Origin: Candidatus Altarchaeota archaeon
GTDB taxonomy: Archaea > Altiarchaeota > Altiarchaeia > IMC4 > QMZM01
Direction of reading: 5' to 3'
DNA: 63,295 nt
Assembly: GCA_016931955.1 (NCBI GenBank)
Contig: JAFGDV010000024.1
Location: forward strand, 1 to 63,295
Both the position numbers and the translations under genes were made by a program. The notes beneath the pieces were generated by a model that saw only the letters and a list, made by a program, of their open reading frames with translations, made no database searches and had not been told where the DNA came from. Position 1 is the stretch's first letter. Each line of letters opens with the position of its first letter. Shown piece after piece: positions 1 through 63,295 of the stretch.

Positions 1-335
1 CAAGGGTGGGGTTGTTCGCCCATTAAAGGGATACGTGAGCTGGGTTTAGAACGTCGCGAGACAGTTTGGCGGCATCTACTGGAAGTGCGGTCTATCTGAG
101 AGGAAGGTTCATTTAGTACGAGAGGAACAATGGATCGCAGCCTCTTGTTTACCAGTTGTCTGATAAGGCATGCTGGGTAGCTACGCTGTAGCCGATAAGG
201 GCTGAAAGCATCTAAGCCTGAAACGGTCCTCGAAAAGAGATAGACTAGGCTCCCGTATAAGACGGGTTTGATAGGCAGGGGGTGTAAGTATCAAGCTTCG
301 GCGAGATATTCAGCCCACCTGTACTAACCGCCGTA
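1..335 (+). rRNA. 23S ribosomal RNA, 3' end (partial)
   Basis: This is the last part of the large-subunit rRNA, cut by the window start. The invariant peptidyl-transferase and sarcin-ricin segments are readable: GCTGGGTTTAGAACGTCGCG near 38-58, AGTACGAGAGGAACAATGG near 115-133, and GCTGAAAGCATCTAAGC near 201-217. The 3' boundary is placed near the ACTAACCG segment (about 323-330) that ends archaeal 23S genes, so it is uncertain by roughly 15 nt. No 5S rRNA or tRNA is recognisable directly behind it; the next structured gene is RNase P RNA. Confidence 0.95.
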
Positions 336-378
336 TCTAATACATTCTCAGCGATAGATTACCTATACATGGTCTTTT

Positions 379-658
379 GTGGGTAGTGGCTGTGGGGCTT
401 CGCCCTCTTTGGGTGAGGAAGTTCCATCCACCCTTATGCAGCTTTTTCGGGTGCGGCGAGAGCCGCGGTCGCATCTTTAGAGACGAGATGCCTGCCTGCT
501 TTTATGATGCCTTAGGCTGAAGTTGCATGCAGGCTTGTGAAACGAGATGCCCTGCTGGGTGTAAGGCATGCTTTGCCGCTTAGACGAATGCCCCAGAGGC
601 CAACGTCTGATTCTCAGACAAGAAGGCCTACAGAAGATGGACTACTGCCGCTGCCCAC
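379..658 (+). ncRNA. rnpB: RNase P RNA (archaeal type A-like)
   Basis: Catalytic RNA of ribonuclease P, which removes tRNA 5' leaders. Conserved blocks are visible in the right order. CR-I is GTGAGGAAGTTCCATC (413-428). The middle has GTGAAACGA and GGGTGTAAGG. CR-IV is CGCTTAGACGAATG (577-590), nearly identical to the bacterial CUUAGAUGAAUG block. CR-V is ACAGAAGATGGACTAC (630-645). Helix P4 forms between CCATC (424-428) and GATGG (636-640). Helix P1 forms between 379-389 and 648-658 as 11 pairs, two of them G-U. The length of about 280 nt is usual. It starts only about 45 nt after the 23S end, so it may be co-transcribed, although a weak TATA-like CCTATACAT lies at about 362-370. A 65-codon ORF overlapping it at 568 is spurious. 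Confidence 0.9.
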
Positions 659-669
659 CTAATCCTCAA

Positions 670-814
670 CAGCCTTTTAGTAAAAGGCTGTCAGCAAGAC
701 ACAAAGGCGTCTTGTCTGAGTCGAAACTGAAAGTTTCGCTCAGCGAAAACGGGAATTCACCATAGGTGAATTCAATGTTGATCAAACGAGCCACATACGC
801 TTCGCTAGTGGCTC
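670..814 (+). other. Run of five consecutive hairpins after RNase P RNA
   Basis: Five inverted repeats follow one another with short gaps. They are 670-690 (CAGCCTTTTA and its complement), 695-714 (CAAGAC/GTCTTG), 716-743 (CTGAG plus CGAAAC paired with GTTTCG plus CTCAG), 753-773 (GAATTCAC/GTGAATTC) and 788-814 (GAGCCAC/GTGGCTC). No convincing coding capacity is present. The run could be processing structure at the end of the rRNA/RNase P transcript, a separate small RNA, or repeat debris. No function is assigned. Confidence 0.6.
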
Positions 815-831
815 TAAACCCAAAAAAAAAC

Positions 832-857
832 CTTCTTGTCTTTTCTTTTTTTATTAC
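832..857 (+). terminator. T-rich terminator behind the rRNA/RNase P unit
   Basis: Archaeal transcription stops at T-rich tracts. Here the tract is CTTCTTGTCTTTTCTTTTTT, directly after the last hairpin. It also lies just before the TATA-like box of the aspartate kinase gene. The role is inferred from composition and position only. Confidence 0.4.
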
Positions 858-880
858 ACTATATCTTTATTGTCTGTAAA

Positions 881-2287
881 ATGATCGTGATGAAGTTTGG
901 CGGTACTTCCGTGGGTTCTGCGGAGGTCATAGATAAGGCCACTGACCTTATTATCCAGGAGAAGGATAGGAAGGTTGTGGTTGTTTCTGCTATGGGTGGT
1001 GTCACTGATAGGCTTGTTTCCATGGCCAAGAAGGTTGTTGATCTACCCAATGCCTTGGTGGAGGAGGAATGTAACCGTTTTCATCGTGACTTTCTTGAGT
1101 TTCATAGGTCTGCTGCTGAAGCTGTTATACGGGATGGGCGGGTTCTTGGAGAGGTTATCGCCCGTATTGCTGAGCTTTCTGAGGAGCTTCGTGTTACCTT
1201 GTTGGGTCTCGGTTATCTCGGCGATTTATCCCTTAAGCCCCTAGACTATATTCTCTCATTCGGCGAGCGTCTTTCTGTTTTGATTGTCGCGGGCGCCTTG
1301 GAGTCTAAGGGTGTTAAGGCGAAGGCCCTTACGGGTTATGAGGCGGGTATCATAACTGACTCAAATTTTGGATGTGCCCGCCCTGTTTACAGTAAGATGA
1401 AGGATTCTGTTAAAGCCGCTTTGTTGCCTCTTCTTAAGGCTGGTGTTCTTCCGGTTGTCACTGGTTTTGTGGCCGCCGACAAGAATGCTAGGATCACTAC
1501 CATGGGTAGGGGTGGTTCTGATTATTCTGCTTCTTTGATTGGTCGTTTTCTGGGGGTTGATGAGGTCCAGATCTGGACTGATGTTGACGGTATTCTGTCG
1601 ACTGACCCTAAGATTGTGTCTTCTGTTCAGTTGATCCCTAAGTTGTCGTATATTGAAGCAGTTGATCTCGCATACTTTGGCGCTAAGGTGATCCATTCTA
1701 AGATGATCGAGCCCGCAATGGAGGCTGACATTCCGGTGCGGATTAAGAACACCTTTAATCCTAAAGCGGATGGTACTTTGATTGTTCGTGAGCAGGAGAG
1801 GATTGAGCGTATCATAAAGGCTGTCGCTATTGCGAAGAACATTGACATAGTAAATGTTAGGGGTATGGGTATGTCTGAGACCCCGAACATAGCCGGTAGA
1901 TTGTTTTCTCTTCTGGGGGAGAATAACATAAACATTCCCATGATCTCCGGTTCCTCTGAGTCTAATCTATCCTTTGTCCTTAAGAGGGGTGATGTCTCTC
2001 GGGCGGTGGAGCTCTTAAATGAGTCTTTTGTTGGAAACGGTGTCCGGAGCATTGAGGTCTTGGAGGATGTTTGCATAATAACGGTCGTCGGCGTGGGCAT
2101 GACTGGGACTAAGGGTATCGCCGCCAGGATCTTTCAGACTGTTGCTGATAATGACGTCAATATTATCATGATTGCTCAGGGTTCTTCTGAGGTCAACGTT
2201 TCTTTTGTCGTGAATGCCGAAGACGGTAATAAGGCTGTGCGCGCCTTGCATAAGCGTTTTATCGAAGATGAAATCAGGTCTGGTTAG
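881..2287 (+). CDS. lysC: Aspartate kinase
   Basis: Phosphorylates L-aspartate with ATP, the first step to lysine, threonine and methionine. The protein starts MIVMKFGGTSVG, the N-terminal signature of the family. GRGGSDYSA (about residues 208-216) is the kinase nucleotide/substrate motif. Two C-terminal ACT domains (about 325-395 and 400-468) are expected to mediate feedback inhibition. The length of 468 aa is normal. An in-frame ATG at 836 would add 15 residues, but it lies inside the T-rich tract. The TATA-like CTATATCTTTAT (about 859-870) sits some 20-25 nt before ATG 881/890, so a near-leaderless start at 881 is preferred. The gene overlaps the HTH regulator by 20 nt, suggesting an operon. 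Codons are strongly T- and G-rich. Confidence 0.93.
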   Translation: MIVMKFGGTSVGSAEVIDKATDLIIQEKDRKVVVVSAMGGVTDRLVSMAKKVVDLPNALVEEECNRFHRDFLEFHRSAAEAVIRDGRVLGEVIARIAELSEELRVTLLGLGYLGDLSLKPLDYILSFGERLSVLIVAGALESKGVKAKALTGYEAGIITDSNFGCARPVYSKMKDSVKAALLPLLKAGVLPVVTGFVAADKNARITTMGRGGSDYSASLIGRFLGVDEVQIWTDVDGILSTDPKIVSSVQLIPKLSYIEAVDLAYFGAKVIHSKMIEPAMEADIPVRIKNTFNPKADGTLIVREQERIERIIKAVAIAKNIDIVNVRGMGMSETPNIAGRLFSLLGENNINIPMISGSSESNLSFVLKRGDVSRAVELLNESFVGNGVRSIEVLEDVCIITVVGVGMTGTKGIAARIFQTVADNDVNIIMIAQGSSEVNVSFVVNAEDGNKAVRALHKRFIEDEIRSG

Positions 2288-3170
2288 GGAGGCGGAGGGT
2301 ATCCTTGAGGGCTCTGGCTACAGGGTTCTTGACTGCAGCGGATTGAGGAGTTGTTTTGACTTATTGGCTAGGAGAGACAAGACCTTGGTTATTAAGGTTC
2401 TCGCCAACATTGATGGTCTGACCAGGAGGTGTTGTCTTGAGTTGCAGAATGTTGCCTTGGTTACTTCCTCTATTCCTCTGGTCCTGGGGGATCACACGAA
2501 GTCTGCTAAGCTTGCTGGCGGTGTCGTCTATGAGCGGTATGGTGTCCATGTCTTGAATAAGGATACGCTTGGGGACGTCATCAACGATGATCTTCCCGTG
2601 GTCTACTCTGTGAGGGGTAATTATTGTGTCAGGATTGATTCCCGTGTCCTGGCTAGGGTGCGTAGGAAGCTTAATCTGACTCAGGAGGGGCTTGCCAAGC
2701 ATCTGGGCGTTTCTAAGCAGAGCATCCACCGCTATGAGTCTTTGGGTAGGGTTTCTCTGGAAGTTATTGATCGTTTGATTGATTTCTTGGAGGATAATAT
2801 TGTCTTACCTAGTGAGGTTTTTTCTTCTCAGCATGTGTCTCATTCGTTTTCTGAGTCGAGGCCTTCTTCCTTGAAGAGGCTGGTCTTGGAGAAGTTTCTT
2901 GAGCTTGGTTTCTCTGCTTCGTTGACTAATGCTCCTTTTGACGTAGTCGCCGTTGAAGGTGATGAGCGTGTTCTGACTTCGGTGAGTGATGACCCTAGGA
3001 GGCTTAGGTTGAGGGTTGAGGTCATCAGTGATGTCTCCAACATGCTTGGAAGCTATGGTGTCTGCGTCAGCAACCGCTGTGAGGAATCCGATGTCGTCAT
3101 TTTGAAGCCTCGTCAGCTTTCTGGGATCCGTGATTCCAGGGAGCTCTTGGATCTTTTGGCAGGCTCTTAG
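2268..3170 (+). CDS. Archaeal HTH-type transcriptional regulator (MJ0164-like family)
   Basis: Predicted DNA-binding protein of 300 aa. Residues 1-110 match the conserved N-terminal domain of an archaeal regulator family, with phrases such as FDLLARRDKTLVIKVLANID and GGVVYERYGV. A lambda-repressor-like helix-turn-helix follows at about 129-180 (LARVRRKLNLTQEGLAKHLG, then VSKQSIHRYE). The C-terminal third is a small alpha/beta domain of unknown role. The start at ATG 2268 fits the family N-terminus (MKSGLVREAEGIL); an upstream ATG at 2214 lies deep inside aspartate kinase. The 20-nt overlap with that gene suggests translational coupling. Target genes are not known. Confidence 0.85.
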   Translation: MKSGLVREAEGILEGSGYRVLDCSGLRSCFDLLARRDKTLVIKVLANIDGLTRRCCLELQNVALVTSSIPLVLGDHTKSAKLAGGVVYERYGVHVLNKDTLGDVINDDLPVVYSVRGNYCVRIDSRVLARVRRKLNLTQEGLAKHLGVSKQSIHRYESLGRVSLEVIDRLIDFLEDNIVLPSEVFSSQHVSHSFSESRPSSLKRLVLEKFLELGFSASLTNAPFDVVAVEGDERVLTSVSDDPRRLRLRVEVISDVSNMLGSYGVCVSNRCEESDVVILKPRQLSGIRDSRELLDLLAGS

Positions 3171-3207
3171 CCTGCTTTTTAAACAATCAAACCCATATTT
3201 AGTCACA

Positions 3208-3723
3208 ATGAAACCCAAGAAGGGGAGGGACTGGTTATTTGACGACTTCTTCAGGGACTTTGAGGAGGAATTCAGGAGGATCGAAGAGGACCTTTCAAGG
3301 ATCCTTGAGGGTAGCTTGTCTGAGGACAAATTAGGTAAACCGGTCGTCTATGGTTTCTCCATCAATGTGAGCCCAGACGGCGAGCCTCGTATTGAACGCT
3401 TTGGTCATGTTCCTAGGGAGGGTGAACCTCTTGTCTCTGATGAACGAGAGCCTTTGGTCGATGTCATTGAAACCGAGAAGGAGATTCGTGTTGTCGCTGA
3501 GTTGCCTGGAGTGGAGCGGGAAGACATTTCCCTCAAAGTCTCGGGCGACGTTCTTGAGATTGATGTAGACACCGCCGCTAGAAAGTACCATAAGCAGTTG
3601 TTTCTTCCTGTTCGTGTGAAGGAGGACGTCACTAAAGCCACTTACAAGAATGGGGTCTTGGAGGTGAGGTTGTCTCCTGCGGGTCCTCGCAGGAGTCCTT
3701 CTTTCAGGGTTAACATTGACTGA
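3208..3723 (+). CDS. Small heat shock protein, Hsp20 / alpha-crystallin family
   Basis: ATP-independent holdase that binds unfolding proteins. The protein has 171 aa. The N-terminal region (to about 85) is acidic and charged, rich in D/E with aromatic residues. The alpha-crystallin domain follows (about 88-168) with EIRVVAELPGVEREDISLKV and the later GVLEVRL. The conserved GVLEV(R/K)L end motif is present but the C-terminal I-x-I is weak. ATG 3208 is chosen because TTTTTAAACA about 25-30 nt upstream is a plausible TATA box (leaderless), while the longer reading frame from 3130 overlaps the preceding gene. It lies just before the thermosome gene, a sensible proteostasis neighbourhood. Confidence 0.9.
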   Translation: MKPKKGRDWLFDDFFRDFEEEFRRIEEDLSRILEGSLSEDKLGKPVVYGFSINVSPDGEPRIERFGHVPREGEPLVSDEREPLVDVIETEKEIRVVAELPGVEREDISLKVSGDVLEIDVDTAARKYHKQLFLPVRVKEDVTKATYKNGVLEVRLSPAGPRRSPSFRVNID

Positions 3724-3796
3724 TTTTTATACACTTAAACCCATTACTTATCTCATCTATCTTGTGCTAAACTAAAAAAAATGGAGGTGAGTTATT

Positions 3797-5446
3797 ATGG
3801 CACAGTATTCTGGGCAACCTATTTTTATCTTGCCTGAGGGAGCTTTGAGGACCACTGGAAGGGACGCGCAGCGTAATAATATTATGGCTGCGAAGGCCGT
3901 GGCTGAGACTGTCAGAACTACTCTGGGTCCTAGGGGCATGGATAAGATGTTGGTTGATGACCTTGGCGACATCGTTATCACGAATGATGGCGCCACTATT
4001 GTTGAGGAGATGAACGTGGAGCATCCTGCGGCTAAGATGGTCGTTGAGGTCGCTAAGACGCAGGATGACGAGGTTGGCGACGGCACCACTACCGCCGTTA
4101 TCTTGACTGGTGAGTTGTTGGCTAACGCCGAGAAACTCTTGGATCAGGGTATCCATTCTTCTGTTATTGCCCGAGGTTATCGTATGGCCTCTGCGAAGGC
4201 TCAGGAGTTTTTGCAGGAGATCGGCAGGAAGATTTCCCTCGACGACAGGAAGTTGCTTACCGAGATCGCCATCACTGCTATGACTGGTAAGGGCGCTGAG
4301 ACCTCTAAGGAGTTGTTGAGTGAGCTTTCTGTGAAGGCTATTCAACAGATCACGGAGAAGGAGGGTGATAAGTTGGTTGCCGACTTGGATAACGTGAAGG
4401 TTGAGAAGAAGGAGGGAGGCAGTATCGCGGACTCTGAGCTTATTCAGGGCGTGATCGTCGACAAGGAGCGTGTTCATCCGGGAATGCCTAAGCGTGTTGA
4501 GAACGCAAAAATCACTCTCCTGGATGCTGCTATCGAGATTAAGGAGACTGAGACTGACGCTAAGATCCAGGTCACTGATCCTAGTCAGCTGCAGGCTTTC
4601 ATCACTCAGGAAGAGAACATGTTGAAGTCTATGGTTGATTCCGTCGCCAACTCTGGCGCTAATGTTGTTTTTTGTCAGAAGGGCATTGACGATCTTGCTC
4701 AGCATTTTTTCTCTAAGGCCGGTATTTTTGCCGTCCGCAGGGTTAAGAAGTCTGACATGGAGAAGCTTGCCAAGGCTACCAGTGCTTCTATTGTCACTAA
4801 CTTGAAGGATCTTTCTAAGAAGGATCTGGGTTTCGCTAAGTTGGTGGAGGAGAAGAAGGTTTCAGGCGAGGCTATGACTTTTGTCTCTGGTTGTCGTAAT
4901 CCTAAGTCTGTGAGTCTTCTTGTTAGGGGCGGCACTGAGCATGTAGTTGAAGAAGTCGAGCGCGCTGTTAATGATGCCTTGGGTGGTGTTGCCGCTGCTG
5001 TGGAGGTTGGTTTGATTGTTCCGGGTGGTGGTGCGCCTGAGGTCGAGGTCGCTAAGCGTCTTCGTGAGTTCGCGGAGTCTGTTGGCGGCCGGGAGCAGCT
5101 TGCTATTGGTGCTTTTGCTGATGCTTTGGAGGTTGTGCCTCGGACTTTGGCTGAGAGCGCGGGCTTGGATGCTATCGACATTCTTGTGGAACTTAGAGCT
5201 AAGCATGACCGCGGCGACGTTAACGCCGGTGTCTTGGTCTTGGAAGGAGGCGTTGGGGATATGTGGAAGCGCGGTATTGTGGAGCCTTTGAAGATTAAAA
5301 CTCAGGCTGTGAAGTCTGCTTCCGAAGCCTCTGAGATGATTTTGCGCATCGACGACGTTATCGCGTCCAGTAAGCCTAGGGGTGGTATGCCCGGTATGCC
5401 TCCTGGCGGCATGGGTGGTATGGGCGGCGAGATGCCTGAGATGTAG
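3797..5446 (+). CDS. thsA: Thermosome subunit (group II chaperonin)
   Basis: Subunit of the double-ring archaeal chaperonin that folds proteins in an ATP-driven closed chamber. The protein has 549 aa, the usual length. Nucleotide-binding motifs are clear: [10 protein letters not shown] (about residue 44), [10 protein letters not shown] (about 64) and [10 protein letters not shown] (about 94), with the C-terminal [14 protein letters not shown] segment. The tail is the typical Gly/Met-rich type ([20 protein letters not shown]). A strong Shine-Dalgarno GGAGGTGA at 3783-3790 sets the start at 3797, unlike the mostly leaderless neighbours. The preceding ATTTTTATACACTTAAACCC region holds a TATA-like box. 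Only one thermosome gene is in the window. Confidence 0.97.
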
Positions 5447-5449
5447 TCC

Positions 5450-5478
5450 ACCTGTTTTTTCTTCTTTTTCTTTTTCTT
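5450..5478 (+). terminator. Pyrimidine-rich terminator after the thermosome gene
   Basis: An almost pure T/C tract (5452-5485) with runs of TTTTTT and CTTTTTC follows the thermosome stop codon. This is typical of archaeal intrinsic termination without a stem. The next gene has its own TATA-like ACTTATAAG just behind it. Confidence 0.5.
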
Positions 5479-5500
5479 TTCTTTTGTTGATACTTATAAG

Positions 5501-6142
5501 ATGGCTGGTGGTATAGGGGGTAACAGGATTGTGGGGGTATTGCACTTTTGTTCCTTTGGTCTGTTGAGGAGGCTTTATGATTGGGTTCTTTCTTGGGCGG
5601 ATTCGAAGTACGGTTCTGCTGCATTAGCTTTTACTGCTTTCGCTGAGTCTTCTTTTTTCCCGGTTCCTCCTGATATTCTCTTGATTGCTCTTTCTGTTTC
5701 TAAGCCTGAGAAATCTTTTTGGTATGCTTTTGTGGCGGGTTTTTTTTCTGTGTTGGGTGGGATCTTTGGTTATTTTATTGGTCTTTTTTTGTATGACGTT
5801 ATTGGTAGGTTGATTATTGAGGGTCTGGGTTATGAGCAGTATTTCCAAGTGGTTGGGCAATTGTATAGGGATAATGCTTTTCTGGCTATTTTGGGTGCTG
5901 CTTTCACGCCTATTCCTTATAAGGTTTTCACTATTGCTGCGGGTTTTTGGGATGTGGGTTTGTTTTCTCTGGTTGCTGCTTCTTTTATCGGCAGATTTAG
6001 CAGGTTTTTTGTTGTCGGTGTTTTGATTCGTTTTTTTGGTGCGCGGGTTAAGGTCTTTATTGACAGGTATTTTAACTGGCTGACTTTGCTTTTTTTTGTC
6101 TTGGTTCTTTTAGGTTATCTCTGCATAAAGTATTTCATCTAG
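5501..6142 (+). CDS. VTT-domain (DedA/YqaA-like) membrane protein
   Basis: Integral membrane protein of up to 213 aa. A hydrophobic segment with FAESSFFPVPPDILLIALS (about 45-63) is the family signature, with the conserved acidic residue and PVPPD. A later GAAFTPIPYKVFTIAAGFW (about 130-148) is the matching half. A re-entrant loop arrangement and a C-terminal membrane helix are likely. Family members are implicated in lipid scrambling and membrane homeostasis; the substrate here is unknown. ATG 5501 is only about 5 nt from the TATA-like ACTTATAAG (5491-5499). A start further in, at GTG 5531 or TTG 5540, is therefore possible and would fit a leaderless mRNA better. It converges with the toxin-antitoxin array. 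Confidence 0.8.
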   Translation: MAGGIGGNRIVGVLHFCSFGLLRRLYDWVLSWADSKYGSAALAFTAFAESSFFPVPPDILLIALSVSKPEKSFWYAFVAGFFSVLGGIFGYFIGLFLYDVIGRLIIEGLGYEQYFQVVGQLYRDNAFLAILGAAFTPIPYKVFTIAAGFWDVGLFSLVAASFIGRFSRFFVVGVLIRFFGARVKVFIDRYFNWLTLLFFVLVLLGYLCIKYFI

Positions 6143-6159
6143 AATCATCATATCTTCTT

Positions 6160-6177
6160 CGCCCAGAATTCGCATTC
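6160..6177 (-). repeat. V4R-tail repeat copy A
   Basis: On the minus strand it reads GAATGCGAATTCTGGGCG, followed by AAGAAGATATGATG. The core equals the codons near the 3' end of the intact V4R gene at 8552. This copy closes the HEPN-MNT cassette, 17 nt after the HEPN stop codon. The bases beyond the core (CATCATAT on the plus strand) also match copy B. Confidence 0.85.
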
Positions 6178-6193
6178 TAGGAGTTGTTCTGTG

Positions 6194-6625
6194 TTATCTC
6201 TGTTTTTTGATTTCTTCTTCTATTGTTTTGAGGAATTTTTCGGCTGTTTTGATTGCGTGTTTGGCTTCGTATTCGGATATTGTGCCTGCTTGGTCGTATA
6301 TTGTGGCGTGTCTTTTTCGTCTTAGTCGGTCGAATGCTGTTATTTCTTTCCGGTATTTGTCGCCTAATGTGGTTTCGGTGAATTTTATCACTGCTAGGTG
6401 TTGTTTTTCGCCTGTTGGTCTGTATCCTTTGGAGAACATGAGGGCTCTTGCTGCCTGTAGGATTGAGTTGTATGCTATTGTGAATGCCCAGTCGATGCTG
6501 TTTTCGTATGTCTTTTTTGCTGTTTCGAGGTCTCTTTTCGCTAGTGTGAGTGAGTTTTCTATTTGTTGTTTGTTGGCTGGTAGTTTTTGTATCATGCCTT
6601 TTCGTTCTAGGTCTTCTGTGTTCAT
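6194..6625 (-). CDS. HEPN-domain toxin of a HEPN-MNT system
   Basis: Predicted toxin of 143 aa, mostly helical. The RLRRKRHATIY stretch near residue 105 contains the R-x4-6-H motif of HEPN ribonucleases (RRKRH), so RNA cleavage is plausible. Its start overlaps the stop of the nucleotidyltransferase gene by 4 nt, the usual arrangement in HEPN-MNT pairs. In these pairs the MNT antitoxin silences the toxin by adding nucleotides to a Tyr near the HEPN motif, and the Tyr of ATIYDQ is well placed for this. It ends just before repeat copy A. Confidence 0.85.
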   Translation of the reverse strand: MNTEDLERKGMIQKLPANKQQIENSLTLAKRDLETAKKTYENSIDWAFTIAYNSILQAARALMFSKGYRPTGEKQHLAVIKFTETTLGDKYRKEITAFDRLRRKRHATIYDQAGTISEYEAKHAIKTAEKFLKTIEEEIKKQR

Positions 6626-7173
6626 ATTAGTTTTATCTGTTTTTCTTTGAGTATGTTGGTTATGTAGGGGTCTTTTTGTTGTTTTCTTGTTTCGAATTCT
6701 TTTTTGCTGTAGGTGGAGTAGTTTATTTCTCTGTTTAGTTGGTCTTCGAGGCGTCTTATGATCTCAGATAGTCTGTCTTGGTCTGCGTCGCCTATGATCA
6801 TGAGGTCTATGTCGCTTTTTTTTGTTTCTTGGTTTTTTGCGTATGAGCCGTAGATGAATGCCTGCTCTATGTTGCCTATTTTTTTGAGTTCTTTTTTTAT
6901 TTCGTCGCCTATTGCGGTGGTTTTTAGTATTATTTTTTTGAGTTCTTCGTGTATTGGGTTTTTTTTGTCTGCTGTATAGTATCTGATGTTTCCTTGTTTT
7001 CTGCTTTTTATTATTCCTGCTTTTTCGAGGTTTTTGAGCTCTCTTCTGACTGCGTTTGTGTTTTCTTTGAGTTTTCTGGCTGTGTCTCTTAGGTAGTATT
7101 CGTTTTCTGGGTTGGTGAGGAATAGTGTGAGCAGTTTTACTCGTGTTTTGGAGGTTATGATGTGTTCTATCAT
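6622..7173 (-). CDS. HTH-MNT nucleotidyltransferase antitoxin
   Basis: Antitoxin partner of the HEPN protein, 183 aa. The N-terminal ArsR-like winged helix (about 1-75: SKTRVKLLTLFLTNPENEYY, then LRDTARKLKENTNAVRREL) should allow DNA binding and autoregulation. The C-terminal minimal nucleotidyltransferase has the GS signature (YGSYAKN, G109-S110) and SDIDLMI (120-126) with the metal-binding aspartates. The longer frame from 7257 begins with GFSECEFWAKK, which is not part of this protein but repeat copy B read through. The start is set at ATG 7173, about 25 nt after TTTTTATAC (7195-7203); ATG 7182 is the alternative. Confidence 0.85.
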   Translation of the reverse strand: MIEHIITSKTRVKLLTLFLTNPENEYYLRDTARKLKENTNAVRRELKNLEKAGIIKSRKQGNIRYYTADKKNPIHEELKKIILKTTAIGDEIKKELKKIGNIEQAFIYGSYAKNQETKKSDIDLMIIGDADQDRLSEIIRRLEDQLNREINYSTYSKKEFETRKQQKDPYITNILKEKQIKLI

Positions 7174-7214
7174 TGTATACATATTGTACTCAATAGTATA
7201 AAAATTGTATACAT
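7172..7214 (-). promoter_or_regulatory. Promoter and probable operator of the MNT-HEPN operon
   Basis: ATTGTATACAT occurs twice in direct orientation (7172-7182 and 7204-7214) and each contains the palindrome GTATAC. The two copies flank a TATA-like box (TTTTTATAC on the minus strand, 7195-7203) and the proximal copy overlaps the start codon. This placement suits autorepression by the HTH-MNT protein. Confidence 0.6.
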
Positions 7215-7225
7215 CATATTTTTTT

Positions 7226-7293
7226 GCCCAGAATTCGCATTCACTGAATCCTAACATCAGAATAGGGGCTTACTTGAATGCCAGCGTCTTCAC
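7226..7293 (-). pseudogene. Fused 3' tails of a FIST gene and a V4R gene (repeat copy B)
   Basis: On the minus strand this reads GTG AAG ACG CTG GCA TTC AAG TAA (VKTLAFK-stop, 7270-7293). That is a near copy of the end of the FIST gene at 9839 (VKALASK-stop). After 17 nt comes a sequence encoding GFSECEFWAKK (about 7220-7252), the end of the V4R gene at 8552, with 31 of 33 nt the same. The FIST-then-V4R order matches the intact pair, but the V4R body is missing. The PIN stop codon lies inside the FIST-tail copy (TGA at 7290-7292), so the junction is sharp. Confidence 0.8.
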
Positions 7294-7703
7294 TGTTTTT
7301 CTGTGATTTTCAGGAATTCTGTGCTTGTGAGTATCTTTATTCCATCGTATTCTTTCAGGTTCAGCAGGTGTTTGTCTCCGGATACTATGTAGTCTGCTTT
7401 GCCTGCTTTTGCGCATTCTAGGATTTTGTTGTCTGCTGGGTCTTCTTTTATGGCGGTTATCTTTTTTTCAGGAGTCGTCAGATGTGATATTGCTAGTAGT
7501 AAGTGGATCATTTCGTTTATCTGGTTTGTGTTGTATCTGAATTTGGGTTTTATCATCACTTTGCGGAATTCGTCTAGGAGGTCTTCTGAAGTTGAGAGTG
7601 TTATTTCTTGGTTCACTGCTTTTTCCAGTATCCGCCATTCTTTTCCGCCGTATTTTATGAACGCTGATATGTGTATGTTGGTGTCGAGGACTGCTTTGAT
7701 CAT
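7290..7703 (-). CDS. PIN-domain toxin (VapC-like, PIN_3 type)
   Basis: Predicted Mg2+-dependent ribonuclease toxin of 137 aa. The PIN acidic residues are visible: D7 in AVLDTNIHISA, an Glu in EDLLDEFRKVM (about 40-50), and the EDPADNKILECA (about 87-98) and YIVSGDKHLL (about 105) blocks that complete the active site. It overlaps the AbrB gene by 4 nt, the classic toxin-antitoxin coupling. Its stop codon falls exactly at the junction with the FIST-tail remnant, so the natural 3' end may have been redefined by the recombination. Confidence 0.88.
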   Translation of the reverse strand: MIKAVLDTNIHISAFIKYGGKEWRILEKAVNQEITLSTSEDLLDEFRKVMIKPKFRYNTNQINEMIHLLLAISHLTTPEKKITAIKEDPADNKILECAKAGKADYIVSGDKHLLNLKEYDGIKILTSTEFLKITEKQ

Positions 7704-7954
7704 CTTTTGGATCGTGTTTCTCTTATCGCATCTTCTATGTCTTCATCAGTTATGTCTTTTCTTGCTGTTTTCTGTGTTAGTTTTTTGAATTCCTCAGTCG
7801 TCGGCATATCCACTTTTTTGAGTATTACTGTATCGTCTTCACCGAATACTGCGAATCGTGTGCCTTTTTTGATTCCCAGTTTTTTCCTTATCTGTTGTGG
7901 TATCACTACCTGTCCTTTTTGGGATATTTTGGTCAGCTCTATGTTCATCTTCAA
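7700..7954 (-). CDS. AbrB/SpoVT-type antitoxin
   Basis: Antitoxin of 84 aa. Residues about 5-50 form a swapped-hairpin AbrB DNA-binding domain (KISQKGQVVIPQQIRKKLGI, then KKGTRFAVFGEDDTVILKK). The charged C-terminal tail (about 52-84) should wrap and inhibit the PIN toxin. The start is ATG 7954 (MKMNIEL); ATG 7948 is also possible. An inverted repeat directly upstream is a likely autoregulatory operator. Confidence 0.88.
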   Translation of the reverse strand: MKMNIELTKISQKGQVVIPQQIRKKLGIKKGTRFAVFGEDDTVILKKVDMPTTEEFKKLTQKTARKDITDEDIEDAIRETRSKR

Positions 7955-7959
7955 CCGCC

Positions 7960-7984
7960 TGTAAGAATGTAAAACTTTCTTACA
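7960..7984 (-). promoter_or_regulatory. Inverted-repeat operator upstream of abrB-PIN
   Basis: Plus strand TGTAAGAA (7960-7967), 9 nt spacer, then TTCTTACA (7977-7984) form a perfect 8-bp inverted repeat 6 nt before the AbrB start codon. A TATA-like element (CTATTTTTATTC on the minus strand, about 8004-8015) lies upstream. AbrB antitoxins bind such palindromes to repress their own operon. Confidence 0.6.
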
Positions 7985-8035
7985 TTTATCTATTCACTAT
8001 GCAAGAATAAAAATAGCCCCCTTTTATATTTTTTT

Positions 8036-8053
8036 CGCCCAGAATTCGCATTC
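8036..8053 (-). repeat. V4R-tail repeat copy C
   Basis: Minus strand GAATGCGAATTCTGGGCG followed by AAAAAAATATAAAAGG. It lies 13 nt after the HicA stop codon and just before the promoter region of the AbrB-PIN cassette. The A-rich flank could double as a TATA box (AATATAAAAG, about 8021-8030). Confidence 0.85.
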
Positions 8054-8065
8054 AGATTGTGGGGT

Positions 8066-8296
8066 TTATTTAAGTAGTTTTATTAGGTCTTGTTCTGAGA
8101 TTTTGGCTTGTTTTAGTATTCCTTTTATTGTCCCTATCTTTAGTTCGCCGTGGAGGGGTACTGTGCAGCCGGTTTTCCCTGATTCTGTTTCTTTGGTTAG
8201 AATGACGTGGCTGCCTTTCTGTCTTTTGGGTTTGTAGCCGAGTTTTGTGAGGGCTTTAATAAGCTCCTGCCCTGAGAGCTTTCTTAGTTTTAGCAT
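8066..8296 (-). CDS. hicA: HicA mRNA-interferase toxin
   Basis: Small toxin of 76 aa with the double-stranded-RNA-binding-like HicA fold. The catalytic His is in QKGSHVILTKE (H30), after the typical SGQELIKALTKLGY. The VPLHGELKIGTIKGILKQA segment is the usual second half. The gene overlaps hicB by 41 nt, in the less common antitoxin-first order. Its stop is 13 nt from repeat copy C. Confidence 0.92.
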   Translation of the reverse strand: MLKLRKLSGQELIKALTKLGYKPKRQKGSHVILTKETESGKTGCTVPLHGELKIGTIKGILKQAKISEQDLIKLLK

Positions 8297-8501
8297 GCTG
8301 TGTTACCTCGAATACTGTCATTATCGGCTTTTCTTCTGCTTCTTCGGCGGGGAATTCTTCTAGGTATAGTTCTGTGGCTTCTTTTAGGTTGGCTACGGCT
8401 TCGTCTACTGTTTTTCCTTGGCTTACTGTGCCGACTTCGGGGCATTCTGCCACGTACATGTCTTCTTCTTTGTGGAGTATTGCAGTGTATGTTTTTGTCA
8501 T
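8256..8501 (-). CDS. hicB: HicB antitoxin
   Basis: Antitoxin of 81 aa with the partial RNase-H-like HicB fold (YTAILHKEEDMYVAECPEVG, then TVSQGKTVDEAVANLKEAT). No separate DNA-binding domain is evident at the C-terminus. The start at ATG 8501 matches the family N-terminus; the longer frame from 8555 runs back into the V4R stop region. CTAAATAAC about 20 nt upstream is a weak TATA candidate. The cassette begins about 50 nt after the V4R stop codon. Confidence 0.9.
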   Translation of the reverse strand: MTKTYTAILHKEEDMYVAECPEVGTVSQGKTVDEAVANLKEATELYLEEFPAEEAEEKPIMTVFEVTQHAKTKKALRAGAY

Positions 8502-8551
8502 TTTTCGGGTGCTGTTAATGTTATTTAGGGCATACAGGTAAATAAAACGTC

Positions 8552-9805
8552 TCACAGTTTTTTAGCCCAGAATTCGCATTCACTGAACCCGGATGCGAGG
8601 CATTTCATCTCGTTCACATCCCATTTCTGTTCTGTTGCCTTGTTTAGTGTGCCTTCTATTATTCCTGCCAGGAAGATGCACAGGTTTGTGTGTATGTTGT
8701 TGACTCCTGCTGCATAAACTGATTCCTGCATTTTCAGTATTATTCTGTCCGTTTTTTTCTCGCTTCGCAGTATCCCCGCCTTCAGGTACAAAAAGAGATC
8801 CTCCAAATAGCTCAGCGCCGGATCTAATCCCCTCAACTCCGCCTTCTCCGCGATCCGTTCACCACATATCTTGCCCGCATACTTAGACATCACCGCGTGT
8901 CCTGGGGAGAGCGACAACAGATAGTAGTTCAGTACTTGGTCTGCAATAATGTAGAAGTCGTCTGTTAGTTCTTTGGAGCGTATTGGTGTTCTTTCGATGG
9001 AGTTTGTAATAATTTCGTTGAGTATGTTGTCGAGTTCTTCTTTGGTTAGTTGGTCTATTTCTGGTTTCTCTTCTTTTTCGTGTAAATATATCTCTATTTC
9101 GTTGTATTCGTCGCCTTTAGCTTGACATTTAGTTTCTCTACCATCCCAGATACCTCCAAAAAGCGCCTCCGCCTCCCCACAAAGGGCTCCAACCTCCATA
9201 AAGCACACTGAGCGTAAAGCATGAACGATGGAGGAGGGACATTCTCTTATGTGATGACTCACTCTTTTTGTAGTTCGGTCAACTCCTCCTGATTGTATGA
9301 AACCCCCACCTGCGTTCTTCCATCCTATCTTGTGTTTCTTTTGGTAGACCTCGTTCTCGAATATCTTCCAGAACAAACCAGTTTTACTTAACTTTTCAAT
9401 AAGTACGGAGAAACCCACGATATCTCCTAAGGCTGCGTTTGCCATATAATATCCAATCAACTTACTTATAGCATAAAGCTCATAGATTTGATTGGGATTT
9501 AGGTGAGGAAAAGAGAATTTTCGTAGATTAAGAAGATTTATATGCTCAAAGTCTCCGAGCTGTTTTCGTACTGGCTCTACCTCTTTGAATGCAACCTTGC
9601 CCAGGTTTTGGACAATCTTGAAGTTTTGAAATATGACTTTCCCTCCTTGTTGTCTTTCCCAGAGGTATCGTGTTCGGTCTAGTGCGTAGCCTGATATTAT
9701 TTGGGGGGAATCAAAGCTTATTGAGGTGTCTAGTCTTGTAGCGCAGTGGGGGCAGTATGTCCAGTTTTTCTCTGTTTTTGTGTTGCAGGCTGGGCATTTG
9801 GGCAT
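8552..9805 (-). CDS. Zinc-ribbon protein with two V4R-like domains
   Basis: Probable small-molecule sensor of 417 aa. The N-terminal zinc ribbon has C4, C7, C18 and C21 (CPAC...CPHC). Two V4R-type modules follow (about 85-245 and 260-414). The first ends GALCGEAEALFGGIW...CQAKGDEYNEIEI and the second ends CLASGFSECEFWAKKL. V4R domains bind hydrocarbons or other small ligands in archaeal and bacterial regulators. The gene lies 33 nt behind the FIST gene, so the two probably form a sensory operon. Its last codons are the source of the repeat that bounds three toxin-antitoxin cassettes. There is no obvious output domain, so the partner is unknown. Confidence 0.75.
   Translation of the reverse strand: MPKCPACNTKTEKNWTYCPHCATRLDTSISFDSPQIISGYALDRTRYLWERQQGGKVIFQNFKIVQNLGKVAFKEVEPVRKQLGDFEHINLLNLRKFSFPHLNPNQIYELYAISKLIGYYMANAALGDIVGFSVLIEKLSKTGLFWKIFENEVYQKKHKIGWKNAGGGFIQSGGVDRTTKRVSHHIRECPSSIVHALRSVCFMEVGALCGEAEALFGGIWDGRETKCQAKGDEYNEIEIYLHEKEEKPEIDQLTKEELDNILNEIITNSIERTPIRSKELTDDFYIIADQVLNYYLLSLSPGHAVMSKYAGKICGERIAEKAELRGLDPALSYLEDLFLYLKAGILRSEKKTDRIILKMQESVYAAGVNNIHTNLCIFLAGIIEGTLNKATEQKWDVNEMKCLASGFSECEFWAKKL
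8565..8581 (-). repeat. V4R-tail repeat copy D (in the intact gene)
   Basis: Minus strand GAATGCGAATTCTGGGC inside the last codons of the V4R gene (ECEFWA). This is the presumed parent of copies A, B and C. Copy D to C is about 530 bp (HicAB), C to B about 810 bp (AbrB-PIN), and B to A about 1070 bp (MNT-HEPN). Confidence 0.85.
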
Positions 9806-9838
9806 AGTATAGAATGTGAGGGAGATGATAAATAAGGC

Positions 9839-11023
9839 TTACTTGGATGCTAGCGCCTTCACCATGGCTCCGTGGACGACGTTCTGCTCCAGGCCTTGGT
9901 AGGGTAGTGTGGCTCCGAATTCCCCGAACACGAATGAGAAGAGGAAGGCTGGTTTTATTTTTTTCAGCTTTTCTTTTATGTTGTCTAAATCCGCATATAT
10001 CCAGAATATTGCAGCGCATGCTATTATGAGCATTGAGTTTTTGTCTTCTGAGTATTCTGCGAGTTGATCGAATGCTTTTGTGCCTTCTTCGATGGTGTGT
10101 TTTACTCTTTTGAGTGTTGTTCCTTCTGGCTTATAGTTTTGTATGCGGACGTATCTTCTGCCTTCTTCGTTGAGTTCTAGTATGAGTGCTGCTTCGACTA
10201 TGTTTTCTCTGTTTTTTGCACCTATTAGGTTTATTCCTAGGCTTAGAAGCCCTTCTCGTAGTGTTCCGCTGGCGTTGGCTAGTGCCTTCACTACTTTTAA
10301 TATGTCTGATCTGTTTAGTATGTAGTTTGTTATCATGTTGAGGAAGTAGGGTCTGATGTGCTGTATTTTTGAGTACTCTTCTACTGCATCTCTTCCGTTT
10401 ATCTCGTAGATGTTGTACTCATCTGCCTTTGTTATCACGAATTCATCTTGTGATGCTTCATCTATTCTACAGGGTGAGTAGATTTTGAGTTCTGTTTTTT
10501 GTCCTTTTATGGCTGTTAAGGTTATATGGTCGTTGTATATGCCTTCTTTGGCGGCGACAATAGCGGGTGGTGATGATGCCCCTCCTATAATTTGCAGTCT
10601 TGGGTGGTTGTTCTGTATTCTTCTCAGGATTCCGTCGATCATGACGTTTTGTTTGTAGTTGTTTGCGCTGTGTACTAGGCATAGATCGTATTCATCTAGT
10701 TTTGGTGTTATTTTTTCGGCTGTTTTCTCTGGGTTCTGTAGGTTTATTTTCTCATGTAACACATTGACTTCGAAGTCTCCGCATAGTACTGCTATCGCCA
10801 CAGCATCTTCATAGTAGCCTTCGTTTGTCGCTGATCCGCTTACTCTCATGCCGGCGAACGGCGTCTTCAGGTTGTCAACCAGATACTGGAGGAAGTCCAG
10901 TAATGCTACCTCATCTTTCAGGGAGGCATGCACCAATGCCACCTTCGCCTTAGGGCAGCCGTCGATGAAATCCACCGCCTTAGCAGAATCCAGTTCACCC
11001 CGTCTCTGAACGAGAAGACGCAT
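9839..11023 (-). CDS. FIST-domain sensory protein
   Basis: Cytosolic ligand-sensing protein of 394 aa with FIST-N (about 25-200) followed by FIST-C (about 205-390). Supporting segments are ALVHASLKDEVALLDFLQYL, AGMRVSGSATNEGYYEDAV, PRLQIIGGASSPPA and, near the end, AFLFSFVFGEFGATLPYQGL. FIST domains usually feed signalling proteins; here the V4R gene follows directly. ATG 11023 (MRLLVQRRGELDS) is chosen; the longer frame to 11086 adds a hydrophobic leader not seen in FIST proteins. A TATA-like CATAAATACG lies at about 11066-11075 on the minus strand. The last codons (VKALASK) are duplicated in the remnant at 7270-7293. Confidence 0.78.
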   Translation of the reverse strand: MRLLVQRRGELDSAKAVDFIDGCPKAKVALVHASLKDEVALLDFLQYLVDNLKTPFAGMRVSGSATNEGYYEDAVAIAVLCGDFEVNVLHEKINLQNPEKTAEKITPKLDEYDLCLVHSANNYKQNVMIDGILRRIQNNHPRLQIIGGASSPPAIVAAKEGIYNDHITLTAIKGQKTELKIYSPCRIDEASQDEFVITKADEYNIYEINGRDAVEEYSKIQHIRPYFLNMITNYILNRSDILKVVKALANASGTLREGLLSLGINLIGAKNRENIVEAALILELNEEGRRYVRIQNYKPEGTTLKRVKHTIEEGTKAFDQLAEYSEDKNSMLIIACAAIFWIYADLDNIKEKLKKIKPAFLFSFVFGEFGATLPYQGLEQNVVHGAMVKALASK

Positions 11024-11101
11024 ATCCACAAGAAAAATATAAGAAAAAAAGAGGATAAAACACGTATTTATGCCCCAACAACCCAAATACTAAATGATAA
11101 G

Positions 11102-11127
11102 ATAGGGTTGATAGGGGGATACCCTAT
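11102..11127 (+). promoter_or_regulatory. Inverted repeat before the Fe-S protein gene
   Basis: ATAGGGT (11102-11108) and ACCCTAT (11121-11127) form a perfect 7-bp inverted repeat ending 9 nt before the start codon at 11137. It could be an operator or an mRNA hairpin at the ribosome site. It lies in the divergent region between the FIST operon and the Fe-S genes. Confidence 0.4.
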
Positions 11128-11136
11128 TCTAAGAGA

Positions 11137-11943
11137 ATGTGTGAATTCTGCGCAAAACATGGTAGAGGAAAGAAATGGTTTTTGAATGAGGATAACTACA
11201 AAAAGGAATTGCTAGAAGACAAAAAAAGAAGAAAACTGTTAGAGGATTATACAGGCCATAGTATGGAGTATTACTTAAGAGATTCCATAGAAATAACAAA
11301 CTTGGCAAAAAAACCAGTTATTGGGAACCTTGCAAGAAAAATAATAAATAAAGTCACACCAAGACAGTATGGGGGTCAGGTTATATCCATAGAAGACGCT
11401 CTAAAAGTCGTTGATATATCTGAAGAGCATGTTTTGCTGCCTTGCTATTGTAGGAAATTAACAAAAGGTGATGAAAATCTTTGCTGTATAAACTTTGGAT
11501 CAATAAAGGAATTAGAATTAGAATCAAAAGCATCAAAAAGTTTAGTTGAGATAGACGCATATGAACTAAAACAAAGACTAAAAGAGTGGGATAAAAAGGG
11601 CTTAGTTCATCAGGTTATTTATGGTAAGATACCGTATCCGATATCTATCTGTAACTGCGAGAGGACATATTGCTTTCCGATGAAACAAAGAGCTTTACAC
11701 ACATGTGATAAAGCTTTTATGAGAGGCCATGAAGTAGCTGTAGTAGACCCAAAAAGATGTGACGGATGTGGAAAGAACATCCCTAGATGTGTACATCTAT
11801 GCCAATTTGGAGCTATCCATTACAATCGACAAGATAATCACGTACATATAGACCCAAATAAATGTTTTGGTTGTGGAGTCTGCCGCGATGCCTGTGATAA
11901 AAAAGCAATAAGCTTAATCAACAGAAAAACATATAGATATTAG
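11137..11943 (+). CDS. Iron-sulfur protein with two C-terminal ferredoxin clusters
   Basis: Predicted electron-transfer or Fe-S protein of 268 aa from anaerobic metabolism. It starts MCEFCAKHGRGKKWF, an N-terminus that recurs in uncharacterised Fe-S proteins of anaerobes. Middle Cys groups are CYC (about 102), CC (about 113) and CNCERTYC (about 178). Two 4Fe-4S-like motifs follow: CDGCGKNIPRCVHLC (about 209-223, with an irregular spacing) and CFGCGVCRDAC (about 246-256). The gene is AT-rich and unlike its neighbours, which suggests transfer. It is 7 nt from the next ferredoxin gene, a clear operon. The substrate is unknown. Confidence 0.7.
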   Translation: MCEFCAKHGRGKKWFLNEDNYKKELLEDKKRRKLLEDYTGHSMEYYLRDSIEITNLAKKPVIGNLARKIINKVTPRQYGGQVISIEDALKVVDISEEHVLLPCYCRKLTKGDENLCCINFGSIKELELESKASKSLVEIDAYELKQRLKEWDKKGLVHQVIYGKIPYPISICNCERTYCFPMKQRALHTCDKAFMRGHEVAVVDPKRCDGCGKNIPRCVHLCQFGAIHYNRQDNHVHIDPNKCFGCGVCRDACDKKAISLINRKTYRY

Positions 11944-11950
11944 ATATAGG

Positions 11951-12181
11951 ATGGCCATTAGGATAACTATCGACAAAAATAAATGCAAAAATCCTGATGA
12001 ATGTAAAAAATGTTTAAAAGCATGTCCCGCAGGAGTTTTTATGCTTTTACCCACAGGTAAACATCAAAAGATGTTATCAGAACCTCCTAAGCACACAATT
12101 AAAACACATTTCACAGAAATGTGCTCCCTTTGTATGGTTTGTGTAGAGGTATGCCCAAATAATGCTATACAGATAAGATAG
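11951..12181 (+). CDS. 2[4Fe-4S] ferredoxin
   Basis: Small electron carrier of 76 aa. Cysteines C12, C18, C21 and C25 form the first cluster site with a slightly extended first spacing (CKNPDECKKCLKACP). C58, C61, C64 and C68 form the second in the standard CxxCxxCxxxCP pattern. A 30-residue insert (FMLLPTGKHQKMLSEPPKHT) separates the two, longer than in clostridial ferredoxins. It probably serves the preceding Fe-S protein. AT-rich codons match the rest of this small island. Confidence 0.85.
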   Translation: MAIRITIDKNKCKNPDECKKCLKACPAGVFMLLPTGKHQKMLSEPPKHTIKTHFTEMCSLCMVCVEVCPNNAIQIR

Positions 12182-12310
12182 TACGGTTATCGATTTGCAC
12201 CATTTATCTATGGGAACCAACAGGTATATTGCTTAGAACAGTTGATAATTAATCCAGTGCAATTAAGGTAATCCGTAGATAGGAATTAAATGGATTAGGG
12301 GTGTATAAAA
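12182..12310 (+). other. Intergenic region with imperfect inverted repeats
   Basis: No ORF is credible here. CCATTTATCTATGGGA (12202-12217) can pair imperfectly with TCCGTAGATAGGAATTAAATGG (12269-12290 region). TTGCAC (about 12196) and GTGCAA (about 12258) are a second complementary pair interleaved with the first. The interleaving gives a pseudoknot-like order. A TATA-like GTGTATAAAA ends 1 nt before ATG 12311. The region may be a structured leader of the radical SAM gene; chance is not excluded. Confidence 0.3.
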
Positions 12311-13858
12311 ATGTTTGCTGAGATTGATAGGATTGGTGAGAAAAATTCAAATAAAAAACTACTTTTGATTCTTTCGCCTGGATGGGAACCAGTGCCGCCC
12401 TATGGGTTAGCATGCTTAAAAAGTTTTTTACAATATAATGGAATTTATGCTAGAATATGTGATCTAAATATCCAGTTATACGAAAATTTATCAAAAGTTA
12501 GGAGTTTAATTAAAAAAAAGAAAAAAGTTTTGGATATTGGTGTTAATATACTCTCTAATGAAATTTCAGAAAATGACTTCGATGTTATTGCCTTTTCTGT
12601 TTATGACCCTAGCTTCAATAACGCTTTATACATATCAAAAAAAATTAAAGATGAATTTAAAAGTGGTATCCCCATAGTATTTGGTGGCCCTCACATATCA
12701 TATATCCAAGGAGGTGTACTAGATTTTGACTTTATTGATGTTGCAATTACTGGGGAGGGAGAACTCCCCATGCTAGACCTAATGAGGAGGATATCCTCTA
12801 ATAAGAAAATAGCTTCACCTTACTGCTTTTATAGAGATGAAAAAAGGATCAGGGCACCAATAAAAAAAGGCATTATCCAAAACTTAGATTTACTACCGTA
12901 TCCTGATTTTAGCGACACCAATATCCACAGCTACCCCTTGCCGGCGATTATAACCTCATTAAGTAGAGGTTGCCTACATAAATGTTCTTTTTGTGGTGTT
13001 CCAAACATTTATGGAGGGTATAGATACAAATCCCCTATGTATATACTCAATGAGTTGAAGACAAACATGGAAAAAAATGACTGCAATCTTGTTCTAATAA
13101 CGGACGCCTTAATCAATGCCAATCCTAAATTGCTTACAGATGTTTGCAATGTGATTATCGAAGAAAACTTAGGGGTTTATTGGGCAAGTGAGGCTCTGCC
13201 TGCAATCCAGAGAAATCTTGCGGAAAAAATGCAACGTGCAGGATGTAGGTTTGTATATCTCAGTCCTGAGACAGGCAGCCAAAAAATCGCAGATAATATG
13301 GGTAAAGGGGTACATATAGACGTTGCAAAGAGGACATTTAAAAATTTAAAAGATGCGAAACTTACTACCTCAGGGTGGTTTATTTTTGGATACCCCTTAG
13401 AGACAGAGGATGATACGGAAAAAACATTCAAATTTTTGAGTGATATAAATCCATTTGTAGATGAAGTAATATTCTCTCCCTTTGGTTTGGGGAGAAACAC
13501 GCTCATCTACAGAAAACCCAAACAATTTGGGATTACCGAGATAGAAGAAAGACCTTATAGGATGTATTGTTACTATAAGACAGAAAACCCAAAATTTGCA
13601 CTTAAAAACCAAATAAAAACGTTTATTGAGTTATGGGAAAACTATTCAGGAAATCCTTTTCCATCCCATGGTCTGTACAGAGATATTATAGATATGGTTA
13701 AGGGGAAAACAACGCCTTCAAAAGATCTTCAGTTTCTCATAGGAGAAAAATATGAGGAAGTCCAGTTTGTATATAAAGCTTATGGCAAAGATAAGGATAA
13801 TAACTACAGTTATATCAATCTATTCAGAGAGAGTTTTAAAGAAGTTTTTGCTAAATAG
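12311..13858 (+). CDS. B12-binding radical SAM protein
   Basis: Predicted cobalamin-dependent radical SAM enzyme of 515 aa. The N-terminal part (about 15-150) is a B12-binding Rossmann-like domain, seen in LLLILSPGWEPVPPYGLACL and DVIAFSVYDPSF...VFGGPHISY. The radical SAM barrel starts with SRGCLHKCSFCGVP, whose CxxxCxxC (about 221, 225, 228) binds the catalytic 4Fe-4S cluster. GEGELPMLDLMRRI is the usual linker phrase. The C-terminal part (about 420-515) is specific to this protein. Such enzymes often methylate or rearrange lipids and cofactors; the substrate here is not evident. The gene is AT-rich. It ends exactly where the convergent FIST gene ends. Confidence 0.88.
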   Translation: MFAEIDRIGEKNSNKKLLLILSPGWEPVPPYGLACLKSFLQYNGIYARICDLNIQLYENLSKVRSLIKKKKKVLDIGVNILSNEISENDFDVIAFSVYDPSFNNALYISKKIKDEFKSGIPIVFGGPHISYIQGGVLDFDFIDVAITGEGELPMLDLMRRISSNKKIASPYCFYRDEKRIRAPIKKGIIQNLDLLPYPDFSDTNIHSYPLPAIITSLSRGCLHKCSFCGVPNIYGGYRYKSPMYILNELKTNMEKNDCNLVLITDALINANPKLLTDVCNVIIEENLGVYWASEALPAIQRNLAEKMQRAGCRFVYLSPETGSQKIADNMGKGVHIDVAKRTFKNLKDAKLTTSGWFIFGYPLETEDDTEKTFKFLSDINPFVDEVIFSPFGLGRNTLIYRKPKQFGITEIEERPYRMYCYYKTENPKFALKNQIKTFIELWENYSGNPFPSHGLYRDIIDMVKGKTTPSKDLQFLIGEKYEEVQFVYKAYGKDKDNNYSYINLFRESFKEVFAK

Positions 13859-15256
13859 TTACTTACCCCCAACATTCGATTTAAAAATCGAAAGCATTGT
13901 AAAACCATTCTGAAACAATTTTGCATTTTCATTACGATTTTTTATCTCCAACCCAGAACCAATTATTGTCAGATAGGGTGAATCTTTTAGAGTTTCATCT
14001 ATTAACTCCTTAATAACGTAAAGCTTTTCGCCAAAAATAACTACTATATTTGGCACTTCAGCGAAGAATGTAAAACAAGGTCTTTTATCTCTTATCTCTA
14101 TTAGAGCATCTTTTAGATCATTTATTATTTTTTTAGCAGATGTTAAGAATACTTCAATTTCATCACTTGTTATTTCAGTACCCACCCAGATATTCTCACC
14201 GAAGAAGAGACCTATAATAATCGGGTAAATTTCATTGTCCTTCCAATGTCCCAATTGGGAATACCAAGTTTTTTTGCCTATATCCTCAACAGAAACAATG
14301 CTGTTGTAGTCTTCAGGCCAACCCATTTCTTTTATATATTGACTTACCGCTGGCTTATTGTTTATTCGTTTAATTGAATAACCCTGCCAACCCTTTTCTA
14401 TTTGCATCTTCTTCCCCGTAGGAATCACTGATATTTTTTTGTCCAGTCTAACATAGTCATTTATTCCAATACCAATAGTCACAACTGATCTATCAAACAC
14501 TTCATTATCATAAAATTGGTAATTACGCAACGCTTTGGAGTCATCAAAAGTAGAACAACCGAATAAATAAAAATCCTTAAGAGATTTTACAATACCCCTA
14601 TCTACATATTTCTCGACACTTGCACCATATTGTAGATATTTCCTACCTATGATTAGTAGGATATCACTAACCATTGGTGCAATAAAGTCAGGTATCTTCT
14701 TGAATAGGGATCTAACCCTTTTACCCATCACTATCCTTGGTTCTATGGGTCCGGATATAAATTCAAGTAATAATTTAGTCCTCTTTTCTGAGTTATTCAA
14801 TTCCTTGCTTATTTTTGATCCTACCCTACTTCCAGCAGAAATAGGATCTTTGAATATATTCCTCCCAAAGGCAGATGTAACATCAATATCCCCACCTCCA
14901 GCAACCACAACACAGCCTCTTGTGTAGCATCCTTCTGGGCATATGAATCCGGTTATTGTGCCTCCTATGCTGGGTACGTCGTCTTTTATGAGGTCGCGGC
15001 AGCCTTTTAGGAGGGCTTTCAGGCCGCCTTTGGTGTCGGCGTAGTGTATTGTGCTGAAGATCAATAGAAACTTGGGTTTATATTCTATCTGCTCCAGTGC
15101 TTTAGATGCGGCTTGGACGCCTGCGCGGTAAGGATCCCAGTCCTGAGACATGCCGACGCCGAACTTCAAGTCAGGCTCCCCCTTCAAAATAGGAGCCGTG
15201 ACCGCCCTCTGAATCTCCTCAAGTTCATCCACCTGACGGGATACTGGCTCGCGCAT
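13859..15256 (-). CDS. Second FIST-domain sensory protein, compositionally chimeric
   Basis: FIST-N plus FIST-C protein of 465 aa. Typical phrases are FGVGMSQDWDPYRAGVQAAS near the start, PSIGGTITGFICPEGCYTRG (about 90-110) and the FIST-C part with FLFGCSTFDD-like and EIYPIIIGLFFGENIWVGTE segments. The start is ATG 15256, preceded by GGGTGGT; the frame to 15298 would add 14 residues. Base use changes sharply inside the gene. The first about 110 codons (down to about 14930) resemble the surrounding genome. The rest is AT-rich like the Fe-S/radical SAM genes next to it, so a recombination joint inside the gene is likely. Confidence 0.75.
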   Translation of the reverse strand: MREPVSRQVDELEEIQRAVTAPILKGEPDLKFGVGMSQDWDPYRAGVQAASKALEQIEYKPKFLLIFSTIHYADTKGGLKALLKGCRDLIKDDVPSIGGTITGFICPEGCYTRGCVVVAGGGDIDVTSAFGRNIFKDPISAGSRVGSKISKELNNSEKRTKLLLEFISGPIEPRIVMGKRVRSLFKKIPDFIAPMVSDILLIIGRKYLQYGASVEKYVDRGIVKSLKDFYLFGCSTFDDSKALRNYQFYDNEVFDRSVVTIGIGINDYVRLDKKISVIPTGKKMQIEKGWQGYSIKRINNKPAVSQYIKEMGWPEDYNSIVSVEDIGKKTWYSQLGHWKDNEIYPIIIGLFFGENIWVGTEITSDEIEVFLTSAKKIINDLKDALIEIRDKRPCFTFFAEVPNIVVIFGEKLYVIKELIDETLKDSPYLTIIGSGLEIKNRNENAKLFQNGFTMLSIFKSNVGGK

Positions 15257-15347
15257 CTTCAAATACCACCCAAAGATACACCCCCCCAGAACAAACAATT
15301 AACTTATTACCACATTCAAGATAAAAACCTTAAAAAAAGTTTACATA

Positions 15348-15995
15348 CTAAGCCCTAACAGCCAAAGCCGGCTTCGTCAGACTATAATACTTAAGGCTGA
15401 AACTGTACCACTCCACCAGAGCATACACAAAATCAAAGACAAGGAAGGCAAAAAAGTAGAGAAAATGGAAGACTCCTGCAATGGTTAAGAAAAACAGGGA
15501 AATCTTCATGGTGAATCGGTGGAGGAAAAAGATTTCGCCGAAGCTCTTCGGGATAGACTCATCCAAGCCATTCCTAAGATTATTCAAACGCTTCAATTTT
15601 CTGCGCTTATCAGCCCAATCATTACCCAACTCATCCAAGATGCCGGAAAAAATCAGGACGCCGAAAGGAAGCCACTCCAAGTGAAGAACATTCCCGTCGC
15701 CGACGCCAAAAAAACCAGCCACGAAAGGAAGAAACAGGAGAATACCAGTGCCAACATAAAAAGCCATGTTATCGATCTTCTTCGTCAAAGCCACTATGAG
15801 GAGGATAGAGAAAAAAATGACTGTAGAAGAAGAATCAAAGACCATCAAACCAGCCATCAAAACAGCAGACAAAAAAGCGACAACATTAGCCTTCTTAGTG
15901 CTGAAGACGCCGATGTCGTAGGCTTGGTCGGCGTACTTGATACCGCCTCCAAGAAAAGCATAGCTGAGGATTATAAAGACATCAAACAACAACAT
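15348..15995 (-). CDS. Polytopic membrane protein, archaeal, function unknown
   Basis: Protein of 215 aa with about six to seven hydrophobic segments. The N-terminal FLGGGIKYADQAYDIGVFS (about 14-32) has acidic residues in a membrane-proximal position. This phrase recurs in uncharacterised archaeal membrane proteins, and a distant UbiA-like relationship is conceivable but unproven. A second charged motif LDELGNDWADKR lies near residue 120. Start ATG 15995 has AGGTGGT 8 nt upstream and GATATATTG as TATA box; the longer frame to 16055 is rejected. It is next to the roadblock/KaiC pair on the same strand but has its own promoter. Confidence 0.6.
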   Translation of the reverse strand: MLLFDVFIILSYAFLGGGIKYADQAYDIGVFSTKKANVVAFLSAVLMAGLMVFDSSSTVIFFSILLIVALTKKIDNMAFYVGTGILLFLPFVAGFFGVGDGNVLHLEWLPFGVLIFSGILDELGNDWADKRRKLKRLNNLRNGLDESIPKSFGEIFFLHRFTMKISLFFLTIAGVFHFLYFFAFLVFDFVYALVEWYSFSLKYYSLTKPALAVRA

Positions 15996-16061
15996 TTTAA
16001 TTAACCACCTAAATAAGTACACAATATATCGTTTTTCACCTATAAATACGTGCAAGGTCCC

Positions 16062-16445
16062 TTAGTCGCCCTCAATGATGCTTAGGATCTTCCTGCGGGC
16101 GTTCTCCATCTCCACCTCAAGTAGGCCGCGGTTAGCCAATACAGGCACGATAGCGACCAAAGCAGTGTCCGTGCTGGGAAGAATAAAAAACATGACATCG
16201 TATTTCCCTAATTCGAAGTAGATCTTATCCAAGCCAAAACGGGAATAATGAGATACAACGTCGAATAGATCATCCATGGTCTTCTTCAGGATCTCCCAAA
16301 TCTCCACGATCTCGTGCTTAAAGTCTTCAGTGATTGGGACGATACCCTCCAGACGCTTCCGGACCACCATGCAGGCGCGGACATCCTCCAACGGCTGCAA
16401 GTCCTCACTCAAAACCCTCAGAATCTGCTCCTCCTTAGAGGCCAT
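16062..16445 (-). CDS. Roadblock/LC7-like or regulatory partner of the KaiC-like ATPase
   Basis: Small protein of 127 aa, alpha/beta. The second half (GLDKIYFELGKYDVMFFILP, then STDTALVAIVPVLANRGLLE) has the beta-strand pattern of roadblock/longin-type proteins that pair with small GTPases or RecA-like ATPases. The first half is helical. It starts 6 nt after the stop of the KaiC-like gene, so the two are surely co-expressed. Family assignment is by pattern only; the pairing is the stronger evidence. Confidence 0.5.
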   Translation of the reverse strand: MASKEEQILRVLSEDLQPLEDVRACMVVRKRLEGIVPITEDFKHEIVEIWEILKKTMDDLFDVVSHYSRFGLDKIYFELGKYDVMFFILPSTDTALVAIVPVLANRGLLEVEMENARRKILSIIEGD

Positions 16446-16451
16446 CTTTCA

Positions 16452-17258
16452 TCAAAAGAGGGACTTGGATTCCTTATCCGTGCCCTTGACGGCGATACCC
16501 TCCGAACTGATCTCAAAGGTATGCGGCTTAAGGCTGTGGCGGGTCTGCCTCATCTTCCGGACCTTCAGAGTCCTGGTATCCAGGGCTTCATTCACTGAGA
16601 GGATCACGGCACCGTCTACGACGTAGCTTTCAACGCCGTGTGCAGAGATTAATCCATCCTCCTCCTGTGTTTCAGTTAAAAGCAGCGTCGTCAAGCCCTC
16701 CAACTTCAGGCGATAATTCATCGCCAAGATGATCTGGCGAGTAGCGTGCGTGATGTCTTCGCCGCGCTCCTTCATCATGAAATCCAATGCAGGGAGGCTG
16801 TCTAAGACGATACGGCGAGCTTCAACCCTCTTCGCCTTGCTGACCACAATCTCCAGGATACGATCCATGTTGAATTCATCCGGGAGAAGAGACATGCTGC
16901 CGGCAGGCTGAGCGATTGGCGGAGCAACCGTCAGGGAAGTGCGAGGCGGCTTAAAGCTCATCCTCGAAAGGCTTGCGTCAATGATAACCAATTTGCCTTC
17001 GTTCTCGTACTTCTGCAGGCCGAAGCCGAACTGCTGCATATCCATCTTCAGCTCCTTCGGATCCTGCTCCAAGCTTATCAATATGCCTGGCTCGTTGAAC
17101 TTCGTAACCCCAGCGCATAGAAACTGTACTCCGAAGATTGTTTTACCGGTACCGCAGGCACCGGACAGCAGAACAGTCCTGTTCCTTGGAAACCCACCCT
17201 GAAGCAACTCATCCAAGCCAGGGATACCTGTGGGGCACTTCTTGGCTAAGTCGACCAT
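16452..17258 (-). CDS. KaiC-like RecA-superfamily ATPase
   Basis: Single-domain KaiC family protein of 268 aa. It begins CPTGIPGLDELLQGGFP, the family signature. The Walker A motif is GACGTGKT (33-40). Walker B is RRIVLDSLPAL (about 148), and TTLLLTETQEEDG follows (about 195). A DGAVILSV phrase and a final beta-hairpin complete the domain. Only one KaiC domain is present, as in most archaeal homologues. These act in signal transduction with roadblock proteins, not in a clock. It is leaderless: TATTTATATTA (about 17288-17298 on the minus strand) is about 30 nt before ATG 17258. Confidence 0.85.
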   Translation of the reverse strand: MVDLAKKCPTGIPGLDELLQGGFPRNRTVLLSGACGTGKTIFGVQFLCAGVTKFNEPGILISLEQDPKELKMDMQQFGFGLQKYENEGKLVIIDASLSRMSFKPPRTSLTVAPPIAQPAGSMSLLPDEFNMDRILEIVVSKAKRVEARRIVLDSLPALDFMMKERGEDITHATRQIILAMNYRLKLEGLTTLLLTETQEEDGLISAHGVESYVVDGAVILSVNEALDTRTLKVRKMRQTRHSLKPHTFEISSEGIAVKGTDKESKSLF

Positions 17259-17309
17259 TTTAGTACATTATGTTATTGCCTGTCCTAATATAAATACTTA
17301 GGAGAAGCC

Positions 17310-17471
17310 TCAGGCTGAGGGGTGGGGTTCTTTATCCCCCACCACAAGCCTCACGGTCTGGCCGTCCCTCAAAGGCAATACATCCTCTGCCATGAGGATG
17401 ATGTATTTTACGCCGTAGAGGGTCTTGGCTGGGATGAAAACCCCCTCAACCCTTATTTTTTCGCCTTCCAT
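17310..17471 (-). CDS. Small hypothetical protein, 53 aa
   Basis: A short reading frame beginning MEGEKIRVEGVFIPAKTLYG and ending VRLVVGDKEPHPSA. It has a good Shine-Dalgarno-like GGGGTGGT about 6-13 nt before ATG 17471 and a TATA-like TTTAATATATG/CTTTATAC further up. The pattern is all-beta, with alternating hydrophobics and a KTLYGVKYIILMAEDVLPLR core, like a small barrel or an AbrB/SH3-like fold. It may be the first gene before the KaiC-like ATPase, though that gene has its own TATA box. No family is recognised. Confidence 0.55.
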   Translation of the reverse strand: MEGEKIRVEGVFIPAKTLYGVKYIILMAEDVLPLRDGQTVRLVVGDKEPHPSA

Positions 17472-17566
17472 ACCAATACCACCCCACATATATTAAATAT
17501 TGTATAAAGATAAGTATAAAAATCCATACTATAAGCTATATTATCCCTTGTTATACTATCAAGTAT

Positions 17567-18478
17567 TCATGACACACCCCCAACCCTCTTTAACACGACA
17601 TAAAAGACCACACCAGGAAGAGACAACAACAAACACAAAAAAAACACAAACGGAGTCAACAAAAAACCAGAAAAGAAGACCAAGAGCAATAAAAGCTCCC
17701 AGGCAAAGACCCTACCCATGCCAGAATACATCAAAGCCTGAACCACCAATCGATAGGGTGGAAGCCCCTCAGAATGCGGGAAAAATAACCCAACAACAAC
17801 AAAGAAGCCGATCAAAAAACCGAATACGAGAAGAGACCCCAAAAAATACCCTATGTTATCGTATCTAGACTTCAGATAAACAAAAAAAGCTGAGGGGACA
17901 AGCAAGAAAACAAAGAAAAATACGGGATGCACATATTGCATGAAAAACAACGAGAGGATAAGGAGAAAAAGGCCGAAAACGCCCACACAGAGGCTCCTAG
18001 ATACTACTTCATCCCTCTCTCGACTCCACTTTATTCTCTCCTCAAGGATCCTTCTCCCCCCAGCATTCCGTCTCAACAAAAGCCATAAAAAGAAGTAGAA
18101 GACTGGGAGGGACTCAACAAAGACAACAAAACCCAGGACCAGTGTCCCCATAACAACGTGGAGCGCATATCTTAGGACATAAAGCAATGCGAAGAAAGGG
18201 CTCAGGGAACCTGTTCCCTCGATTTTGAAAAACAGTATAGTGCCTGTAAGCTCATACTGGCTGGGGAAGAAACCAGTCAAAGCAGAATAGAAAAAACCAA
18301 ACAAAAAACAAAGAAAGAAAAGACGTCTGCTGGTTACCTTATATAATAGACCATAGACGGCAACCAATAAAGCCACGGTATAGTAGCCAAACAATAGGGG
18401 ATAGGACAAAACAAATACAGTGAAGGTAACACCCAACATAAAAGCAAAAAACACATCCCTCAAATTATTTTTTTCCAT
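17567..18478 (-). CDS. Polytopic membrane protein, function unknown
   Basis: Very hydrophobic protein of 303 aa, rich in Phe, Leu and Val, with about eight transmembrane segments. A charged cytoplasmic-type loop (RRNAGGRRILEERIKWSRER, about 135-155) splits it into two halves. No catalytic motif or known family is recognised. It follows the large coiled-coil protein gene at 18546 after about 67 nt on the same strand. It might assist export or anchoring of those proteins, which is inference from position only. Confidence 0.6.
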   Translation of the reverse strand: MEKNNLRDVFFAFMLGVTFTVFVLSYPLLFGYYTVALLVAVYGLLYKVTSRRLFFLCFLFGFFYSALTGFFPSQYELTGTILFFKIEGTGSLSPFFALLYVLRYALHVVMGTLVLGFVVFVESLPVFYFFLWLLLRRNAGGRRILEERIKWSRERDEVVSRSLCVGVFGLFLLILSLFFMQYVHPVFFFVFLLVPSAFFVYLKSRYDNIGYFLGSLLVFGFLIGFFVVVGLFFPHSEGLPPYRLVVQALMYSGMGRVFAWELLLLLVFFSGFLLTPFVFFLCLLLSLPGVVFYVVLKRVGGVS

Positions 18479-18545
18479 TCTATCCCCCTACAAACCAGGA
18501 TACCGTCTCACTAAACACGATTCCAACCATTTTAAATCAAAATCT

Positions 18546-21500
18546 CTATAGTAAAGTATCAAGACCCAAGGATTTAAACACACCATAGATCAGATTTGAG
18601 GCATTCCCAACACAGTCACCGACAAACTCAAAAACCGGCAACCAAATAGGCGTATCCTCGGTCACAGTCTCCACCTTCTCACAGACTAATTCGCCTTCAG
18701 GACAACCAGTGGAGGTATAAAACTCCGACGTCCTGCTGACTTCAGAGTCCAAAGGTTTACTATACTGGTAGGAGTCCTTTCTCATGAATTCATTGGACAA
18801 TGCGGGGTCGTCTAAGCATATGGTCAAGTAGTCGGAACTCAGGAGGGTTCTCTGATCCTCGGGGACGACCTTGGAGAATTTATTGACTAAGTAGTCCAGA
18901 CACCACTGATTCACTTTATTGTCTGGAGTTGAGGCGCCATTTAACAGACCCACAGCAGCGGGGATAAGCCGGAACTCTAACCCATCGAAGCCCTTAGATA
19001 ATCCAATAGCGTTCCCAGTACTTGAAACATCCTTCTCGGCCTCATACTCCAGAAGCTCAAGCATGTGGTTGAGTTCAGGGTAATATGTTAAACGCCTGGA
19101 GCCGTCCTCGAGAACCTCCTTCTCCAACAAAGGCGCATCAACGTTAACGTATAAGCCAGCACCCAGATCCCGGACACAATACTTACCCAGACAAAGCTCC
19201 TTCACATATGCTCCAACGTTAACGTCAAATTCTTCTCCAAGCTCGAACTCCTCTCCCTGGTTCCAGAAGTAGATGCCAGGACGGCCTTCAACGCTGATTT
19301 CTCCTACATCCTTGAACTTCTTACTGGCTGCGAAAGGCAGGAGATTCAATTCAACGTCCCAGTTACCGTCCTCAAGAGAGAAGCCAAGAAGGGGAAGAGA
19401 ATTGCTTTGCGGGCCAGCATTCGGCTTCTCTGCATTATTAGCAGCATTCAGTGAATAAAACAGGTTAACCGGCTGATTCACCGGCTCCCAGTTACCTGCC
19501 CCACTAGCACTTAGTGAATCTTCGTCGACCCGGACATTGTGGCTGCCGTAGAAAGCCTCCAATATTCTATTACCGAAATCGAGACTGAAGCCGGTGAGGT
19601 TCCCATAGGATAAGTTCAGTAGACTTTTCCCGTAATCCAGGACCCCATTGAAGCCGTTATGGTAGCCCTCAACCGTCTCAGCCTGGGAATCCCAGACAAC
19701 ACCGGAATCGCTGCCATACTTGAGGTTCGCGACACTGTTATTGTAGTCCAGGCTGCCGAAGAAGTTGCCATAAGAGCCCTCAATATTCCCTTCAGCATAG
19801 CTCCAGACAAGGCTAGAATCATTACCATAATTGAGATTCGCTACACTATTGTTGTAGTCCAAACCAAACATGAAATCACTGTAGGATCCTTCCAGATTTT
19901 TTCCGCCGTAGTCCCAGACCAGGCTGGAACTGTTCCCAAAACTCAAGCCCATGACGCTGCTGTTGTAGTCCAAGCCCAAGGTGAAGCTCCCATAGGAACC
20001 AGTAACAGCCTTGTCTTTGTAGTTCCACATCAATGCACCCTCGGCGGGAACATACACGCCCAAAACACCAGTATTCAGGTCTATGACTGGTATAATACCT
20101 CCTTGACCGCCTTCCCCGGCTATGACAGGGTCTATAGAGGAGGCAACACACACTCCTAGGGGATCATATACTATACCAGGGCTGTCCTGAGCAGGGATTG
20201 CGGCATTCGGCTGCGTTGGAGCGGGTTCAGGCGGCTGTTCTCTCCGGTATTCTTCAACAGCCTCCTTTATGTCTATCTCTGGCTTATAGTATTCTCTTGT
20301 TAATTCGGCAACAGCCTTCTGGTGGGTTAAGGCCTGGAACTCTTGGAAACCGTTGGCGAGGAATAAGTCGATCTCCTGGCATCTGGCTTCCGCCTTCTCC
20401 AGGGTGCGCTGCCACTTCATCTTCCAGGCGGCGTCCCTGGCCTCCTCGCACCAGGCGTCGATCTTCTCCTTGAATTCCCGGAAGATGGTTTGGTCGTAGA
20501 GCCTCCGGTATTCATTCAAGAGATTCTTTTGCAGCCTGTTCGCCTTATCCCTGAGCTGCTGACTCCAGCGCCTCTTCCTGTCCCTCATCATCAGCTTCTC
20601 CTTCTCTAAGGCTTCCCTCTCCCTCATCTCTAATTCAAGCTTCACGCTCTCCGGGACCAAGACATCAAAGGCCTGTTCGTCAACATTCAATGAATAGTCC
20701 TCGAAGAGCTTCTCTGATTTTTCCCTGAATTCCCTGAAATAGTTTTCATAGAGTTTCTCGTGGTATTTATTCCATGACCCGCCTCTTCCATTTTGCTCCT
20801 TCAAGTATTCATCCCTTAACTGGTTCAGTTCTTCCCTGAAACCCATGTAAGTGGACTCCAGAAGCTCTTTAGCGTAGTCGACTGCGTCCCAGCCAAGTCT
20901 CCCCAGGTTATCCCTCACATAGTAGTGTATTTTATCCATCAAGGCAGTGAATTCATTGTATGCCTTCTCAGATTTCTTGATGAAGCGACGGTAGGCTTCC
21001 TCTGGAGTAATACCCCTGAGCACGCTGTTGGAGAAGAAATAGGTCCTATCATCCATCTTGAAGCCCTCATCTGGGCTGAAATCAAGCTTCAATAGGTTAT
21101 CCTTCCAGGACTCAAGGATTCCAATAGTATTCTTCACCTCCCTTATCTCGGACAAGACCTTATCGTAGGCCCCCTCCACGGCCTTCAGCGGTCGAGAGCT
21201 GCTGTGACCATTCCTCCTAGCACGCCTCTTCTCATTGATCACCCTAAGCCTGCAGACTTCCGCCTGCTTCTCCAGCTCAGCCAGCCTATTCCTCGCAGAA
21301 TCCAGCATAGAAGAATACCTATTAACTGACTCGCTCTCTAATTTCTTGGCTGGAGCCTCCTCTGCAGGAGATTCCTCAACCTCACTGAACAGGCTTTTAG
21401 GATCCTTCTTCAAGCCCATGACTATGAAGAACACCCCCAACGCAACACCTGATGAAGCCAATGGAAGAGACGGTATTGGAATAGACTGCTGCGGCAGTGA

Positions 21501-21611
21501 GCCCTCTTCGTGAGTCTGATACTCGCCCCCTGATTCAGGCTCTATCGGAATAGCCGAAGCCACGGATATCAATACAAACAACGCTGTCACATAAAACCAT
21601 CTGTTCTCCAT
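18546..21611 (-). CDS. Large secreted/anchored coiled-coil protein with beta-repeat region
   Basis: Protein of 1021 aa. Residues 1-21 are a signal peptide (MENRWFYVTALFVLISVASA). A Pro/Ser-rich stretch and a hydrophobic helix (about 45-65, SSGVALGVFFIVMGL) follow, then Lys/Glu-rich coiled coils to about residue 480. This half is clearly paralogous to the protein at 25975: both have YSSMLDSARNRLAELEK-type, EEAYRRF and DYQGGSSW/GRGGSWNK blocks. The middle (about 514-700) holds four to five repeats of about 37 aa of the type GSYGSFTLGLDYNSSVMGLS, probably a beta-solenoid or barrel. A beta-rich region and a Cys-containing end follow. ATG 21611 has GGAGGTG 6 nt upstream; the frame from 21641 lacks a signal peptide at its start. 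The C-terminal activity, if any, is unknown. Confidence 0.65.
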   Translation of the reverse strand: MENRWFYVTALFVLISVASAIPIEPESGGEYQTHEEGSLPQQSIPIPSLPLASSGVALGVFFIVMGLKKDPKSLFSEVEESPAEEAPAKKLESESVNRYSSMLDSARNRLAELEKQAEVCRLRVINEKRRARRNGHSSSRPLKAVEGAYDKVLSEIREVKNTIGILESWKDNLLKLDFSPDEGFKMDDRTYFFSNSVLRGITPEEAYRRFIKKSEKAYNEFTALMDKIHYYVRDNLGRLGWDAVDYAKELLESTYMGFREELNQLRDEYLKEQNGRGGSWNKYHEKLYENYFREFREKSEKLFEDYSLNVDEQAFDVLVPESVKLELEMREREALEKEKLMMRDRKRRWSQQLRDKANRLQKNLLNEYRRLYDQTIFREFKEKIDAWCEEARDAAWKMKWQRTLEKAEARCQEIDLFLANGFQEFQALTHQKAVAELTREYYKPEIDIKEAVEEYRREQPPEPAPTQPNAAIPAQDSPGIVYDPLGVCVASSIDPVIAGEGGQGGIIPVIDLNTGVLGVYVPAEGALMWNYKDKAVTGSYGSFTLGLDYNSSVMGLSFGNSSSLVWDYGGKNLEGSYSDFMFGLDYNNSVANLNYGNDSSLVWSYAEGNIEGSYGNFFGSLDYNNSVANLKYGSDSGVVWDSQAETVEGYHNGFNGVLDYGKSLLNLSYGNLTGFSLDFGNRILEAFYGSHNVRVDEDSLSASGAGNWEPVNQPVNLFYSLNAANNAEKPNAGPQSNSLPLLGFSLEDGNWDVELNLLPFAASKKFKDVGEISVEGRPGIYFWNQGEEFELGEEFDVNVGAYVKELCLGKYCVRDLGAGLYVNVDAPLLEKEVLEDGSRRLTYYPELNHMLELLEYEAEKDVSSTGNAIGLSKGFDGLEFRLIPAAVGLLNGASTPDNKVNQWCLDYLVNKFSKVVPEDQRTLLSSDYLTICLDDPALSNEFMRKDSYQYSKPLDSEVSRTSEFYTSTGCPEGELVCEKVETVTEDTPIWLPVFEFVGDCVGNASNLIYGVFKSLGLDTLL

Positions 21612-21643
21612 TGGAAACACCTCCGCACAAAAATCTAACATAA

Positions 21644-21667
21644 TATATACTACTTTAGAGTATAAAA
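21644..21667 (-). promoter_or_regulatory. Promoter with shared palindrome, before the 1021-aa gene
   Basis: Plus strand ATATATACTACTTTAGAGTA, immediately followed by TATAAAA. On the minus strand TTTTATA is the likely TATA box, about 25 nt before 21641. ATATACTACTTTAKAGTA is nearly identical to sites at 28972-28995 and 24275-24296. Confidence 0.5.
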
Positions 21668-21675
21668 AGGGGGCT

Positions 21676-21719
21676 GATCCAGAAAACAGGAATCAGACCC
21701 TAAACCTTCCCAGAGTTAA
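21676..21719 (-). pseudogene. Leftover 3' tail of a PsbP-like gene (copy P1)
   Basis: On the minus strand the frame reads LWEGLGSDSCFLDQ. It matches the end of the intact PsbP-like gene (ERLKSSFCFLD-stop) and the copy at 24308 (LWESLKSSFRFV-stop). GTTTTCTGGAT is shared with the intact gene and AACTCTGGGAAGG with the third copy. The original stop has changed to CAG. No upstream body remains; the preceding gene at 21743 is unrelated. Confidence 0.6.
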
Positions 21720-21742
21720 AGATGCACCGCTGACTTTTAATT

Positions 21743-22588
21743 CTATTTTTCCACTTGTTCGGTGTCTTTTATTTTTCCAGTTTTGATGTCGAGGGTGGCG
21801 AGGTTTCCCCCGATCGTTGCGTACACGTTCTCTTCTTTCACCAGCAACATATCCAATCCATCAATATATCGTGCATAGACGTGGTTGGTGACTTCTTGGC
21901 CATCCCATGTCATGTAGGAGAGGGGCTCCGCCCACCAGATGTTGTTACCTTCCAGATCGAAGTAGCCGAAGTTGCTTCGATTCATACGCCGATAATCCTC
22001 TTCAACATACTGTTCCCGATCAAAGAATATGAACAAACCCTTGTCATCTGGATGCTTCTCTATCCGGCTTATACGATGACCTGCAAGATTCTTCCTGAAT
22101 AATTCCTCCCTAGAATTCTCATCCATACAAACCAACACCTCAGGATCCTCCTGACTCCGATAAAAAACTCTGTCACCCACGATAGTATACTTACGCTCAG
22201 CGCAGATCTCCAAATACTTACGCCAATCAGGACCACTGAGTTCATTGACGACGATGCGTATCTGGCTACAGACTGTACGAGTATAAAGTCCATCGTGCTC
22301 CGCGTAGTACTCATCGAGGTCGTCTTTCTTGGATATAGTCCACGTGAATAGACCCTTTGGCCCAAGGAACGGATCCCACCAAGCTTTTATGGTTACGCCA
22401 TGAGGGGACACCGCCTCAAAGACATCCCTCCGCTCTTTCTCAGTCTCCTTGGAGAAATCCCACTCAGGCAGACGATTAAATTTGAGGTCCCAATCCTTTG
22501 GGACCACCACTTTCTGTATCCACTCATCCTTAACTCTGACTTCGCCCACCATTTTTCTGCCACCCATATAGTTATGTGAAGCCTCCAT
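21743..22588 (-). CDS. Hypothetical protein, candidate immunity protein
   Basis: Soluble acidic protein of 281 aa (268 if started at ATG 22552, MVGEVRVKDE). The C-terminal part has beta-propeller-like phrases: NFGYFDLEGNNIWWAEPLSY, GLDMLLVKEENVYATIGGNL and ATLDIKTGKIKD, as in proteins that end in a LD-x-xTGK blade. The N-terminal part is unfamiliar. It sits 10 nt behind an orphan 89-aa fragment that looks like a toxin C-terminus, the usual place of an immunity gene in polymorphic toxin loci. The immunity role is inference. Confidence 0.45.
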   Translation of the reverse strand: MEASHNYMGGRKMVGEVRVKDEWIQKVVVPKDWDLKFNRLPEWDFSKETEKERRDVFEAVSPHGVTIKAWWDPFLGPKGLFTWTISKKDDLDEYYAEHDGLYTRTVCSQIRIVVNELSGPDWRKYLEICAERKYTIVGDRVFYRSQEDPEVLVCMDENSREELFRKNLAGHRISRIEKHPDDKGLFIFFDREQYVEEDYRRMNRSNFGYFDLEGNNIWWAEPLSYMTWDGQEVTNHVYARYIDGLDMLLVKEENVYATIGGNLATLDIKTGKIKDTEQVEK

Positions 22589-22597
22589 TTTTAACCA

Positions 22598-22867
22598 CTA
22601 AAGCTCCGCCCACTTGTATGTCCCAGGTTGCATAGCCTTAAGCATTTCTGGTGTCAGTCCTTTTACTTCCACTTGCAGGGCTCCACCGGAGGTGCCCCAA
22701 GCCTCTACAGGAGCTGAAACGCCAATATCCGCCTCCAATTCGCTGTGCCCTGACAACCCCGACGCCTTATATATTGAGACCTCCGGGTACTTATATGCCC
22801 CAGCCAACCCCCCAGGCAAACTCGCCTCATCAACAAACCGCGTCTTACCCACCCCGCGCAAAACCAA
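22598..22867 (-). CDS. Orphan 89-aa fragment, possible toxin C-terminal remnant
   Basis: The frame starts with TTG at 22867, 4 nt after the stop of the PsbP-like gene, with no clear ribosome site. It reads FVDEASLPGGLAGAYKYPEV, later VEAWGTSGGALQVEV and ends LTPEMLKAMQPGTYKWAEL. It has no signal peptide or leader. The WGTSGGALQVEV and PGTY phrases resemble the last strands of ADP-ribosyltransferase-like secreted toxins, but this is a weak resemblance. It could be a displaced C-terminal cassette without a delivery part, or a degraded gene. Confidence 0.4.
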   Translation of the reverse strand: MVLRGVGKTRFVDEASLPGGLAGAYKYPEVSIYKASGLSGHSELEADIGVSAPVEAWGTSGGALQVEVKGLTPEMLKAMQPGTYKWAEL

Positions 22868-22871
22868 GAAA

Positions 22872-23420
22872 CTAATCCAGAAAACAGAAACTAGACTTCA
22901 AACGCTCATAGGCCTCTAAATACTTGTCGAAGTCGGATTTATCGCAGGAGTAGACGATTTTTAGAGAAATGCTCTCTTTTTTTAGTATACCTTGGACTTC
23001 TTTTATTTGCGTATTCGTTGAGTTGTATTTTGTATACCTCATTAAATTTGAGGTAACTCCGAAAATGCTTGAGGCATTGAATTCTTCCAACTGGCCATCG
23101 TACTCCAATATGTGCTCACTGTATGATTTTTCTCCTGTATCCCCTGCTATGGAGGATACCAAAGTCTTGAATTGGGGGATGTGCGCAGTAGAAGCCTTCG
23201 GTAATTGGAGGACAGACAAACGCGCGTTATACGTTCTTGAACCGTTAAAAGGTCCGACCACATCTACGTTACCGCCCATCTTCTGGATTTCCCAATTGGA
23301 GGGACATTCGAAGGAGAAGTCCCCAAAGTTATTAATGCTATAGTCGACTATTCCGATTATATGCCCCCTCTTTTCAACCGCGGACATGATTGCTGCCTTT
23401 ATCTTTTCTGTTTCATTCAT
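22872..23420 (-). CDS. PsbP/DcrB-like protein
   Basis: Protein of 182 aa, alpha/beta. The pattern DYSINNFGDFSFECPSNWEI (about 30-50), several beta strands and the ending DKYLEAYERLKSSFCFLD match the PsbP/DUF1795-like fold, where a final helix ends in SFKF-like residues. No signal peptide is present, unlike many PsbP-like lipoproteins. ATG 23420 is 1 nt after the stop of the upstream gene; the longer frame to 23441 overlaps it. Proteins of this fold occur among candidate immunity proteins of toxin loci. Its 3' end is the parent-like copy of two other tail remnants in this island. Confidence 0.5.
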   Translation of the reverse strand: MNETEKIKAAIMSAVEKRGHIIGIVDYSINNFGDFSFECPSNWEIQKMGGNVDVVGPFNGSRTYNARLSVLQLPKASTAHIPQFKTLVSSIAGDTGEKSYSEHILEYDGQLEEFNASSIFGVTSNLMRYTKYNSTNTQIKEVQGILKKESISLKIVYSCDKSDFDKYLEAYERLKSSFCFLD

Positions 23421-23421
23421 C

Positions 23422-24165
23422 TTAGACGGGTGGTAAGACACCTAGTGAGCTATAGTATCGTATATAACCCCACATGAGGAGTAGTTCCTGCTTAACACAT
23501 TCCGGATCCTTGAGTTCGCCATTCTCCGCATAGATGAGCCCTAAAACGTCTTTATCGTCGGCTATTTGGATCCCTGTTTCTTTGAGCATAGTCTGCTTGA
23601 AGTCCGCCTCTGCCTTAAATGCGTCATAGGTTAGCTCCATCTTAGCATCCGCAAATTTTCGGCCCGCAGAATAAAAGTCTTTTTCCGCGGTTCGTAGGTA
23701 CTCGTTCCATGCATCAAATATCCTTTGGCGATTTTTAACATAAACACCCATATGCGCCATTATGTCCACAGAGGGGTCCCGCGTCAACTCCCTAATCTTT
23801 GCAGGGATTGTATAGATCAACGGAACCTCCACTTTTTTCTTGAGGATTCCAAATACACCTGGCTTCGCCCCGTCTGTGTCGTATGTAGCTAAAAAATCGC
23901 TTATGCCGTAGCAGAACTTTAGATCAGGTAGCTGGTCAACCCCAGACTTCAGTGCAGTTTCTTTGAAGGATTTAATGCACTCGGCTTCCACTTCTTTCCT
24001 GTTGGCGTTGAGTTTTTGTGGCAGCAGATAAGTCATACCCCTAGATATGATGTCATTTACGATGACAGAGATCTCAATGTAAGACCGTGTCTTACATTTA
24101 GGGCACTCACATACATTAAATTGCTCTTTCTTTATTTTGGAGAGCACATCTTTTGGGGATGCCAT
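23422..24165 (-). CDS. CpXC-like zinc-finger protein
   Basis: Protein of 247 aa from ATG 24165. The N-terminal region (KKEQFNVCECPKCKTRSYIE) is half of a CpXC-type zinc finger. The other half, ICACGEKFDANLYASVMAS, lies in frame upstream of the ATG (24168-24213). The frame stays open to a stop near 24266 but offers no ATG, GTG or TTG. The true start may therefore be a non-canonical codon (CTG 24252 lies about 35-40 nt after the TATA box), or a sequence change has broken the start. The rest of the protein is helical and unfamiliar. It is the first gene of an operon with the PsbP-like gene. Confidence 0.55.
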   Translation of the reverse strand: MASPKDVLSKIKKEQFNVCECPKCKTRSYIEISVIVNDIISRGMTYLLPQKLNANRKEVEAECIKSFKETALKSGVDQLPDLKFCYGISDFLATYDTDGAKPGVFGILKKKVEVPLIYTIPAKIRELTRDPSVDIMAHMGVYVKNRQRIFDAWNEYLRTAEKDFYSAGRKFADAKMELTYDAFKAEADFKQTMLKETGIQIADDKDVLGLIYAENGELKDPECVKQELLLMWGYIRYYSSLGVLPPV

Positions 24166-24274
24166 GACCGACGCATACAGATTTGCGTCGAATTTCTCGC
24201 CACACGCACAGATTAGAGTGGCTTTGCATATTCTTGTCCTAAGAAATTTCAGGATAGTGGACGGCAGTTAGATA

Positions 24275-24296
24275 TTACTCTAGAGTAGCATATAAA
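24275..24296 (-). promoter_or_regulatory. Promoter with shared palindrome before the CpXC gene
   Basis: On the minus strand TTTATATGCTACTCTAGAGTAA: a TATA box followed at once by the near-perfect palindrome TACTCTAGAGTA. It matches 19 of 22 positions of the site before the toxin-like gene (28972-28995). The location over the expected start site suggests repressor binding. Confidence 0.5.
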
Positions 24297-24307
24297 CCAA
24301 AGCCTAC

Positions 24308-24347
24308 ACGAAACGAAAACTAGACTTCAAACTTTCCCAGAGTTAAC
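24308..24347 (-). pseudogene. Leftover 3' tail of a PsbP-like gene (copy P3)
   Basis: On the minus strand one frame encodes LWESLKSSFRFV-stop, a typical PsbP-like C-terminus. The functional gene at 24327 uses another frame here and ends KVNSGKV. AAACTAGACTTCAAAC (plus strand) is identical to the tail of the intact PsbP-like gene, and CTTCCCAGAGTTAA is identical to copy P1. Confidence 0.6.
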
Positions 24348-24983
24348 TTTCTTCTTCAGCTTCGGGTCAACTTCCAGCAACGGCTTAAATATGTGAGACA
24401 AAAACTTCTCCGGAGCATCAGGCCTAAGAGCCTCAACTACATAATCCCTCAACTTCTGCCTATCAGCGCCCTCCGGCAAAGACCTATAGTATTTGACCAG
24501 TTCTTCTGCACGATTGTATTCAGGATCATAGCCGTGGCCTTGCCAATCACAAAATCTGTTCTTTGCTAGGATATAATCCCGAACCTCGTTCTTCTCCAAA
24601 GCCACTAACAGGAAATCGCGATTACTGAAAGCGGTTCCTCCCCTAAGAGTATTCAGTCGATGAACCACGTCCCATGCGAACTGACCTTCCTCGTCCAGAA
24701 GCTGCCTAATAAGCCCACGACGCTTACCTATGCCCTCAGGCAACTCTTCCTCATAGAAACCAAAATAGGTTGATGCTGCGGCAGCTCTTTCATATCTCTC
24801 CTTAAGCGCTTTACTTATGTCTCCCCCGAATTTATCATAGTACGTATGCCTCACATCCCCCCCATAGTTCGTTAATTCAATAGAGTATTTGAAGTCTCCT
24901 CTACCTACTATGAAATCCACAAGTTTGTCTTCCTTCAGCGCCTTCTTGAATAGAGTCTTGTCGTCCATTTTAGGTTGGTACAT
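24327..24983 (-). CDS. Paralogous LxDFxxGRGD-repeat protein, 218 aa (candidate immunity)
   Basis: Charged, helical cytosolic protein. LVDFIVGRGDFKYSIEL (about 20-36), ALKERYERAAAASTYFGFYE, KRRGLIRQLLDEEGQFAWDV and LLEVDPKLKKKV each have counterparts in the same order in the gene at 25098. In both proteins a second half-motif follows (EVRDYILAKNRFCDWQ here). ATG 24983 is listed; ATG 24968 (MDDKTLFKKAL) is about 25 nt after TTATAAATC and would be leaderless. The last codons are written over a PsbP-like gene tail. No known family is recognised. Confidence 0.55.
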   Translation of the reverse strand: MYQPKMDDKTLFKKALKEDKLVDFIVGRGDFKYSIELTNYGGDVRHTYYDKFGGDISKALKERYERAAAASTYFGFYEEELPEGIGKRRGLIRQLLDEEGQFAWDVVHRLNTLRGGTAFSNRDFLLVALEKNEVRDYILAKNRFCDWQGHGYDPEYNRAEELVKYYRSLPEGADRQKLRDYVVEALRPDAPEKFLSHIFKPLLEVDPKLKKKVNSGKV

Positions 24984-25021
24984 ATGATTTATAAGTTAAC
25001 TTAGTTAAATCCAGTGAATCC

Positions 25022-25081
25022 TCAAAAATCTACAAGAACTCTCTTATCATCAGCCTCAACGACCTTACCCTTCAAGGCCCC
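25022..25081 (-). pseudogene. Short leftover coding tail (FKBP/TRAM-like ending)
   Basis: Minus-strand frame GALKGKVVEADDKRVLVDF-stop begins directly after an in-frame TAA, so no gene body is attached. The phrase GKVVEADDKRVLVDF resembles the end of a small beta-barrel or FKBP flap (compare VVDVSEDVITLDFNH in the FKBP gene at 46011). With 19 codons the evidence is limited. It sits between two genes of the toxin-like island. Confidence 0.35.
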
Positions 25082-25097
25082 TTAGTTTGCCAGAGGA

Positions 25098-25949
25098 TTA
25101 AACCCGTTTTTTCTTGTGTGCTTCGTCTAGTTTTTTCTGGACCAACTTCCTGTTTTCTAAGTGTTCATAGATCCAATCTCTGTCTTTTCTAGGTAAGTTG
25201 TCTACCTCCTCTTTAAGTTTTGGGTCTTGTTCTAAAAGAGCAGTCACAATATACATCACCACCTTCTTCTCGTCTCCAGTTTTGTGAAGATACTCTACCA
25301 AAAAATCCCTGAGATTACCTCTTTCTGGAGAATCGACTGGGAGCGAGAGGAAATAGTTTTCAACATAAGTTTGCTTTCCGGTATCATAAGAGCCTCCCGC
25401 CCACCTGCTTTGATAATCAGTAAATTTTCCTCTGCCAAGGAGAAAATCAATCAGATTATCTTCTCTAAGCGCCCAGAGAAACAAATCCTCATGAGTTTCA
25501 ACAGTTTCCCCTTTTATCGTTCTTAAATCAACTGCCGCATCTCTAGCAAGCTGACTATGCTCCTCCCTTAAGTTCTTTATCAGGGATTTACGACGGACAA
25601 GACGGTCGCTAACATTGTTTTCATACAAAGACCAAAAATAATCCCCAACGGCAGAAACACGGTCAAAGCGCTCTCTTAAAGCAAGTTGAATTTTCTCATC
25701 AGATATCAAACCTTTCTGAATGCACACCCAATAGGGCGTCACTGACTTAGGATCATAGTTATGGTATACATCCTCATAGTCCACCTCATACCTGAAGGGA
25801 TAATCACCCCGACCTAGTATGAAATCCATTAACTCGTTTTTCTTGTCCGCCTTGGCTGCTTTCTTCTTCAAAGCCGTTTCTTTTTCAGCCTGCAACATAC
25901 CAGGGGTCTTCCTCCCCCCCATCTGAGGTTTCTTTACTTCCTTAAACAT
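25098..25949 (-). CDS. LxDFxxGRGD-repeat protein, 283 aa (candidate immunity)
   Basis: Charged helical protein. It contains the module twice: NELMDFILGRGDYPFRYEV (about 35-55) and DNLIDFLLGRGKFTDYQ (about 165-182). Between them is RKSLIKNLREEHSQLARDAA. It is paralogous to the 218-aa gene behind it. It lies immediately after the toxin-like gene: an alternative TTG start at 25973 is 1 nt from that gene's stop codon. ATG 25949 (MFKEVKKPQMGG) is preferred. Such position and pairing are typical of immunity genes in polymorphic toxin loci; there is no direct functional evidence. Confidence 0.55.
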   Translation of the reverse strand: MFKEVKKPQMGGRKTPGMLQAEKETALKKKAAKADKKNELMDFILGRGDYPFRYEVDYEDVYHNYDPKSVTPYWVCIQKGLISDEKIQLALRERFDRVSAVGDYFWSLYENNVSDRLVRRKSLIKNLREEHSQLARDAAVDLRTIKGETVETHEDLFLWALREDNLIDFLLGRGKFTDYQSRWAGGSYDTGKQTYVENYFLSLPVDSPERGNLRDFLVEYLHKTGDEKKVVMYIVTALLEQDPKLKEEVDNLPRKDRDWIYEHLENRKLVQKKLDEAHKKKRV

Positions 25950-25974
25950 TTTAGGTGTTAAATAATTACTCAAA

Positions 25975-28953
25975 CTAATTTAAAGGGAAAATAGGATAAA
26001 TCGTAACATCAAGAGAGGATATAACTCTCTCAGGGGCGCCGCCAACAGTGTAACCTGCTTCTGGTACATGAAGCTCGTTACCTTTAACTAAAGATGGTAT
26101 CTGCGGATTTAAATTCTTTGCATCAGTAATCTGAACAACAACGACGTTACTTCCATCTCCCAAATACCCCCTTTCCATACCTAGTCTACCCTCAAGTTTT
26201 CGAACATCATCAACCTTAGTCAAATCAAGACCTTCAAAGACGCTTTTATCGGTGATGAACATATGTCCCTCAGAACCTAGATTATCAGCATGTTTTAGAT
26301 AAGTTTCCTTGAGACACACATGTATCGCCTGAGTCTCATCAAACTCCTTTGCCTTAGACGCATATTCGTACATGTCCTTTAGTACAAAGTCATCATATTC
26401 TCTAAGAGCGAATTTCAGCTGCTCTTCTCCGCCGACGTCGATTATTTTTTTCAGTCCCTGGCGGTTAAGTCCTAAACGCTCAATCGTTGATATCTGCTCT
26501 TCTTTGAAGCCGATCTTGATAAGCTCGTCTTTAGAAAGCAGGCCCGCTTCGTCTCCTAATCCGAGCCTTTTCTTAAGTCGGCATAGTATGTCATCCAAAA
26601 CACTGCCTACGTTGTCGGCTAAAGAGCCAAGGCGACCAGTTAAGCCACCGACTCTGCCAACCTCATCAACCTTACCAACGACACTCACAGCCCTCCCAAC
26701 ATCATCTGTTTTACCTAAACCTTTAAGCCAACTACCCCCTAAAATCGTGGCAGCAATCTCAAACCCAATACGGCCACCAGCCTCCCCAGGGCGGCCATTA
26801 TCAAAATCGTAGAGGATAGGTTCAAGAATCGCGTCAATGATAGCGCCCCCCGTCTCAACAGGATGGGTAAACATATAACCAAACTTAGTCGCAAGATCAT
26901 CCACAGTCTCACCAGGCTTCGTTGAAAGATTCCAACCAGTCTCCAAAGTACCATGCACAAGATGACCAAGACCCATAGCAGTATCATAGATGCCCTCACC
27001 AATACCAATCCAAGAACCCACCGTGACATCAATTATGCCATTCTCCCTCCGCTCAGACGACTGACTAGTTGTTGAGGTCGTAGTGGTCGTTGTAGTCGTG
27101 GTGGACACAACAGAAACCTGAACAGCCTCCTGAAGCAGACGATTCCATTCCTCCATCATGATGCTGGATTCGCCCATGTAGATGGCTTGATAATCAAGTG
27201 AGGGACTGTATTTAGCGTGTAGTGCGTTGATGAGTGCTTGGGTTTCGGCGCTTCCGACGGCTGCTTGGTATTCGAGGAAGCTCCGACGTTCTTCTTCTAA
27301 AGCCTTCATCTGCTGCTCCAACTCAGCTGAAGCCTTCTCCCTAGCAACCTCAAAATCCTTGTTGAAGTCTTCAGCCCAAGGATCAAACAGAGACTCACGG
27401 AACCACTTATAGGTGTCGCGGTCCAAGGAAGACTCCAACTCACAGACACTACCATTCAAGAAATCTATGAGGCCGCCGACTTCAAGGTTACCCTCCCCAA
27501 CAGCCGCAGACAAAGACGACATCACGCGGGCAACCAAATTCAAGCCCTTAGCATCCTCAGACAAACGCTGAATATCTCGGACAGAATCACGGTAACCCAG
27601 ATAAAAACCATCAAACTCACTGCCACTACGATTACGGGATTCCAGGAAATTCACAGCAGAGACCGCATCATGGAAGCTCTCATTCACGGAAGCAAGATAC
27701 GCGTCAAGGGCTGCGCCGCCAAGCTTACCCGCCTTAGAAAGAGACACCTCATAATCGCGCTTCAACTTATCCAAGATCTTATCGTAGTTGCGGTCCCAGA
27801 AAGCCTGATTACGCCACTCTTCAAGCTGTTTTTTGCGGGCTTCTTCTGCTTTGAGGCGAGCCTTCTCCTCCGCAGAAACCAGTTTATCAAAGGCGAGCTC
27901 ATCAATCTTGACAAGACATCGCTCATAGAATTCCTTCATGTCGTCGCGGACCTCACCAGCCAACTCACTGCGAAGCCGCCCCTTATCCTTCCAGCTGCTG
28001 CCGCCCTGGTAGTCGGCGGAGAACTCCTGACTGGCGGAACCAACAAGCCCTCGATATTCTTGATACAATTCCTCCGCCCGCTTCTTAACCAAGTCAACGC
28101 CGAACCAGCCCAGAGAAGACACAGTGCCCTGGAAGCCGGAGAATAAGGCATTCAAGGAAGAATAGAAAGCATTCTTGGCAGACTCCGCCTTATCTCGAAA
28201 ACGCCGATAAGCCTGATAAGCATCAATACGTGAGAGAATACCATTACTGAAGGAATAGGTCTTATTATCTAATTTAAAGCCGTAGTCTACATCAAAATCC
28301 AGCTTAGAGAGATCCTGAGACCAACTGCTGAGGGAGGAAAAACTAGACTTCACAGAGTTAAGCTCAGACGCCACTCTATCCCAGTACCTGCCAGCAGCCT
28401 CAGCACGCCACCAAGTCTTACGCCGCTTAGCCTCCCTCACCGCCGCAAAATACCTTCTCCGGGCGAGGTCGACCTCCTTCTCCAACTCAGAGATCCGGCT
28501 CCGAGCGGAATCCAGCATAGATAGATAACGCTTAAGTGAGTCCCGAGAGTAGAGAAACCATTTACCTTCTGAGTTGCGGACTGGGACTTTCTCGGCAGAG
28601 GAAGAGACTATATTTTGGAGATACTGGAGATAGCTACCTTGGTCGCTGAAAGAAGACTCAATCCATTCCTCACCGGATTTAAGCCAGAGGCTGCCGCCGT
28701 CTTCGCTGACTCGGAAGGTCCTGTTGTCTGAGATGAAACGAGGCTGCATCGATAACAGAGCATATAGTATGCTGACGACGACTGCCAGGGAAGCGAAAGA
28801 AAAGGAAGGAGAAGATATCTGGGGGGATAAGGCTTCAGATGAGCCCTGTGGGAGGGAGCCCTCTCCCGGGGGCGGGTCTATGGGGATGGCTGCTGCAATG
28901 GATGCTAGAGTGAATGCCAGCAGCAGATATAGTAGTTTGAGTCCGGGTTTCAT
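25975..28953 (-). CDS. Large polymorphic-toxin-like protein
   Basis: Protein of 992 aa. The N-terminus is a signal peptide (about 1-22, ending LASIAAA) and a second hydrophobic helix (about 50-68). Long coiled coils (about 130-600) are shared with the paralogue at 18546. A Ser/Thr linker (STTTTTTTTTTSTTSQSS, about 613-632) follows. Next is a Gly/Ala-rich region (GIGEGIYDTAMGLGHLVHGT and onward, about 640-780) like the pre-toxin regions of bacterial Rhs-type effectors. The last about 150 residues include GRLGMERGYLGDGSNVVVVQ and KGNELHVPEAGYTVGGAPERV. This resembles a C-terminal domain found in bacterial secreted toxins, possibly ADP-ribosyltransferase-like. Candidate immunity genes follow at once. 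The toxin identity is inference; secretion and architecture are visible. Confidence 0.6.
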   Translation of the reverse strand: MKPGLKLLYLLLAFTLASIAAAIPIDPPPGEGSLPQGSSEALSPQISSPSFSFASLAVVVSILYALLSMQPRFISDNRTFRVSEDGGSLWLKSGEEWIESSFSDQGSYLQYLQNIVSSSAEKVPVRNSEGKWFLYSRDSLKRYLSMLDSARSRISELEKEVDLARRRYFAAVREAKRRKTWWRAEAAGRYWDRVASELNSVKSSFSSLSSWSQDLSKLDFDVDYGFKLDNKTYSFSNGILSRIDAYQAYRRFRDKAESAKNAFYSSLNALFSGFQGTVSSLGWFGVDLVKKRAEELYQEYRGLVGSASQEFSADYQGGSSWKDKGRLRSELAGEVRDDMKEFYERCLVKIDELAFDKLVSAEEKARLKAEEARKKQLEEWRNQAFWDRNYDKILDKLKRDYEVSLSKAGKLGGAALDAYLASVNESFHDAVSAVNFLESRNRSGSEFDGFYLGYRDSVRDIQRLSEDAKGLNLVARVMSSLSAAVGEGNLEVGGLIDFLNGSVCELESSLDRDTYKWFRESLFDPWAEDFNKDFEVAREKASAELEQQMKALEEERRSFLEYQAAVGSAETQALINALHAKYSPSLDYQAIYMGESSIMMEEWNRLLQEAVQVSVVSTTTTTTTTTSTTSQSSERRENGIIDVTVGSWIGIGEGIYDTAMGLGHLVHGTLETGWNLSTKPGETVDDLATKFGYMFTHPVETGGAIIDAILEPILYDFDNGRPGEAGGRIGFEIAATILGGSWLKGLGKTDDVGRAVSVVGKVDEVGRVGGLTGRLGSLADNVGSVLDDILCRLKKRLGLGDEAGLLSKDELIKIGFKEEQISTIERLGLNRQGLKKIIDVGGEEQLKFALREYDDFVLKDMYEYASKAKEFDETQAIHVCLKETYLKHADNLGSEGHMFITDKSVFEGLDLTKVDDVRKLEGRLGMERGYLGDGSNVVVVQITDAKNLNPQIPSLVKGNELHVPEAGYTVGGAPERVISSLDVTIYPIFPLN

Positions 28954-28971
28954 TCTCTAACCCATTATATA

Positions 28972-28995
28972 TTACTATAAAGTAGTATATAAATA
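28972..28995. promoter_or_regulatory. Divergent promoter with palindrome between the toxin-like gene and rps8e
   Basis: Plus strand TTACTATAAAGTAGTATATA followed by AATA. On the minus strand TTTATATACTACTTTATAGTAA provides TATA and palindrome for the toxin-like gene. On the plus strand GTATATAAATAG about 40 nt before ATG 29032 can serve S8e. The palindrome is shared with 24275-24296 and 21644-21667. Confidence 0.5.
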
Positions 28996-29031
28996 GTGCG
29001 GATTTTTATCCCTAAAATCACATATTTTGGT

Positions 29032-29388
29032 ATGTACCACGGCAAGATCACAAAGGCAAGGAAGAAGAGGAAATACGCTATAGGAAGAGACCCCGCCCAC
29101 ACAACAATAGGGGAGGAAAGGAAGAAGAACATGAGAACCAGGGGTAAGGGGGTTAAGACGAAGTTGATCACGACAAAGTATGCATACGTCCTCCTAGACA
29201 ACAAGCCGACGAAGTGTGAGATAGTGACGCTTACAGAAAATCCCGCCAACAAAGACTTCACAAGAAGGAACGTAATCACAAAAGGCGCCATACTGAAGGT
29301 CAAGACACCAGCCGGAGAGGAGATGCTGGCGAAGGTCACCTCAAGACCCGGCCAAGCAGGCGTCATCGAAGCATTGCCTATCTTGTGA
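29032..29388 (+). CDS. rps8e: Ribosomal protein S8e
   Basis: Small-subunit ribosomal protein specific to archaea and eukaryotes, 118 aa. The start MYHGKITKARKKRKYAIGRD is the family N-terminus, followed by the basic TTIGEERKKNMRTRGKGVKT and KLITTKYAYVLLD (about 40-52). The tail ITKGAILKVKTPAGEEMLAKV is also typical. ATG 29032 is chosen over 28996 by family alignment. The 51-codon eukaryotic insertion is absent, as in archaea. It stands alone between the toxin-like island and leuA. Confidence 0.93.
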   Translation: MYHGKITKARKKRKYAIGRDPAHTTIGEERKKNMRTRGKGVKTKLITTKYAYVLLDNKPTKCEIVTLTENPANKDFTRRNVITKGAILKVKTPAGEEMLAKVTSRPGQAGVIEALPIL

Positions 29389-29459
29389 ACCCCGCACGGG
29401 TTCACTCTATTTTATTCTCTAAAACGGATAACTAACTGTTTCCTATCTTATTATTTTTT

Positions 29460-29488
29460 CACAATATAAAAATCCAACGTGGTGAACA
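29460..29488 (+). promoter_or_regulatory. Promoter and ribosome site of leuA-ilvD
   Basis: CAATATAAAAATCC (29462-29475) is a good TATA box. GGTGA (29480-29484) lies 4 nt before the ATG as a weak Shine-Dalgarno. The gap is too short for a long leader, so translation is probably near-leaderless. Confidence 0.5.
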
Positions 29489-30967
29489 ATGGAAAAAAAG
29501 ATAATAGTGTATGACACAACCCTCCGAGATGGAGAACAAACCCCTGGAGTGGCTTTCACATTAGAGCAGAAGCTGGAGCTGGCTCGGGCACTCTCCGAGC
29601 TGGGAGTGGACATCATAGAAGGGGGCTTCCCGATCAACTCAGGAGGGGAGCTTGAAGCAGTGAAGAAGATCTCAGAAGAAGTGGATGCGACAGTCAGCGG
29701 CCTGGCGCGGGCGCTGAAGGATGACATAGATGCTTGTCTTAAGGCCGACGTGGATCTGGTGCATACCTTCATATCGACTTCGCCGCAGCACCTCAAATAC
29801 CAGATGGGTAAAACAGAGGGTGAGGTATATGACATGGCTGTGAAGGCGGTTGAATACGTAGTCGACCACGGCCTGCCCTGCCTCTTCTCGCCCATGGATG
29901 CGACGAGAAGCGAATTCCCTTACCTACTGAAGGTCTGCAAGGGAGTGGAGGAGGCGGGGGCTAAGACAATCAACGTACCGGACACTGTTGGAGTGATGTA
30001 TCCCTCAGCCATGAAAACGTTGATGGAAAAACTCAGAAAAGAGATAAAGATAGACCTAGACATACACTGCCACAACGACTTCGGGATGGCGGTGGCGAAC
30101 ACCCTGGCAGGGGTGGAAGCCGGCTGCAATCAGGTGCAGACGACCATCAACGGACTGGGGGAGCGGGCAGGGAACGCGGACATGGAACAGGTGGTGATGG
30201 CCTTGCACATCATCTACGGGATAGATACGAACATAAAGACTGAGAGAATCTATCCGACAAGCCGTCTGGTGGAGCGTCTCTCAGGGATTAGGGTGATGCC
30301 CAACTACCCGATCGTGGGAGACAATGCCTTCGCCCATGAATCAGGCATACACGTGCACGCAGTGCTGAAGAAGGCTGAGACGTTCGAGCCAATAAAGCCG
30401 GAGATGGTGGGGGCGAAGAGACGCCTGGTATTAGGGAAGCACGTGGGAGTGCATGGGATAGAGGCTAAGCTGGAGGAGTTGAACATAAGCGTGGAACCAG
30501 AACAGCTGAAGGAGATAACCTCAAAGGTGAAAGACCTGGGCTGCAAGGGCAAACACGTCGTGGAGGAAGACCTTATCGCCATAGCCGAAGACATCCTGGG
30601 GATGGTACCGCATGAGGAGAGGCGTGTAGCGTTGATAGACCTGTCATTGAACAGCAGGCTTAGCAAGAAACCCATCGCAAGCGTCATCCTAAGAGTGAAT
30701 GGAAACGAGAAGAAGGCAACCGAAGAAGGCGTAGGTCCAGTTGATGCTGCACTGAGCGCCATAAGGGCAGCCATCGGCAGAGAAGAGATAACCCTGGAAG
30801 AATACCACCTGGACGCTATAACAGGAGGCTCAGACGCCCTGGCTGATGTGACCATCCGGGTTGGAGATGGCAAGACTACTGTGACGGCAAGAGGCGTCCA
30901 CGAAGACATTGTGATGGCCTCCGTTACGGCCTTCATCAATGGGTTAAATAGACTTATGAGGTTGTGA
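29489..30967 (+). CDS. leuA: 2-isopropylmalate synthase family protein
   Basis: Condenses acetyl-CoA with 2-oxoisovalerate in leucine synthesis; close relatives are citramalate and homocitrate synthases. Length is 492 aa. DTTLRDGEQTPGVAF (9-23) carries the metal-binding Asp and catalytic Arg. HCHNDFGMAVANTLAGVEAG (about 190-209) has the HxH metal ligands. NGLGERAGNADMEQV (about 216-230) and HESGIHVHAVLK (about 285) are family blocks. A C-terminal LeuA allosteric domain (about 370-492) is complete, which favours leucine-regulated LeuA. It is followed after 3 nt by ilvD, so the two form a branched-chain operon. Citramalate synthase cannot be excluded by reading. Confidence 0.88.
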   Translation: MEKKIIVYDTTLRDGEQTPGVAFTLEQKLELARALSELGVDIIEGGFPINSGGELEAVKKISEEVDATVSGLARALKDDIDACLKADVDLVHTFISTSPQHLKYQMGKTEGEVYDMAVKAVEYVVDHGLPCLFSPMDATRSEFPYLLKVCKGVEEAGAKTINVPDTVGVMYPSAMKTLMEKLRKEIKIDLDIHCHNDFGMAVANTLAGVEAGCNQVQTTINGLGERAGNADMEQVVMALHIIYGIDTNIKTERIYPTSRLVERLSGIRVMPNYPIVGDNAFAHESGIHVHAVLKKAETFEPIKPEMVGAKRRLVLGKHVGVHGIEAKLEELNISVEPEQLKEITSKVKDLGCKGKHVVEEDLIAIAEDILGMVPHEERRVALIDLSLNSRLSKKPIASVILRVNGNEKKATEEGVGPVDAALSAIRAAIGREEITLEEYHLDAITGGSDALADVTIRVGDGKTTVTARGVHEDIVMASVTAFINGLNRLMRL

Positions 30968-30970
30968 AAG

Positions 30971-32632
30971 ATGATATCCGACAAAACCAAACACGGGATT
31001 GAGCGAGCACCGCATCGCTCTCTTATGAAAGCCATAGGCATGATAAACGAGGAGATAGACCGACCATTCATCGGGGTAGTGAACTCATGGAACGAGTTCG
31101 TGCCGGGACACATCGACTTGAACAAGATGGCAGACAGCGTCAAAGCCGGCATCCGGATGAATGGGGGAACGCCCCTGGAATTCCACACCATCGGAGTGTG
31201 TGACGGCATCGCCATGGGCCACGAAGGCATGAAATATTCTCTCCCCTCAAGGGAGACGATAGCAGACTCTGTGGAATTGCAGGTCAAGGCCCACCAGCTT
31301 GACGGCCTAGTTTTTGTCACGGCCTGCGACAAGATCCTCCCAGGGCATCTGATGGCTTCCGCGAGGGTGAATATTCCCTCAATTGTTGTCACCGCTGGAC
31401 CCATGTGCCCGGGTATCTATGAAGACCAGTGCGTTGACCTGATCTCCGTCTTTGAGGCGGTTGGCAAACTAAAGACCGGGGACGTTACGTCAGAGGAGAT
31501 AAGAACACTTGAAGAACACGCGTGCCCCGGCGCAGGCTCCTGTGCGGGCCTTTTTACTGCGAACACCATGGGCTGCATGACAGAGGCGTTGGGAATGTCT
31601 CTCCCATGCTGTGCGACCTCGCCTGCAACAGAGGCAAGAAAGTACAGGATAGCCAAGGCGTCAGGGCTGCAGATAATGAACCTCGTGGAGGAAAAGATAA
31701 ACCCAAGGGACATAATGACTTCGCTGGCATTCGAAAACGCCATAAGGACGGACATGGCCATCGGGGGATCAACGAACACAACACTACATCTGCCTGCAAT
31801 AGCTCATGAATGCGGGATAAAGCTTACACTGAATGAATTCGACAGATTGAGCAGGGATACCCCCCACCTAACGTCAATCCGTCCAGGGGGCACTGATTTC
31901 ATGGTAGACCTCGACCAGGCAGGCGGCATACAGGCGGTGATGGAAAGACTTAAGGAGAAACTACACCTGAATTGTATCACGGTTACTGGAAAAACACTCA
32001 AAGAAAACCTGAAGGAGTTCAGGATCGTGAATCCTGAAAAGCATGCCCGCGTCATCCGGACAATGGATAACCCATACCACAAGGAGGGGGGGATAGCAGT
32101 GCTCAGAGGGAATCTTGCCCCACGGGGATGCGTGATCAAACAGTCTGCCGTAGACCCGAAAATGTTCAAGCACTCTGGGCCGGCAAGGGTCTTCGACTGC
32201 GAGGAGGACGCTAATAAAGCCATCATGAACAAAGGGATAAAGAAGGGAGACGTCATCGTGATAAGATATGAGGGTCCGAAGGGGGGTCCGGGGATGAGGG
32301 AGATGCTGCAGGGCACTTCCGCAGTAGTCGGCATGGGCTTGTCTGATTCAGTCGCATTGATAACGGATGGCAGATTTTCGGGTGGGACTCGGGGCCCATG
32401 CATCGGCCACGTAAGCCCTGAAGCGGCTGAAGGCGGACCCATCGCCTTAGTGGAAGACGGCGACATAATCGAGATAGATATTCACTCAAGAAAGCTGGAC
32501 CTGAAGCTCTCAGAGGATGAGATTCAGAAGAGACTGAAGGGGTGGAAGAAAAAAGAAAAACACCTCACAGGAGTGCTTAAGAGGTATGCTCAACTCGTGA
32601 GTTCAGCAGATAAGGGAGCGATCTTCGAGTGA
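30971..32632 (+). CDS. ilvD: Dihydroxy-acid dehydratase
   Basis: Dehydrates 2,3-dihydroxy-isovalerate and -methylvalerate in valine and isoleucine synthesis. Length is 553 aa, normal. Fe-S cluster cysteines are in [12 protein letters not shown] (about 115-126) and [18 protein letters not shown] (about 185-202), followed by [15 protein letters not shown]. The C-terminal [20 protein letters not shown] (about 465-485) is the second signature. It starts 3 nt after leuA stops. The stop abuts the convergent DUF1464 gene with no gap. Confidence 0.97.
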
Positions 32633-33763
32633 TCACCTTGTAAAGGTATCTTCAAGTCTCTCCCCTATTTCCTTACCCAGGTACAGGTGACTGAATACGC
32701 CGCCAGAACAGTTCAACAACTCCATGTTCTCTATCAGCTTACTGTATCTGCCGCCGGCGATGCCGTTCGCGATGATTGCGGCACCCTCAGCAGCCTCCTT
32801 GACCTCGCCAGCCTTCCTCTCCAAGGTTCTTACCCCAGCAGAGATGCCATGAGCCTTGAGGGCTGATCTCACATCCTCGATGAAGGGCTCTATTCGAGTA
32901 AATCTCCCACTCAAGAGTATCTCCTTCGGCTTTCTGACCGAGGGGAGGAGCAAGTAGGTGTCTTTTACTATGGCTTCGAGCATGGCTGAGTACGCTAATT
33001 CCACGTTACTATCCTTTTTAGTGGGTGAGATGAATTCCTCAATGGAGAGCTTTTGGGAATCTATCCCAGACACTGAGACAGCACCTCCTTTGAAGAGCAG
33101 GGTCTTGGAGAATTCCCCAGTATTTGCGAGGGCATACGCTAGTTCGCCGTCCATGCCACCCAATCCCATGTAGCCTAATCCGCCAGAGGTGCCGCCGACG
33201 CCGTCAACGATTTTGCCGTCTTTTACGGCCAACGCCGCCGTATAGCCGAAGCCTATTTCAAGGATGATGAACGAAGTCTGAGAGAAGCCTGTGCTGTATC
33301 TCTCAGCCTGATCCCTTATCCCCGAGACCGCTGTGAAGACCTTGTCTGCTGTCCCCATGTCTATCCTGTTGATCTTCCTGTGCTCTGGGACGGTCGGCAG
33401 ATGTATTACACCTGGAGGAAACCATATATTCAATCCTGAACCCCTCATGAGGAACATCAATTCCCTTAAGCCGACTATGTTAAGCCTCCTTTCCAGGTCT
33501 GCTTTGGTGATGAAGGTGGCTGAGTTTATCTGTTCGTCGGATGCTTTGGAGGCCTTCACCATGGGCAGGCCGTAGCCGCTTGGGCCGACTATTGCGTCGA
33601 TCTTTCTATCTAAGTTGAAGATGGCGTCTAACACTATTTGGGGGTTCTTTGTCACCTCTGCTCGGGGTATGGCGATGTCCATGATTACTTCGTCGGTTTC
33701 GTCTTCGAAGCCGAAGACGTCCATGCTCTTTGTCCCCGGGTCTATGCCGACTGCAGTTACCAT
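32633..33763 (-). CDS. DUF1464 family protein
   Basis: Archaeal protein of 376 aa with an ASKHA (hydantoinase/acyl-CoA reductase activator-like) ATPase fold. VTAVGIDPGTKSMDVFGFED (2-21) is the phosphate-1 loop. DAIVGPSGYGLPMVKA (about 55-70) and the Gly-rich GVGGTSGGLGYMGLGGMDGE (about 190-210) follow. EILLSGRFTRIEPF near 285 is another family block. The biochemical role is unknown. It overlaps the beta-RFAP synthase stop by 7 nt, so both are in one operon and may act together. Confidence 0.85.
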   Translation of the reverse strand: MVTAVGIDPGTKSMDVFGFEDETDEVIMDIAIPRAEVTKNPQIVLDAIFNLDRKIDAIVGPSGYGLPMVKASKASDEQINSATFITKADLERRLNIVGLRELMFLMRGSGLNIWFPPGVIHLPTVPEHRKINRIDMGTADKVFTAVSGIRDQAERYSTGFSQTSFIILEIGFGYTAALAVKDGKIVDGVGGTSGGLGYMGLGGMDGELAYALANTGEFSKTLLFKGGAVSVSGIDSQKLSIEEFISPTKKDSNVELAYSAMLEAIVKDTYLLLPSVRKPKEILLSGRFTRIEPFIEDVRSALKAHGISAGVRTLERKAGEVKEAAEGAAIIANGIAGGRYSKLIENMELLNCSGGVFSHLYLGKEIGERLEDTFTR

Positions 33764-34716
33764 TTTTTGATTGTTGCCCCGTTGTTGTTTCCTTTGGTGT
33801 GGAAGACGTCTCCTCCACCCTGCTTGGATATGAGTTTCTCCAGTTTTGCGACTAGTTTTTCCGCCGTTTCTCTGTCATCTGTTATCCCGTAGAATGTGGG
33901 GCCCCAGCAGGTCTGGCAGGCGCCGTATGCTCCGTTATCCAATAAGAGATTTATGCCGGCTTCCACTATCGGATGACAGTAGGTGCCCTCTTCCTGGAAG
34001 TCCCCCCAGAAGTCTCCCAGTCGGCTGTTGAAGGCTGTGATGGCTTTTCCGAATGTTTCTATGTCGTCTTCAACCAGAGAGGGCATCACCTGCATGAGCA
34101 TTATCCTGGAGAGGCGGTCAGACATCTGCGCAGGCATCGGCTTCAGTTTGCGGAGGATCTCCTCCTCGTTTTCCTTTATCCTCAGTATCGCCTGTATGGG
34201 CTTCTGGGGGATGCATACAACAAAGAGCCAGTCCTCTGGTATCATTTGCCTGAACAGGAGTGGAGGAACCCGTTTACCCTTATCCCCTGTCTTGTATCCT
34301 CCATCTACGATGAAGCCGCCTGATTTGAAGGAATGCAGGCCGAGGGCGACGATTTCCGATCTGCCCAATGTGAGCGCTATTTCTTCTATCGCTGTCTTGA
34401 CTTCATAGAGTTCCGCTATCGCTTTTCCTATCGACAATGCTAGCGCTGTCTGGGAGCCCATGCCTAGGTGTTTTGGTATTGTTTCCCTTACCTTGATCTC
34501 AACGCCTCCTTTGATCCTGTGTTTTTCCAGGAATACTCTAGCGTATCTTTCAGCGTTTTCCTTGTCTTCTCCTCTAATGGTTAATTTCCCTGACTTGGCG
34601 GCTTCTATCTCTGTCTTTGGATCGTCTATGGTGAATCCTGCCGTGCCGTAGAGCCTCCCAAGGTCTCCTGTGAGGTCCATGTTGCCGGTATGCAGGTGGG
34701 CGGGCGCCGTGATCAT
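33757..34716 (-). CDS. Beta-ribofuranosylaminobenzene 5'-phosphate synthase
   Basis: Joins 4-hydroxy/aminobenzoate-type acceptors to PRPP, the committed step of (tetrahydro)methanopterin synthesis. The protein has 319 aa with the GHMP-kinase-like fold. The N-terminal APAHLHTGNMDLTGDLGRLY (about 4-23) and ETIPKHLGMGSQTALALSIG (about 89-108, the glycine-rich loop) are characteristic. GAYGACQTCWGPTFYGI (about 268-284) is the C-terminal block. ATG 34716 has AAGGA in front; ATG 34728 is about 25 nt after TTTAATAC and could be a leaderless start. Its presence implies an archaeal C1 carrier pathway. It is co-transcribed with DUF1464. Confidence 0.85.
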   Translation of the reverse strand: MITAPAHLHTGNMDLTGDLGRLYGTAGFTIDDPKTEIEAAKSGKLTIRGEDKENAERYARVFLEKHRIKGGVEIKVRETIPKHLGMGSQTALALSIGKAIAELYEVKTAIEEIALTLGRSEIVALGLHSFKSGGFIVDGGYKTGDKGKRVPPLLFRQMIPEDWLFVVCIPQKPIQAILRIKENEEEILRKLKPMPAQMSDRLSRIMLMQVMPSLVEDDIETFGKAITAFNSRLGDFWGDFQEEGTYCHPIVEAGINLLLDNGAYGACQTCWGPTFYGITDDRETAEKLVAKLEKLISKQGGGDVFHTKGNNNGATIKKW

Positions 34717-34854
34717 TATTCCTTGCATTTTGTAGTATATTTGGAGGGTAGTATTAAATCAGCCGACTGAAAAACAATATACATCATTTAAAAATAAAAT
34801 TTGGACAAAATATATCAATTTATTAACTTATACTACCTAATAGATTACACGAAG

Positions 34855-35583
34855 ATGCTGCCAGATAGTCCTAAAATAGAACACCCAACTGACTGGAAAG
34901 AGCTGAACAAGAGCGTTGAAGGCGAGAACGAACCACAAAAAGCTGTCATAGATTACCCCATCAGCTGGAAAGAATTCCATGATCTCATAGAAAGCGTGCA
35001 GAGAAGGAGGTCATACCTTGAGAGAAAACAGGAAAAACTGAGTTCTATGTACAATCTACTGATGAGGGAAAACAAGAAATTCGAGAAAGAGAAGGACCTG
35101 ATAGTTGAAGAGATGAGGATCATAAAGGGTTTGATAGACGAGTACCGGGCAAGATACCATTCAGACATAAACAATGGGGCAACATACATCCAAGGCTTAG
35201 ATGAGATAACAGGGGTAGTGCAGGAATCACTTGACCAGGCCGTGAACTCAGGCACTGAAGCAGACAGTATAGTGCAGACAAAACCAACCCCGAAGATAGT
35301 AAACATAGTAACCACGCCTCAACAGACCACCAAGAGACTTCTCCAATCAAAAAAGAGCGTGGACCTGCAGAGGAAGAAGCAGATAAAAACAGCACTCCAC
35401 CACATGCTGGAGATAGTAGATAAGAGAGGTAAGTTAAGGATCAAAGACCTCTCTGATGAATTAGGAGTTGATTCTGAGGTCGTCCTCCGGTGGGCTAAGG
35501 TCATGGAGAGCAGAGGCATGCTCACCATAAGCTATTCCCTGAGGGGTGGGCAGGTTATCGAGAGGGCATCAACTGCCAGATGA
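34855..35583 (+). CDS. Coiled-coil protein with C-terminal winged-helix domain
   Basis: Protein of 242 aa. After an acidic N-terminus, residues about 45-110 are coiled coil (RRRSYLERKQEKLSSMYNLL and onward). A flexible linker (about 110-170) follows. The C-terminal 70 residues are a winged helix (MLEIVDKRGKLRIKDLSDEL, then GVDSEVVLRWAKVMESRGML), which suggests DNA binding or protein docking. ATG 34855 is preferred; the TTG at 34801 would add 18 residues overlapping the promoter region (AAAATATATC, ACTTATACTACC). Function unknown. Its stop abuts the stop of the convergent exchanger gene. Confidence 0.65.
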   Translation: MLPDSPKIEHPTDWKELNKSVEGENEPQKAVIDYPISWKEFHDLIESVQRRRSYLERKQEKLSSMYNLLMRENKKFEKEKDLIVEEMRIIKGLIDEYRARYHSDINNGATYIQGLDEITGVVQESLDQAVNSGTEADSIVQTKPTPKIVNIVTTPQQTTKRLLQSKKSVDLQRKKQIKTALHHMLEIVDKRGKLRIKDLSDELGVDSEVVLRWAKVMESRGMLTISYSLRGGQVIERASTAR

Positions 35584-36531
35584 TCACGGAAAGAACACAA
35601 TCCTCAGATAGATGAACAACAGGTAAAGCAATATTAAGACTGAGGACTCCTTCTTGTTCAGATCCATGTGGTTGAACAACATCAATAAAGCGATCAGGGT
35701 CGCAACCATCCAATAGACGAAGTCGAAGCTTAGTACCATAGGTGTTACAGTAACCCCCGCAACGGTGGCTCCTAGACCAAACGAAAGCAGAGGATCCGTG
35801 ATGTTGCTTCCGATAAGGTTTCCAAGGGACAGAGTCCCAGAACCCTTTGTTAATGCCCTGATGGAGACGCTGAGTTCAGGTATGCTCGTACCTAAGCCGA
35901 TGAAGAGCCCGATCAGGGAACTGCTTATGTTCATGTATGTTGCCAACGAAACCCCGTTCTCCACAGCAAGGTTTGCGGAATATATCACAACCACTATGCC
36001 AATAAGACACTTGGAGGTTTCCAGCAACAGATTGCCCTTCTTATCATACGAATGTGCCTTCCCGAGAACACCTTCCTGACGCAGCAGAAGCCCTACATAG
36101 GAGAGGTAGATTACCACTAGAAAGACGCCTTCAATCTGGCTGACATAGCCATCAACGCAAACGAGGAACATGAGGATAAGCGCGAACAACATCATCCCTC
36201 CATCGCGCCGAAGAGACCTCTTACTTATGTGGAGTGTGGCGATCATCCCCACAATACCAAGCAGTAGAGTGATCTGGGCTAGGTCGCTGCCGATGATGTT
36301 CCCAACAGCTATCCCTGAAGCATCAGTTCCCTGCAAGGTGCTGAAGCCAGCCATCACGTTCGTGAATATCTCTGGCAGAGAAGTGCCGATGGAGGCTATG
36401 GTCAACCCGACGATCAGGCCCGAGACATTGAGCATGGAAGCGATCTTCTTGGCAGCTGAAACAGCGAAGTCGCTTCCAAACCATAAACCTAGAACTCCAA
36501 GGAAAACGAATGCCACCTCATAAAAGACCAT
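35584..36531 (-). CDS. Sodium/calcium exchanger family (CaCA) transporter
   Basis: Membrane antiporter of 315 aa with about ten transmembrane helices in two inverted halves. The two alpha-repeat motifs are complete: GLTIASIGTSLPEIFTNVMA (about 41-60) with GNIIGSDLAQITLLLG, and GLFIGLGTSIPELSVSIRAL (about 193-212) with GNLIGSNITDPLLSFG. The acidic residues in TSLPE and TSIPE bind the cation. Leaderless: GCTATAAATCC (36551-36561 on the minus strand) is about 25 nt before ATG 36531. The same palindromic box serves the divergent DUF2207 gene. Confidence 0.92.
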   Translation of the reverse strand: MVFYEVAFVFLGVLGLWFGSDFAVSAAKKIASMLNVSGLIVGLTIASIGTSLPEIFTNVMAGFSTLQGTDASGIAVGNIIGSDLAQITLLLGIVGMIATLHISKRSLRRDGGMMLFALILMFLVCVDGYVSQIEGVFLVVIYLSYVGLLLRQEGVLGKAHSYDKKGNLLLETSKCLIGIVVVIYSANLAVENGVSLATYMNISSSLIGLFIGLGTSIPELSVSIRALTKGSGTLSLGNLIGSNITDPLLSFGLGATVAGVTVTPMVLSFDFVYWMVATLIALLMLFNHMDLNKKESSVLILLYLLFIYLRIVFFP

Positions 36532-36547
36532 GTTATCTATAGCTTCT

Positions 36548-36563
36548 GAGGATTTATAGCCTA
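36548..36563. promoter_or_regulatory. Shared divergent TATA region
   Basis: GAGGATTTATAGCCTA reads as TATA box on both strands (TTTATAGC and GCTATAAATCC). It is about 25 nt from both leaderless start codons, ATG 36531 (minus) and ATG 36581 (plus). The two genes may compete for one site. Confidence 0.45.
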
Positions 36564-36580
36564 AATCAGATTACTTATTC

Positions 36581-38536
36581 ATGAAGTTCCTTCAATCCAT
36601 CACGCTGTTGGTGGTCTTCTCCCTGATGGCTTCTGCTCAGCAGCCCCTGGACTGCGATGCTTTGAAGAACAAGGTCTATCCTGGCTCCAAGGACTACAGG
36701 CTTACGAACGCAAACCTCTACTTTGACGTCGCATTGGATGGAACCATTGATGTCAGAGAGGAGGTAACCTACGACTTCTATTCGGGGAGGTTCTCCTTCG
36801 CATACCGGGATATCCGGGTTCCATCCTCTAAGGTATCAGATGTCTACGTCACAGAAGAGGGAGGCGAGATCTGTTACGACTTTTTTCCGAACTACAAGAG
36901 CGACACTGTCCGGATTAAGTGGTACTATGACGAAGTAAACAACAGAGAGAGAACGTTCACCTTACACTATAAGCTGAGAAACATAATCAATGCATACGAC
37001 GACGTTAATGAATTCTATTGGAAGGTGTGGGGTGGGGACTGGGATAAACCAGTAAACAATATCTATGGCGAGATAAGGCTCCCCTATGCTGTGAACGACC
37101 CAATGGAGGTCTACACTTGGGGCCACCCTGAACTGAAGGGCAAAATAGCACTCTCCAAGAACAACACAGTAATCTTTCAGACCTTTAATGTTCCAGCACA
37201 CCAGTGGGTCGAGGTCAGGGCAGTTTACCCGAGCTATGACTATGGAAAAGGAGCGTACACGAACCATGAGACAGGGGAAGGCTTGAAGAAGATAATCACC
37301 AAAGAAGAGAACTACTCAGGGAGTGGTGGGAACGCGTTTACTGTCGTTATCGCGTTATTTGTCCTAGAATGGCTTTTCATATTCATCAGCCCCATACTCT
37401 TCATGATATTCCCAAAACATCGGAAAAAGATAGGTTTGCTCATACTGCTCCTCTTCTTGCTCACATTCTTCGGCTTCTTCGCGATGCCATTACTCCTCGT
37501 CTTAGGCATCTCCTTGAATCCAACATACATCGCACTGCAGGCCATAGCCCTGCTTTCAGCGTTCATGCTCTGCTGGCATCGTTGGGGCAGGGAACCGAGG
37601 GTGGACTACTTGCAGATCTATGAGCGAGAGCCGCCTTATGACTATTCTCCTGCAGTAGTCTCAGCCCTCATGAATCAGCTCACACATGAACCCGATGAGG
37701 CGACGCTTATGGGAGAGATCCTGGACCTAGCCCATAGAGGGTATATAACGATAAAGAAGGTACCGAAGGAAAAATTCTTGGGCGTTTTTGGGAGAGACTA
37801 TGACTTTGAGATAGGCTTCAGCGAACATAAGGCCGACGAAGATACCCCTGAATCTGAGAAGAAACTCTTGGATTTCCTTAAAACAAAGGCAGAGGATAAA
37901 CCTATAACGTTCAAAAAATTGGAGGGGGAGATAAGGAAAACCCCCGAATCATCCAGAGAGTGGTTTAAGGGCTGGAAGAAGACCGTGAAGAAAGACGCTG
38001 AAAAAAGAGGATTCTTTGATAAGGCGACCGGTTTATGGGTTTTTCTGGCAGCTTCCATGATTATTGCTGCATTCTTCTTTATCTATAACTTCATCATCAG
38101 TTTGGTTGTAACAGGCTTCCTAGTCTCTGTGTTGGTTCTCTTGTTCCCGGGGATACTGCCTAAGCGGACGCATGAGGGTGCGTTGCACTTTCTGAGGTGG
38201 ATGAACCTCAAAAAATTCTTGGAGGATTTCAGCCAGCTTAGCAGGATGCCGCCTGACGCAGTAGTCCTCTGGGAGAAGTACCTAGTCTATGCTACATCAT
38301 TGGGTGTTTCAAGGGAGGTTGAAAAAGCCATGGATCAGGTGTTCTCGAAGCTCCCAGAGTCTTCCAGAGCAGTTATGTACGGCGGCATCACCGGTTCAGG
38401 TATGACAGGATTCAGTTCAAGCTTCTCCTCTTCGTTCGCTTCATCCTTCGCCTCTGCTTCCTCGACCTCGGGCAGCGGCGGCTTCAGCGGCGGGGGCGGC
38501 GGCGGGGGCGGAGGAGGCGGAGGAGGAGCCGGCTGA
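36581..38536 (+). CDS. DUF2207 membrane protein
   Basis: Protein of 651 aa. A signal peptide (MKFLQSITLLVVFSLMASAQ) leads to an extracellular DUF2207 domain (about 40-240), seen in LDGTIDVREEVTYDFYSGRF and FYWKVWGGDWDKPVNNIYGE. Two to three transmembrane helices (about 255-330) are followed by a cytoplasmic domain (LTHEPDEATLMGEILDLAHR and RGYITIKKV, about 368-395), another pair of helices (about 480-530) and a C-terminal Ser then Gly tail (SSSFASSFASAS and 13 consecutive Gly near the end). The Gly tail is usual in this family. Function unknown; probably cell-envelope related. It overlaps the next gene by 1 nt (TGATG). Confidence 0.85.
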   Translation: MKFLQSITLLVVFSLMASAQQPLDCDALKNKVYPGSKDYRLTNANLYFDVALDGTIDVREEVTYDFYSGRFSFAYRDIRVPSSKVSDVYVTEEGGEICYDFFPNYKSDTVRIKWYYDEVNNRERTFTLHYKLRNIINAYDDVNEFYWKVWGGDWDKPVNNIYGEIRLPYAVNDPMEVYTWGHPELKGKIALSKNNTVIFQTFNVPAHQWVEVRAVYPSYDYGKGAYTNHETGEGLKKIITKEENYSGSGGNAFTVVIALFVLEWLFIFISPILFMIFPKHRKKIGLLILLLFLLTFFGFFAMPLLLVLGISLNPTYIALQAIALLSAFMLCWHRWGREPRVDYLQIYEREPPYDYSPAVVSALMNQLTHEPDEATLMGEILDLAHRGYITIKKVPKEKFLGVFGRDYDFEIGFSEHKADEDTPESEKKLLDFLKTKAEDKPITFKKLEGEIRKTPESSREWFKGWKKTVKKDAEKRGFFDKATGLWVFLAASMIIAAFFFIYNFIISLVVTGFLVSVLVLLFPGILPKRTHEGALHFLRWMNLKKFLEDFSQLSRMPPDAVVLWEKYLVYATSLGVSREVEKAMDQVFSKLPESSRAVMYGGITGSGMTGFSSSFSSSFASSFASASSTSGSGGFSGGGGGGGGGGGGGAG

Positions 38537-39255
38537 TGGACATCCTTTCTGGTGTGGAGATTCATGGGTTAGGTCTTTATTTGAGGGGGCAGAGGACATT
38601 GGTCATAGCGGACTTGCACCTCGGCTATGAGGAGGAATTGATGCGCTTCGGCTACCTTGTTCCTAGATTCCAGTACAATGAGATCATAGAGCACATGGAA
38701 AAGATCCTCTCAGAGGTGGATGCTGAGAAGGTCGTAATAAACGGCGACCTCAAGCACGAGTTCGGCCGGATCAGCGAGCAGGAGTGGACTGAGGTCTTGA
38801 ATTTCTTGGACTTTCTCTCGGAGAGGGTTGAAGAGATCATCCTAGTCAGAGGAAACCATGATACAATCATCGGTCCGATAGCCTCGAAGAGGAAGGTAAA
38901 GATTCAGGAGAAATACTTCATTGGGGAGGATGGGGTCTATATCACCCACGGACACGAGATTCCCTCTGATAACGACTTCAAGAAATCGAGGGTAGTGGTA
39001 ATAGCACATGATCACCCTGCGATCTCTCTCAGGGAGGAGATCCGGGTCGAGAAGGTTAAGTGTTTTTTGAAGGGGAACTGGGGTGATAAGATATTGATTC
39101 AGATGCCTTCCCTGAATTTTGTAACAGAGGGGACGGACCTTACGAAGGAAAAGCCTTTGTCGCCTTTCATGGACCAGGATTTGGACGAATTCGAAGCCTA
39201 CGGCGTGGAGGGCTTTAAGGTGTTCTATTTTGGGAGGATAACTGGGCTCCTATAG
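38536..39255 (+). CDS. Metallophosphoesterase (archaeal YfcE/ICC-like)
   Basis: Calcineurin-like phosphoesterase of 239 aa. Metal-binding motifs are all present: DLHLGYEEEL (about 26), NGDLKHEFG (about 69), VRGNHDTI (about 107), THGHEIP (about 135) and AHDHPAIS (about 155). The family is annotated as an archaeal phosphoesterase often near DNA repair or helicase genes; the substrate is unknown. Translation is probably coupled to DUF2207 by the 1-nt overlap. Confidence 0.88.
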   Translation: MDILSGVEIHGLGLYLRGQRTLVIADLHLGYEEELMRFGYLVPRFQYNEIIEHMEKILSEVDAEKVVINGDLKHEFGRISEQEWTEVLNFLDFLSERVEEIILVRGNHDTIIGPIASKRKVKIQEKYFIGEDGVYITHGHEIPSDNDFKKSRVVVIAHDHPAISLREEIRVEKVKCFLKGNWGDKILIQMPSLNFVTEGTDLTKEKPLSPFMDQDLDEFEAYGVEGFKVFYFGRITGLL

Positions 39256-39290
39256 GTTATCTTGATATCATCCAATGTATTACAGGGATA

Positions 39291-40733
39291 ATGGAAAAGC
39301 TTTCTGTTGTCGTGGTCTTAGTCATCCTACTAAGCGGCTGCGTGAGTCTAAGAGAGTATCTTTATAGTACGACAAGTCCTGATGTGACATCGTCCACGGT
39401 AACGTCGACGTCGACTTCGACCACCTCTACTTCTACGACTACGACATCCACTACTTCAACAACTCAACCGCCTTTGAAGTATCCTGAACTGCTAGAATGC
39501 GAGAAAAAAAATGGCTATGAAAGAGACGACTGCTTCTATGACGTCGCCGTCGATAGACAGGACTTCACGCTCTGTGAGGAGATCGACGGTAATGTGTTGA
39601 TGACTGTCTGCGTTGCGGCAGAAAAAAAGGACTCGAACATATGCGGCTTCATCAACGACCTGCAGACAAGGGATAAATGCCTTTATGGCGTAGCCGTCAC
39701 CAAGAAGGATGAGAGGGTATGTGAAAGCATAGAGTTGGACATATTAAAGGATACCTGCTACCTGAAGATCTCAAAGAAGAAGGGGGATGAGAAGATATGT
39801 GACAGCATAAGATTTTCCACGATAAGAGATATGTGTCTCAGCGACTGCTCTATAAGGGAGGTCTCTTCTGACCTGATAGGTTCAGTAGGTAAAGACGACT
39901 ACATTGAGGTCAGCATAGAGACCAGAGAATGCGATGGACTGGAGGTTAGCTATAAGGCTGACTTAGAATACCTTTCACTGCTGAATCAGTCAACCAAGAA
40001 AGTCGAATCATCTGAGGAAGGAATAACCTTCAGGTTTAAGTGCGATAGGCCTTGTGAGGAAACGTATCTATACCTGAGGGTCGGGGAGGAAGAGATCATA
40101 GAGAAGGCCGCCTGCATGGGTTTTTCCCCTACAGCGGAGTGCAGTATCCATTTTCTGGCGAATGAATCGCTGCTCGACTCTAGGGTAACAGAGGACATCA
40201 ATGTAACGATACTCGCCGAGGAGTGTATAGGAGAGAAGGTCAATTATTCCATGGAGCCGTTAAGCTTGTATTTCTCTCACTGGGTCTTCAACGGCGCCCT
40301 GAGGGCTAACTCATCCAATAAAGTAAAAAGCGACCTCGAGAGGATAACACTATATTATAGATGCAATGGCACCTACGACGGAATCCTTGTGAAGACCAAG
40401 GTAGGGGATCAGGAGGTGAACAACTACGCTGTCTGCAGGGTTAAGCCGGAGTGTTCTCTCAGGTTCTTGGAGGATAAATCGATGTTGGAGGCGAATGAGG
40501 GTGGTGTGGTTCACCTGACTGTCCTGGCTGAGGAGTGTAGAGAAGAGGAAGTAAAGCACTCAGCCGAATCTGGGTGGCTTGAATTCGTTAACGCTTCTTC
40601 GGGGAGTGTTTCAAGCAATCGGGAGGAGATATCTGTAGAATATCGCTGCAGGAAGTCGACCGAGTTTCTGCTGTACATAAGCATCAACATAGGAAATGAG
40701 GAGATTGTCAGATACGCGCGATGTATGCCCTAG
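39291..40733 (+). CDS. Secreted lipoprotein-like Cys-rich repeat protein
   Basis: Protein of 480 aa. The N-terminus MEKLSVVVVLVILLSGCVS is a lipoprotein signal with lipobox Cys17. A Ser/Thr-rich O-glycosylation-type linker (about 28-62) follows. Residues about 65-190 hold four short Cys repeats (LLECEKKNGYERDDCFYDVA, then KDSNICGFIN...DKCLYGVAVTKKD, and so on). Residues about 200-480 hold three beta-rich units with AEEC and YRC motifs (ECSIHFLANESLLDSRVTED; ECSLRFLEDKSMLEANEGGV). It is displayed on the outer face of the cell membrane; the ligand is unknown. Confidence 0.7.
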   Translation: MEKLSVVVVLVILLSGCVSLREYLYSTTSPDVTSSTVTSTSTSTTSTSTTTTSTTSTTQPPLKYPELLECEKKNGYERDDCFYDVAVDRQDFTLCEEIDGNVLMTVCVAAEKKDSNICGFINDLQTRDKCLYGVAVTKKDERVCESIELDILKDTCYLKISKKKGDEKICDSIRFSTIRDMCLSDCSIREVSSDLIGSVGKDDYIEVSIETRECDGLEVSYKADLEYLSLLNQSTKKVESSEEGITFRFKCDRPCEETYLYLRVGEEEIIEKAACMGFSPTAECSIHFLANESLLDSRVTEDINVTILAEECIGEKVNYSMEPLSLYFSHWVFNGALRANSSNKVKSDLERITLYYRCNGTYDGILVKTKVGDQEVNNYAVCRVKPECSLRFLEDKSMLEANEGGVVHLTVLAEECREEEVKHSAESGWLEFVNASSGSVSSNREEISVEYRCRKSTEFLLYISINIGNEEIVRYARCMP

Positions 40734-40738
40734 GTAGC

Positions 40739-40831
40739 CTACTTTTTATGCATTCTCTTAAGCTTTTTCCTTCTCTTCCGGAGCTTATGCGTTCGCATCT
40801 TCTGGATCTTTCGCTTTCTTCCACAGGGCAT
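40739..40831 (-). CDS. Very small basic protein, 30 aa, mS38/COX24-like
   Basis: Minus-strand frame MPCGRKRKIQKMRTHKLRKR continues RKKLKRMHKK and then a stop. Eighteen of 30 residues are Lys or Arg. The pattern RKRKIQKMRTHKLRKRRKK closely follows the C-terminal motif of the mitochondrial ribosomal protein mS38/COX24 family and small bacterial S22-like proteins (RKRR-KM-KHK-KKRRK). A TATA box (TTTATATTAACGG, about 40850-40862) lies about 25 nt before ATG 40831, so the gene would be leaderless like its neighbours. It probably binds rRNA. It converges with the lipoprotein gene, 5 nt from its stop. Confidence 0.65.
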   Translation of the reverse strand: MPCGRKRKIQKMRTHKLRKRRKKLKRMHKK

Positions 40832-40925
40832 AAGATAAGATTCGGATTCCGTTAATATAAATCACCGCATAATACGTTCTCTGGAGTATTATTATTTCCC
40901 TTAACTACCCAAGAAAAACGAAAAG

Positions 40926-41035
40926 TATTTATACCAAGAGTTACACTATAGTATATACCGGCAATCTGAGAACGGTGTCAAGCTGTTTCTCGGGATGGTT
41001 GGAAGCCGAGATAAAGTAAATGGTTGGGGGGGAAA
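40926..41035 (+). promoter_or_regulatory. TFB promoter and unusual 5' leader
   Basis: TATTTATA (40926-40933) is the TATA box, putting transcription start near 40958. This leaves a leader of about 75 nt in a genome where most mRNAs look leaderless. The leader contains CTCGG...CCGAG (about 40993-41014) as a hairpin and ends in GGGGGGG (41026-41032) before ATG 41036. TTACACTATAGTATATA (40941-40957) partly resembles the palindrome of the toxin-like island. Confidence 0.45.
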
Positions 41036-41956
41036 ATGACATCCTGCAGAGTATGCAATAGCACTAAGCTTATTGTAGACTACCGACACGGTGAAGTAGT
41101 CTGTAGGCAATGTGGACTGGTTCAGGAAGACAAACTCTTTGATTTTGGACCCGAATGGAGGGCCTTCGACGAAGAACAGATGAATAAACGCTCTCGGACG
41201 GGTGGGCCGCTGAAGTTCGCGAAACAGAACATCGGCCTTACCACGGAGATAGACCGATACGACCGAGACATCAAGGGAAGCGCTGTCCCATCTGAGCGAA
41301 AGGCTCAACTCTACCGTCTTAGAAAATGGCAGCGCCGCTCTAGGATGGGCACCTCCGTAGACAGGAACCTATCCATCGCGTTACCTGAGTTGGATAGGAT
41401 GTGTGCGCACCTGAATGTTGCGCCGAATATAAAGGAGGAATGCGCCCGCTGGTACAGGAAGTGCGTTAACCAGGGGATCGTCAGGGGTAGGTCGATAGAA
41501 AGCGTAATAGCAGCCATAATATACATGGTATCAAGGAAGCATCAGCTGCCCAAGACACTCAAGGAATTGGAGGAGGTCTCCGGTGTGAAGAAGAAAGACA
41601 TCGGCAGAAGCTACCGAACCATCTGCAGACGGCTGGAGTTGAAGATGCCTGTCGTCAAGGCTTCAGACTATGTGCCAAGACTAGCATCTCAATTGGGTGT
41701 TTCCGGCAAGACGGAGGCGAAAGCCATGGAGATGCTCGAGAAGGCGAGAAAGAGGGGTATCATCTCTGGAAAGGTGCCTATAAGCATCGCGGCAGCAGCC
41801 ATCTATGTTGCGGGTAGGATGAACGACGACAAGCAGACTGAGACGATAATTGGTGTGGACGAGGTTCCTGAATCCGCTATAAAGAACAGGTACGATGAAC
41901 TCCTCCGGGAGTTCAAGAACAGGAATCTTATCAAAGCCCATCCGATACCTGGTTGA
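41036..41956 (+). CDS. tfb: Transcription initiation factor B (TFIIB homologue)
   Basis: General transcription factor that binds TBP and the BRE and recruits RNA polymerase, 306 aa. The N-terminal zinc ribbon has C4, C7, C23 and C26 (CRVC...CRQC). The B-reader/linker follows (EWRAFDEEQMNKRSRTGGPL, about 44-63). Two cyclin folds (about 105-200 and 205-306) are complete: RGRSIESVIAAIIYMVSRKH and GKVPISIAAAAIYVAGRMND. ATG 41036 is set by the zinc ribbon and the G-rich ribosome site. A single copy is in the window. Confidence 0.97.
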   Translation: MTSCRVCNSTKLIVDYRHGEVVCRQCGLVQEDKLFDFGPEWRAFDEEQMNKRSRTGGPLKFAKQNIGLTTEIDRYDRDIKGSAVPSERKAQLYRLRKWQRRSRMGTSVDRNLSIALPELDRMCAHLNVAPNIKEECARWYRKCVNQGIVRGRSIESVIAAIIYMVSRKHQLPKTLKELEEVSGVKKKDIGRSYRTICRRLELKMPVVKASDYVPRLASQLGVSGKTEAKAMEMLEKARKRGIISGKVPISIAAAAIYVAGRMNDDKQTETIIGVDEVPESAIKNRYDELLREFKNRNLIKAHPIPG

Positions 41957-41980
41957 ATACCTTCTTCTTTTTTTATTTTA

Positions 41981-42631
41981 TTAACCCTTTAATAGTGTGA
42001 TGACGTCCTTAGAAGCCTCTGTCTTTGACACTACTATGAGCAGGTCCCCTTTCCTCAGTATTGCCTCAGGCGAAGCTATTACTATCTCCCCGCCCCGCGA
42101 TATCAGACCTATGACGGCTTCTGAGGGCAACCCTGCGTCCTTTATCTTCCTCCCATCCAAGGCTTCATTGGTCAACCTTATCTCAAGTATCTCTGCCTTG
42201 CCTTTCTCGATGGAAATGATGCTTCTACCCCTGCCCTGGGTTATGGCGTTCTTGAAGTAGCTGACGATCGCGGCTATGGGGCTTATAGCTGCAGTTATTT
42301 CTAAGCTTATATACAGGTCCTGCTTTGTTGGATCATTGACCCTTGAAACAATCCTCTTCACGTTAAACTTCTTGACTATCTGGCAGATGGTTAGGTTTGT
42401 ATTGTCGTCTCTTGTCAGGATAACCACTGCGTCGGCTTTTTCTATGCCAGCGTCCTTCAGGATTTCTGTGTTGCTTCCGTCCCCATGGATTACGAGGGCG
42501 TCCATCGATCCTGCCAACGCCTTAGCCCTTTCCTCGTCCTCTTCAACAACGACGATCTCATGGTCCTCACCTGCCAGATGCTTTGCGAGAGCCGATCCTG
42601 TTTCACCGCAGCCTATGATTATTATATACAT
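41981..42631 (-). CDS. trkA: TrkA-type potassium channel/transport regulator (RCK)
   Basis: Cytosolic NAD(P)H-sensing protein of 216 aa that gates potassium uptake systems. The N-terminal Rossmann motif GCGETGSALAKHLAG (7-21) is the dinucleotide loop, and VVVEEDEERAKAL ends in the acidic residue that binds ribose. DALVIHGDGSNTEILKDAGI is a family block. A TrkA-C domain (about 140-216) follows. No channel gene is next to it. Leaderless: ATATTTATATTCC (about 42659-42671) is about 30 nt upstream. Confidence 0.92.
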   Translation of the reverse strand: MYIIIIGCGETGSALAKHLAGEDHEIVVVEEDEERAKALAGSMDALVIHGDGSNTEILKDAGIEKADAVVILTRDDNTNLTICQIVKKFNVKRIVSRVNDPTKQDLYISLEITAAISPIAAIVSYFKNAITQGRGRSIISIEKGKAEILEIRLTNEALDGRKIKDAGLPSEAVIGLISRGGEIVIASPEAILRKGDLLIVVSKTEASKDVITLLKG

Positions 42632-42727
42632 TTTGATTACCTATCTCTATTAGACATTGGAATATAAATATGTTGTAACTTAGATTATACACTATTGGTT
42701 AAAAATGCTTAAAAAGGGTGGGAGAGG

Positions 42728-43492
42728 GTGATAGACGAGACCGTGATTAGCAGGCTTATAGTGAAGAACGCTGTGGACGACTTTCTCGCTAGCCTCGAGG
42801 TTGATGTCGCCATCGCCGGCAGTGGACCCTCTGGTCTAGTCGCGGCCAAGTATATTGCAGAAAACAACGCCTCAGTCGCCTTGTTTGAAAGGAAGCTCTC
42901 CGTTGGTGGTGGAATGTGGGGCGGAGGCATGATGTTCCCCAAGATAGTTGTCCAGGAGGATGCCATATCAATCCTTGAAGAATTCAGGATAGACTACACA
43001 GAGGAGGAAGGTATGTTTGTTGCCAACTCCATTGAATCCGTCGCTAAGCTGACTGCTAAAGCGATCGACTCAGGGGCTAAGATCTTTAACTGTATCTCAG
43101 TAGAAGACGTAATCATCCGCGAATCGGGGATCTCCGGCTTCGTGGTGAACTGGAGTTCGGTCGAACTTGCTGGACTGCATGTGGATCCTCTAGCTGTTAG
43201 ATCCCGGTTCTGTGTTGACGCCACCGGCCATCCTGCAGAGGTCTGCCATATCGTCCAGCGGAAGGTGGGTAAACTGCAGACGACTTCAGGCGAGATCGAG
43301 GGGGAAGGATCGATGTGGGCGGAGAAATCGGAGTCACTCGTCGTCGACAATACGCGGGAGATTTACCCCAACCTCTACGTTACAGGCATGGCTGCTAACG
43401 CCGTCTTCGGCTCTCCAAGGATGGGACCCATCTTCGGAGGCATGCTTCTCTCAGGTAAAAAGGTTGCTGAGCTTATCATAGATAGGCTGTAA
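42728..43492 (+). CDS. thi4: Thi4-type thiazole synthase / ribulose-1,5-bisphosphate synthetase
   Basis: Makes the thiazole phosphate moiety of thiamine from NAD and glycine, or ribulose-1,5-bisphosphate in some archaea; 254 aa. The FAD/NAD-type motif AIAGSGPSGLVAAKYIAEN (about 29-47) and GGGMWGGGMMFPKIVVQ (about 61-77) are diagnostic. DATGHPAEVCHIVQRK (about 162-177) is the active-site segment: eukaryotic enzymes donate sulfur from a Cys here, many archaeal ones have His. Here Cys and His are adjacent. GMAANAVFGSPRMGPIFGGM is the C-terminal block. Start is GTG 42728 with GGGAGAG directly upstream. Confidence 0.92.
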   Translation: MIDETVISRLIVKNAVDDFLASLEVDVAIAGSGPSGLVAAKYIAENNASVALFERKLSVGGGMWGGGMMFPKIVVQEDAISILEEFRIDYTEEEGMFVANSIESVAKLTAKAIDSGAKIFNCISVEDVIIRESGISGFVVNWSSVELAGLHVDPLAVRSRFCVDATGHPAEVCHIVQRKVGKLQTTSGEIEGEGSMWAEKSESLVVDNTREIYPNLYVTGMAANAVFGSPRMGPIFGGMLLSGKKVAELIIDRL

Positions 43493-43497
43493 ATGGT

Positions 43498-44172
43498 TTA
43501 GGTTTCTGAACAGACTTCTCCGAAGACTGTGAACATCGTCACCCCTGCCATGAATGAACCAAGGGCTGTTCCGATTACTGGTATGATGGACAGCACGCCG
43601 ACAACTACTATGTAGTAGAGCACCATAAGCACCCATGGAACGAAGTAATTCAAAGTCAGAATCTTCTTTTTTATTTCCCCGAACTTGAAGGCTGAACCGA
43701 ATTTGTCGTCCTTCACGTATGCTAGAAGCGCCGCAGGCAGCATGTATCCCGCCAGCAACACTAAGACCAGGGAGACTAGTGCGCCTATAATAATCGACCC
43801 GACGGATAGGACAGCCATGCCTTCTGAGCCAGTCTCTGCCCCGCTTATCAGAGCCACTAGAAATGCCCCAAAACTAACTGCCATCACTATCAATGCTGGC
43901 AGCATGTAGATGAGCACTATCACGAAGGCGATTAAACCGCTCACGAAGAGCTTTCCCCAGTCAACCCACTCAGGCAGCTTGAAGTCTTGATTCATCGCAG
44001 TTTTCCCGCATTTTAGATAGAATCCGGTGACCAGCATCTCAACCAGCAGCCCTGGTATGATAAGCAGGGTCAGCAGGAGGGAAGCAATCCCCAATACTAC
44101 TCCAATGGCCAGCGTCTTCGAATCCATGAAGGGTCTTTTGATAGCCCTCTCGTAATCGACCAAATTAACCAC
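43498..44172 (-). CDS. DUF4013 membrane protein
   Basis: Protein of 224 aa with about five to six transmembrane helices. The N-terminal VDYERAIKRPFMDSKTLAIG and the loop KLPEWVDWGKLFVSGLIAFV (about 65-84) are the signature of DUF4013, found mainly in archaea and clostridia. Function is unknown. It is convergent with Thi4, with 5 nt between stops, and divergent from the pilin-like gene. Confidence 0.8.
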   Translation of the reverse strand: MVNLVDYERAIKRPFMDSKTLAIGVVLGIASLLLTLLIIPGLLVEMLVTGFYLKCGKTAMNQDFKLPEWVDWGKLFVSGLIAFVIVLIYMLPALIVMAVSFGAFLVALISGAETGSEGMAVLSVGSIIIGALVSLVLVLLAGYMLPAALLAYVKDDKFGSAFKFGEIKKKILTLNYFVPWVLMVLYYIVVVGVLSIIPVIGTALGSFMAGVTMFTVFGEVCSET

Positions 44173-44251
44173 CTCCGAGTTTTTATTGATGGTATTATTT
44201 GTTTTTGTGGGCTAATATATTTATAGTTGCTCGCCTATTCTATTATTGTAG

Positions 44252-44719
44252 ATGAAAATGAGGCGCATTCAAGAAGGTGTTAAGGGTCAAGCTGCCTTGG
44301 AGTACTTGATGACCTATGGCTGGGCTATTCTCGTGATCCTCATAGTCGGGGTCGTCTTGTGGCAGATGGGGGTCTTCAATCCCGCATCAACGCCTCCAGG
44401 CTGCAGCGGCTTCTCCCACATCGTCCCAGTAGACACAAAACTCAGCGGCGACAAGCTCCAAGTGTTTGTAACCAATGAAGCTGGGACGAGGCTGGAAGTC
44501 ACCGTTGCACCAACAGCGACTATTGGATCTTCAAGTCCTGTTACAGGAACGATTCCTGGATTGATGCGACCTGGTTCAACCAAGGATATCAATTTCACAT
44601 TATCTAATTCGTTTACCTCTGGAGAATACTATCGCGCCAACATCGTCATAAGTTACACAAACCAGTTGTCTGGGATGCCGCATAAGAGTTCTGGTTACTG
44701 TTGGGGTAACGTCGAATAG
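44252..44719 (+). CDS. Pilin-like protein with class III signal peptide
   Basis: Secreted protein of 155 aa. GVKGQAALEYLMTYGWAILV (about 9-28) is the class III (FlaK/EppA-type) prepilin signal: a cleavage site before QAALEY, then a hydrophobic helix to about 38. The rest is a small beta domain (SGDKLQVFVTNEAGTRLEVT, ..., NFTLSNSFTSGEYYRANIVI) with few Cys. The mature protein may join a pilus-like filament or stay in the membrane. TATA TAATATATTTATAG (44211-44224) precedes ATG 44252 by about 28 nt; ATG 44258 is also possible. Confidence 0.85.
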   Translation: MKMRRIQEGVKGQAALEYLMTYGWAILVILIVGVVLWQMGVFNPASTPPGCSGFSHIVPVDTKLSGDKLQVFVTNEAGTRLEVTVAPTATIGSSSPVTGTIPGLMRPGSTKDINFTLSNSFTSGEYYRANIVISYTNQLSGMPHKSSGYCWGNVE

Positions 44720-44722
44720 TCT

Positions 44723-45973
44723 TCAGAGTTCCCTTAGTTTTTCTTTCAGTTCTGTTATCTTTATTTTCTCTTGTTTTCCGGTGTCCAAGTCTCTTAAGGT
44801 GGCTTTTTCCTCTTTCAGATCCTCTGAGCCGACTATGAGAACGTATCTTGCGTGGATGTCGCCTGCGTATTGTAGGATCTTATCCAGCTTCCGGTTCATC
44901 ACGTCCATGTCTATTATAAGTCCGTCCCTGAGGCTGGATGCTATCCTCAAGGCATCCTCTCTCATGGAGGCATTAACTGGCGCAATAACCGCATCCACTC
45001 GCCTTTCTGGAATCTTTATCTCCTGTAGTTCGAGTGCGTTCATGACGCGGTCGAAGCCGAATGCGAAGCCTACTGCCGGAATCTTCAATCCTGAGAACAA
45101 CTCTATCAGGTTATCGTATCTGCCGCCGCCGCATACCTGGTTTTGGGCTCCGAGGCCGTGAACCCTTACCTCAAAGACTACAGCGGTGTAGTATTCCAGG
45201 CCTCGCACAATACCAAGATTCAATGCGTATTCTATATTCATATAGTCAAGCCAACCCAGGACCTCTTTTAGTTCACTTAGGGCTTCTCTGGCTTTTTTGT
45301 GTCCTCGTAGTAGTTCATCTGCTTTCTGTATTATCCCTGTCATCCCCTTAAGCCCTATCAGGTCGAATATTGCTTTTTCGTCTACTATCTCTTTCAGTTG
45401 CTCTATGTCATCTTTGTCGATGCATGCGATCACCCTGCCCTGTAGTTTTTCTTCTATTCCTAAATCATCCATTAATCCGCGCAGTATTCCTATGTGCCCT
45501 ACTTCCAGCGTGAATTCCAAGCCCAGCTTCTTCAGTGAATCGTATGCGAGAGATATTACTTCGGCGTCGGCTTCCGGTCCTTTTGGTCCTATCAGTTCCA
45601 CTCCAAGGTGCCAGAATTCTCGGTAGCGTCCCTTCTGCGGTCTCTCATAGCGGAACATTGGGCAGAAGTAGTACAGTCTCAGGGGCAGGCGGCTGTCTCT
45701 CAGCTCCTCTGAGTACATCCTGCAGACTGATGCTGTGGCCTCTGGTCTGAGGCAGAGTCTTCTCCCTGACTTGTCTTCGAAGACGTACATGTGTTCCGCT
45801 ATTTCCTCCCCAGACTTCAGCTGGAATAGGTCTGCGTGCTCGAACGTCGGCGTCTGGATCCGCCTGTAGTTGTGGCTTCTGAATACTTCCTCGATGGAGT
45901 CTTCAACGTATTCTCTATCTTCTATCTCATCGGGCGGAAAATCCCGGGTACCCCTTGGTTTTTTTACCTTCAT
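44723..45973 (-). CDS. hisS: Histidyl-tRNA synthetase
   Basis: Class II aminoacyl-tRNA synthetase that charges tRNA-His, 416 aa. Motif 1 region is at KPRGTRDFPPDEIEDREYVE (4-23). Motif 2 is RLYYFCPMFRYERPQKGRYR (about 98-117). The histidine loop EFWHLGVELIG follows. HisA motif RGLEYYTAVVFEV (about 260-272) and motif 3 (PAVGFAFGFDRVMNALE, about 303) are complete. The anticodon-binding domain is about 325-416. It is convergent with the pilin-like gene (3 nt between stops). Confidence 0.97.
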   Translation of the reverse strand: MKVKKPRGTRDFPPDEIEDREYVEDSIEEVFRSHNYRRIQTPTFEHADLFQLKSGEEIAEHMYVFEDKSGRRLCLRPEATASVCRMYSEELRDSRLPLRLYYFCPMFRYERPQKGRYREFWHLGVELIGPKGPEADAEVISLAYDSLKKLGLEFTLEVGHIGILRGLMDDLGIEEKLQGRVIACIDKDDIEQLKEIVDEKAIFDLIGLKGMTGIIQKADELLRGHKKAREALSELKEVLGWLDYMNIEYALNLGIVRGLEYYTAVVFEVRVHGLGAQNQVCGGGRYDNLIELFSGLKIPAVGFAFGFDRVMNALELQEIKIPERRVDAVIAPVNASMREDALRIASSLRDGLIIDMDVMNRKLDKILQYAGDIHARYVLIVGSEDLKEEKATLRDLDTGKQEKIKITELKEKLREL

Positions 45974-46010
45974 TCCGATATTTTAGAATAGTGATTCTAT
46001 TAAAATAAGG

Positions 46011-46784
46011 ATGGAAAGGTTTGTTTTATTGGTTTTGGCGGTCGCCCTTGTCTTGGGTTGCGTCTCAGAGGACGTTGAGGTGACTACCTCTACAACGCCG
46101 AAGCTCATAGCCGAATGGGGGGATACCGTCCAAGTCAACTACATCGGAAGACTCACTAATGGCTCGGTCTTTGACACATCCTATGAAGACGTTGCCAGGG
46201 AAGCAGGCATCTACAGCTTCTTCAGGGAATATTCACCTTTAAAGTTCACGTTGGGTGACGATGAGATCATCCCCGGCTTAGAGGATGCTGTTGATGGCAT
46301 GTCTGTCGGCGAAAATAAGACCGTCACGTTATCGCCTGAAGACGCCTACGGTGAATGGGATCCTAGTAAGGTGGAGGAGATGGATCGAACCCAGACCAGT
46401 GATCGCGTTGAGGAAGTCTCCCTTGAACTTTTCGTGGAGAACGTGGGTGAGGAGCCCTTCCCTGGTATGATCTACAAAGCTGCACCGTATAACTGGAACA
46501 GGACGGTGCTCGAAATCAACGACGATATTGTAACAATAAGGCATGACCCTGAACCCGGCACAGTAATTAGCACCTCTTTCGGTCTGGCCAACGTCAGCGT
46601 GGATGAACAATTCATCTACGTTAGGGTGAATCCATCTGAAGGAGAATTCGTTTCTACTCCAGTCGGCTGGGCCGAGGTCGTGGATGTCTCAGAGGACGTC
46701 ATTACATTAGATTTTAATCATCATCTGGCGGGTGAAACATTAGTCTTTTACATTAGACTTGAAGGCGTTACCAGAGGGCGTTGA
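46011..46784 (+). CDS. FKBP-type peptidyl-prolyl isomerase, lipoprotein
   Basis: Extracellular prolyl isomerase of 257 aa. MERFVLLVLAVALVLGC is a lipoprotein signal with Cys17. The FKBP domain has GDTVQVNYIGRLTNGSVFDT (about 37-56), FTLGDDEIIPGLEDAVDGMS (about 82-101) and GENKTVTLSPEDAYGEWDPS. An insert-in-flap region (about 125-215) is larger than in SlyD and contains a second beta unit. DVITLDFNHHLAGETLVFYI (about 231-250) is the typical C-terminal block. It assists folding of exported proteins. It overlaps the convergent HDAC gene by 17 nt. Confidence 0.9.
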   Translation: MERFVLLVLAVALVLGCVSEDVEVTTSTTPKLIAEWGDTVQVNYIGRLTNGSVFDTSYEDVAREAGIYSFFREYSPLKFTLGDDEIIPGLEDAVDGMSVGENKTVTLSPEDAYGEWDPSKVEEMDRTQTSDRVEEVSLELFVENVGEEPFPGMIYKAAPYNWNRTVLEINDDIVTIRHDPEPGTVISTSFGLANVSVDEQFIYVRVNPSEGEFVSTPVGWAEVVDVSEDVITLDFNHHLAGETLVFYIRLEGVTRGR

Positions 46785-47802
46785 ATTCCTCTCTCAGTTT
46801 ATAGGTCAGGTCTTTTATGGCCTCACTTGCTCCCCCATTGATCTGTATCTCTGGTTGTATTCCAAGGAGTGTCTTCAATACTGCATAGGAGGATGTTGCT
46901 ACTGCATCCAGGTTGTATCCGCCTTCTAATTCGACTATGAGCCGTCCATCGCATACGTTCTCAGCCAGTCTTTGTAAGCTCTCTGTCATCTTGCTGTATC
47001 CTTTTTCAGTCAACATCAGCTGACCTAATGGGTCTCCTTTATGTGAGTCAAAGCCTGCTGATATCACCATGAAATCTGGCGCGTATTTTTCTATTCTCTC
47101 AAGTATGAAGTTTTCCAACAGATAGAGGTAGTCTGCGTCTCCTGTCTGCGGAGGCACTGGAATGTTCATCGTGTATCCTTCTCCGTTTCCTTCTCCCTTT
47201 TCGTCTGTGAATCCTGTTCCGGGGTATGTTACTCTGGGGTCCTGGTGTATTGATATTACTAGGACGGAGGGGTCTTCATAGAATATTTCTGTTGTCCCGT
47301 TTGCTGCGTGCAGGTCCCAGTCGAATATGCATACCTTCTTTATATCATAGTTTTTCTGCAGGTATTTTATCATTATCGCTACATTGTTGAAGTAGCAGAA
47401 TCCCATCGCTTTATCCCTTGTGGCGTGGTGTCCTGGTGGTCTTACTAATGCGAATGCGTTGTCTGCTTTTTTCTCTGCGACGTATTTTCCTGCAAGGATT
47501 TCGCCGCCCACCGCCAGCCTAGCTATTTCGTATGTTTCCCGTCCGCAGTATGTGTCCCCATCTATCTGCCCCCCTCCTCTCTCGCTTAACTGTTTTATGT
47601 GGTTAAGGTGTTTTTCCGTGTGCACTAATAGTATGTCTTCTTCGCTGCATTTTTCTGGCTTGAGTGTTGTGACTTCTTCTAGTATGCCTGATTGCTTGAA
47701 TAGTTTCATTATCGAGCTGAGTCGTTCTTTTCTCTCAGGATGATAGGGTCCTGTGTCATGTTTCAGATAGTCTTCATGGTATATTACCGCTGTCTTGTTC
47801 AT
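46768..47802 (-). CDS. Histone deacetylase superfamily protein (AcuC/HDAC-like)
   Basis: Zinc-dependent deacetylase of 344 aa. HPERKERLSSIMKLF (22-36) and LVRPPGHHATRDKAMGFCYF (about 118-137) are present. The zinc site is DWDLHAANGTTE (about 160-171) and SAGFDSHKGDPLG (about 245-257). The motif usually reads DxHHGNGT; here the second His is Ala and the next Gly is Ala, while the zinc ligands Asp, His and the later Asp are kept. GGYNLDAVATSS near 297 completes the site. Substrate could be acetylated protein, acetyl-polyamine or acetoin-like. No histone gene is in the window. Confidence 0.9.
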   Translation of the reverse strand: MNKTAVIYHEDYLKHDTGPYHPERKERLSSIMKLFKQSGILEEVTTLKPEKCSEEDILLVHTEKHLNHIKQLSERGGGQIDGDTYCGRETYEIARLAVGGEILAGKYVAEKKADNAFALVRPPGHHATRDKAMGFCYFNNVAIMIKYLQKNYDIKKVCIFDWDLHAANGTTEIFYEDPSVLVISIHQDPRVTYPGTGFTDEKGEGNGEGYTMNIPVPPQTGDADYLYLLENFILERIEKYAPDFMVISAGFDSHKGDPLGQLMLTEKGYSKMTESLQRLAENVCDGRLIVELEGGYNLDAVATSSYAVLKTLLGIQPEIQINGGASEAIKDLTYKLREEFNALW

Positions 47803-47916
47803 CTTCTGTGTTATTGTTTCCTCTGCAACCTTAATAAGGTGAAAGGTATATATATGACATTAATAAATATTTAAAAAGTAGTATAATGTTGGGGTGTTGG
47901 AGTTGAGTTACTTTGG
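47803..47916. promoter_or_regulatory. Divergent promoter region, HDAC-like gene / giant surface protein
   Basis: No gene fits here. TATA-like AAATATTTAAAAAG (about 47866-47880) faces the giant gene. On the minus strand TATATATACCTTTC (about 47843-47856) can serve the HDAC-like gene. GGAGTTGAG (47899-47907) is a weak ribosome site before GTG 47917. Confidence 0.45.
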
Positions 47917-50900
47917 GTGTATGGTTTGAAGCAGGGGTTGATTTATGCGGTAGTGTTAGGAGTCTTTTTCTTGTCTGTAGGGTTCTCCTTCTCTCAGCTT
48001 TCTGATCCTGAGAACATCAGTTTTTCTGTATCAACCGATAAAGAAATCTATTTTTTGGATGAAATCGTCCGCGTTTCTGTTTCTGCTCCAGGTAATTCTT
48101 CAACTAATCTCTCTATCCTTGATCCTCAGGGAGGGATTTATTCCACCTTCAAGGAAAACTTGGGTAACTTCACGCACCTCTATTCTCCATCTTCTATTGG
48201 AGACTATTCAGTCCACGCTCACTTTTCTTTACTAAATATCAGCTCTAATGCCTCCGCCTTCTTCAAGGTGATCCCTTTTGTGGAGACTAATCCCCTGGAA
48301 AACGCAAGTTTATGGACGGATAAACCCACCTATTATCTGAATGAAATCATCCGCATCTCTGTTTCTGCACCGAAAAACACGACAACGAACCTGACCATAC
48401 GAAACCCCACAGGCAGCCTCTACTCAACCCTAAAGGAGCTTATAGGCTCCTTCACCCACCTCTTCTTCCCTGAATTCTCTGGGAACCACTCAGTCCGCGC
48501 CTTTTTTTCTCTCCAGAATTGGAGCAGCAACTCCTCTGTCTCCTTCTCCGTGCTATCTCCTGCAATAGAAAACGCCACCAATGAATCTGAGGTTCCTGAA
48601 AACCCCCCAGTGTCGCCTCTCGACCTTGCTTCTCTTTCAACGGATAAGGTGGTCTATCAACTAGATGAGACTGTCCGCATATCCCTCTCCGCTCCAGAGA
48701 ATACTTCCACGAATTTGACAATACAAAATCCTCTTGGAGGGCTTTACTCCTCCTTAAAAGAAAAACTCGGTAGCTTCACGCACCTCTACTTGCCAGAGTT
48801 CATAGGAGACTATCTGGTCTTCGCTGAGCTTTCTCTCCACAATGAAACCCGGGATTTGAACACTAGCTTCCAGGTAGTTGCAGAGAATGTCTCAAAGACC
48901 AATATCTCGGAGTCTCTCTTCAACTTGAAAGCAATGAAAAAATACTTCAACGCTAACAAAAACCCGGAATTCATACTCTATTCCAAGAAGAAACCTGAGA
49001 AGGAAAAAATCAAGGCTATCGTGTACTACGGTGGGCAAGAAACGGATATTCAAGCGGAGGTAGAGGAAATGCAAGATGGTAATATCTCCATAAAAATACT
49101 GAAAAAGAGGGCATTCAGAGCAGGGCTATACACACTACAGGTACAGGTTGATGAAGATCACACGATAGAGCGGGAGTTCTCTTGGGGTCTTGTTTCTCTA
49201 AACACACGGAAAAGCATCTATGCGCCCGGAGAGATGGCAGAGTTCATCATTGTTGTTTTAGACAGCGAAGGGCACTCCGTCTGCAACGCTGAGCTCTACC
49301 TGTCGGTTACCGACCCAGAAAACAAAGAGACTATGTACTCTACTTCAGACGGAACAATCTCACCTTCTCAGGAATGCGGGATCTACTACGCCAACTATTC
49401 AACGGAGATAGAGGGAAATCACACAGTAGAAATCACGGCCTTGGTCTCTGGGATGGAGGTAAACTTCTCCACCCATTTCCTTGTTCGGGAGGAATATGGG
49501 TTTGACATCATCAGAACCGCAGAGAGTAAGATTGATCCTACGCAGCAGGAATGGTTTGATGTCTCTGTGGGGATAGAGAGCTTTATCGGTGGAGACGCCC
49601 TGACAGTAGAGGAATCTGTTCCAGCAGAGTTTGAGGTTCTTACCGATGCAGATATCCAGGAGGAAGGCGATACAAAGATCTTAACTTGGAACAAGGAACT
49701 GATAGACGGAAAAACAACGGTAACCTACTCCTACTCTGTACCTGAGATCTGGCCTTACCTCTACACATTAGGTCCACTTGAAATAAACAGCAACTTCAGT
49801 GAAGCACGGCCCTGGTACATCGCAGTGGATCCAAGCTATCCTGCAACTCCAACAGCGTCGAACGACAATGAGGTAACAGAGACGGGGAATACCTTCGTCA
49901 CCAAGAAGACACTAACGGTAACGAAAAACGGCGAGTCTTGGCTGAAAACAGAACATGAATTAGCTACCAGCAACGCGGCCAGGGCAACTGAGTTAAAGAT
50001 TGTCTCCCAGAGTAATGGCGCAATCACTTGCACGAATTCGAGCACAACAGTATATCCCAGTTATACGACGTACTACTGTGAACTGGACATATCGTCTCTA
50101 TCAGACGGAAGCCAAAGCTTCAACCTGCAACTCAGAAGGACAAGTGCATCTGCCGCCACCGCCTATAACAGAAACTGGAGGATATACCTGGAAGTAATTC
50201 CCTCTATTGTAACACTCAAAACCCATGGGAATTCCTCTTATTCTGGGATAGATAAATTCTTTAGTCGCCAGCAGACAATTTTCGTTGAAGCTAATGTAAC
50301 TGCTTCTGACGGCTCTAATATGACAGATGCTACTGTAACCGCCAACTTCACTGTGGGCGGAAGCTTTGAGAAAATCCTTACACTATCACACTACTCTGGA
50401 TCGATCTATAGGGGTAACTGGACTACGAACTCCACTCAGACAGTTGGCGTTTACAACATAAGCGTTTACGCTAACAATTCCGATGGAAACACAACCGGGA
50501 GCAATTCCTTCCACCTCTACTCTGGGGAGAACGTCTCCGCCTACCGCATGGATTGGAACGACGATGGAAGCAACGAGTCCGTGATGGAAAACAGGCATCT
50601 GATAGCCGTGTTCAACGAGACGGATAATACGGATGGATTAATCCTCTACTTAGAGCAAAAGGATTCTAATGTCGGCTACACATTTGGAAAAATCTATGAT
50701 CCGAATTCGATTGGTAGAGGTGAAGTAACCACCACGAACATGAAGGAAATCAGAATCTATGACTTCTCCTTTTCGCAGGAAGGGGAGAACCTCGCCTCGG
50801 TCGACTTGAATATAAAGACTACTGTCAACGACCCCCCGCCCAGCAACCCCGATAAAGTTACGGAAAAAGAAATCAGTAGAGCTGAAAGCACCGGAGTTGA

Positions 50901-53900
50901 TGGAGGAGATAGAGGTTTGGCCTCAGAGCCTTTTTCAGGGATTAACTCAGGACCTGTCTTTGGAGAAAGAACATCTAGTATTGGTTCGGAGCAGATGTCT
51001 CCAACAATCTCATCTATTTATGTTGAACCTTTAAAAGTCGCGCCTGGGGATTTTATGCATGTTTCAGCCGAAGTTTCTGATGGATATGAAATCGAATCTG
51101 TCACCGCTTACATGGGTGGAATCGAGATAATCGAACTGAGATTACTGAATGGCTCAGTCTATAGGGGGATTTGGGGGGGAGACTGGCTGGTTCATGATAC
51201 TGAGAACAGGGAGTATACTACGACAGTCACTGCTACAAATGCTTTGGGGTTTAGTTCTTCCGCCGACGTTGGGTGGAGTGATCCCCCGAATGTTGTCCAG
51301 ATCCATTATCGGTGGAGAAACGATGACAACGGGACATCAGAAAACGATTATCTTTACGTTAATGCCACTACAGGCAATGATTCAACCGCTGAATTGAATA
51401 ACCCTGACAAACCTTGGAAGACAATCAATGAGTCAATAAATTACGTGAAAAACAATCTCTCCCCTCTTCAGAAACCGACAATCATTGAGATCCAGGATTC
51501 AGCAACCTACACTGAGGGGATCCGTCTTGCGGGTATCACAACTTCCAGCACCAACAGGCTTACTATCCGAGGCGCCAAAGACCAGATGCCGACTTGGAAG
51601 AACGACAACAGCAATATCCTGTTTTGCGATTATGATTCTACAAACTCTTATGGTGCATTGGATATTGCCGTCTCCTACGTCACCATTGAGAGGATAAGCT
51701 TTACCGGGACAAAAAATCACGGTGTTAAACTATGTTGGAATAATGTCCATAACATTACCATAAGGAATTGCATATTCCACGATATGACCATTAGCACAGG
51801 AAATTATAACCACAATTCTGTCGGAGTCTATGGGGTGGCACCAGATTCCCAGGTATATAACAATGTGTTTTATAACCTTGTCTATAGCATTAACTTTTGG
51901 GGAAACGGCCCTGTTAAACTCAGAAATAACATCTTCTCTGTTAATCCTTGCTCAAGCGAAGTTGAGATGGCCTTTGTGAACTACAATGCTTATAGTAATA
52001 ACCATCCTGATTCAAACTACAATATATTCCAGCTTAACACGGGCTATCTTGCTGTTGGATCGTGGAATACTCCAACATATTATACCACTCTTGCCGACTG
52101 GCAGGCTTGTTCTATCACGCCGGCGCCGGATCAGAACTCTACTTCAGGCGACCCAAAGTATGTGACTGCTGGAACGGATTTCCACCTGAAATCTGTTTAC
52201 GGTCACTGGACAAGTTCGGGTTGGGTAAACGATTCAGAATCTAGCTCTGGTATTGATGCTGGAGTTCCTTTCAACATCGGCTTTGAGTACACTTATTACG
52301 ATAAGGAAGCTGAAGACAACGGCGATAGAGTGAATATTGGAGCCTATGGAAACACTGATCAGGCTTCTCTCAGCGGTAATTATACAGGATATTGGAATGA
52401 GTATAAGGAGGATGGCACCTGGAAAGCAGCCGAAGATACTTTAGTGCATAATCAGTCGAAAAATGAAGGCATCAGGCTGAGGTTCTCCATCAGGAATACT
52501 GGGACATCGGCTGATAATTACACTTATCGTCTGCAGGTTGCCGCAAGAGGGGATTTTTACAGCTGTGAGAATGTGACTTCTGGCTACTTTTCTGATGTTC
52601 CAACAACTTCTGACGGCTGTGGTTCAGCTGTTGCCTGTATAACCAATGCTACTTGGTTTGAGGATGGCGCCCCCACGATCAGTCAATTAAGCACCCCAAG
52701 CTCCCTTACCTTTGTCCGCGGCGGGATGGTTGAGGACTCCTCAAATCAGACCGACAAGATCACTTTAAACCAAGATACCTTCACTGAAATTGAATACAAT
52801 TTCCAGTTTACAGATAATGCTTCAAACGCCACCACCTATTGCTTCAGGGTTGTAAATGGGGGGGTTGGAGCCTTAGACGGTTATTCTAAAGTCGCTACAA
52901 TCACCACTACTGAACTTACAACTTCCTTCAATCTCACTGTAACGATGAGGACTGAAGACGTTGACTATCTAGTGTACAGATTGCACAACTTTGATTCGAG
53001 TATTGACGATATAAGTGATGTCTGGTCAGATATTGCCGGGACCTTGGGTTCTTCTGTTTCAGATGACAGATATCATTTGGAGAATGGAACCGACGCCTTA
53101 GTGAGTTCGCTGACGGCAGAGCAGTGGAATGACTACACAGCATCAAATTACTCCCTCATCTACGACAACTCCGCCACAGGAGACTCCGTCAACGACAACG
53201 TTATTGCATGGATTAGATTTAATGAAACGGAGAACATCTCATTCCAAGACACTGGGTTGTGGAATTCCTCTTCAGAGGGGTTGAGGATACGATACAACAC
53301 CTCCTCCGCATCGGCAACGGATGAAGTAAATTACATCCTCGCATTCACTACCGGGGGCTATGACACGATACAACAGTGGATGTCCACAGTAGAGGGGGGG
53401 AGTTTCCCGACGGTGAACTTTATGGCTTCTCCTCCAGGAGTCTATCTGAACTCTCCGCAAAATCAGGCAGTAACGAATGACACGACACCGGACTTCAGCT
53501 TCAATGTCGTGGGTTCAGAGTCAACTTATAACTGCACTCTGTATCTGAATGACACTAACAAGGGCAACAATGCCTCAACGCAGAACAATACACCTACAAC
53601 GATAACCTCTACAGCACTCTCTGATGGAACCTACAGTTGGTACGTGAACTGCACTGCCACCGGTTTTGCAGAACAATCGAAGATTAGGGAGATAACGATT
53701 GACACTACCGCCCCGACCACCACTGCAACAGCAATAATCTCCAACGGTTCTTCCTACACATTCGACACATGGACAAACTCTTCCTATGTGAACATAACAC
53801 TAAACTGCTCTGATTCTGGTTCGGGCTGCGACACAACAATGTACTGCACAGACACGACAAATACCTGTGAACCCTATAAAAACTTCAAGCAGGAAATAAA

Positions 53901-56900
53901 CATCTCCACTACTGCAGGGAATCTAACAGACTACCAGGTGAAGATAAATCTGAACTCCTCCAACGTCGGCGCAGGGTTTAACTGGACCAGAGACGAAAAC
54001 GCGACAAGATTCAAGTACTACAACACAAGCTCAGGGAAAGAAACAGGATGCTCTCACTGGATAGAGTCTTGGAACTCTTCTTCAGAGGAAGCAACCATCT
54101 GGGTAAAAGTCCCCTTCCTGGAGAACAACACCAACACAACAATATACATGAACTATGGAAATCCAGATGCAATTTATAACAACACCCAAGGAGGGAATGA
54201 CATATTCCTGTTCTTTGATGATTTTGAGGGTGACATCTTAGATACGAACAAATGGAGTGAGATAGGCAGTGGAGGGTCGTATTCTGTCTCCGATTCAATA
54301 CTAACCGTAACTGGCGGAGCGAGTGGTTGGGAGACAATAATAGGTAAAACACGATACGCCATGCCTAAAGAATTCGGGTATCGTGCAAAGATGACAGAAA
54401 CAACCGTAACGAATATAGTGATAGATGATAGAGATGCTCAAGGGAATTTCCAAGGTTTAGGATATGATTGGGCTAAATGGTCATATTGGGATGAGAAAAA
54501 CTACTCATGTGGGCATGATGGCAGCGAAACCGGTGATGCGAGAACTTCGGATTTAAGCAACTTTACTTTGCTGAAATTAGTATGGACTAGCACAGCCGTT
54601 AAATTTTATGAGGATGGTGTGCTCAAAAAAACATTAACCACAAATGTGCCCCAAGACACTTGCGCCCCTCTTTTTGAAGGATATTTCAACTCGTCAAAAG
54701 TATACATCGATTGGGTCTTCGTGCGAGAATATACCTCCATCGAACCAACAATCTACTTTGGCTCAGAAGAATCCCCTTCAAACATACAGATTACGAAAGA
54801 AGGGATAAGCTACATCCGATACCGATCAAACGATACTCTCGGAAATTTGGAGGACACAAAGAACCAGACAATAAAGATCGACTACACACCAGCGCAGATA
54901 ACTATAGTTAATCCAGAGAATGACACGAATCTCTCCTCTGAAACAACTTGGACATGGATCAACGTCAGCACAGACGAAAACGCAGTCTGCAAATATAATC
55001 TAACAAACTCAAACTTCGACTACGCTTCACAGGGAACAACGTTCACGAATACAAGTGGGATGGCGCATTCATTCAACTACTCCGGGTTAGCGGATGGGCA
55101 GACTTATACATTATACTATAAATGCAACGACTCCACAGCAGGAAACATCAATCCAAGCTCAGTGATGCACACCTTCGGAGTCAACAAAACTGTTACTTTT
55201 CACATCGACCTGAACTCCCCGGACAACGAAACAGCGACGGATGACTCAACACCTGACTTCAACTTCACAGTCTCTGGTTCAAAATCCCTCTACGTCTGTG
55301 AACTGTTCATAAATGACTCAAGCTACGGCAAAACAGACTTCATAAACGTCGGACACATAGACGACGGGGGATGGGTGGAGAGCGTGTGGGGAGATGGAAC
55401 ATACATATATTCAGCAGACTATGCTGGACTGCGGGCATACACATTCAACGGAACAGATTTTAATAAAACAGGATACATAGACGACGAAGAAAATGAATTG
55501 GGGGTGTGGGGAGATGGGACATACATATTCCTAGCAAATCAGGATGGCGGGTTGAGGGCCTACACATTCAATGGAACCAATTTCACCAACGTAGGACACA
55601 TAGATGATGGAGGGAATGGAGTCGGAGTGTGGGGAGACGAGACATATATTTATCTGGCAAACTCTGGTGATGGACTTAGAGCCTACACATTCAACGGGAC
55701 AAACTTCACCAACGTCGGCTGGATAGACGACGGAGGGAACGGGGTCGATGTGTGGGGCGATGGAACATACATATACCTAGCAAACTATGCTGACGGATTG
55801 AGAGCCTACACATTCAACGGAACAAACTTCTCTAATGTTGGGCACATAGACGACGGAGACGAGGGATATGGAATAGGGGTGTGGGGAGATGGGACATACA
55901 TATATCTAGGAAACTACGGTGATGGTCTTAGAGCTTACACATTCAACGGGAGCAATTTCACAAATGTTGGACACATATACGACGGCGGATTCGGACAGGG
56001 GGTGTGGGGGGATGGGACGTACATATATCTGGCAAACGAGTTCGACGGGCTTAGAGCCTACACATTCAACGGAACAAACTTCTCTAATGTTGGGCACATA
56101 GACGACGGCGGAGTTGGTTGGGGAGTGTGGGGAGACGGAACATACATATATCTAGCAAACCATGATGATGGTCTGAGAGCATACTCATTTACTCCTTCTG
56201 CTTTAAACAACACACCAACAACAATCACGGCAAACTTAAATCTATCAGATGGAGTTTATAACTGGTACATAAACTGCACAGCAAATGGCGCTACGAACCA
56301 ATCAGAGATAGGAGAAATCACAATAGATGCAACCCCGTCGACTACCAACGCCTCAGCAGTCAAAAACGATTCCACAACATACACCTTCGACACGTGGACG
56401 AATTCAAGCTACGTGAACATCACACTGAGCTGTGACGACGGATTAGGGATAGGATGCGACACAACACAATACTGCACAGACACGACAAACACCTGCACTC
56501 CCTCATGGTTCAACAGCTCATGGCTCTACCGACAACCAATATACATCTCAAATACGGCAGGAAATCTAACAGATTACCAAGTCAAGATAGAGCTGACTTC
56601 TGCGAATGCTGGCTCCCACTGGAACTGGACAAACAACGGATCAGATATACGGTTTACATACTACAACATAACCGGCGGAACCGAAACAGAATGCCTCCAC
56701 TGGATTGAATCATGGAATTCTACCTCAGAGACGGCAACAATCTGGGTGAAAATACCATTCATAGAAAACAACACAGACACCATAGTAAACATGTACTACG
56801 GAAACACCGGCGCAGCCTACAACAACACACAAGGCGGAAACAACACCTTCCTCTTATTCGACGACTTTGATTCGCTTACTGGTTGGAGCGGCGACACCGC

Positions 56901-59900
56901 TAACTTCGACACCAGCAACGGATACCTTTTAGCCACCAACAACACAGACAGCTTCCACAAAATCTACAAACCATTCACTGAAAATGTAGCCATATGGGAG
57001 ATAAAAGCACGCATCAACGGCACCGACTCAGCAGACCAAATCTGGAGACTCTACCCCTTCTACAACAATACCCTCTCCTATTGGGATGTCAATCTAGCAG
57101 AACCGGGGGGAGGGAACGTAATCGCACTTGAAAAAAATGGAGGAGCAACTGGTAGTAGCCCTGGTATACAAGACACATACTGGCATGATATAAAAGTTAC
57201 CCGAAGTTCTTCAGCTGACTGGAGGGTATACGTTGATGGAACAGGAGTAATAAGCACGACAGACGATATGTGGCCAACTGCGACCTACATTGGGATTGAG
57301 TACAAGCAGCTAACTTCAAATGATTACATCGCATGGGATACTCTCCGAGTACGCAAATACGCCAGCCCAGAACCAAGCGTGAGCATCGGAGGAGAAGGAA
57401 GCTCAACAACAATACAGGTAACAACCGAGGGGACCTCGTACATCCGATACCATTCAAACGACTCACTAGGAAACCTGGAGGACACAAAGAACCAGACGAT
57501 AAAAATCGACACTACTGCTCCAACGATAAACTTTGTCTCTCCAACCTCCTCAGGCAACCTCTCACAGAACTGGATCGCAGCCAACGTAACCGCACTAGAC
57601 GGTGGAGTAGGACTTGACACAATAAAACTGACACTATGGAACTCAACAGGAGGAATAGTACAAAGCAACACATCGCAGACTTCCCCGCTGTTCGTAAACC
57701 TCACTTCCCTGTTGGAAGGAACCTACTACCTGAACGCCACAGCAAACGACACCTTTGAACACACAAGCACAACAGAGACAAATACAATAACATTAGACAC
57801 AACCAAACCAACCATAATACTTCAGTCGCCAGAGAACATAACCTACAATACAACACTGATAAACCTGAACGTCTCCGCAGACGACATAATAGACACCTGG
57901 TGGTACTCCCTCAACAGCGGAACAAACATAACCTTCACACCCAACACCACAATAATTGCAGAATATGGCTCAAACCATCTGATAGTCTACGCCAACGACA
58001 CAGCAGGAAACGAGAACTCATCAGAGATATACTTTAGCACAAGCAACTACCTAGACGACTGCTCAATACTAAACGAACCAGGAACAACCTACTACCTACA
58101 AAAAGACATAATAAACTCCACCAAAACAACGTGCATAAACATCACAGCAAACAACATAATACTAGAAGGACAAGGACACACAGTAGACGGAATAAACACC
58201 ACCTCAACCTATGGAATATACATACTTCGACCAAGCCAACAAACAACAAACATAACAGTGAAAAACTTAGAGATAACAGACTGGTACAATGGTGTTGCAA
58301 ATTACTACGCTAACAATAACACATTCTACAATATAACATCCGAACTAAATTACTATGGTGTGTACTTTGGTTATACTAATTACACCAACTTAACTGAGAG
58401 TACCATCTCAAATAGTCTCATCGGCTTATGGATGCTCTATTCAAGTTTTAATACGGTCTATAATAGCACATTCACGTCATGTTCCTACGAAGGAGTGCGC
58501 ATAGGCGCCGACTCAACGTATAACATATTCTCAAACATGACCGTAAGCAATGGTCTGAACAGAGGAATCTTTATCGAATATGCTCAGAACAATACAATAA
58601 AAGACTCACGAATAGAAAACAATGCAGGTAGTGGAATTTACGTGTATTGGGCTGGATTCAGTCCTACAGAAAACAACAAAATCTATAACAATCTCTTCAA
58701 CAACACAAACAACTCCATCATAAATATGTTCACAGCCTACATAAACAACTGGAACACCACAAACCAGACTGGAACAAGAATCTATTCCTCTGGAACAAAC
58801 ATTGGAGGAAACTACTGGACCAATGCTACAGGAACAGGATACTCAGATACCTGCAACGACACAAACGAGGACGGATTCTGCGACGATCCCTACACATTAG
58901 CAGCAAACAACACAGACTACCTACCACTAAGCAACAAATACAAAGCCGACTGGGTCGAGGTCACAACATGCAGAAACCTCAACGAATCCGGGAAAACATA
59001 CCAACTCAGCCAAAACGTCTCCTCTCCAGGAACCTGCTTCACCATCCAAGCAGACAACATCACCTTAAACTGCTTAGGGTACACAATAAATTATTCTCAG
59101 TCCTCTGTAGGTTATGCAGTAAACAATACGGGCTACAACTATACGAAAATAAAGAACTGCAACATAGTGCAAGGAAACACCAGCCAATCCAACTCCTACG
59201 GCATCCGCTTCAATAAAACAATAAATGGGTCAATAGAAAACAACACCATCCAGACTTCGGGCAGTTCCAGCTGCTATGGAATCTATATCCTTAACTCGAA
59301 TAACACAAGGTTTTATAAAAACAATATAACGACGACCGGCTACTACGGCTACGGAATACGAATAGACTCTTCCACAAACGCTAACTTCACAGACAACATC
59401 ATATCAACTTCAGACTTCTATGCGAGAGGCATATACCTCCTCAACTCCTCAGACAACACAATCTACAACAACACCATCTCCACCGCAAGCAACGCCTGGG
59501 CCTTCGCCGTGGGAATGTACGCATCCAGCAAAAACACGCTAAAGGAAAATAAATTCACTACAACTCATGCCCAAAGCATAGGAGTCCTAGTCCCGGCAGA
59601 ATACAACATAAGCGAGTCTTACTTCAACCACTCAATAGACTCAAGCAACCTCGCACACGGAAAACCCATCCTCTACGTATTCAAAAACGACTCCGTTACC
59701 CTGGAAAACCTCAACAACACCTACGGCCTGATCTATGTGACATCCTCAAGGAATGCGACAATAAGGAATATAACAGTAGCCGGCTTAGACGGGATATACT
59801 TGGCTAACACATCAGATTCAACCATAGCCAACTGCACACTCAAAAACACAACAAGCAAAGGCATCGGCGTATATTATAGCTCATCCAACAACAGAATAGA

Positions 59901-62900
59901 GAACAACACAATATCAACCAACTCCCCGGAAGGCTACCCAATAGAAGTGGGCAGAGCCTCCAACAACATAATCCAAAACAACATCCTCACAACCTACGCA
60001 TCCTGGGACATAGGACTCAACCTCTGGGGGCCGGGCTCAAACAACAACATTACAAACAACAAAATAACAACTCACGCAGGTTGGAGAGCTGAAGGTGTCT
60101 ATATAGCACTTAACGCAAACAACAACACATTTTACAACATCACAGTACAGACTTCAACATGCTCCTACTGTTACGGCATAGACTTCGACTCAGTCTCAGG
60201 CAACAGATTCATCAACTCAAACATAAACGCCGGCACAAGCTACGACATTTACATAAGAGGAACAGAAGACTACATAAACTACATCATAAACGGCACATTC
60301 AATCAATCGGATATAGGATTCGAAAACTCCTCAACAACAAACAAAATAGAAGTACAATGGTACCTAGACGTCTACGTAAACGACACCTTGAGTAATCCCA
60401 TAGATCAAAGTGACGTAACAGGCTGGATGGATAACAGCAGCCAAGCCTTCTTCAACCAAACCAATGCAACAGGATACATCACAAGACAGACTCTGACGGA
60501 ATACCTCCAGAATGCATCACAGGTCTATCCAACGAATGTCACATACTACACGAACTACACAATAAACGCAACCAAAGCAGGTTACACAGAAGAAACCAAA
60601 CAAGTAAACCTAACAGCAAGCAAAAGCATTTACCTGACATTATCCAGAGAAAATAATCCACCCAATAAACCAACACTAAACAGCCCAGACAACGCCAGCT
60701 ACGTAAACATGAACTTTGTTCTCCTGAACTGGACCTGCACGGACCCGGACGGAGACAACATGACGGCGTACATATACGGAGACAACAGCACAGCGACCAC
60801 TCTTATAAACACCACCACAGGCTGCGTGAACGGCTCATCCTACACATTCAACCGGACTGGATTAGGAGACGACATATATTATTGGAAGATCACGTGCAAT
60901 GACTCCTCCTTAGCGAACACATCTGACACGTATGAGTTCATGACGGGCTGCAACCCACCCAAATCCGGAAACTGGAACATCAACAGCACACTCAACTGCC
61001 AGGACATAACCAGAATATCAGAAGTCGACTTAGTGATAGGCAACAACGGAGGCGTAACCTTCAATAACGTTAATCTGACACTACAAAAAGTGACAGTCCA
61101 AGCAGGAGGCGTACTAAGATTCCAGAACTCCAAAAATTCTGTAACACACAACAACAACTGGACTATCAGCGGAACAACCTATGTCAACCATACGACCCAC
61201 CACATAAACACAACAACCAACGGCGCAATAGGCATAACAGTAACCTCCGCCGGAGCCTTCTATATTTACAACAACTCAAACATCACCAACGGAGAAGGAG
61301 TAGGAGGCAACAGCACAGCACACTTCTTCTTCCAAATAGATCCCGGAGCGACATTCCAAATGAACGATTCCGTACTAGAAGAATGCGGTTTTGCCGGAGA
61401 AGAGAACCAGAAAGGCTTATTCATACAAACAGACAATGTCTGGATAGGAAACAACACAATAACAAACAACTACATAGGAATCTACTTGAATGCATCAGAC
61501 AACAACACAATAAAGGATAACACAATAAAACAAAACCAATACGGAATCCTCCTCTATTCCTCAGCAAACAACACCATATACAACAACCTACTAAACAACA
61601 CAAACAATTTTTATTTCGCTGGAACAAACTACACAAACTATTGGAACACCACCAACCAGACAGGGACGAGGGTATATTCTTCTGGAACAAACATTGGCGG
61701 CAACTATTGGACCAACGCCACTGGAACCGGTTACTCAGACACCTGCAACGACACAAGCTATGACGGATTCTGCGACGACCCATACATTTTAGCAACAAGC
61801 AACAGAGACTATCTGCCACTAAGCAACAAATACACGGCAACTGCCTTCCACATCGACCTGAACTCCCCACCAAACCAGACGACTACAAACGACAACACAC
61901 CAGACTTCAACTTCAATGTTACTGGAATAACAATCACTTACACCTGCGAATTGTTTATAAATGGCACTGGTTATGAAAACAGATGGTTCTTGGATTCAAG
62001 CATAGTATCAGGGCTGGGGGATGTCGGCGGGCGTTCAAAGCCAGAAGTATATCAGAAGGACGGGGTATGGCATCTTATCTCTGGGGAAATGGATGGTGTG
62101 TTCAACGGCTACCAGTGGAATGGGATACAATGGGTATCGAATTCAAGCATAGTATCTGGGTTGGGTAGTATCGGCTGGAATTCAGACCCGACAGTATACC
62201 AGAAGGATGGGGTATGGCATCTTATCTCTGGGGAAAGTGATGGTGTGTTCAACGGCTACCAATGGAACGGAACACAATGGGTATCAAATTCCAGCATAGT
62301 ATCCGGGCTGGCTAATGTTGGCGGGGAGGGGTATTCGTCCCCAACAGTATTCCAAAAGGATGGGACATGGTATCTGATAGCTGGGGAATGGGATGGTGTA
62401 TTCAACGGCTACCAGTGGAACGGAACACAATGGGTATCGAATTCCAGCATAGTATCCGGGCTGGGGGATGTCGGCACGCATTCAATCCCAGAGGTATATC
62501 AGAAGGACGGGATATGGCATCTTATCTCGGGGGAACAAGATGGTGTGTTCAACGGCTACCAGTGGAATGGGATACAATGGGTATCGAATTCAAGCATAGT
62601 ATCCGGGCTGATTAAGGTCACCACGATTTCAGCCCCAGCAGTATACCAAAAGGAGGGGGTATGGCATCTGATAACAGGAGAACAGTATGGTACGTTCTAC
62701 GGATACCATTGGGATGCTCTGAACAACACACCAACAACGATAACTGCAAACCCTGCGCTGTCAGACGGAACATACTACTGGTACATAAACTGCTCTGCTT
62801 CCGGATTTACGAACCAGTCGAAGATCAGAGAGATAACAATCGATGCGACGCCTCCGATAACAAACGCAACCGCATTAATATCCAACGGCTCAGCTTACGT

Positions 62901-63295
62901 CTTCGACACATGGACCAACTTCACCTACGTGAACGTCACACTAAGCTGCGACGACGGCACAGGAACAGGATGCAATACAACACAATACTGCACAGACACA
63001 AACAACACATGCTCACCCAATATAACATACACAACACATATACAGATCACCCAAGAAGAAACCAGCTACATCCGATTCAGGAGCAACGACACTCTTGGAA
63101 ACCTAGAGGATGTGAAGAGCGAGACAATAAGGATCGACACCCAACCACCAGAAATAAACTTTGTAGAACCAACAACAGAGGCAGGTAACCACTCACAGGA
63201 TTGGATCTCGGCGAATGTGACCGTAGTAGATCATAACCTGGACACGATAAACCTTACGCTGTGGAACTCCACCGGAAGGATAGTACAAAGCAACA
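47917..63295 (+). CDS. Giant modular surface protein, at least 5126 codons (3' end outside window)
   Basis: One frame stays open from a stop at 47884-47886 to the window end. Start is GTG 47917 (VYGLKQGLIYAVVLGVFFLS), with TTG 47926 as alternative; a signal peptide is evident. Order of parts: three about 100-aa beta repeats (48000-48850), a macroglobulin-like domain (49200-49450), beta domains, a pectate-lyase-like beta-helix (51350-52370), Ig-like and CHB_HEX_C-like modules, DUF2341 plus LamG-like units (53890-54770, 56510-57400), a seven-repeat propeller (55345-56200), NosD-like beta-helices (58050-58940, 58960-60400, 61200-61830) and a five-repeat array (61980-62710). N-x-S/T sites are extremely frequent. 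It is probably a glycosylated adhesin. All short ORFs in other frames here are shadows. Confidence 0.85.
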   Translation, partial: MYGLKQGLIYAVVLGVFFLSVGFSFSQLSDPENISFSVSTDKEIYFLDEIVRVSVSAPGNSSTNLSILDPQGGIYSTFKENLGNFTHLYSPSSIGDYSVHAHFSLLNISSNASAFFKVIPFVETNPLENASLWTDKPTYYLNEIIRISVSAPKNTTTNLTIRNPTGSLYSTLKELIGSFTHLFFPEFSGNHSVRAFFSLQNWSSNSSVSFSVLSPAIENATNESEVPENPPVSPLDLASLSTDKVVYQLDETVRISLSAPENTSTNLTIQNPLGGLYSSLKEKLGSFTHLYLPEFIGDYLVFAELSLHNETRDLNTSFQVVAENVSKTNISESLFNLKAMKKYFNANKNPEFILYSKKKPEKEKIKAIVYYGGQETDIQAEVEEMQDGNISIKILKKRAFRAGLYTLQVQVDEDHTIEREFSWGLVSLNTRKSIYAPGEMAEFIIVVLDSEGHSVCNAELYLSVTDPENKETMYSTSDGTISPSQECGIYYANYSTEIEGNHTVEITALVSGMEVNFSTHFLVREEYGFDIIRTAESKIDPTQQEWFDVSVGIESFIGGDALTVEESVPAEFEVLTDADIQEEGDTKILTWNKELIDGKTTVTYSYSVPEIWPYLYTLGPLEINSNFSEARPWYIAVDPSYPATPTASNDNEVTETGNTFVTKKTLTVTKNGESWLKTEHELATSNAARATELKIVSQSNGAITCTNSSTTVYPSYTTYYCELDISSLSDGSQSFNLQLRRTSASAATAYNRNWRIYLEVIPSIVTLKTHGNSSYSGIDKFFSRQQTIFVEANVTASDGSNMTDATVTANFTVGGSFEKILTLSHYSGSIYRGNWTTNSTQTVGVYNISVYANNSDGNTTGSNSFHLYSGENVSAYRMDWNDDGSNESVMENRHLIAVFNETDNTDGLILYLEQKDSNVGYTFGKIYDPNSIGRGEVTTTNMKEIRIYDFSFSQEGENLASVDLNIKTTVNDPPPSNPDKVTEKEISRAESTGVDGGDRGLASEPFSGINSGPVFGERTSSIGSEQMSPTISSIYVEPLKVAPGDFMHVSAEVSDGYEIESVTAYMGGIEIIELRLLNGSVYRGIWGGDWLVHDTENREYTTTVTATNALGFSSSADVGWSDPPNVVQIHYRWRNDDNGTSENDYLYVNATTGNDSTAELNNPDKPWKTINESINYVKNNLSPLQKPTIIEIQDSATYTEGIRLAGITTSSTNRLTIRGAKDQMPTWKNDNSNILFCDYDSTNSYGALDIAVSYVTIERISFTGTKNHGVKLCWNNVHNITIRNCIFHDMTISTGNYNHNSVGVYGVAPDSQVYNNVFYNLVYSINFWGNGPVKLRNNIFSVNPCSSEVEMAFVNYNAYSNNHPDSNYNIFQLNTGYLAVGSWNTPTYYTTLADWQACSITPAPDQNSTSGDPKYVTAGTDFHLKSVYGHWTSSGWVNDSESSSGIDAGVPFNIGFEYTYYDKEAEDNGDRVNIGAYGNTDQASLSGNYTGYWNEYKEDGTWKAAEDTLVHNQSKNEGIRLRFSIRNTGTSADNYTYRLQVAARGDFYSCENVTSGYFSDVPTTSDGCGSAVACITNATWFEDGAPTISQLSTPSSLTFVRGGMVEDSSNQTDKITLNQDTFTEIEYNFQFTDNASNATTYCFRVVNGGVGALDGYSKVATITTTELTTSFNLTVTMRTEDVDYLVYRLHNFDSSIDDISDVWSDIAGTLGSSVSDDRYHLENGTDALVSSLTAEQWNDYTASNYSLIYDNSATGDSVNDNVIAWIRFNETENISFQDTGLWNSSSEGLRIRYNTSSASATDEVNYILAFTTGGYDTIQQWMSTVEGGSFPTVNFMASPPGVYLNSPQNQAVTNDTTPDFSFNVVGSESTYNCTLYLNDTNKGNNASTQNNTPTTITSTALSDGTYSWYVNCTATGFAEQSKIREITIDTTAPTTTATAIISNGSSYTFDTWTNSSYVNITLNCSDSGSGCDTTMYCTDTTNTCEPYKNFKQEINISTTAGNLTDYQVKINLNSSNVGAGFNWTRDENATRFKYYNTSSGKETGCSHWIESWNSSSEEATIWVKVPFLENNTNTTIYMNYGNPDAIYNNTQGGNDIFLFFDDFEGDILDTNKWSEIGSGGSYSVSDSILTVTGGASGWETIIGKTRYAMPKEFGYRAKMTETTVTNIVIDDRDAQGNFQGLGYDWAKWSYWDEKNYSCGHDGSETGDARTSDLSNFTLLKLVWTSTAVKFYEDGVLKKTLTTNVPQDTCAPLFEGYFNSSKVYIDWVFVREYTSIEPTIYFGSEESPSNIQITKEGISYIRYRSNDTLGNLEDTKNQTIKIDYTPAQITIVNPENDTNLSSETTWTWINVSTDENAVCKYNLTNSNFDYASQGTTFTNTSGMAHSFNYSGLADGQTYTLYYKCNDSTAGNINPSSVMHTFGVNKTVTFHIDLNSPDNETATDDSTPDFNFTVSGSKSLYVCELFINDSSYGKTDFINVGHIDDGGWVESVWGDGTYIYSADYAGLRAYTFNGTDFNKTGYIDDEENELGVWGDGTYIFLANQDGGLRAYTFNGTNFTNVGHIDDGGNGVGVWGDETYIYLANSGDGLRAYTFNGTNFTNVGWIDDGGNGVDVWGDGTYIYLANYADGLRAYTFNGTNFSNVGHIDDGDEGYGIGVWGDGTYIYLGNYGDGLRAYTFNGSNFTNVGHIYDGGFGQGVWGDGTYIYLANEFDGLRAYTFNGTNFSNVGHIDDGGVGWGVWGDGTYIYLANHDDGLRAYSFTPSALNNTPTTITANLNLSDGVYNWYINCTANGATNQSEIGEITIDATPSTTNASAVKNDSTTYTFDTWTNSSYVNITLSCDDGLGIGCDTTQYCTDTTNTCTPSWFNSSWLYRQPIYISNTAGNLTDYQVKIELTSANAGSHWNWTNNGSDIRFTYYNITGGTETECLHWIESWNSTSETATIWVKIPFIENNTDTIVNMYYGNTGAAYNNTQGGNNTFLLFDDFDSLTGWSGDTANFDTSNGYLLATNNTDSFHKIYKPFTENVAIWEIKARINGTDSADQIWRLYPFYNNTLSYWDVNLAEPGGGNVIALEKNGGATGSSPGIQDTYWHDIKVTRSSSADWRVYVDGTGVISTTDDMWPTATYIGIEYKQLTSNDYIAWDTLRVRKYASPEPSVSIGGEGSSTTIQVTTEGTSYIRYHSNDSLGNLEDTKNQTIKIDTTAPTINFVSPTSSGNLSQNWIAANVTALDGGVGLDTIKLTLWNSTGGIVQSNTSQTSPLFVNLTSLLEGTYYLNATANDTFEHTSTTETNTITLDTTKPTIILQSPENITYNTTLINLNVSADDIIDTWWYSLNSGTNITFTPNTTIIAEYGSNHLIVYANDTAGNENSSEIYFSTSNYLDDCSILNEPGTTYYLQKDIINSTKTTCINITANNIILEGQGHTVDGINTTSTYGIYILRPSQQTTNITVKNLEITDWYNGVANYYANNNTFYNITSELNYYGVYFGYTNYTNLTESTISNSLIGLWMLYSSFNTVYNSTFTSCSYEGVRIGADSTYNIFSNMTVSNGLNRGIFIEYAQNNTIKDSRIENNAGSGIYVYWAGFSPTENNKIYNNLFNNTNNSIINMFTAYINNWNTTNQTGTRIYSSGTNIGGNYWTNATGTGYSDTCNDTNEDGFCDDPYTLAANNTDYLPLSNKYKADWVEVTTCRNLNESGKTYQLSQNVSSPGTCFTIQADNITLNCLGYTINYSQSSVGYAVNNTGYNYTKIKNCNIVQGNTSQSNSYGIRFNKTINGSIENNTIQTSGSSSCYGIYILNSNNTRFYKNNITTTGYYGYGIRIDSSTNANFTDNIISTSDFYARGIYLLNSSDNTIYNNTISTASNAWAFAVGMYASSKNTLKENKFTTTHAQSIGVLVPAEYNISESYFNHSIDSSNLAHGKPILYVFKNDSVTLENLNNTYGLIYVTSSRNATIRNITVAGLDGIYLANTSDSTIANCTLKNTTSKGIGVYYSSSNNRIENNTISTNSPEGYPIEVGRASNNIIQNNILTTYASWDIGLNLWGPGSNNNITNNKITTHAGWRAEGVYIALNANNNTFYNITVQTSTCSYCYGIDFDSVSGNRFINSNINAGTSYDIYIRGTEDYINYIINGTFNQSDIGFENSSTTNKIEVQWYLDVYVNDTLSNPIDQSDVTGWMDNSSQAFFNQTNATGYITRQTLTEYLQNASQVYPTNVTYYTNYTINATKAGYTEETKQVNLTASKSIYLTLSRENNPPNKPTLNSPDNASYVNMNFVLLNWTCTDPDGDNMTAYIYGDNSTATTLINTTTGCVNGSSYTFNRTGLGDDIYYWKITCNDSSLANTSDTYEFMTGCNPPKSGNWNINSTLNCQDITRISEVDLVIGNNGGVTFNNVNLTLQKVTVQAGGVLRFQNSKNSVTHNNNWTISGTTYVNHTTHHINTTTNGAIGITVTSAGAFYIYNNSNITNGEGVGGNSTAHFFFQIDPGATFQMNDSVLEECGFAGEENQKGLFIQTDNVWIGNNTITNNYIGIYLNASDNNTIKDNTIKQNQYGILLYSSANNTIYNNLLNNTNNFYFAGTNYTNYWNTTNQTGTRVYSSGTNIGGNYWTNATGTGYSDTCNDTSYDGFCDDPYILATSNRDYLPLSNKYTATAFHIDLNSPPNQTTTNDNTPDFNFNVTGITITYTCELFINGTGYENRWFLDSSIVSGLGDVGGRSKPEVYQKDGVWHLISGEMDGVFNGYQWNGIQWVSNSSIVSGLGSIGWNSDPTVYQKDGVWHLISGESDGVFNGYQWNGTQWVSNSSIVSGLANVGGEGYSSPTVFQKDGTWYLIAGEWDGVFNGYQWNGTQWVSNSSIVSGLGDVGTHSIPEVYQKDGIWHLISGEQDGVFNGYQWNGIQWVSNSSIVSGLIKVTTISAPAVYQKEGVWHLITGEQYGTFYGYHWDALNNTPTTITANPALSDGTYYWYINCSASGFTNQSKIREITIDATPPITNATALISNGSAYVFDTWTNFTYVNVTLSCDDGTGTGCNTTQYCTDTNNTCSPNITYTTHIQITQEETSYIRFRSNDTLGNLEDVKSETIRIDTQPPEINFVEPTTEAGNHSQDWISANVTVVDHNLDTINLTLWNSTGRIVQSN
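48001..48843 (+). repeat. Three N-terminal repeats of the giant protein
   Basis: Units of about 100 aa begin with STDKEIYFLDEIVRVSVSAP, WTDKPTYYLNEIIRISVSAP and STDKVVYQLDETVRISLSAP. Each continues with TNL(S/T)I-P-G-(I/L)YS, G-FTHL and a final strand. They resemble bacterial macroglobulin-type MG domains in tandem. The second and third are the most alike. Confidence 0.85.
51337..52371 (+). other. First beta-helix domain of the giant protein
   Basis: Translated segment YLYVNATTGNDSTAELNNPD then KPWKTINESINYV is the start of a DUF1565/pectate-lyase-like right-handed beta-helix. Repeated rungs (HNITIRNCIFHDM, SQVYNNVFYNLVYSI, VKLRNNIFSVN) follow and it ends with GDPKYVTAGTDFHLKS and NIGAYG. 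This is the classical layout of secreted polysaccharide-binding or cleaving proteins. Catalytic residues were not identified. Confidence 0.7.
55345..56196 (+). repeat. Seven tandem repeats, propeller-like, inserted in an Ig-like module
   Basis: Seven units of about 40 aa: NVGHIDDGG...VWGDGTYIYLAN then GLRAYTFNGTNF. The number seven and the strand pattern fit a seven-bladed beta-propeller of LVIVD type. The array interrupts an Ig-like module between CELFINDSSYGK and LNNTPTTITAN. DNA identity between units is high (GTGTGGGGAGATGG and ACATTCAACGG recur). Confidence 0.85.
58050..60400 (+). other. NosD-like beta-helix region of the giant protein
   Basis: Two consecutive domains start CSILNEPGTTYYLQKDI...NIILEGQGHTVDG and TCRNLNESGKTYQLSQNVSS. 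Asn-rich rungs of 20-24 aa (NNTFYNI, NNTIKDS, NNKIYNN) follow. The first ends with IYSSGTNIGGNYWTNATGTG then YSDTCNDTNEDGFCDDPYTL. That ending recurs almost word for word at about 61640-61830. Asn, Thr and Ser make up much of the sequence. Confidence 0.75.
61984..62712 (+). repeat. Five tandem near-identical repeats inserted in an Ig-like module
   Basis: Five units of about 49 aa: SSIVSGLGDVGG...VYQKDGVWHLISGE then DGVFNGYQWNGIQWVSN. The DNA of the units is nearly identical over long runs, implying recent duplication. The array lies between CELFINGTGYE and LNNTPTTITAN, the same position of the same module as the seven-repeat array. Confidence 0.85.

Follow-up and report, generated by a model that had tools for sequence, protein, structure and literature searches.

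Behind a PIN toxin gene in the window (the whole analysed stretch of 63,295 nucleotides from a Candidatus Altiarchaeota genome), the minus strand carries the tail of a FIST-domain gene followed by the tail of a V4R gene, and the question is how two gene ends came to stand there. The segment, 7219-7293, consists of a FIST tail reading VKTLAFK and a stop (7270..7293, GTGAAGACGCTGGCATTCAAGTAA), a spacer, and an orphan V4R tail reading GFSECEFWAKK (copy B, 7219..7251; GGATTCAGTGAATGCGAATTCTGGGCAAAAAA from 7251 to 7219), in which a one-base indel leaves the AKKI-stop ending one base short. Both tails had been predicted at this place, with a spacer of 17 nt that measures 18 nt (7269-7252). Their order is also, as predicted, that of the intact minus-strand genes, the FIST gene (9839..11086; Pfam FIST N domain, tail VKALASK and stop) and the V4R gene (8552..9805; zinc ribbon and Pfam V4R), which is the host of the repeated 3′ tail. 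The PIN protein (7703-7290, minus strand) ends in ...ITEKQ, and its TGA stop codon at 7292-7290 lies inside GTGAAGACGCTGGCATTCAAGTAA, i.e., it is supplied by the FIST-tail copy, in line with the original prediction.

The two matches in copy B are not due to chance. The FIST-tail copy agrees with the end of the intact FIST gene (9836-9862) at 24/27 nt, a score reached by none of 300 dinucleotide shuffles with the whole window as target and by none of 3000 with the FIST end alone. Over 33 nt, the V4R part is 94% identical to 8558-8590 (23 exact), and it includes the 17-mer core GCCCAGAATTCGCATTC, which occurs exactly four times (6161, 7226, 8037 and 8565), with 0.13 occurrences expected even at three mismatches. 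In the stitched genome the FIST tail is repeated in copy B only. The FIST protein of a genome from the same genus (G001) ends in VKTLAFK-QE and a stop, and is closer to copy B in protein than is the FIST of the window.

An array of V4R tails and toxin–antitoxin modules

The four cores belong to four V4R tails in the orientation of the V4R gene, and only the one at 8565 lies inside the intact gene, as its functional tail (copy D, 8552..8590, GFSECEFWAKKL and stop). Each interval between neighbouring cores holds one toxin–antitoxin (TA) module on the minus strand, recognised by Pfam domains. The first, between 8565 and 8037, is HicB (8501-8256, HicB-like) with HicA (8296-8066), spanning 8066..8501. 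The second, between 8037 and 7226, is an AbrB/MazE-type antitoxin (7954-7700) with the PIN toxin, spanning 7290..7954. The third, between 7226 and 6161, is an MNT nucleotidyltransferase (7176-6622) with a HEPN toxin (6625-6194), spanning 6194..7176. The distance from the end of a TA operon to the next core is 12, 47 or 16 nt. Besides copy B, the orphan tails are copy C (8024..8056, minus strand), which encodes SECEFWAKKI with its own TAA stop, and the outermost copy A (6148..6177, minus strand), which encodes ECEFWAKKI with a TGA stop. The original prediction covered a part of this array; copies A and C are V4R tails too, and TA modules border all copies. After the core, the gene copy continues GCT AAA AAA CTG TGA (AKKL and stop), and the orphan tails continue GCG AAA AAA ATA TAA, GCA AAA AA- ATA TGA and GCG AAG AAG ATA TGA, reading AKKI, AKKI (one base short) and AKKI, then a stop. 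These three are the only isolated V4R tails found in the stitched genome. Copy A adjoins a convergent membrane-protein gene and is probably the displaced original tail of the V4R gene.

With a probability of roughly 0.5, the segment 7219-7293 is read as the boundary between two TA cassettes that were stacked onto the V4R gene at its 3′ end. Copy B would then be the end of the AbrB/PIN cassette, recording an earlier FIST/V4R junction. Its double tail most likely stems from a cassette end that was formed at the FIST/V4R junction of another lineage and carried in, as we infer from the arrangement. Elsewhere in the window, the region 55300-63200 has many internal direct repeats, where it encodes a repetitive beta-propeller-like protein whose frames are fragmented.

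Recurrence of the layout elsewhere in the genome

A scan of the genome (1.55 Mb, assembled from stitched stretches) for direct repeats of which one copy falls on the 3′ end of a gene recovered the V4R array. The arrangement of gene, TA module and stray tail recurs at several genes, once more as a clear tail array. This second array belongs to a beta-propeller gene (C23:15514-17604), the tail of which occurs five times (15546, 14767, 13992, 13263 and 11520). The modules among these tails are mixed in orientation: two are of the MNT-HepT kind, another is an MNT whose HepT is broken, and HicBA is present together with MNT/HEPN. The tail of an MTHFR-family gene (C23:70682-71569) is found again at 72230, across MNT and a broken HepT; that of an AEC-type transporter (C24:3834-4739) at 6338, across AbiEi/AbiEii; and that of a DUF2341 protein (C38:3575-4981) at 5769, across an AbrB antitoxin and a broken PIN. 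The original prediction of an integration through gene ends is supported in a broader form, with three TA modules among four V4R tails and the same layout at other loci. Further modules are flanked by repeats which are not clearly gene 3′ tails: those at C23:18-21.6 kb (ParE-like toxin, AbiE, MNT/HEPN), C39:8159/9076, C31:20515/22359 and the Fic locus of C35. Where a case is clear, the repeat mostly corresponds to the neighbouring gene's own 3′ tail. The cassettes are 0.5–1.7 kb long, and only TA genes were found between the repeats; no integrase was found inside them, the single tyrosine recombinase of the genome being on another contig. Paired toxin and antitoxin domains were confirmed with Pfam (HEPN, HepT, NTP_transf_2, PIN, MazE/AbrB, HicA, HicB, AbiEi and AbiEii), and on these domains the modules would be classed as type II, HEPN-MNT or type IV TA modules.

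The association was quantified by comparing the 300-nt flanks of each module. Non-trivial direct repeats with a score of at least 15 flank 16 of 30 TA intervals, one array being counted under two overlapping definitions, as against 3 of 600 control intervals, and the three positive controls are tandem paralogs or an ATPase locus. The TA list was partly seeded from flanked loci, hence an independent count was based on PF01909: of its 12 hits, nine were regarded as short MNT genes that stand alone, and repeat-flanked modules contain eight of the nine. Other local repeats of the genome are not TA modules and comprise paralogous kinases, DUF4143-like ATPases, beta-propellers and a 17-mer of contig C28. 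The last is a dispersed element of 17–18 nt, AGTTAGGCACTACAT(GA), at the ends of an operon (stretch L008, positions 9210, 9341 and 12945). Repeats of 38–43 nt accompany a run of DUF4143-like ATPase genes (L131:3467, 8035 and 9915; contig C23, 59-66 kb), and these are possibly another type of mobile module with the same scars.

The stray tails are mostly in frame and end in their own stop codon. The pairs of gene and stray tail are EAITPL/EGIVPL, LYIPLLFTIL/LYIPLLFTIL and AKKL/AKKI, with GKKKT/GKT/GKNKH and others in the array. In five aligned tail pairs, 14 of the 19 changed codons are synonymous and 16 of the 25 substitutions fall on third positions (P about 0.11 against 0.5). Such changes fit the tails of homologous genes from diverged lineages. 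The evidence is moderate, since a constrained gene beside a drifting copy also yields some third-position excess and exact seeds favour identical cores; as the pairs were found through such seeds, ascertainment explains part of the contrast between identical cores and diverged arms. With identical cores and mostly synonymous neighbouring differences, the repeat copies are compatible with both drift and foreign tails.

A stronger point comes from the tandem MNT-HepT modules of the beta-propeller array (C23, stretch L154:13973-15640). At either end, about 100 nt are nearly the same in the two modules, with sharp transitions to a body that has roughly 55-68% identity over most of its length. The near-identical part at the start comprises the host tail and the leader, and that at the end the HepT 3′ end and the host tail. 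This pattern is expected from crossover and conversion at the module ends, not from independent insertion.

Decay is seen in three modules, in which the toxin is broken by internal stops or frameshifts and the MNT or AbrB partner is intact: HepT at C23:13461 (L154:13461-13643), HepT at C23:71566 (L198:6566-6908) and PIN at C38:5253-5740 (L165:5253-5740), the last judged by eye from the reading frames. Such breakage is consistent with the loss of an addictive element.

Possible routes of entry into a gene tail

The mode of cassette entry is inferred from the anatomy of the loci. The explanation given about even odds is that TA cassettes bring along the tail of a host gene, recombine with the resident copy of it, spare the gene and stack. 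The TA module would travel as a small DNA bearing the homologous host-gene tail from another strain, probably as a circle formed between the flanking tail repeats. Entry would require one crossover within the matching tail, by which the gene body would acquire the incoming tail, and the resident one would be displaced to the far side. Arrays would arise from repeated entries or from unequal crossing-over between the tails of different strains, and stacking on one tail would be a natural outcome of homology-driven entry. Against such a crossover stand the 17-nt core, which is short for homologous recombination, the indel in copy B, and the flanked modules lacking clear gene-tail repeats (C23:18-21.6 kb, C39, C31 and C35); neither a donor nor a circle was seen.

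The main rival, to which odds of about two to one against are given, is the de novo insertion of TA modules at gene ends with a long duplication of the target (17-100 nt), after which unequal crossing-over between the repeats would enlarge the arrays and the copies would drift. It would account for the direct repeats on either side of the modules as copies of the target, and the anatomy and repeat lengths equal those of RM systems (PMC3874152, PMC3031569). The bias toward 3′ ends would follow as well, since a gene remains intact only where the duplicated part is its 3′ end. However, such duplication requires repeated independent hits within about 20 nt, at both the V4R and the beta-propeller gene, and it leaves the near-identical HepT 3′ ends on diverged modules unexplained. 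The in-frame stray tails, their differing stops and the mostly synonymous changes fit homologous tails better.

Site-specific integration, in which a tyrosine recombinase supplied in trans would act at an attachment site in the V4R 3′ end and cassettes would bring a substitute tail, is improbable. It would agree with the identical 17-nt core, the single cassette orientation in the window and the substitute 3′ tails, but the target tails are wholly different between loci, the cassettes have no integrase in a genome with one tyrosine recombinase, and the C23 array is mixed in orientation. Very improbable is the decay of an old FIST-V4R duplication that lost its body and left both tails, the first of the two readings in the original prediction: the tails do lie close together in operon order, but copies A and C are V4R tails without a FIST tail, the genome contains no second FIST of the same family, the tail pattern is also present at unrelated genes, and in G001 the FIST gene directly abuts a thermosome gene (with Hsp20, an HTH gene and an aspartokinase beyond) and has neither a V4R gene nor a TA module beside it. 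Copy B is best read as a cassette end with both tails, rather than as a decayed FIST-V4R duplicate.

Comparison with known systems and with relatives

Insertion of RM systems with long target duplication was reportedly described by Nobusato in 2000 and Furuta in 2010. Integrative elements that enter gene 3′ ends carry a substitute tail, and the displaced tail is found at the far end of the element. The TA loci resemble these elements in both tails and differ from them in the lack of an integrase, the many unrelated target genes, the absence of a fixed target sequence and the small cassettes of 0.5–1.7 kb.

Inserted RM systems show target duplications that are long, about 100 bp, and variable (PMC3874152), and such repeats can drive amplification (PMC3031569). 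In RM systems and in the TA loci alike, a small addictive module that lacks a transposase sits between direct repeats, which vary in length (on the order of 100 bp) and may allow tandem growth. The present loci depart from RM insertions in that they concern an archaeon and its TA modules, and in that the repeat is mostly the 3′ tail of a host gene. The copies look as diverged homologous tails would, and a single gene carries a stack of three to four modules. Archaeal integrons possess attC sites and integrases (PMC9668308), and integron or CALIN arrays likewise consist of short, repeat-separated gene cassettes, TA operons included (PMC9668308). In contrast, the repeats of the present loci are gene-specific coding tails that vary by locus and do not look like a shared folded attC; one array is of mixed orientation, and no IntI integrase was found nearby. 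The vapBC genes of Sulfolobus, mostly flanked by IS remnants (PMC3718332), are mobile archaeal TA modules as well; in Sulfolobus islandicus the flanks are degenerate IS elements, and here they are gene tails. The literature searched describes target duplication by RM systems, and no report of host-gene tails duplicated around TA modules was found in it. The pattern may best be classed as a variant of RM-type insertion.

The movement and fixation of chromosomal TA modules are an open question, and reviews call the modules mobile, usually crediting known mobile elements (PMC2654758, PMC3874152). In the single genome considered here, roughly every second TA interval bears a readable insertion scar, usually a neighbour-gene tail. 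Such a scar is a simple signature that can be searched for in any genome, and it accounts for the sparing of host genes at insertion and for the stacking of TA islands. The layout suggests a route for the spread of selfish TA modules without a visible recombinase. A recombinase-free cassette system, in which tail-carrying circles would move between strains and species, enter the matching tail, leave the gene functional and stack into TA islands, is proposed only tentatively, at less than even odds.

About 482 kb of relatives contained five TA genes and no flanked TA module, and no two strains were found that show, for one cassette, both the donor and the empty site. A DedA-like neighbour tried as an empty-site marker has no ortholog across the family. 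Among 61 genomes searched with one mismatch allowed, the core occurs five times in the own genome and once in each of two others. Its three matches on viral contigs all fall in one unrelated phage protein. A V4R scan of genome contigs returned a single orphan tail, which belongs to an Altiarchaeota MAG. G002 has an orphan V4R tail of the same subfamily between glycyl-tRNA synthetase and a ScpA-like gene, adjoining a weak MazE-like antitoxin; in stretch L049 (7466-7579), from another genus, the orphan V4R tail covers about 37 codons and abuts the stop of a ScpA-like gene beside a MazE-like ORF. In G016, a gene 3′ tail recurs 426 nt downstream (L052:6046 and 6472; 122 nt, 84%), with no TA called between. 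In G009 the FIST and V4R genes are convergent with overlapping ends; the convergent pair at L051:700-900 has a stop overlap of about 8 nt, as against the tandem order in the window. A tandem FIST pair is present in a relative at L127:18-2354.
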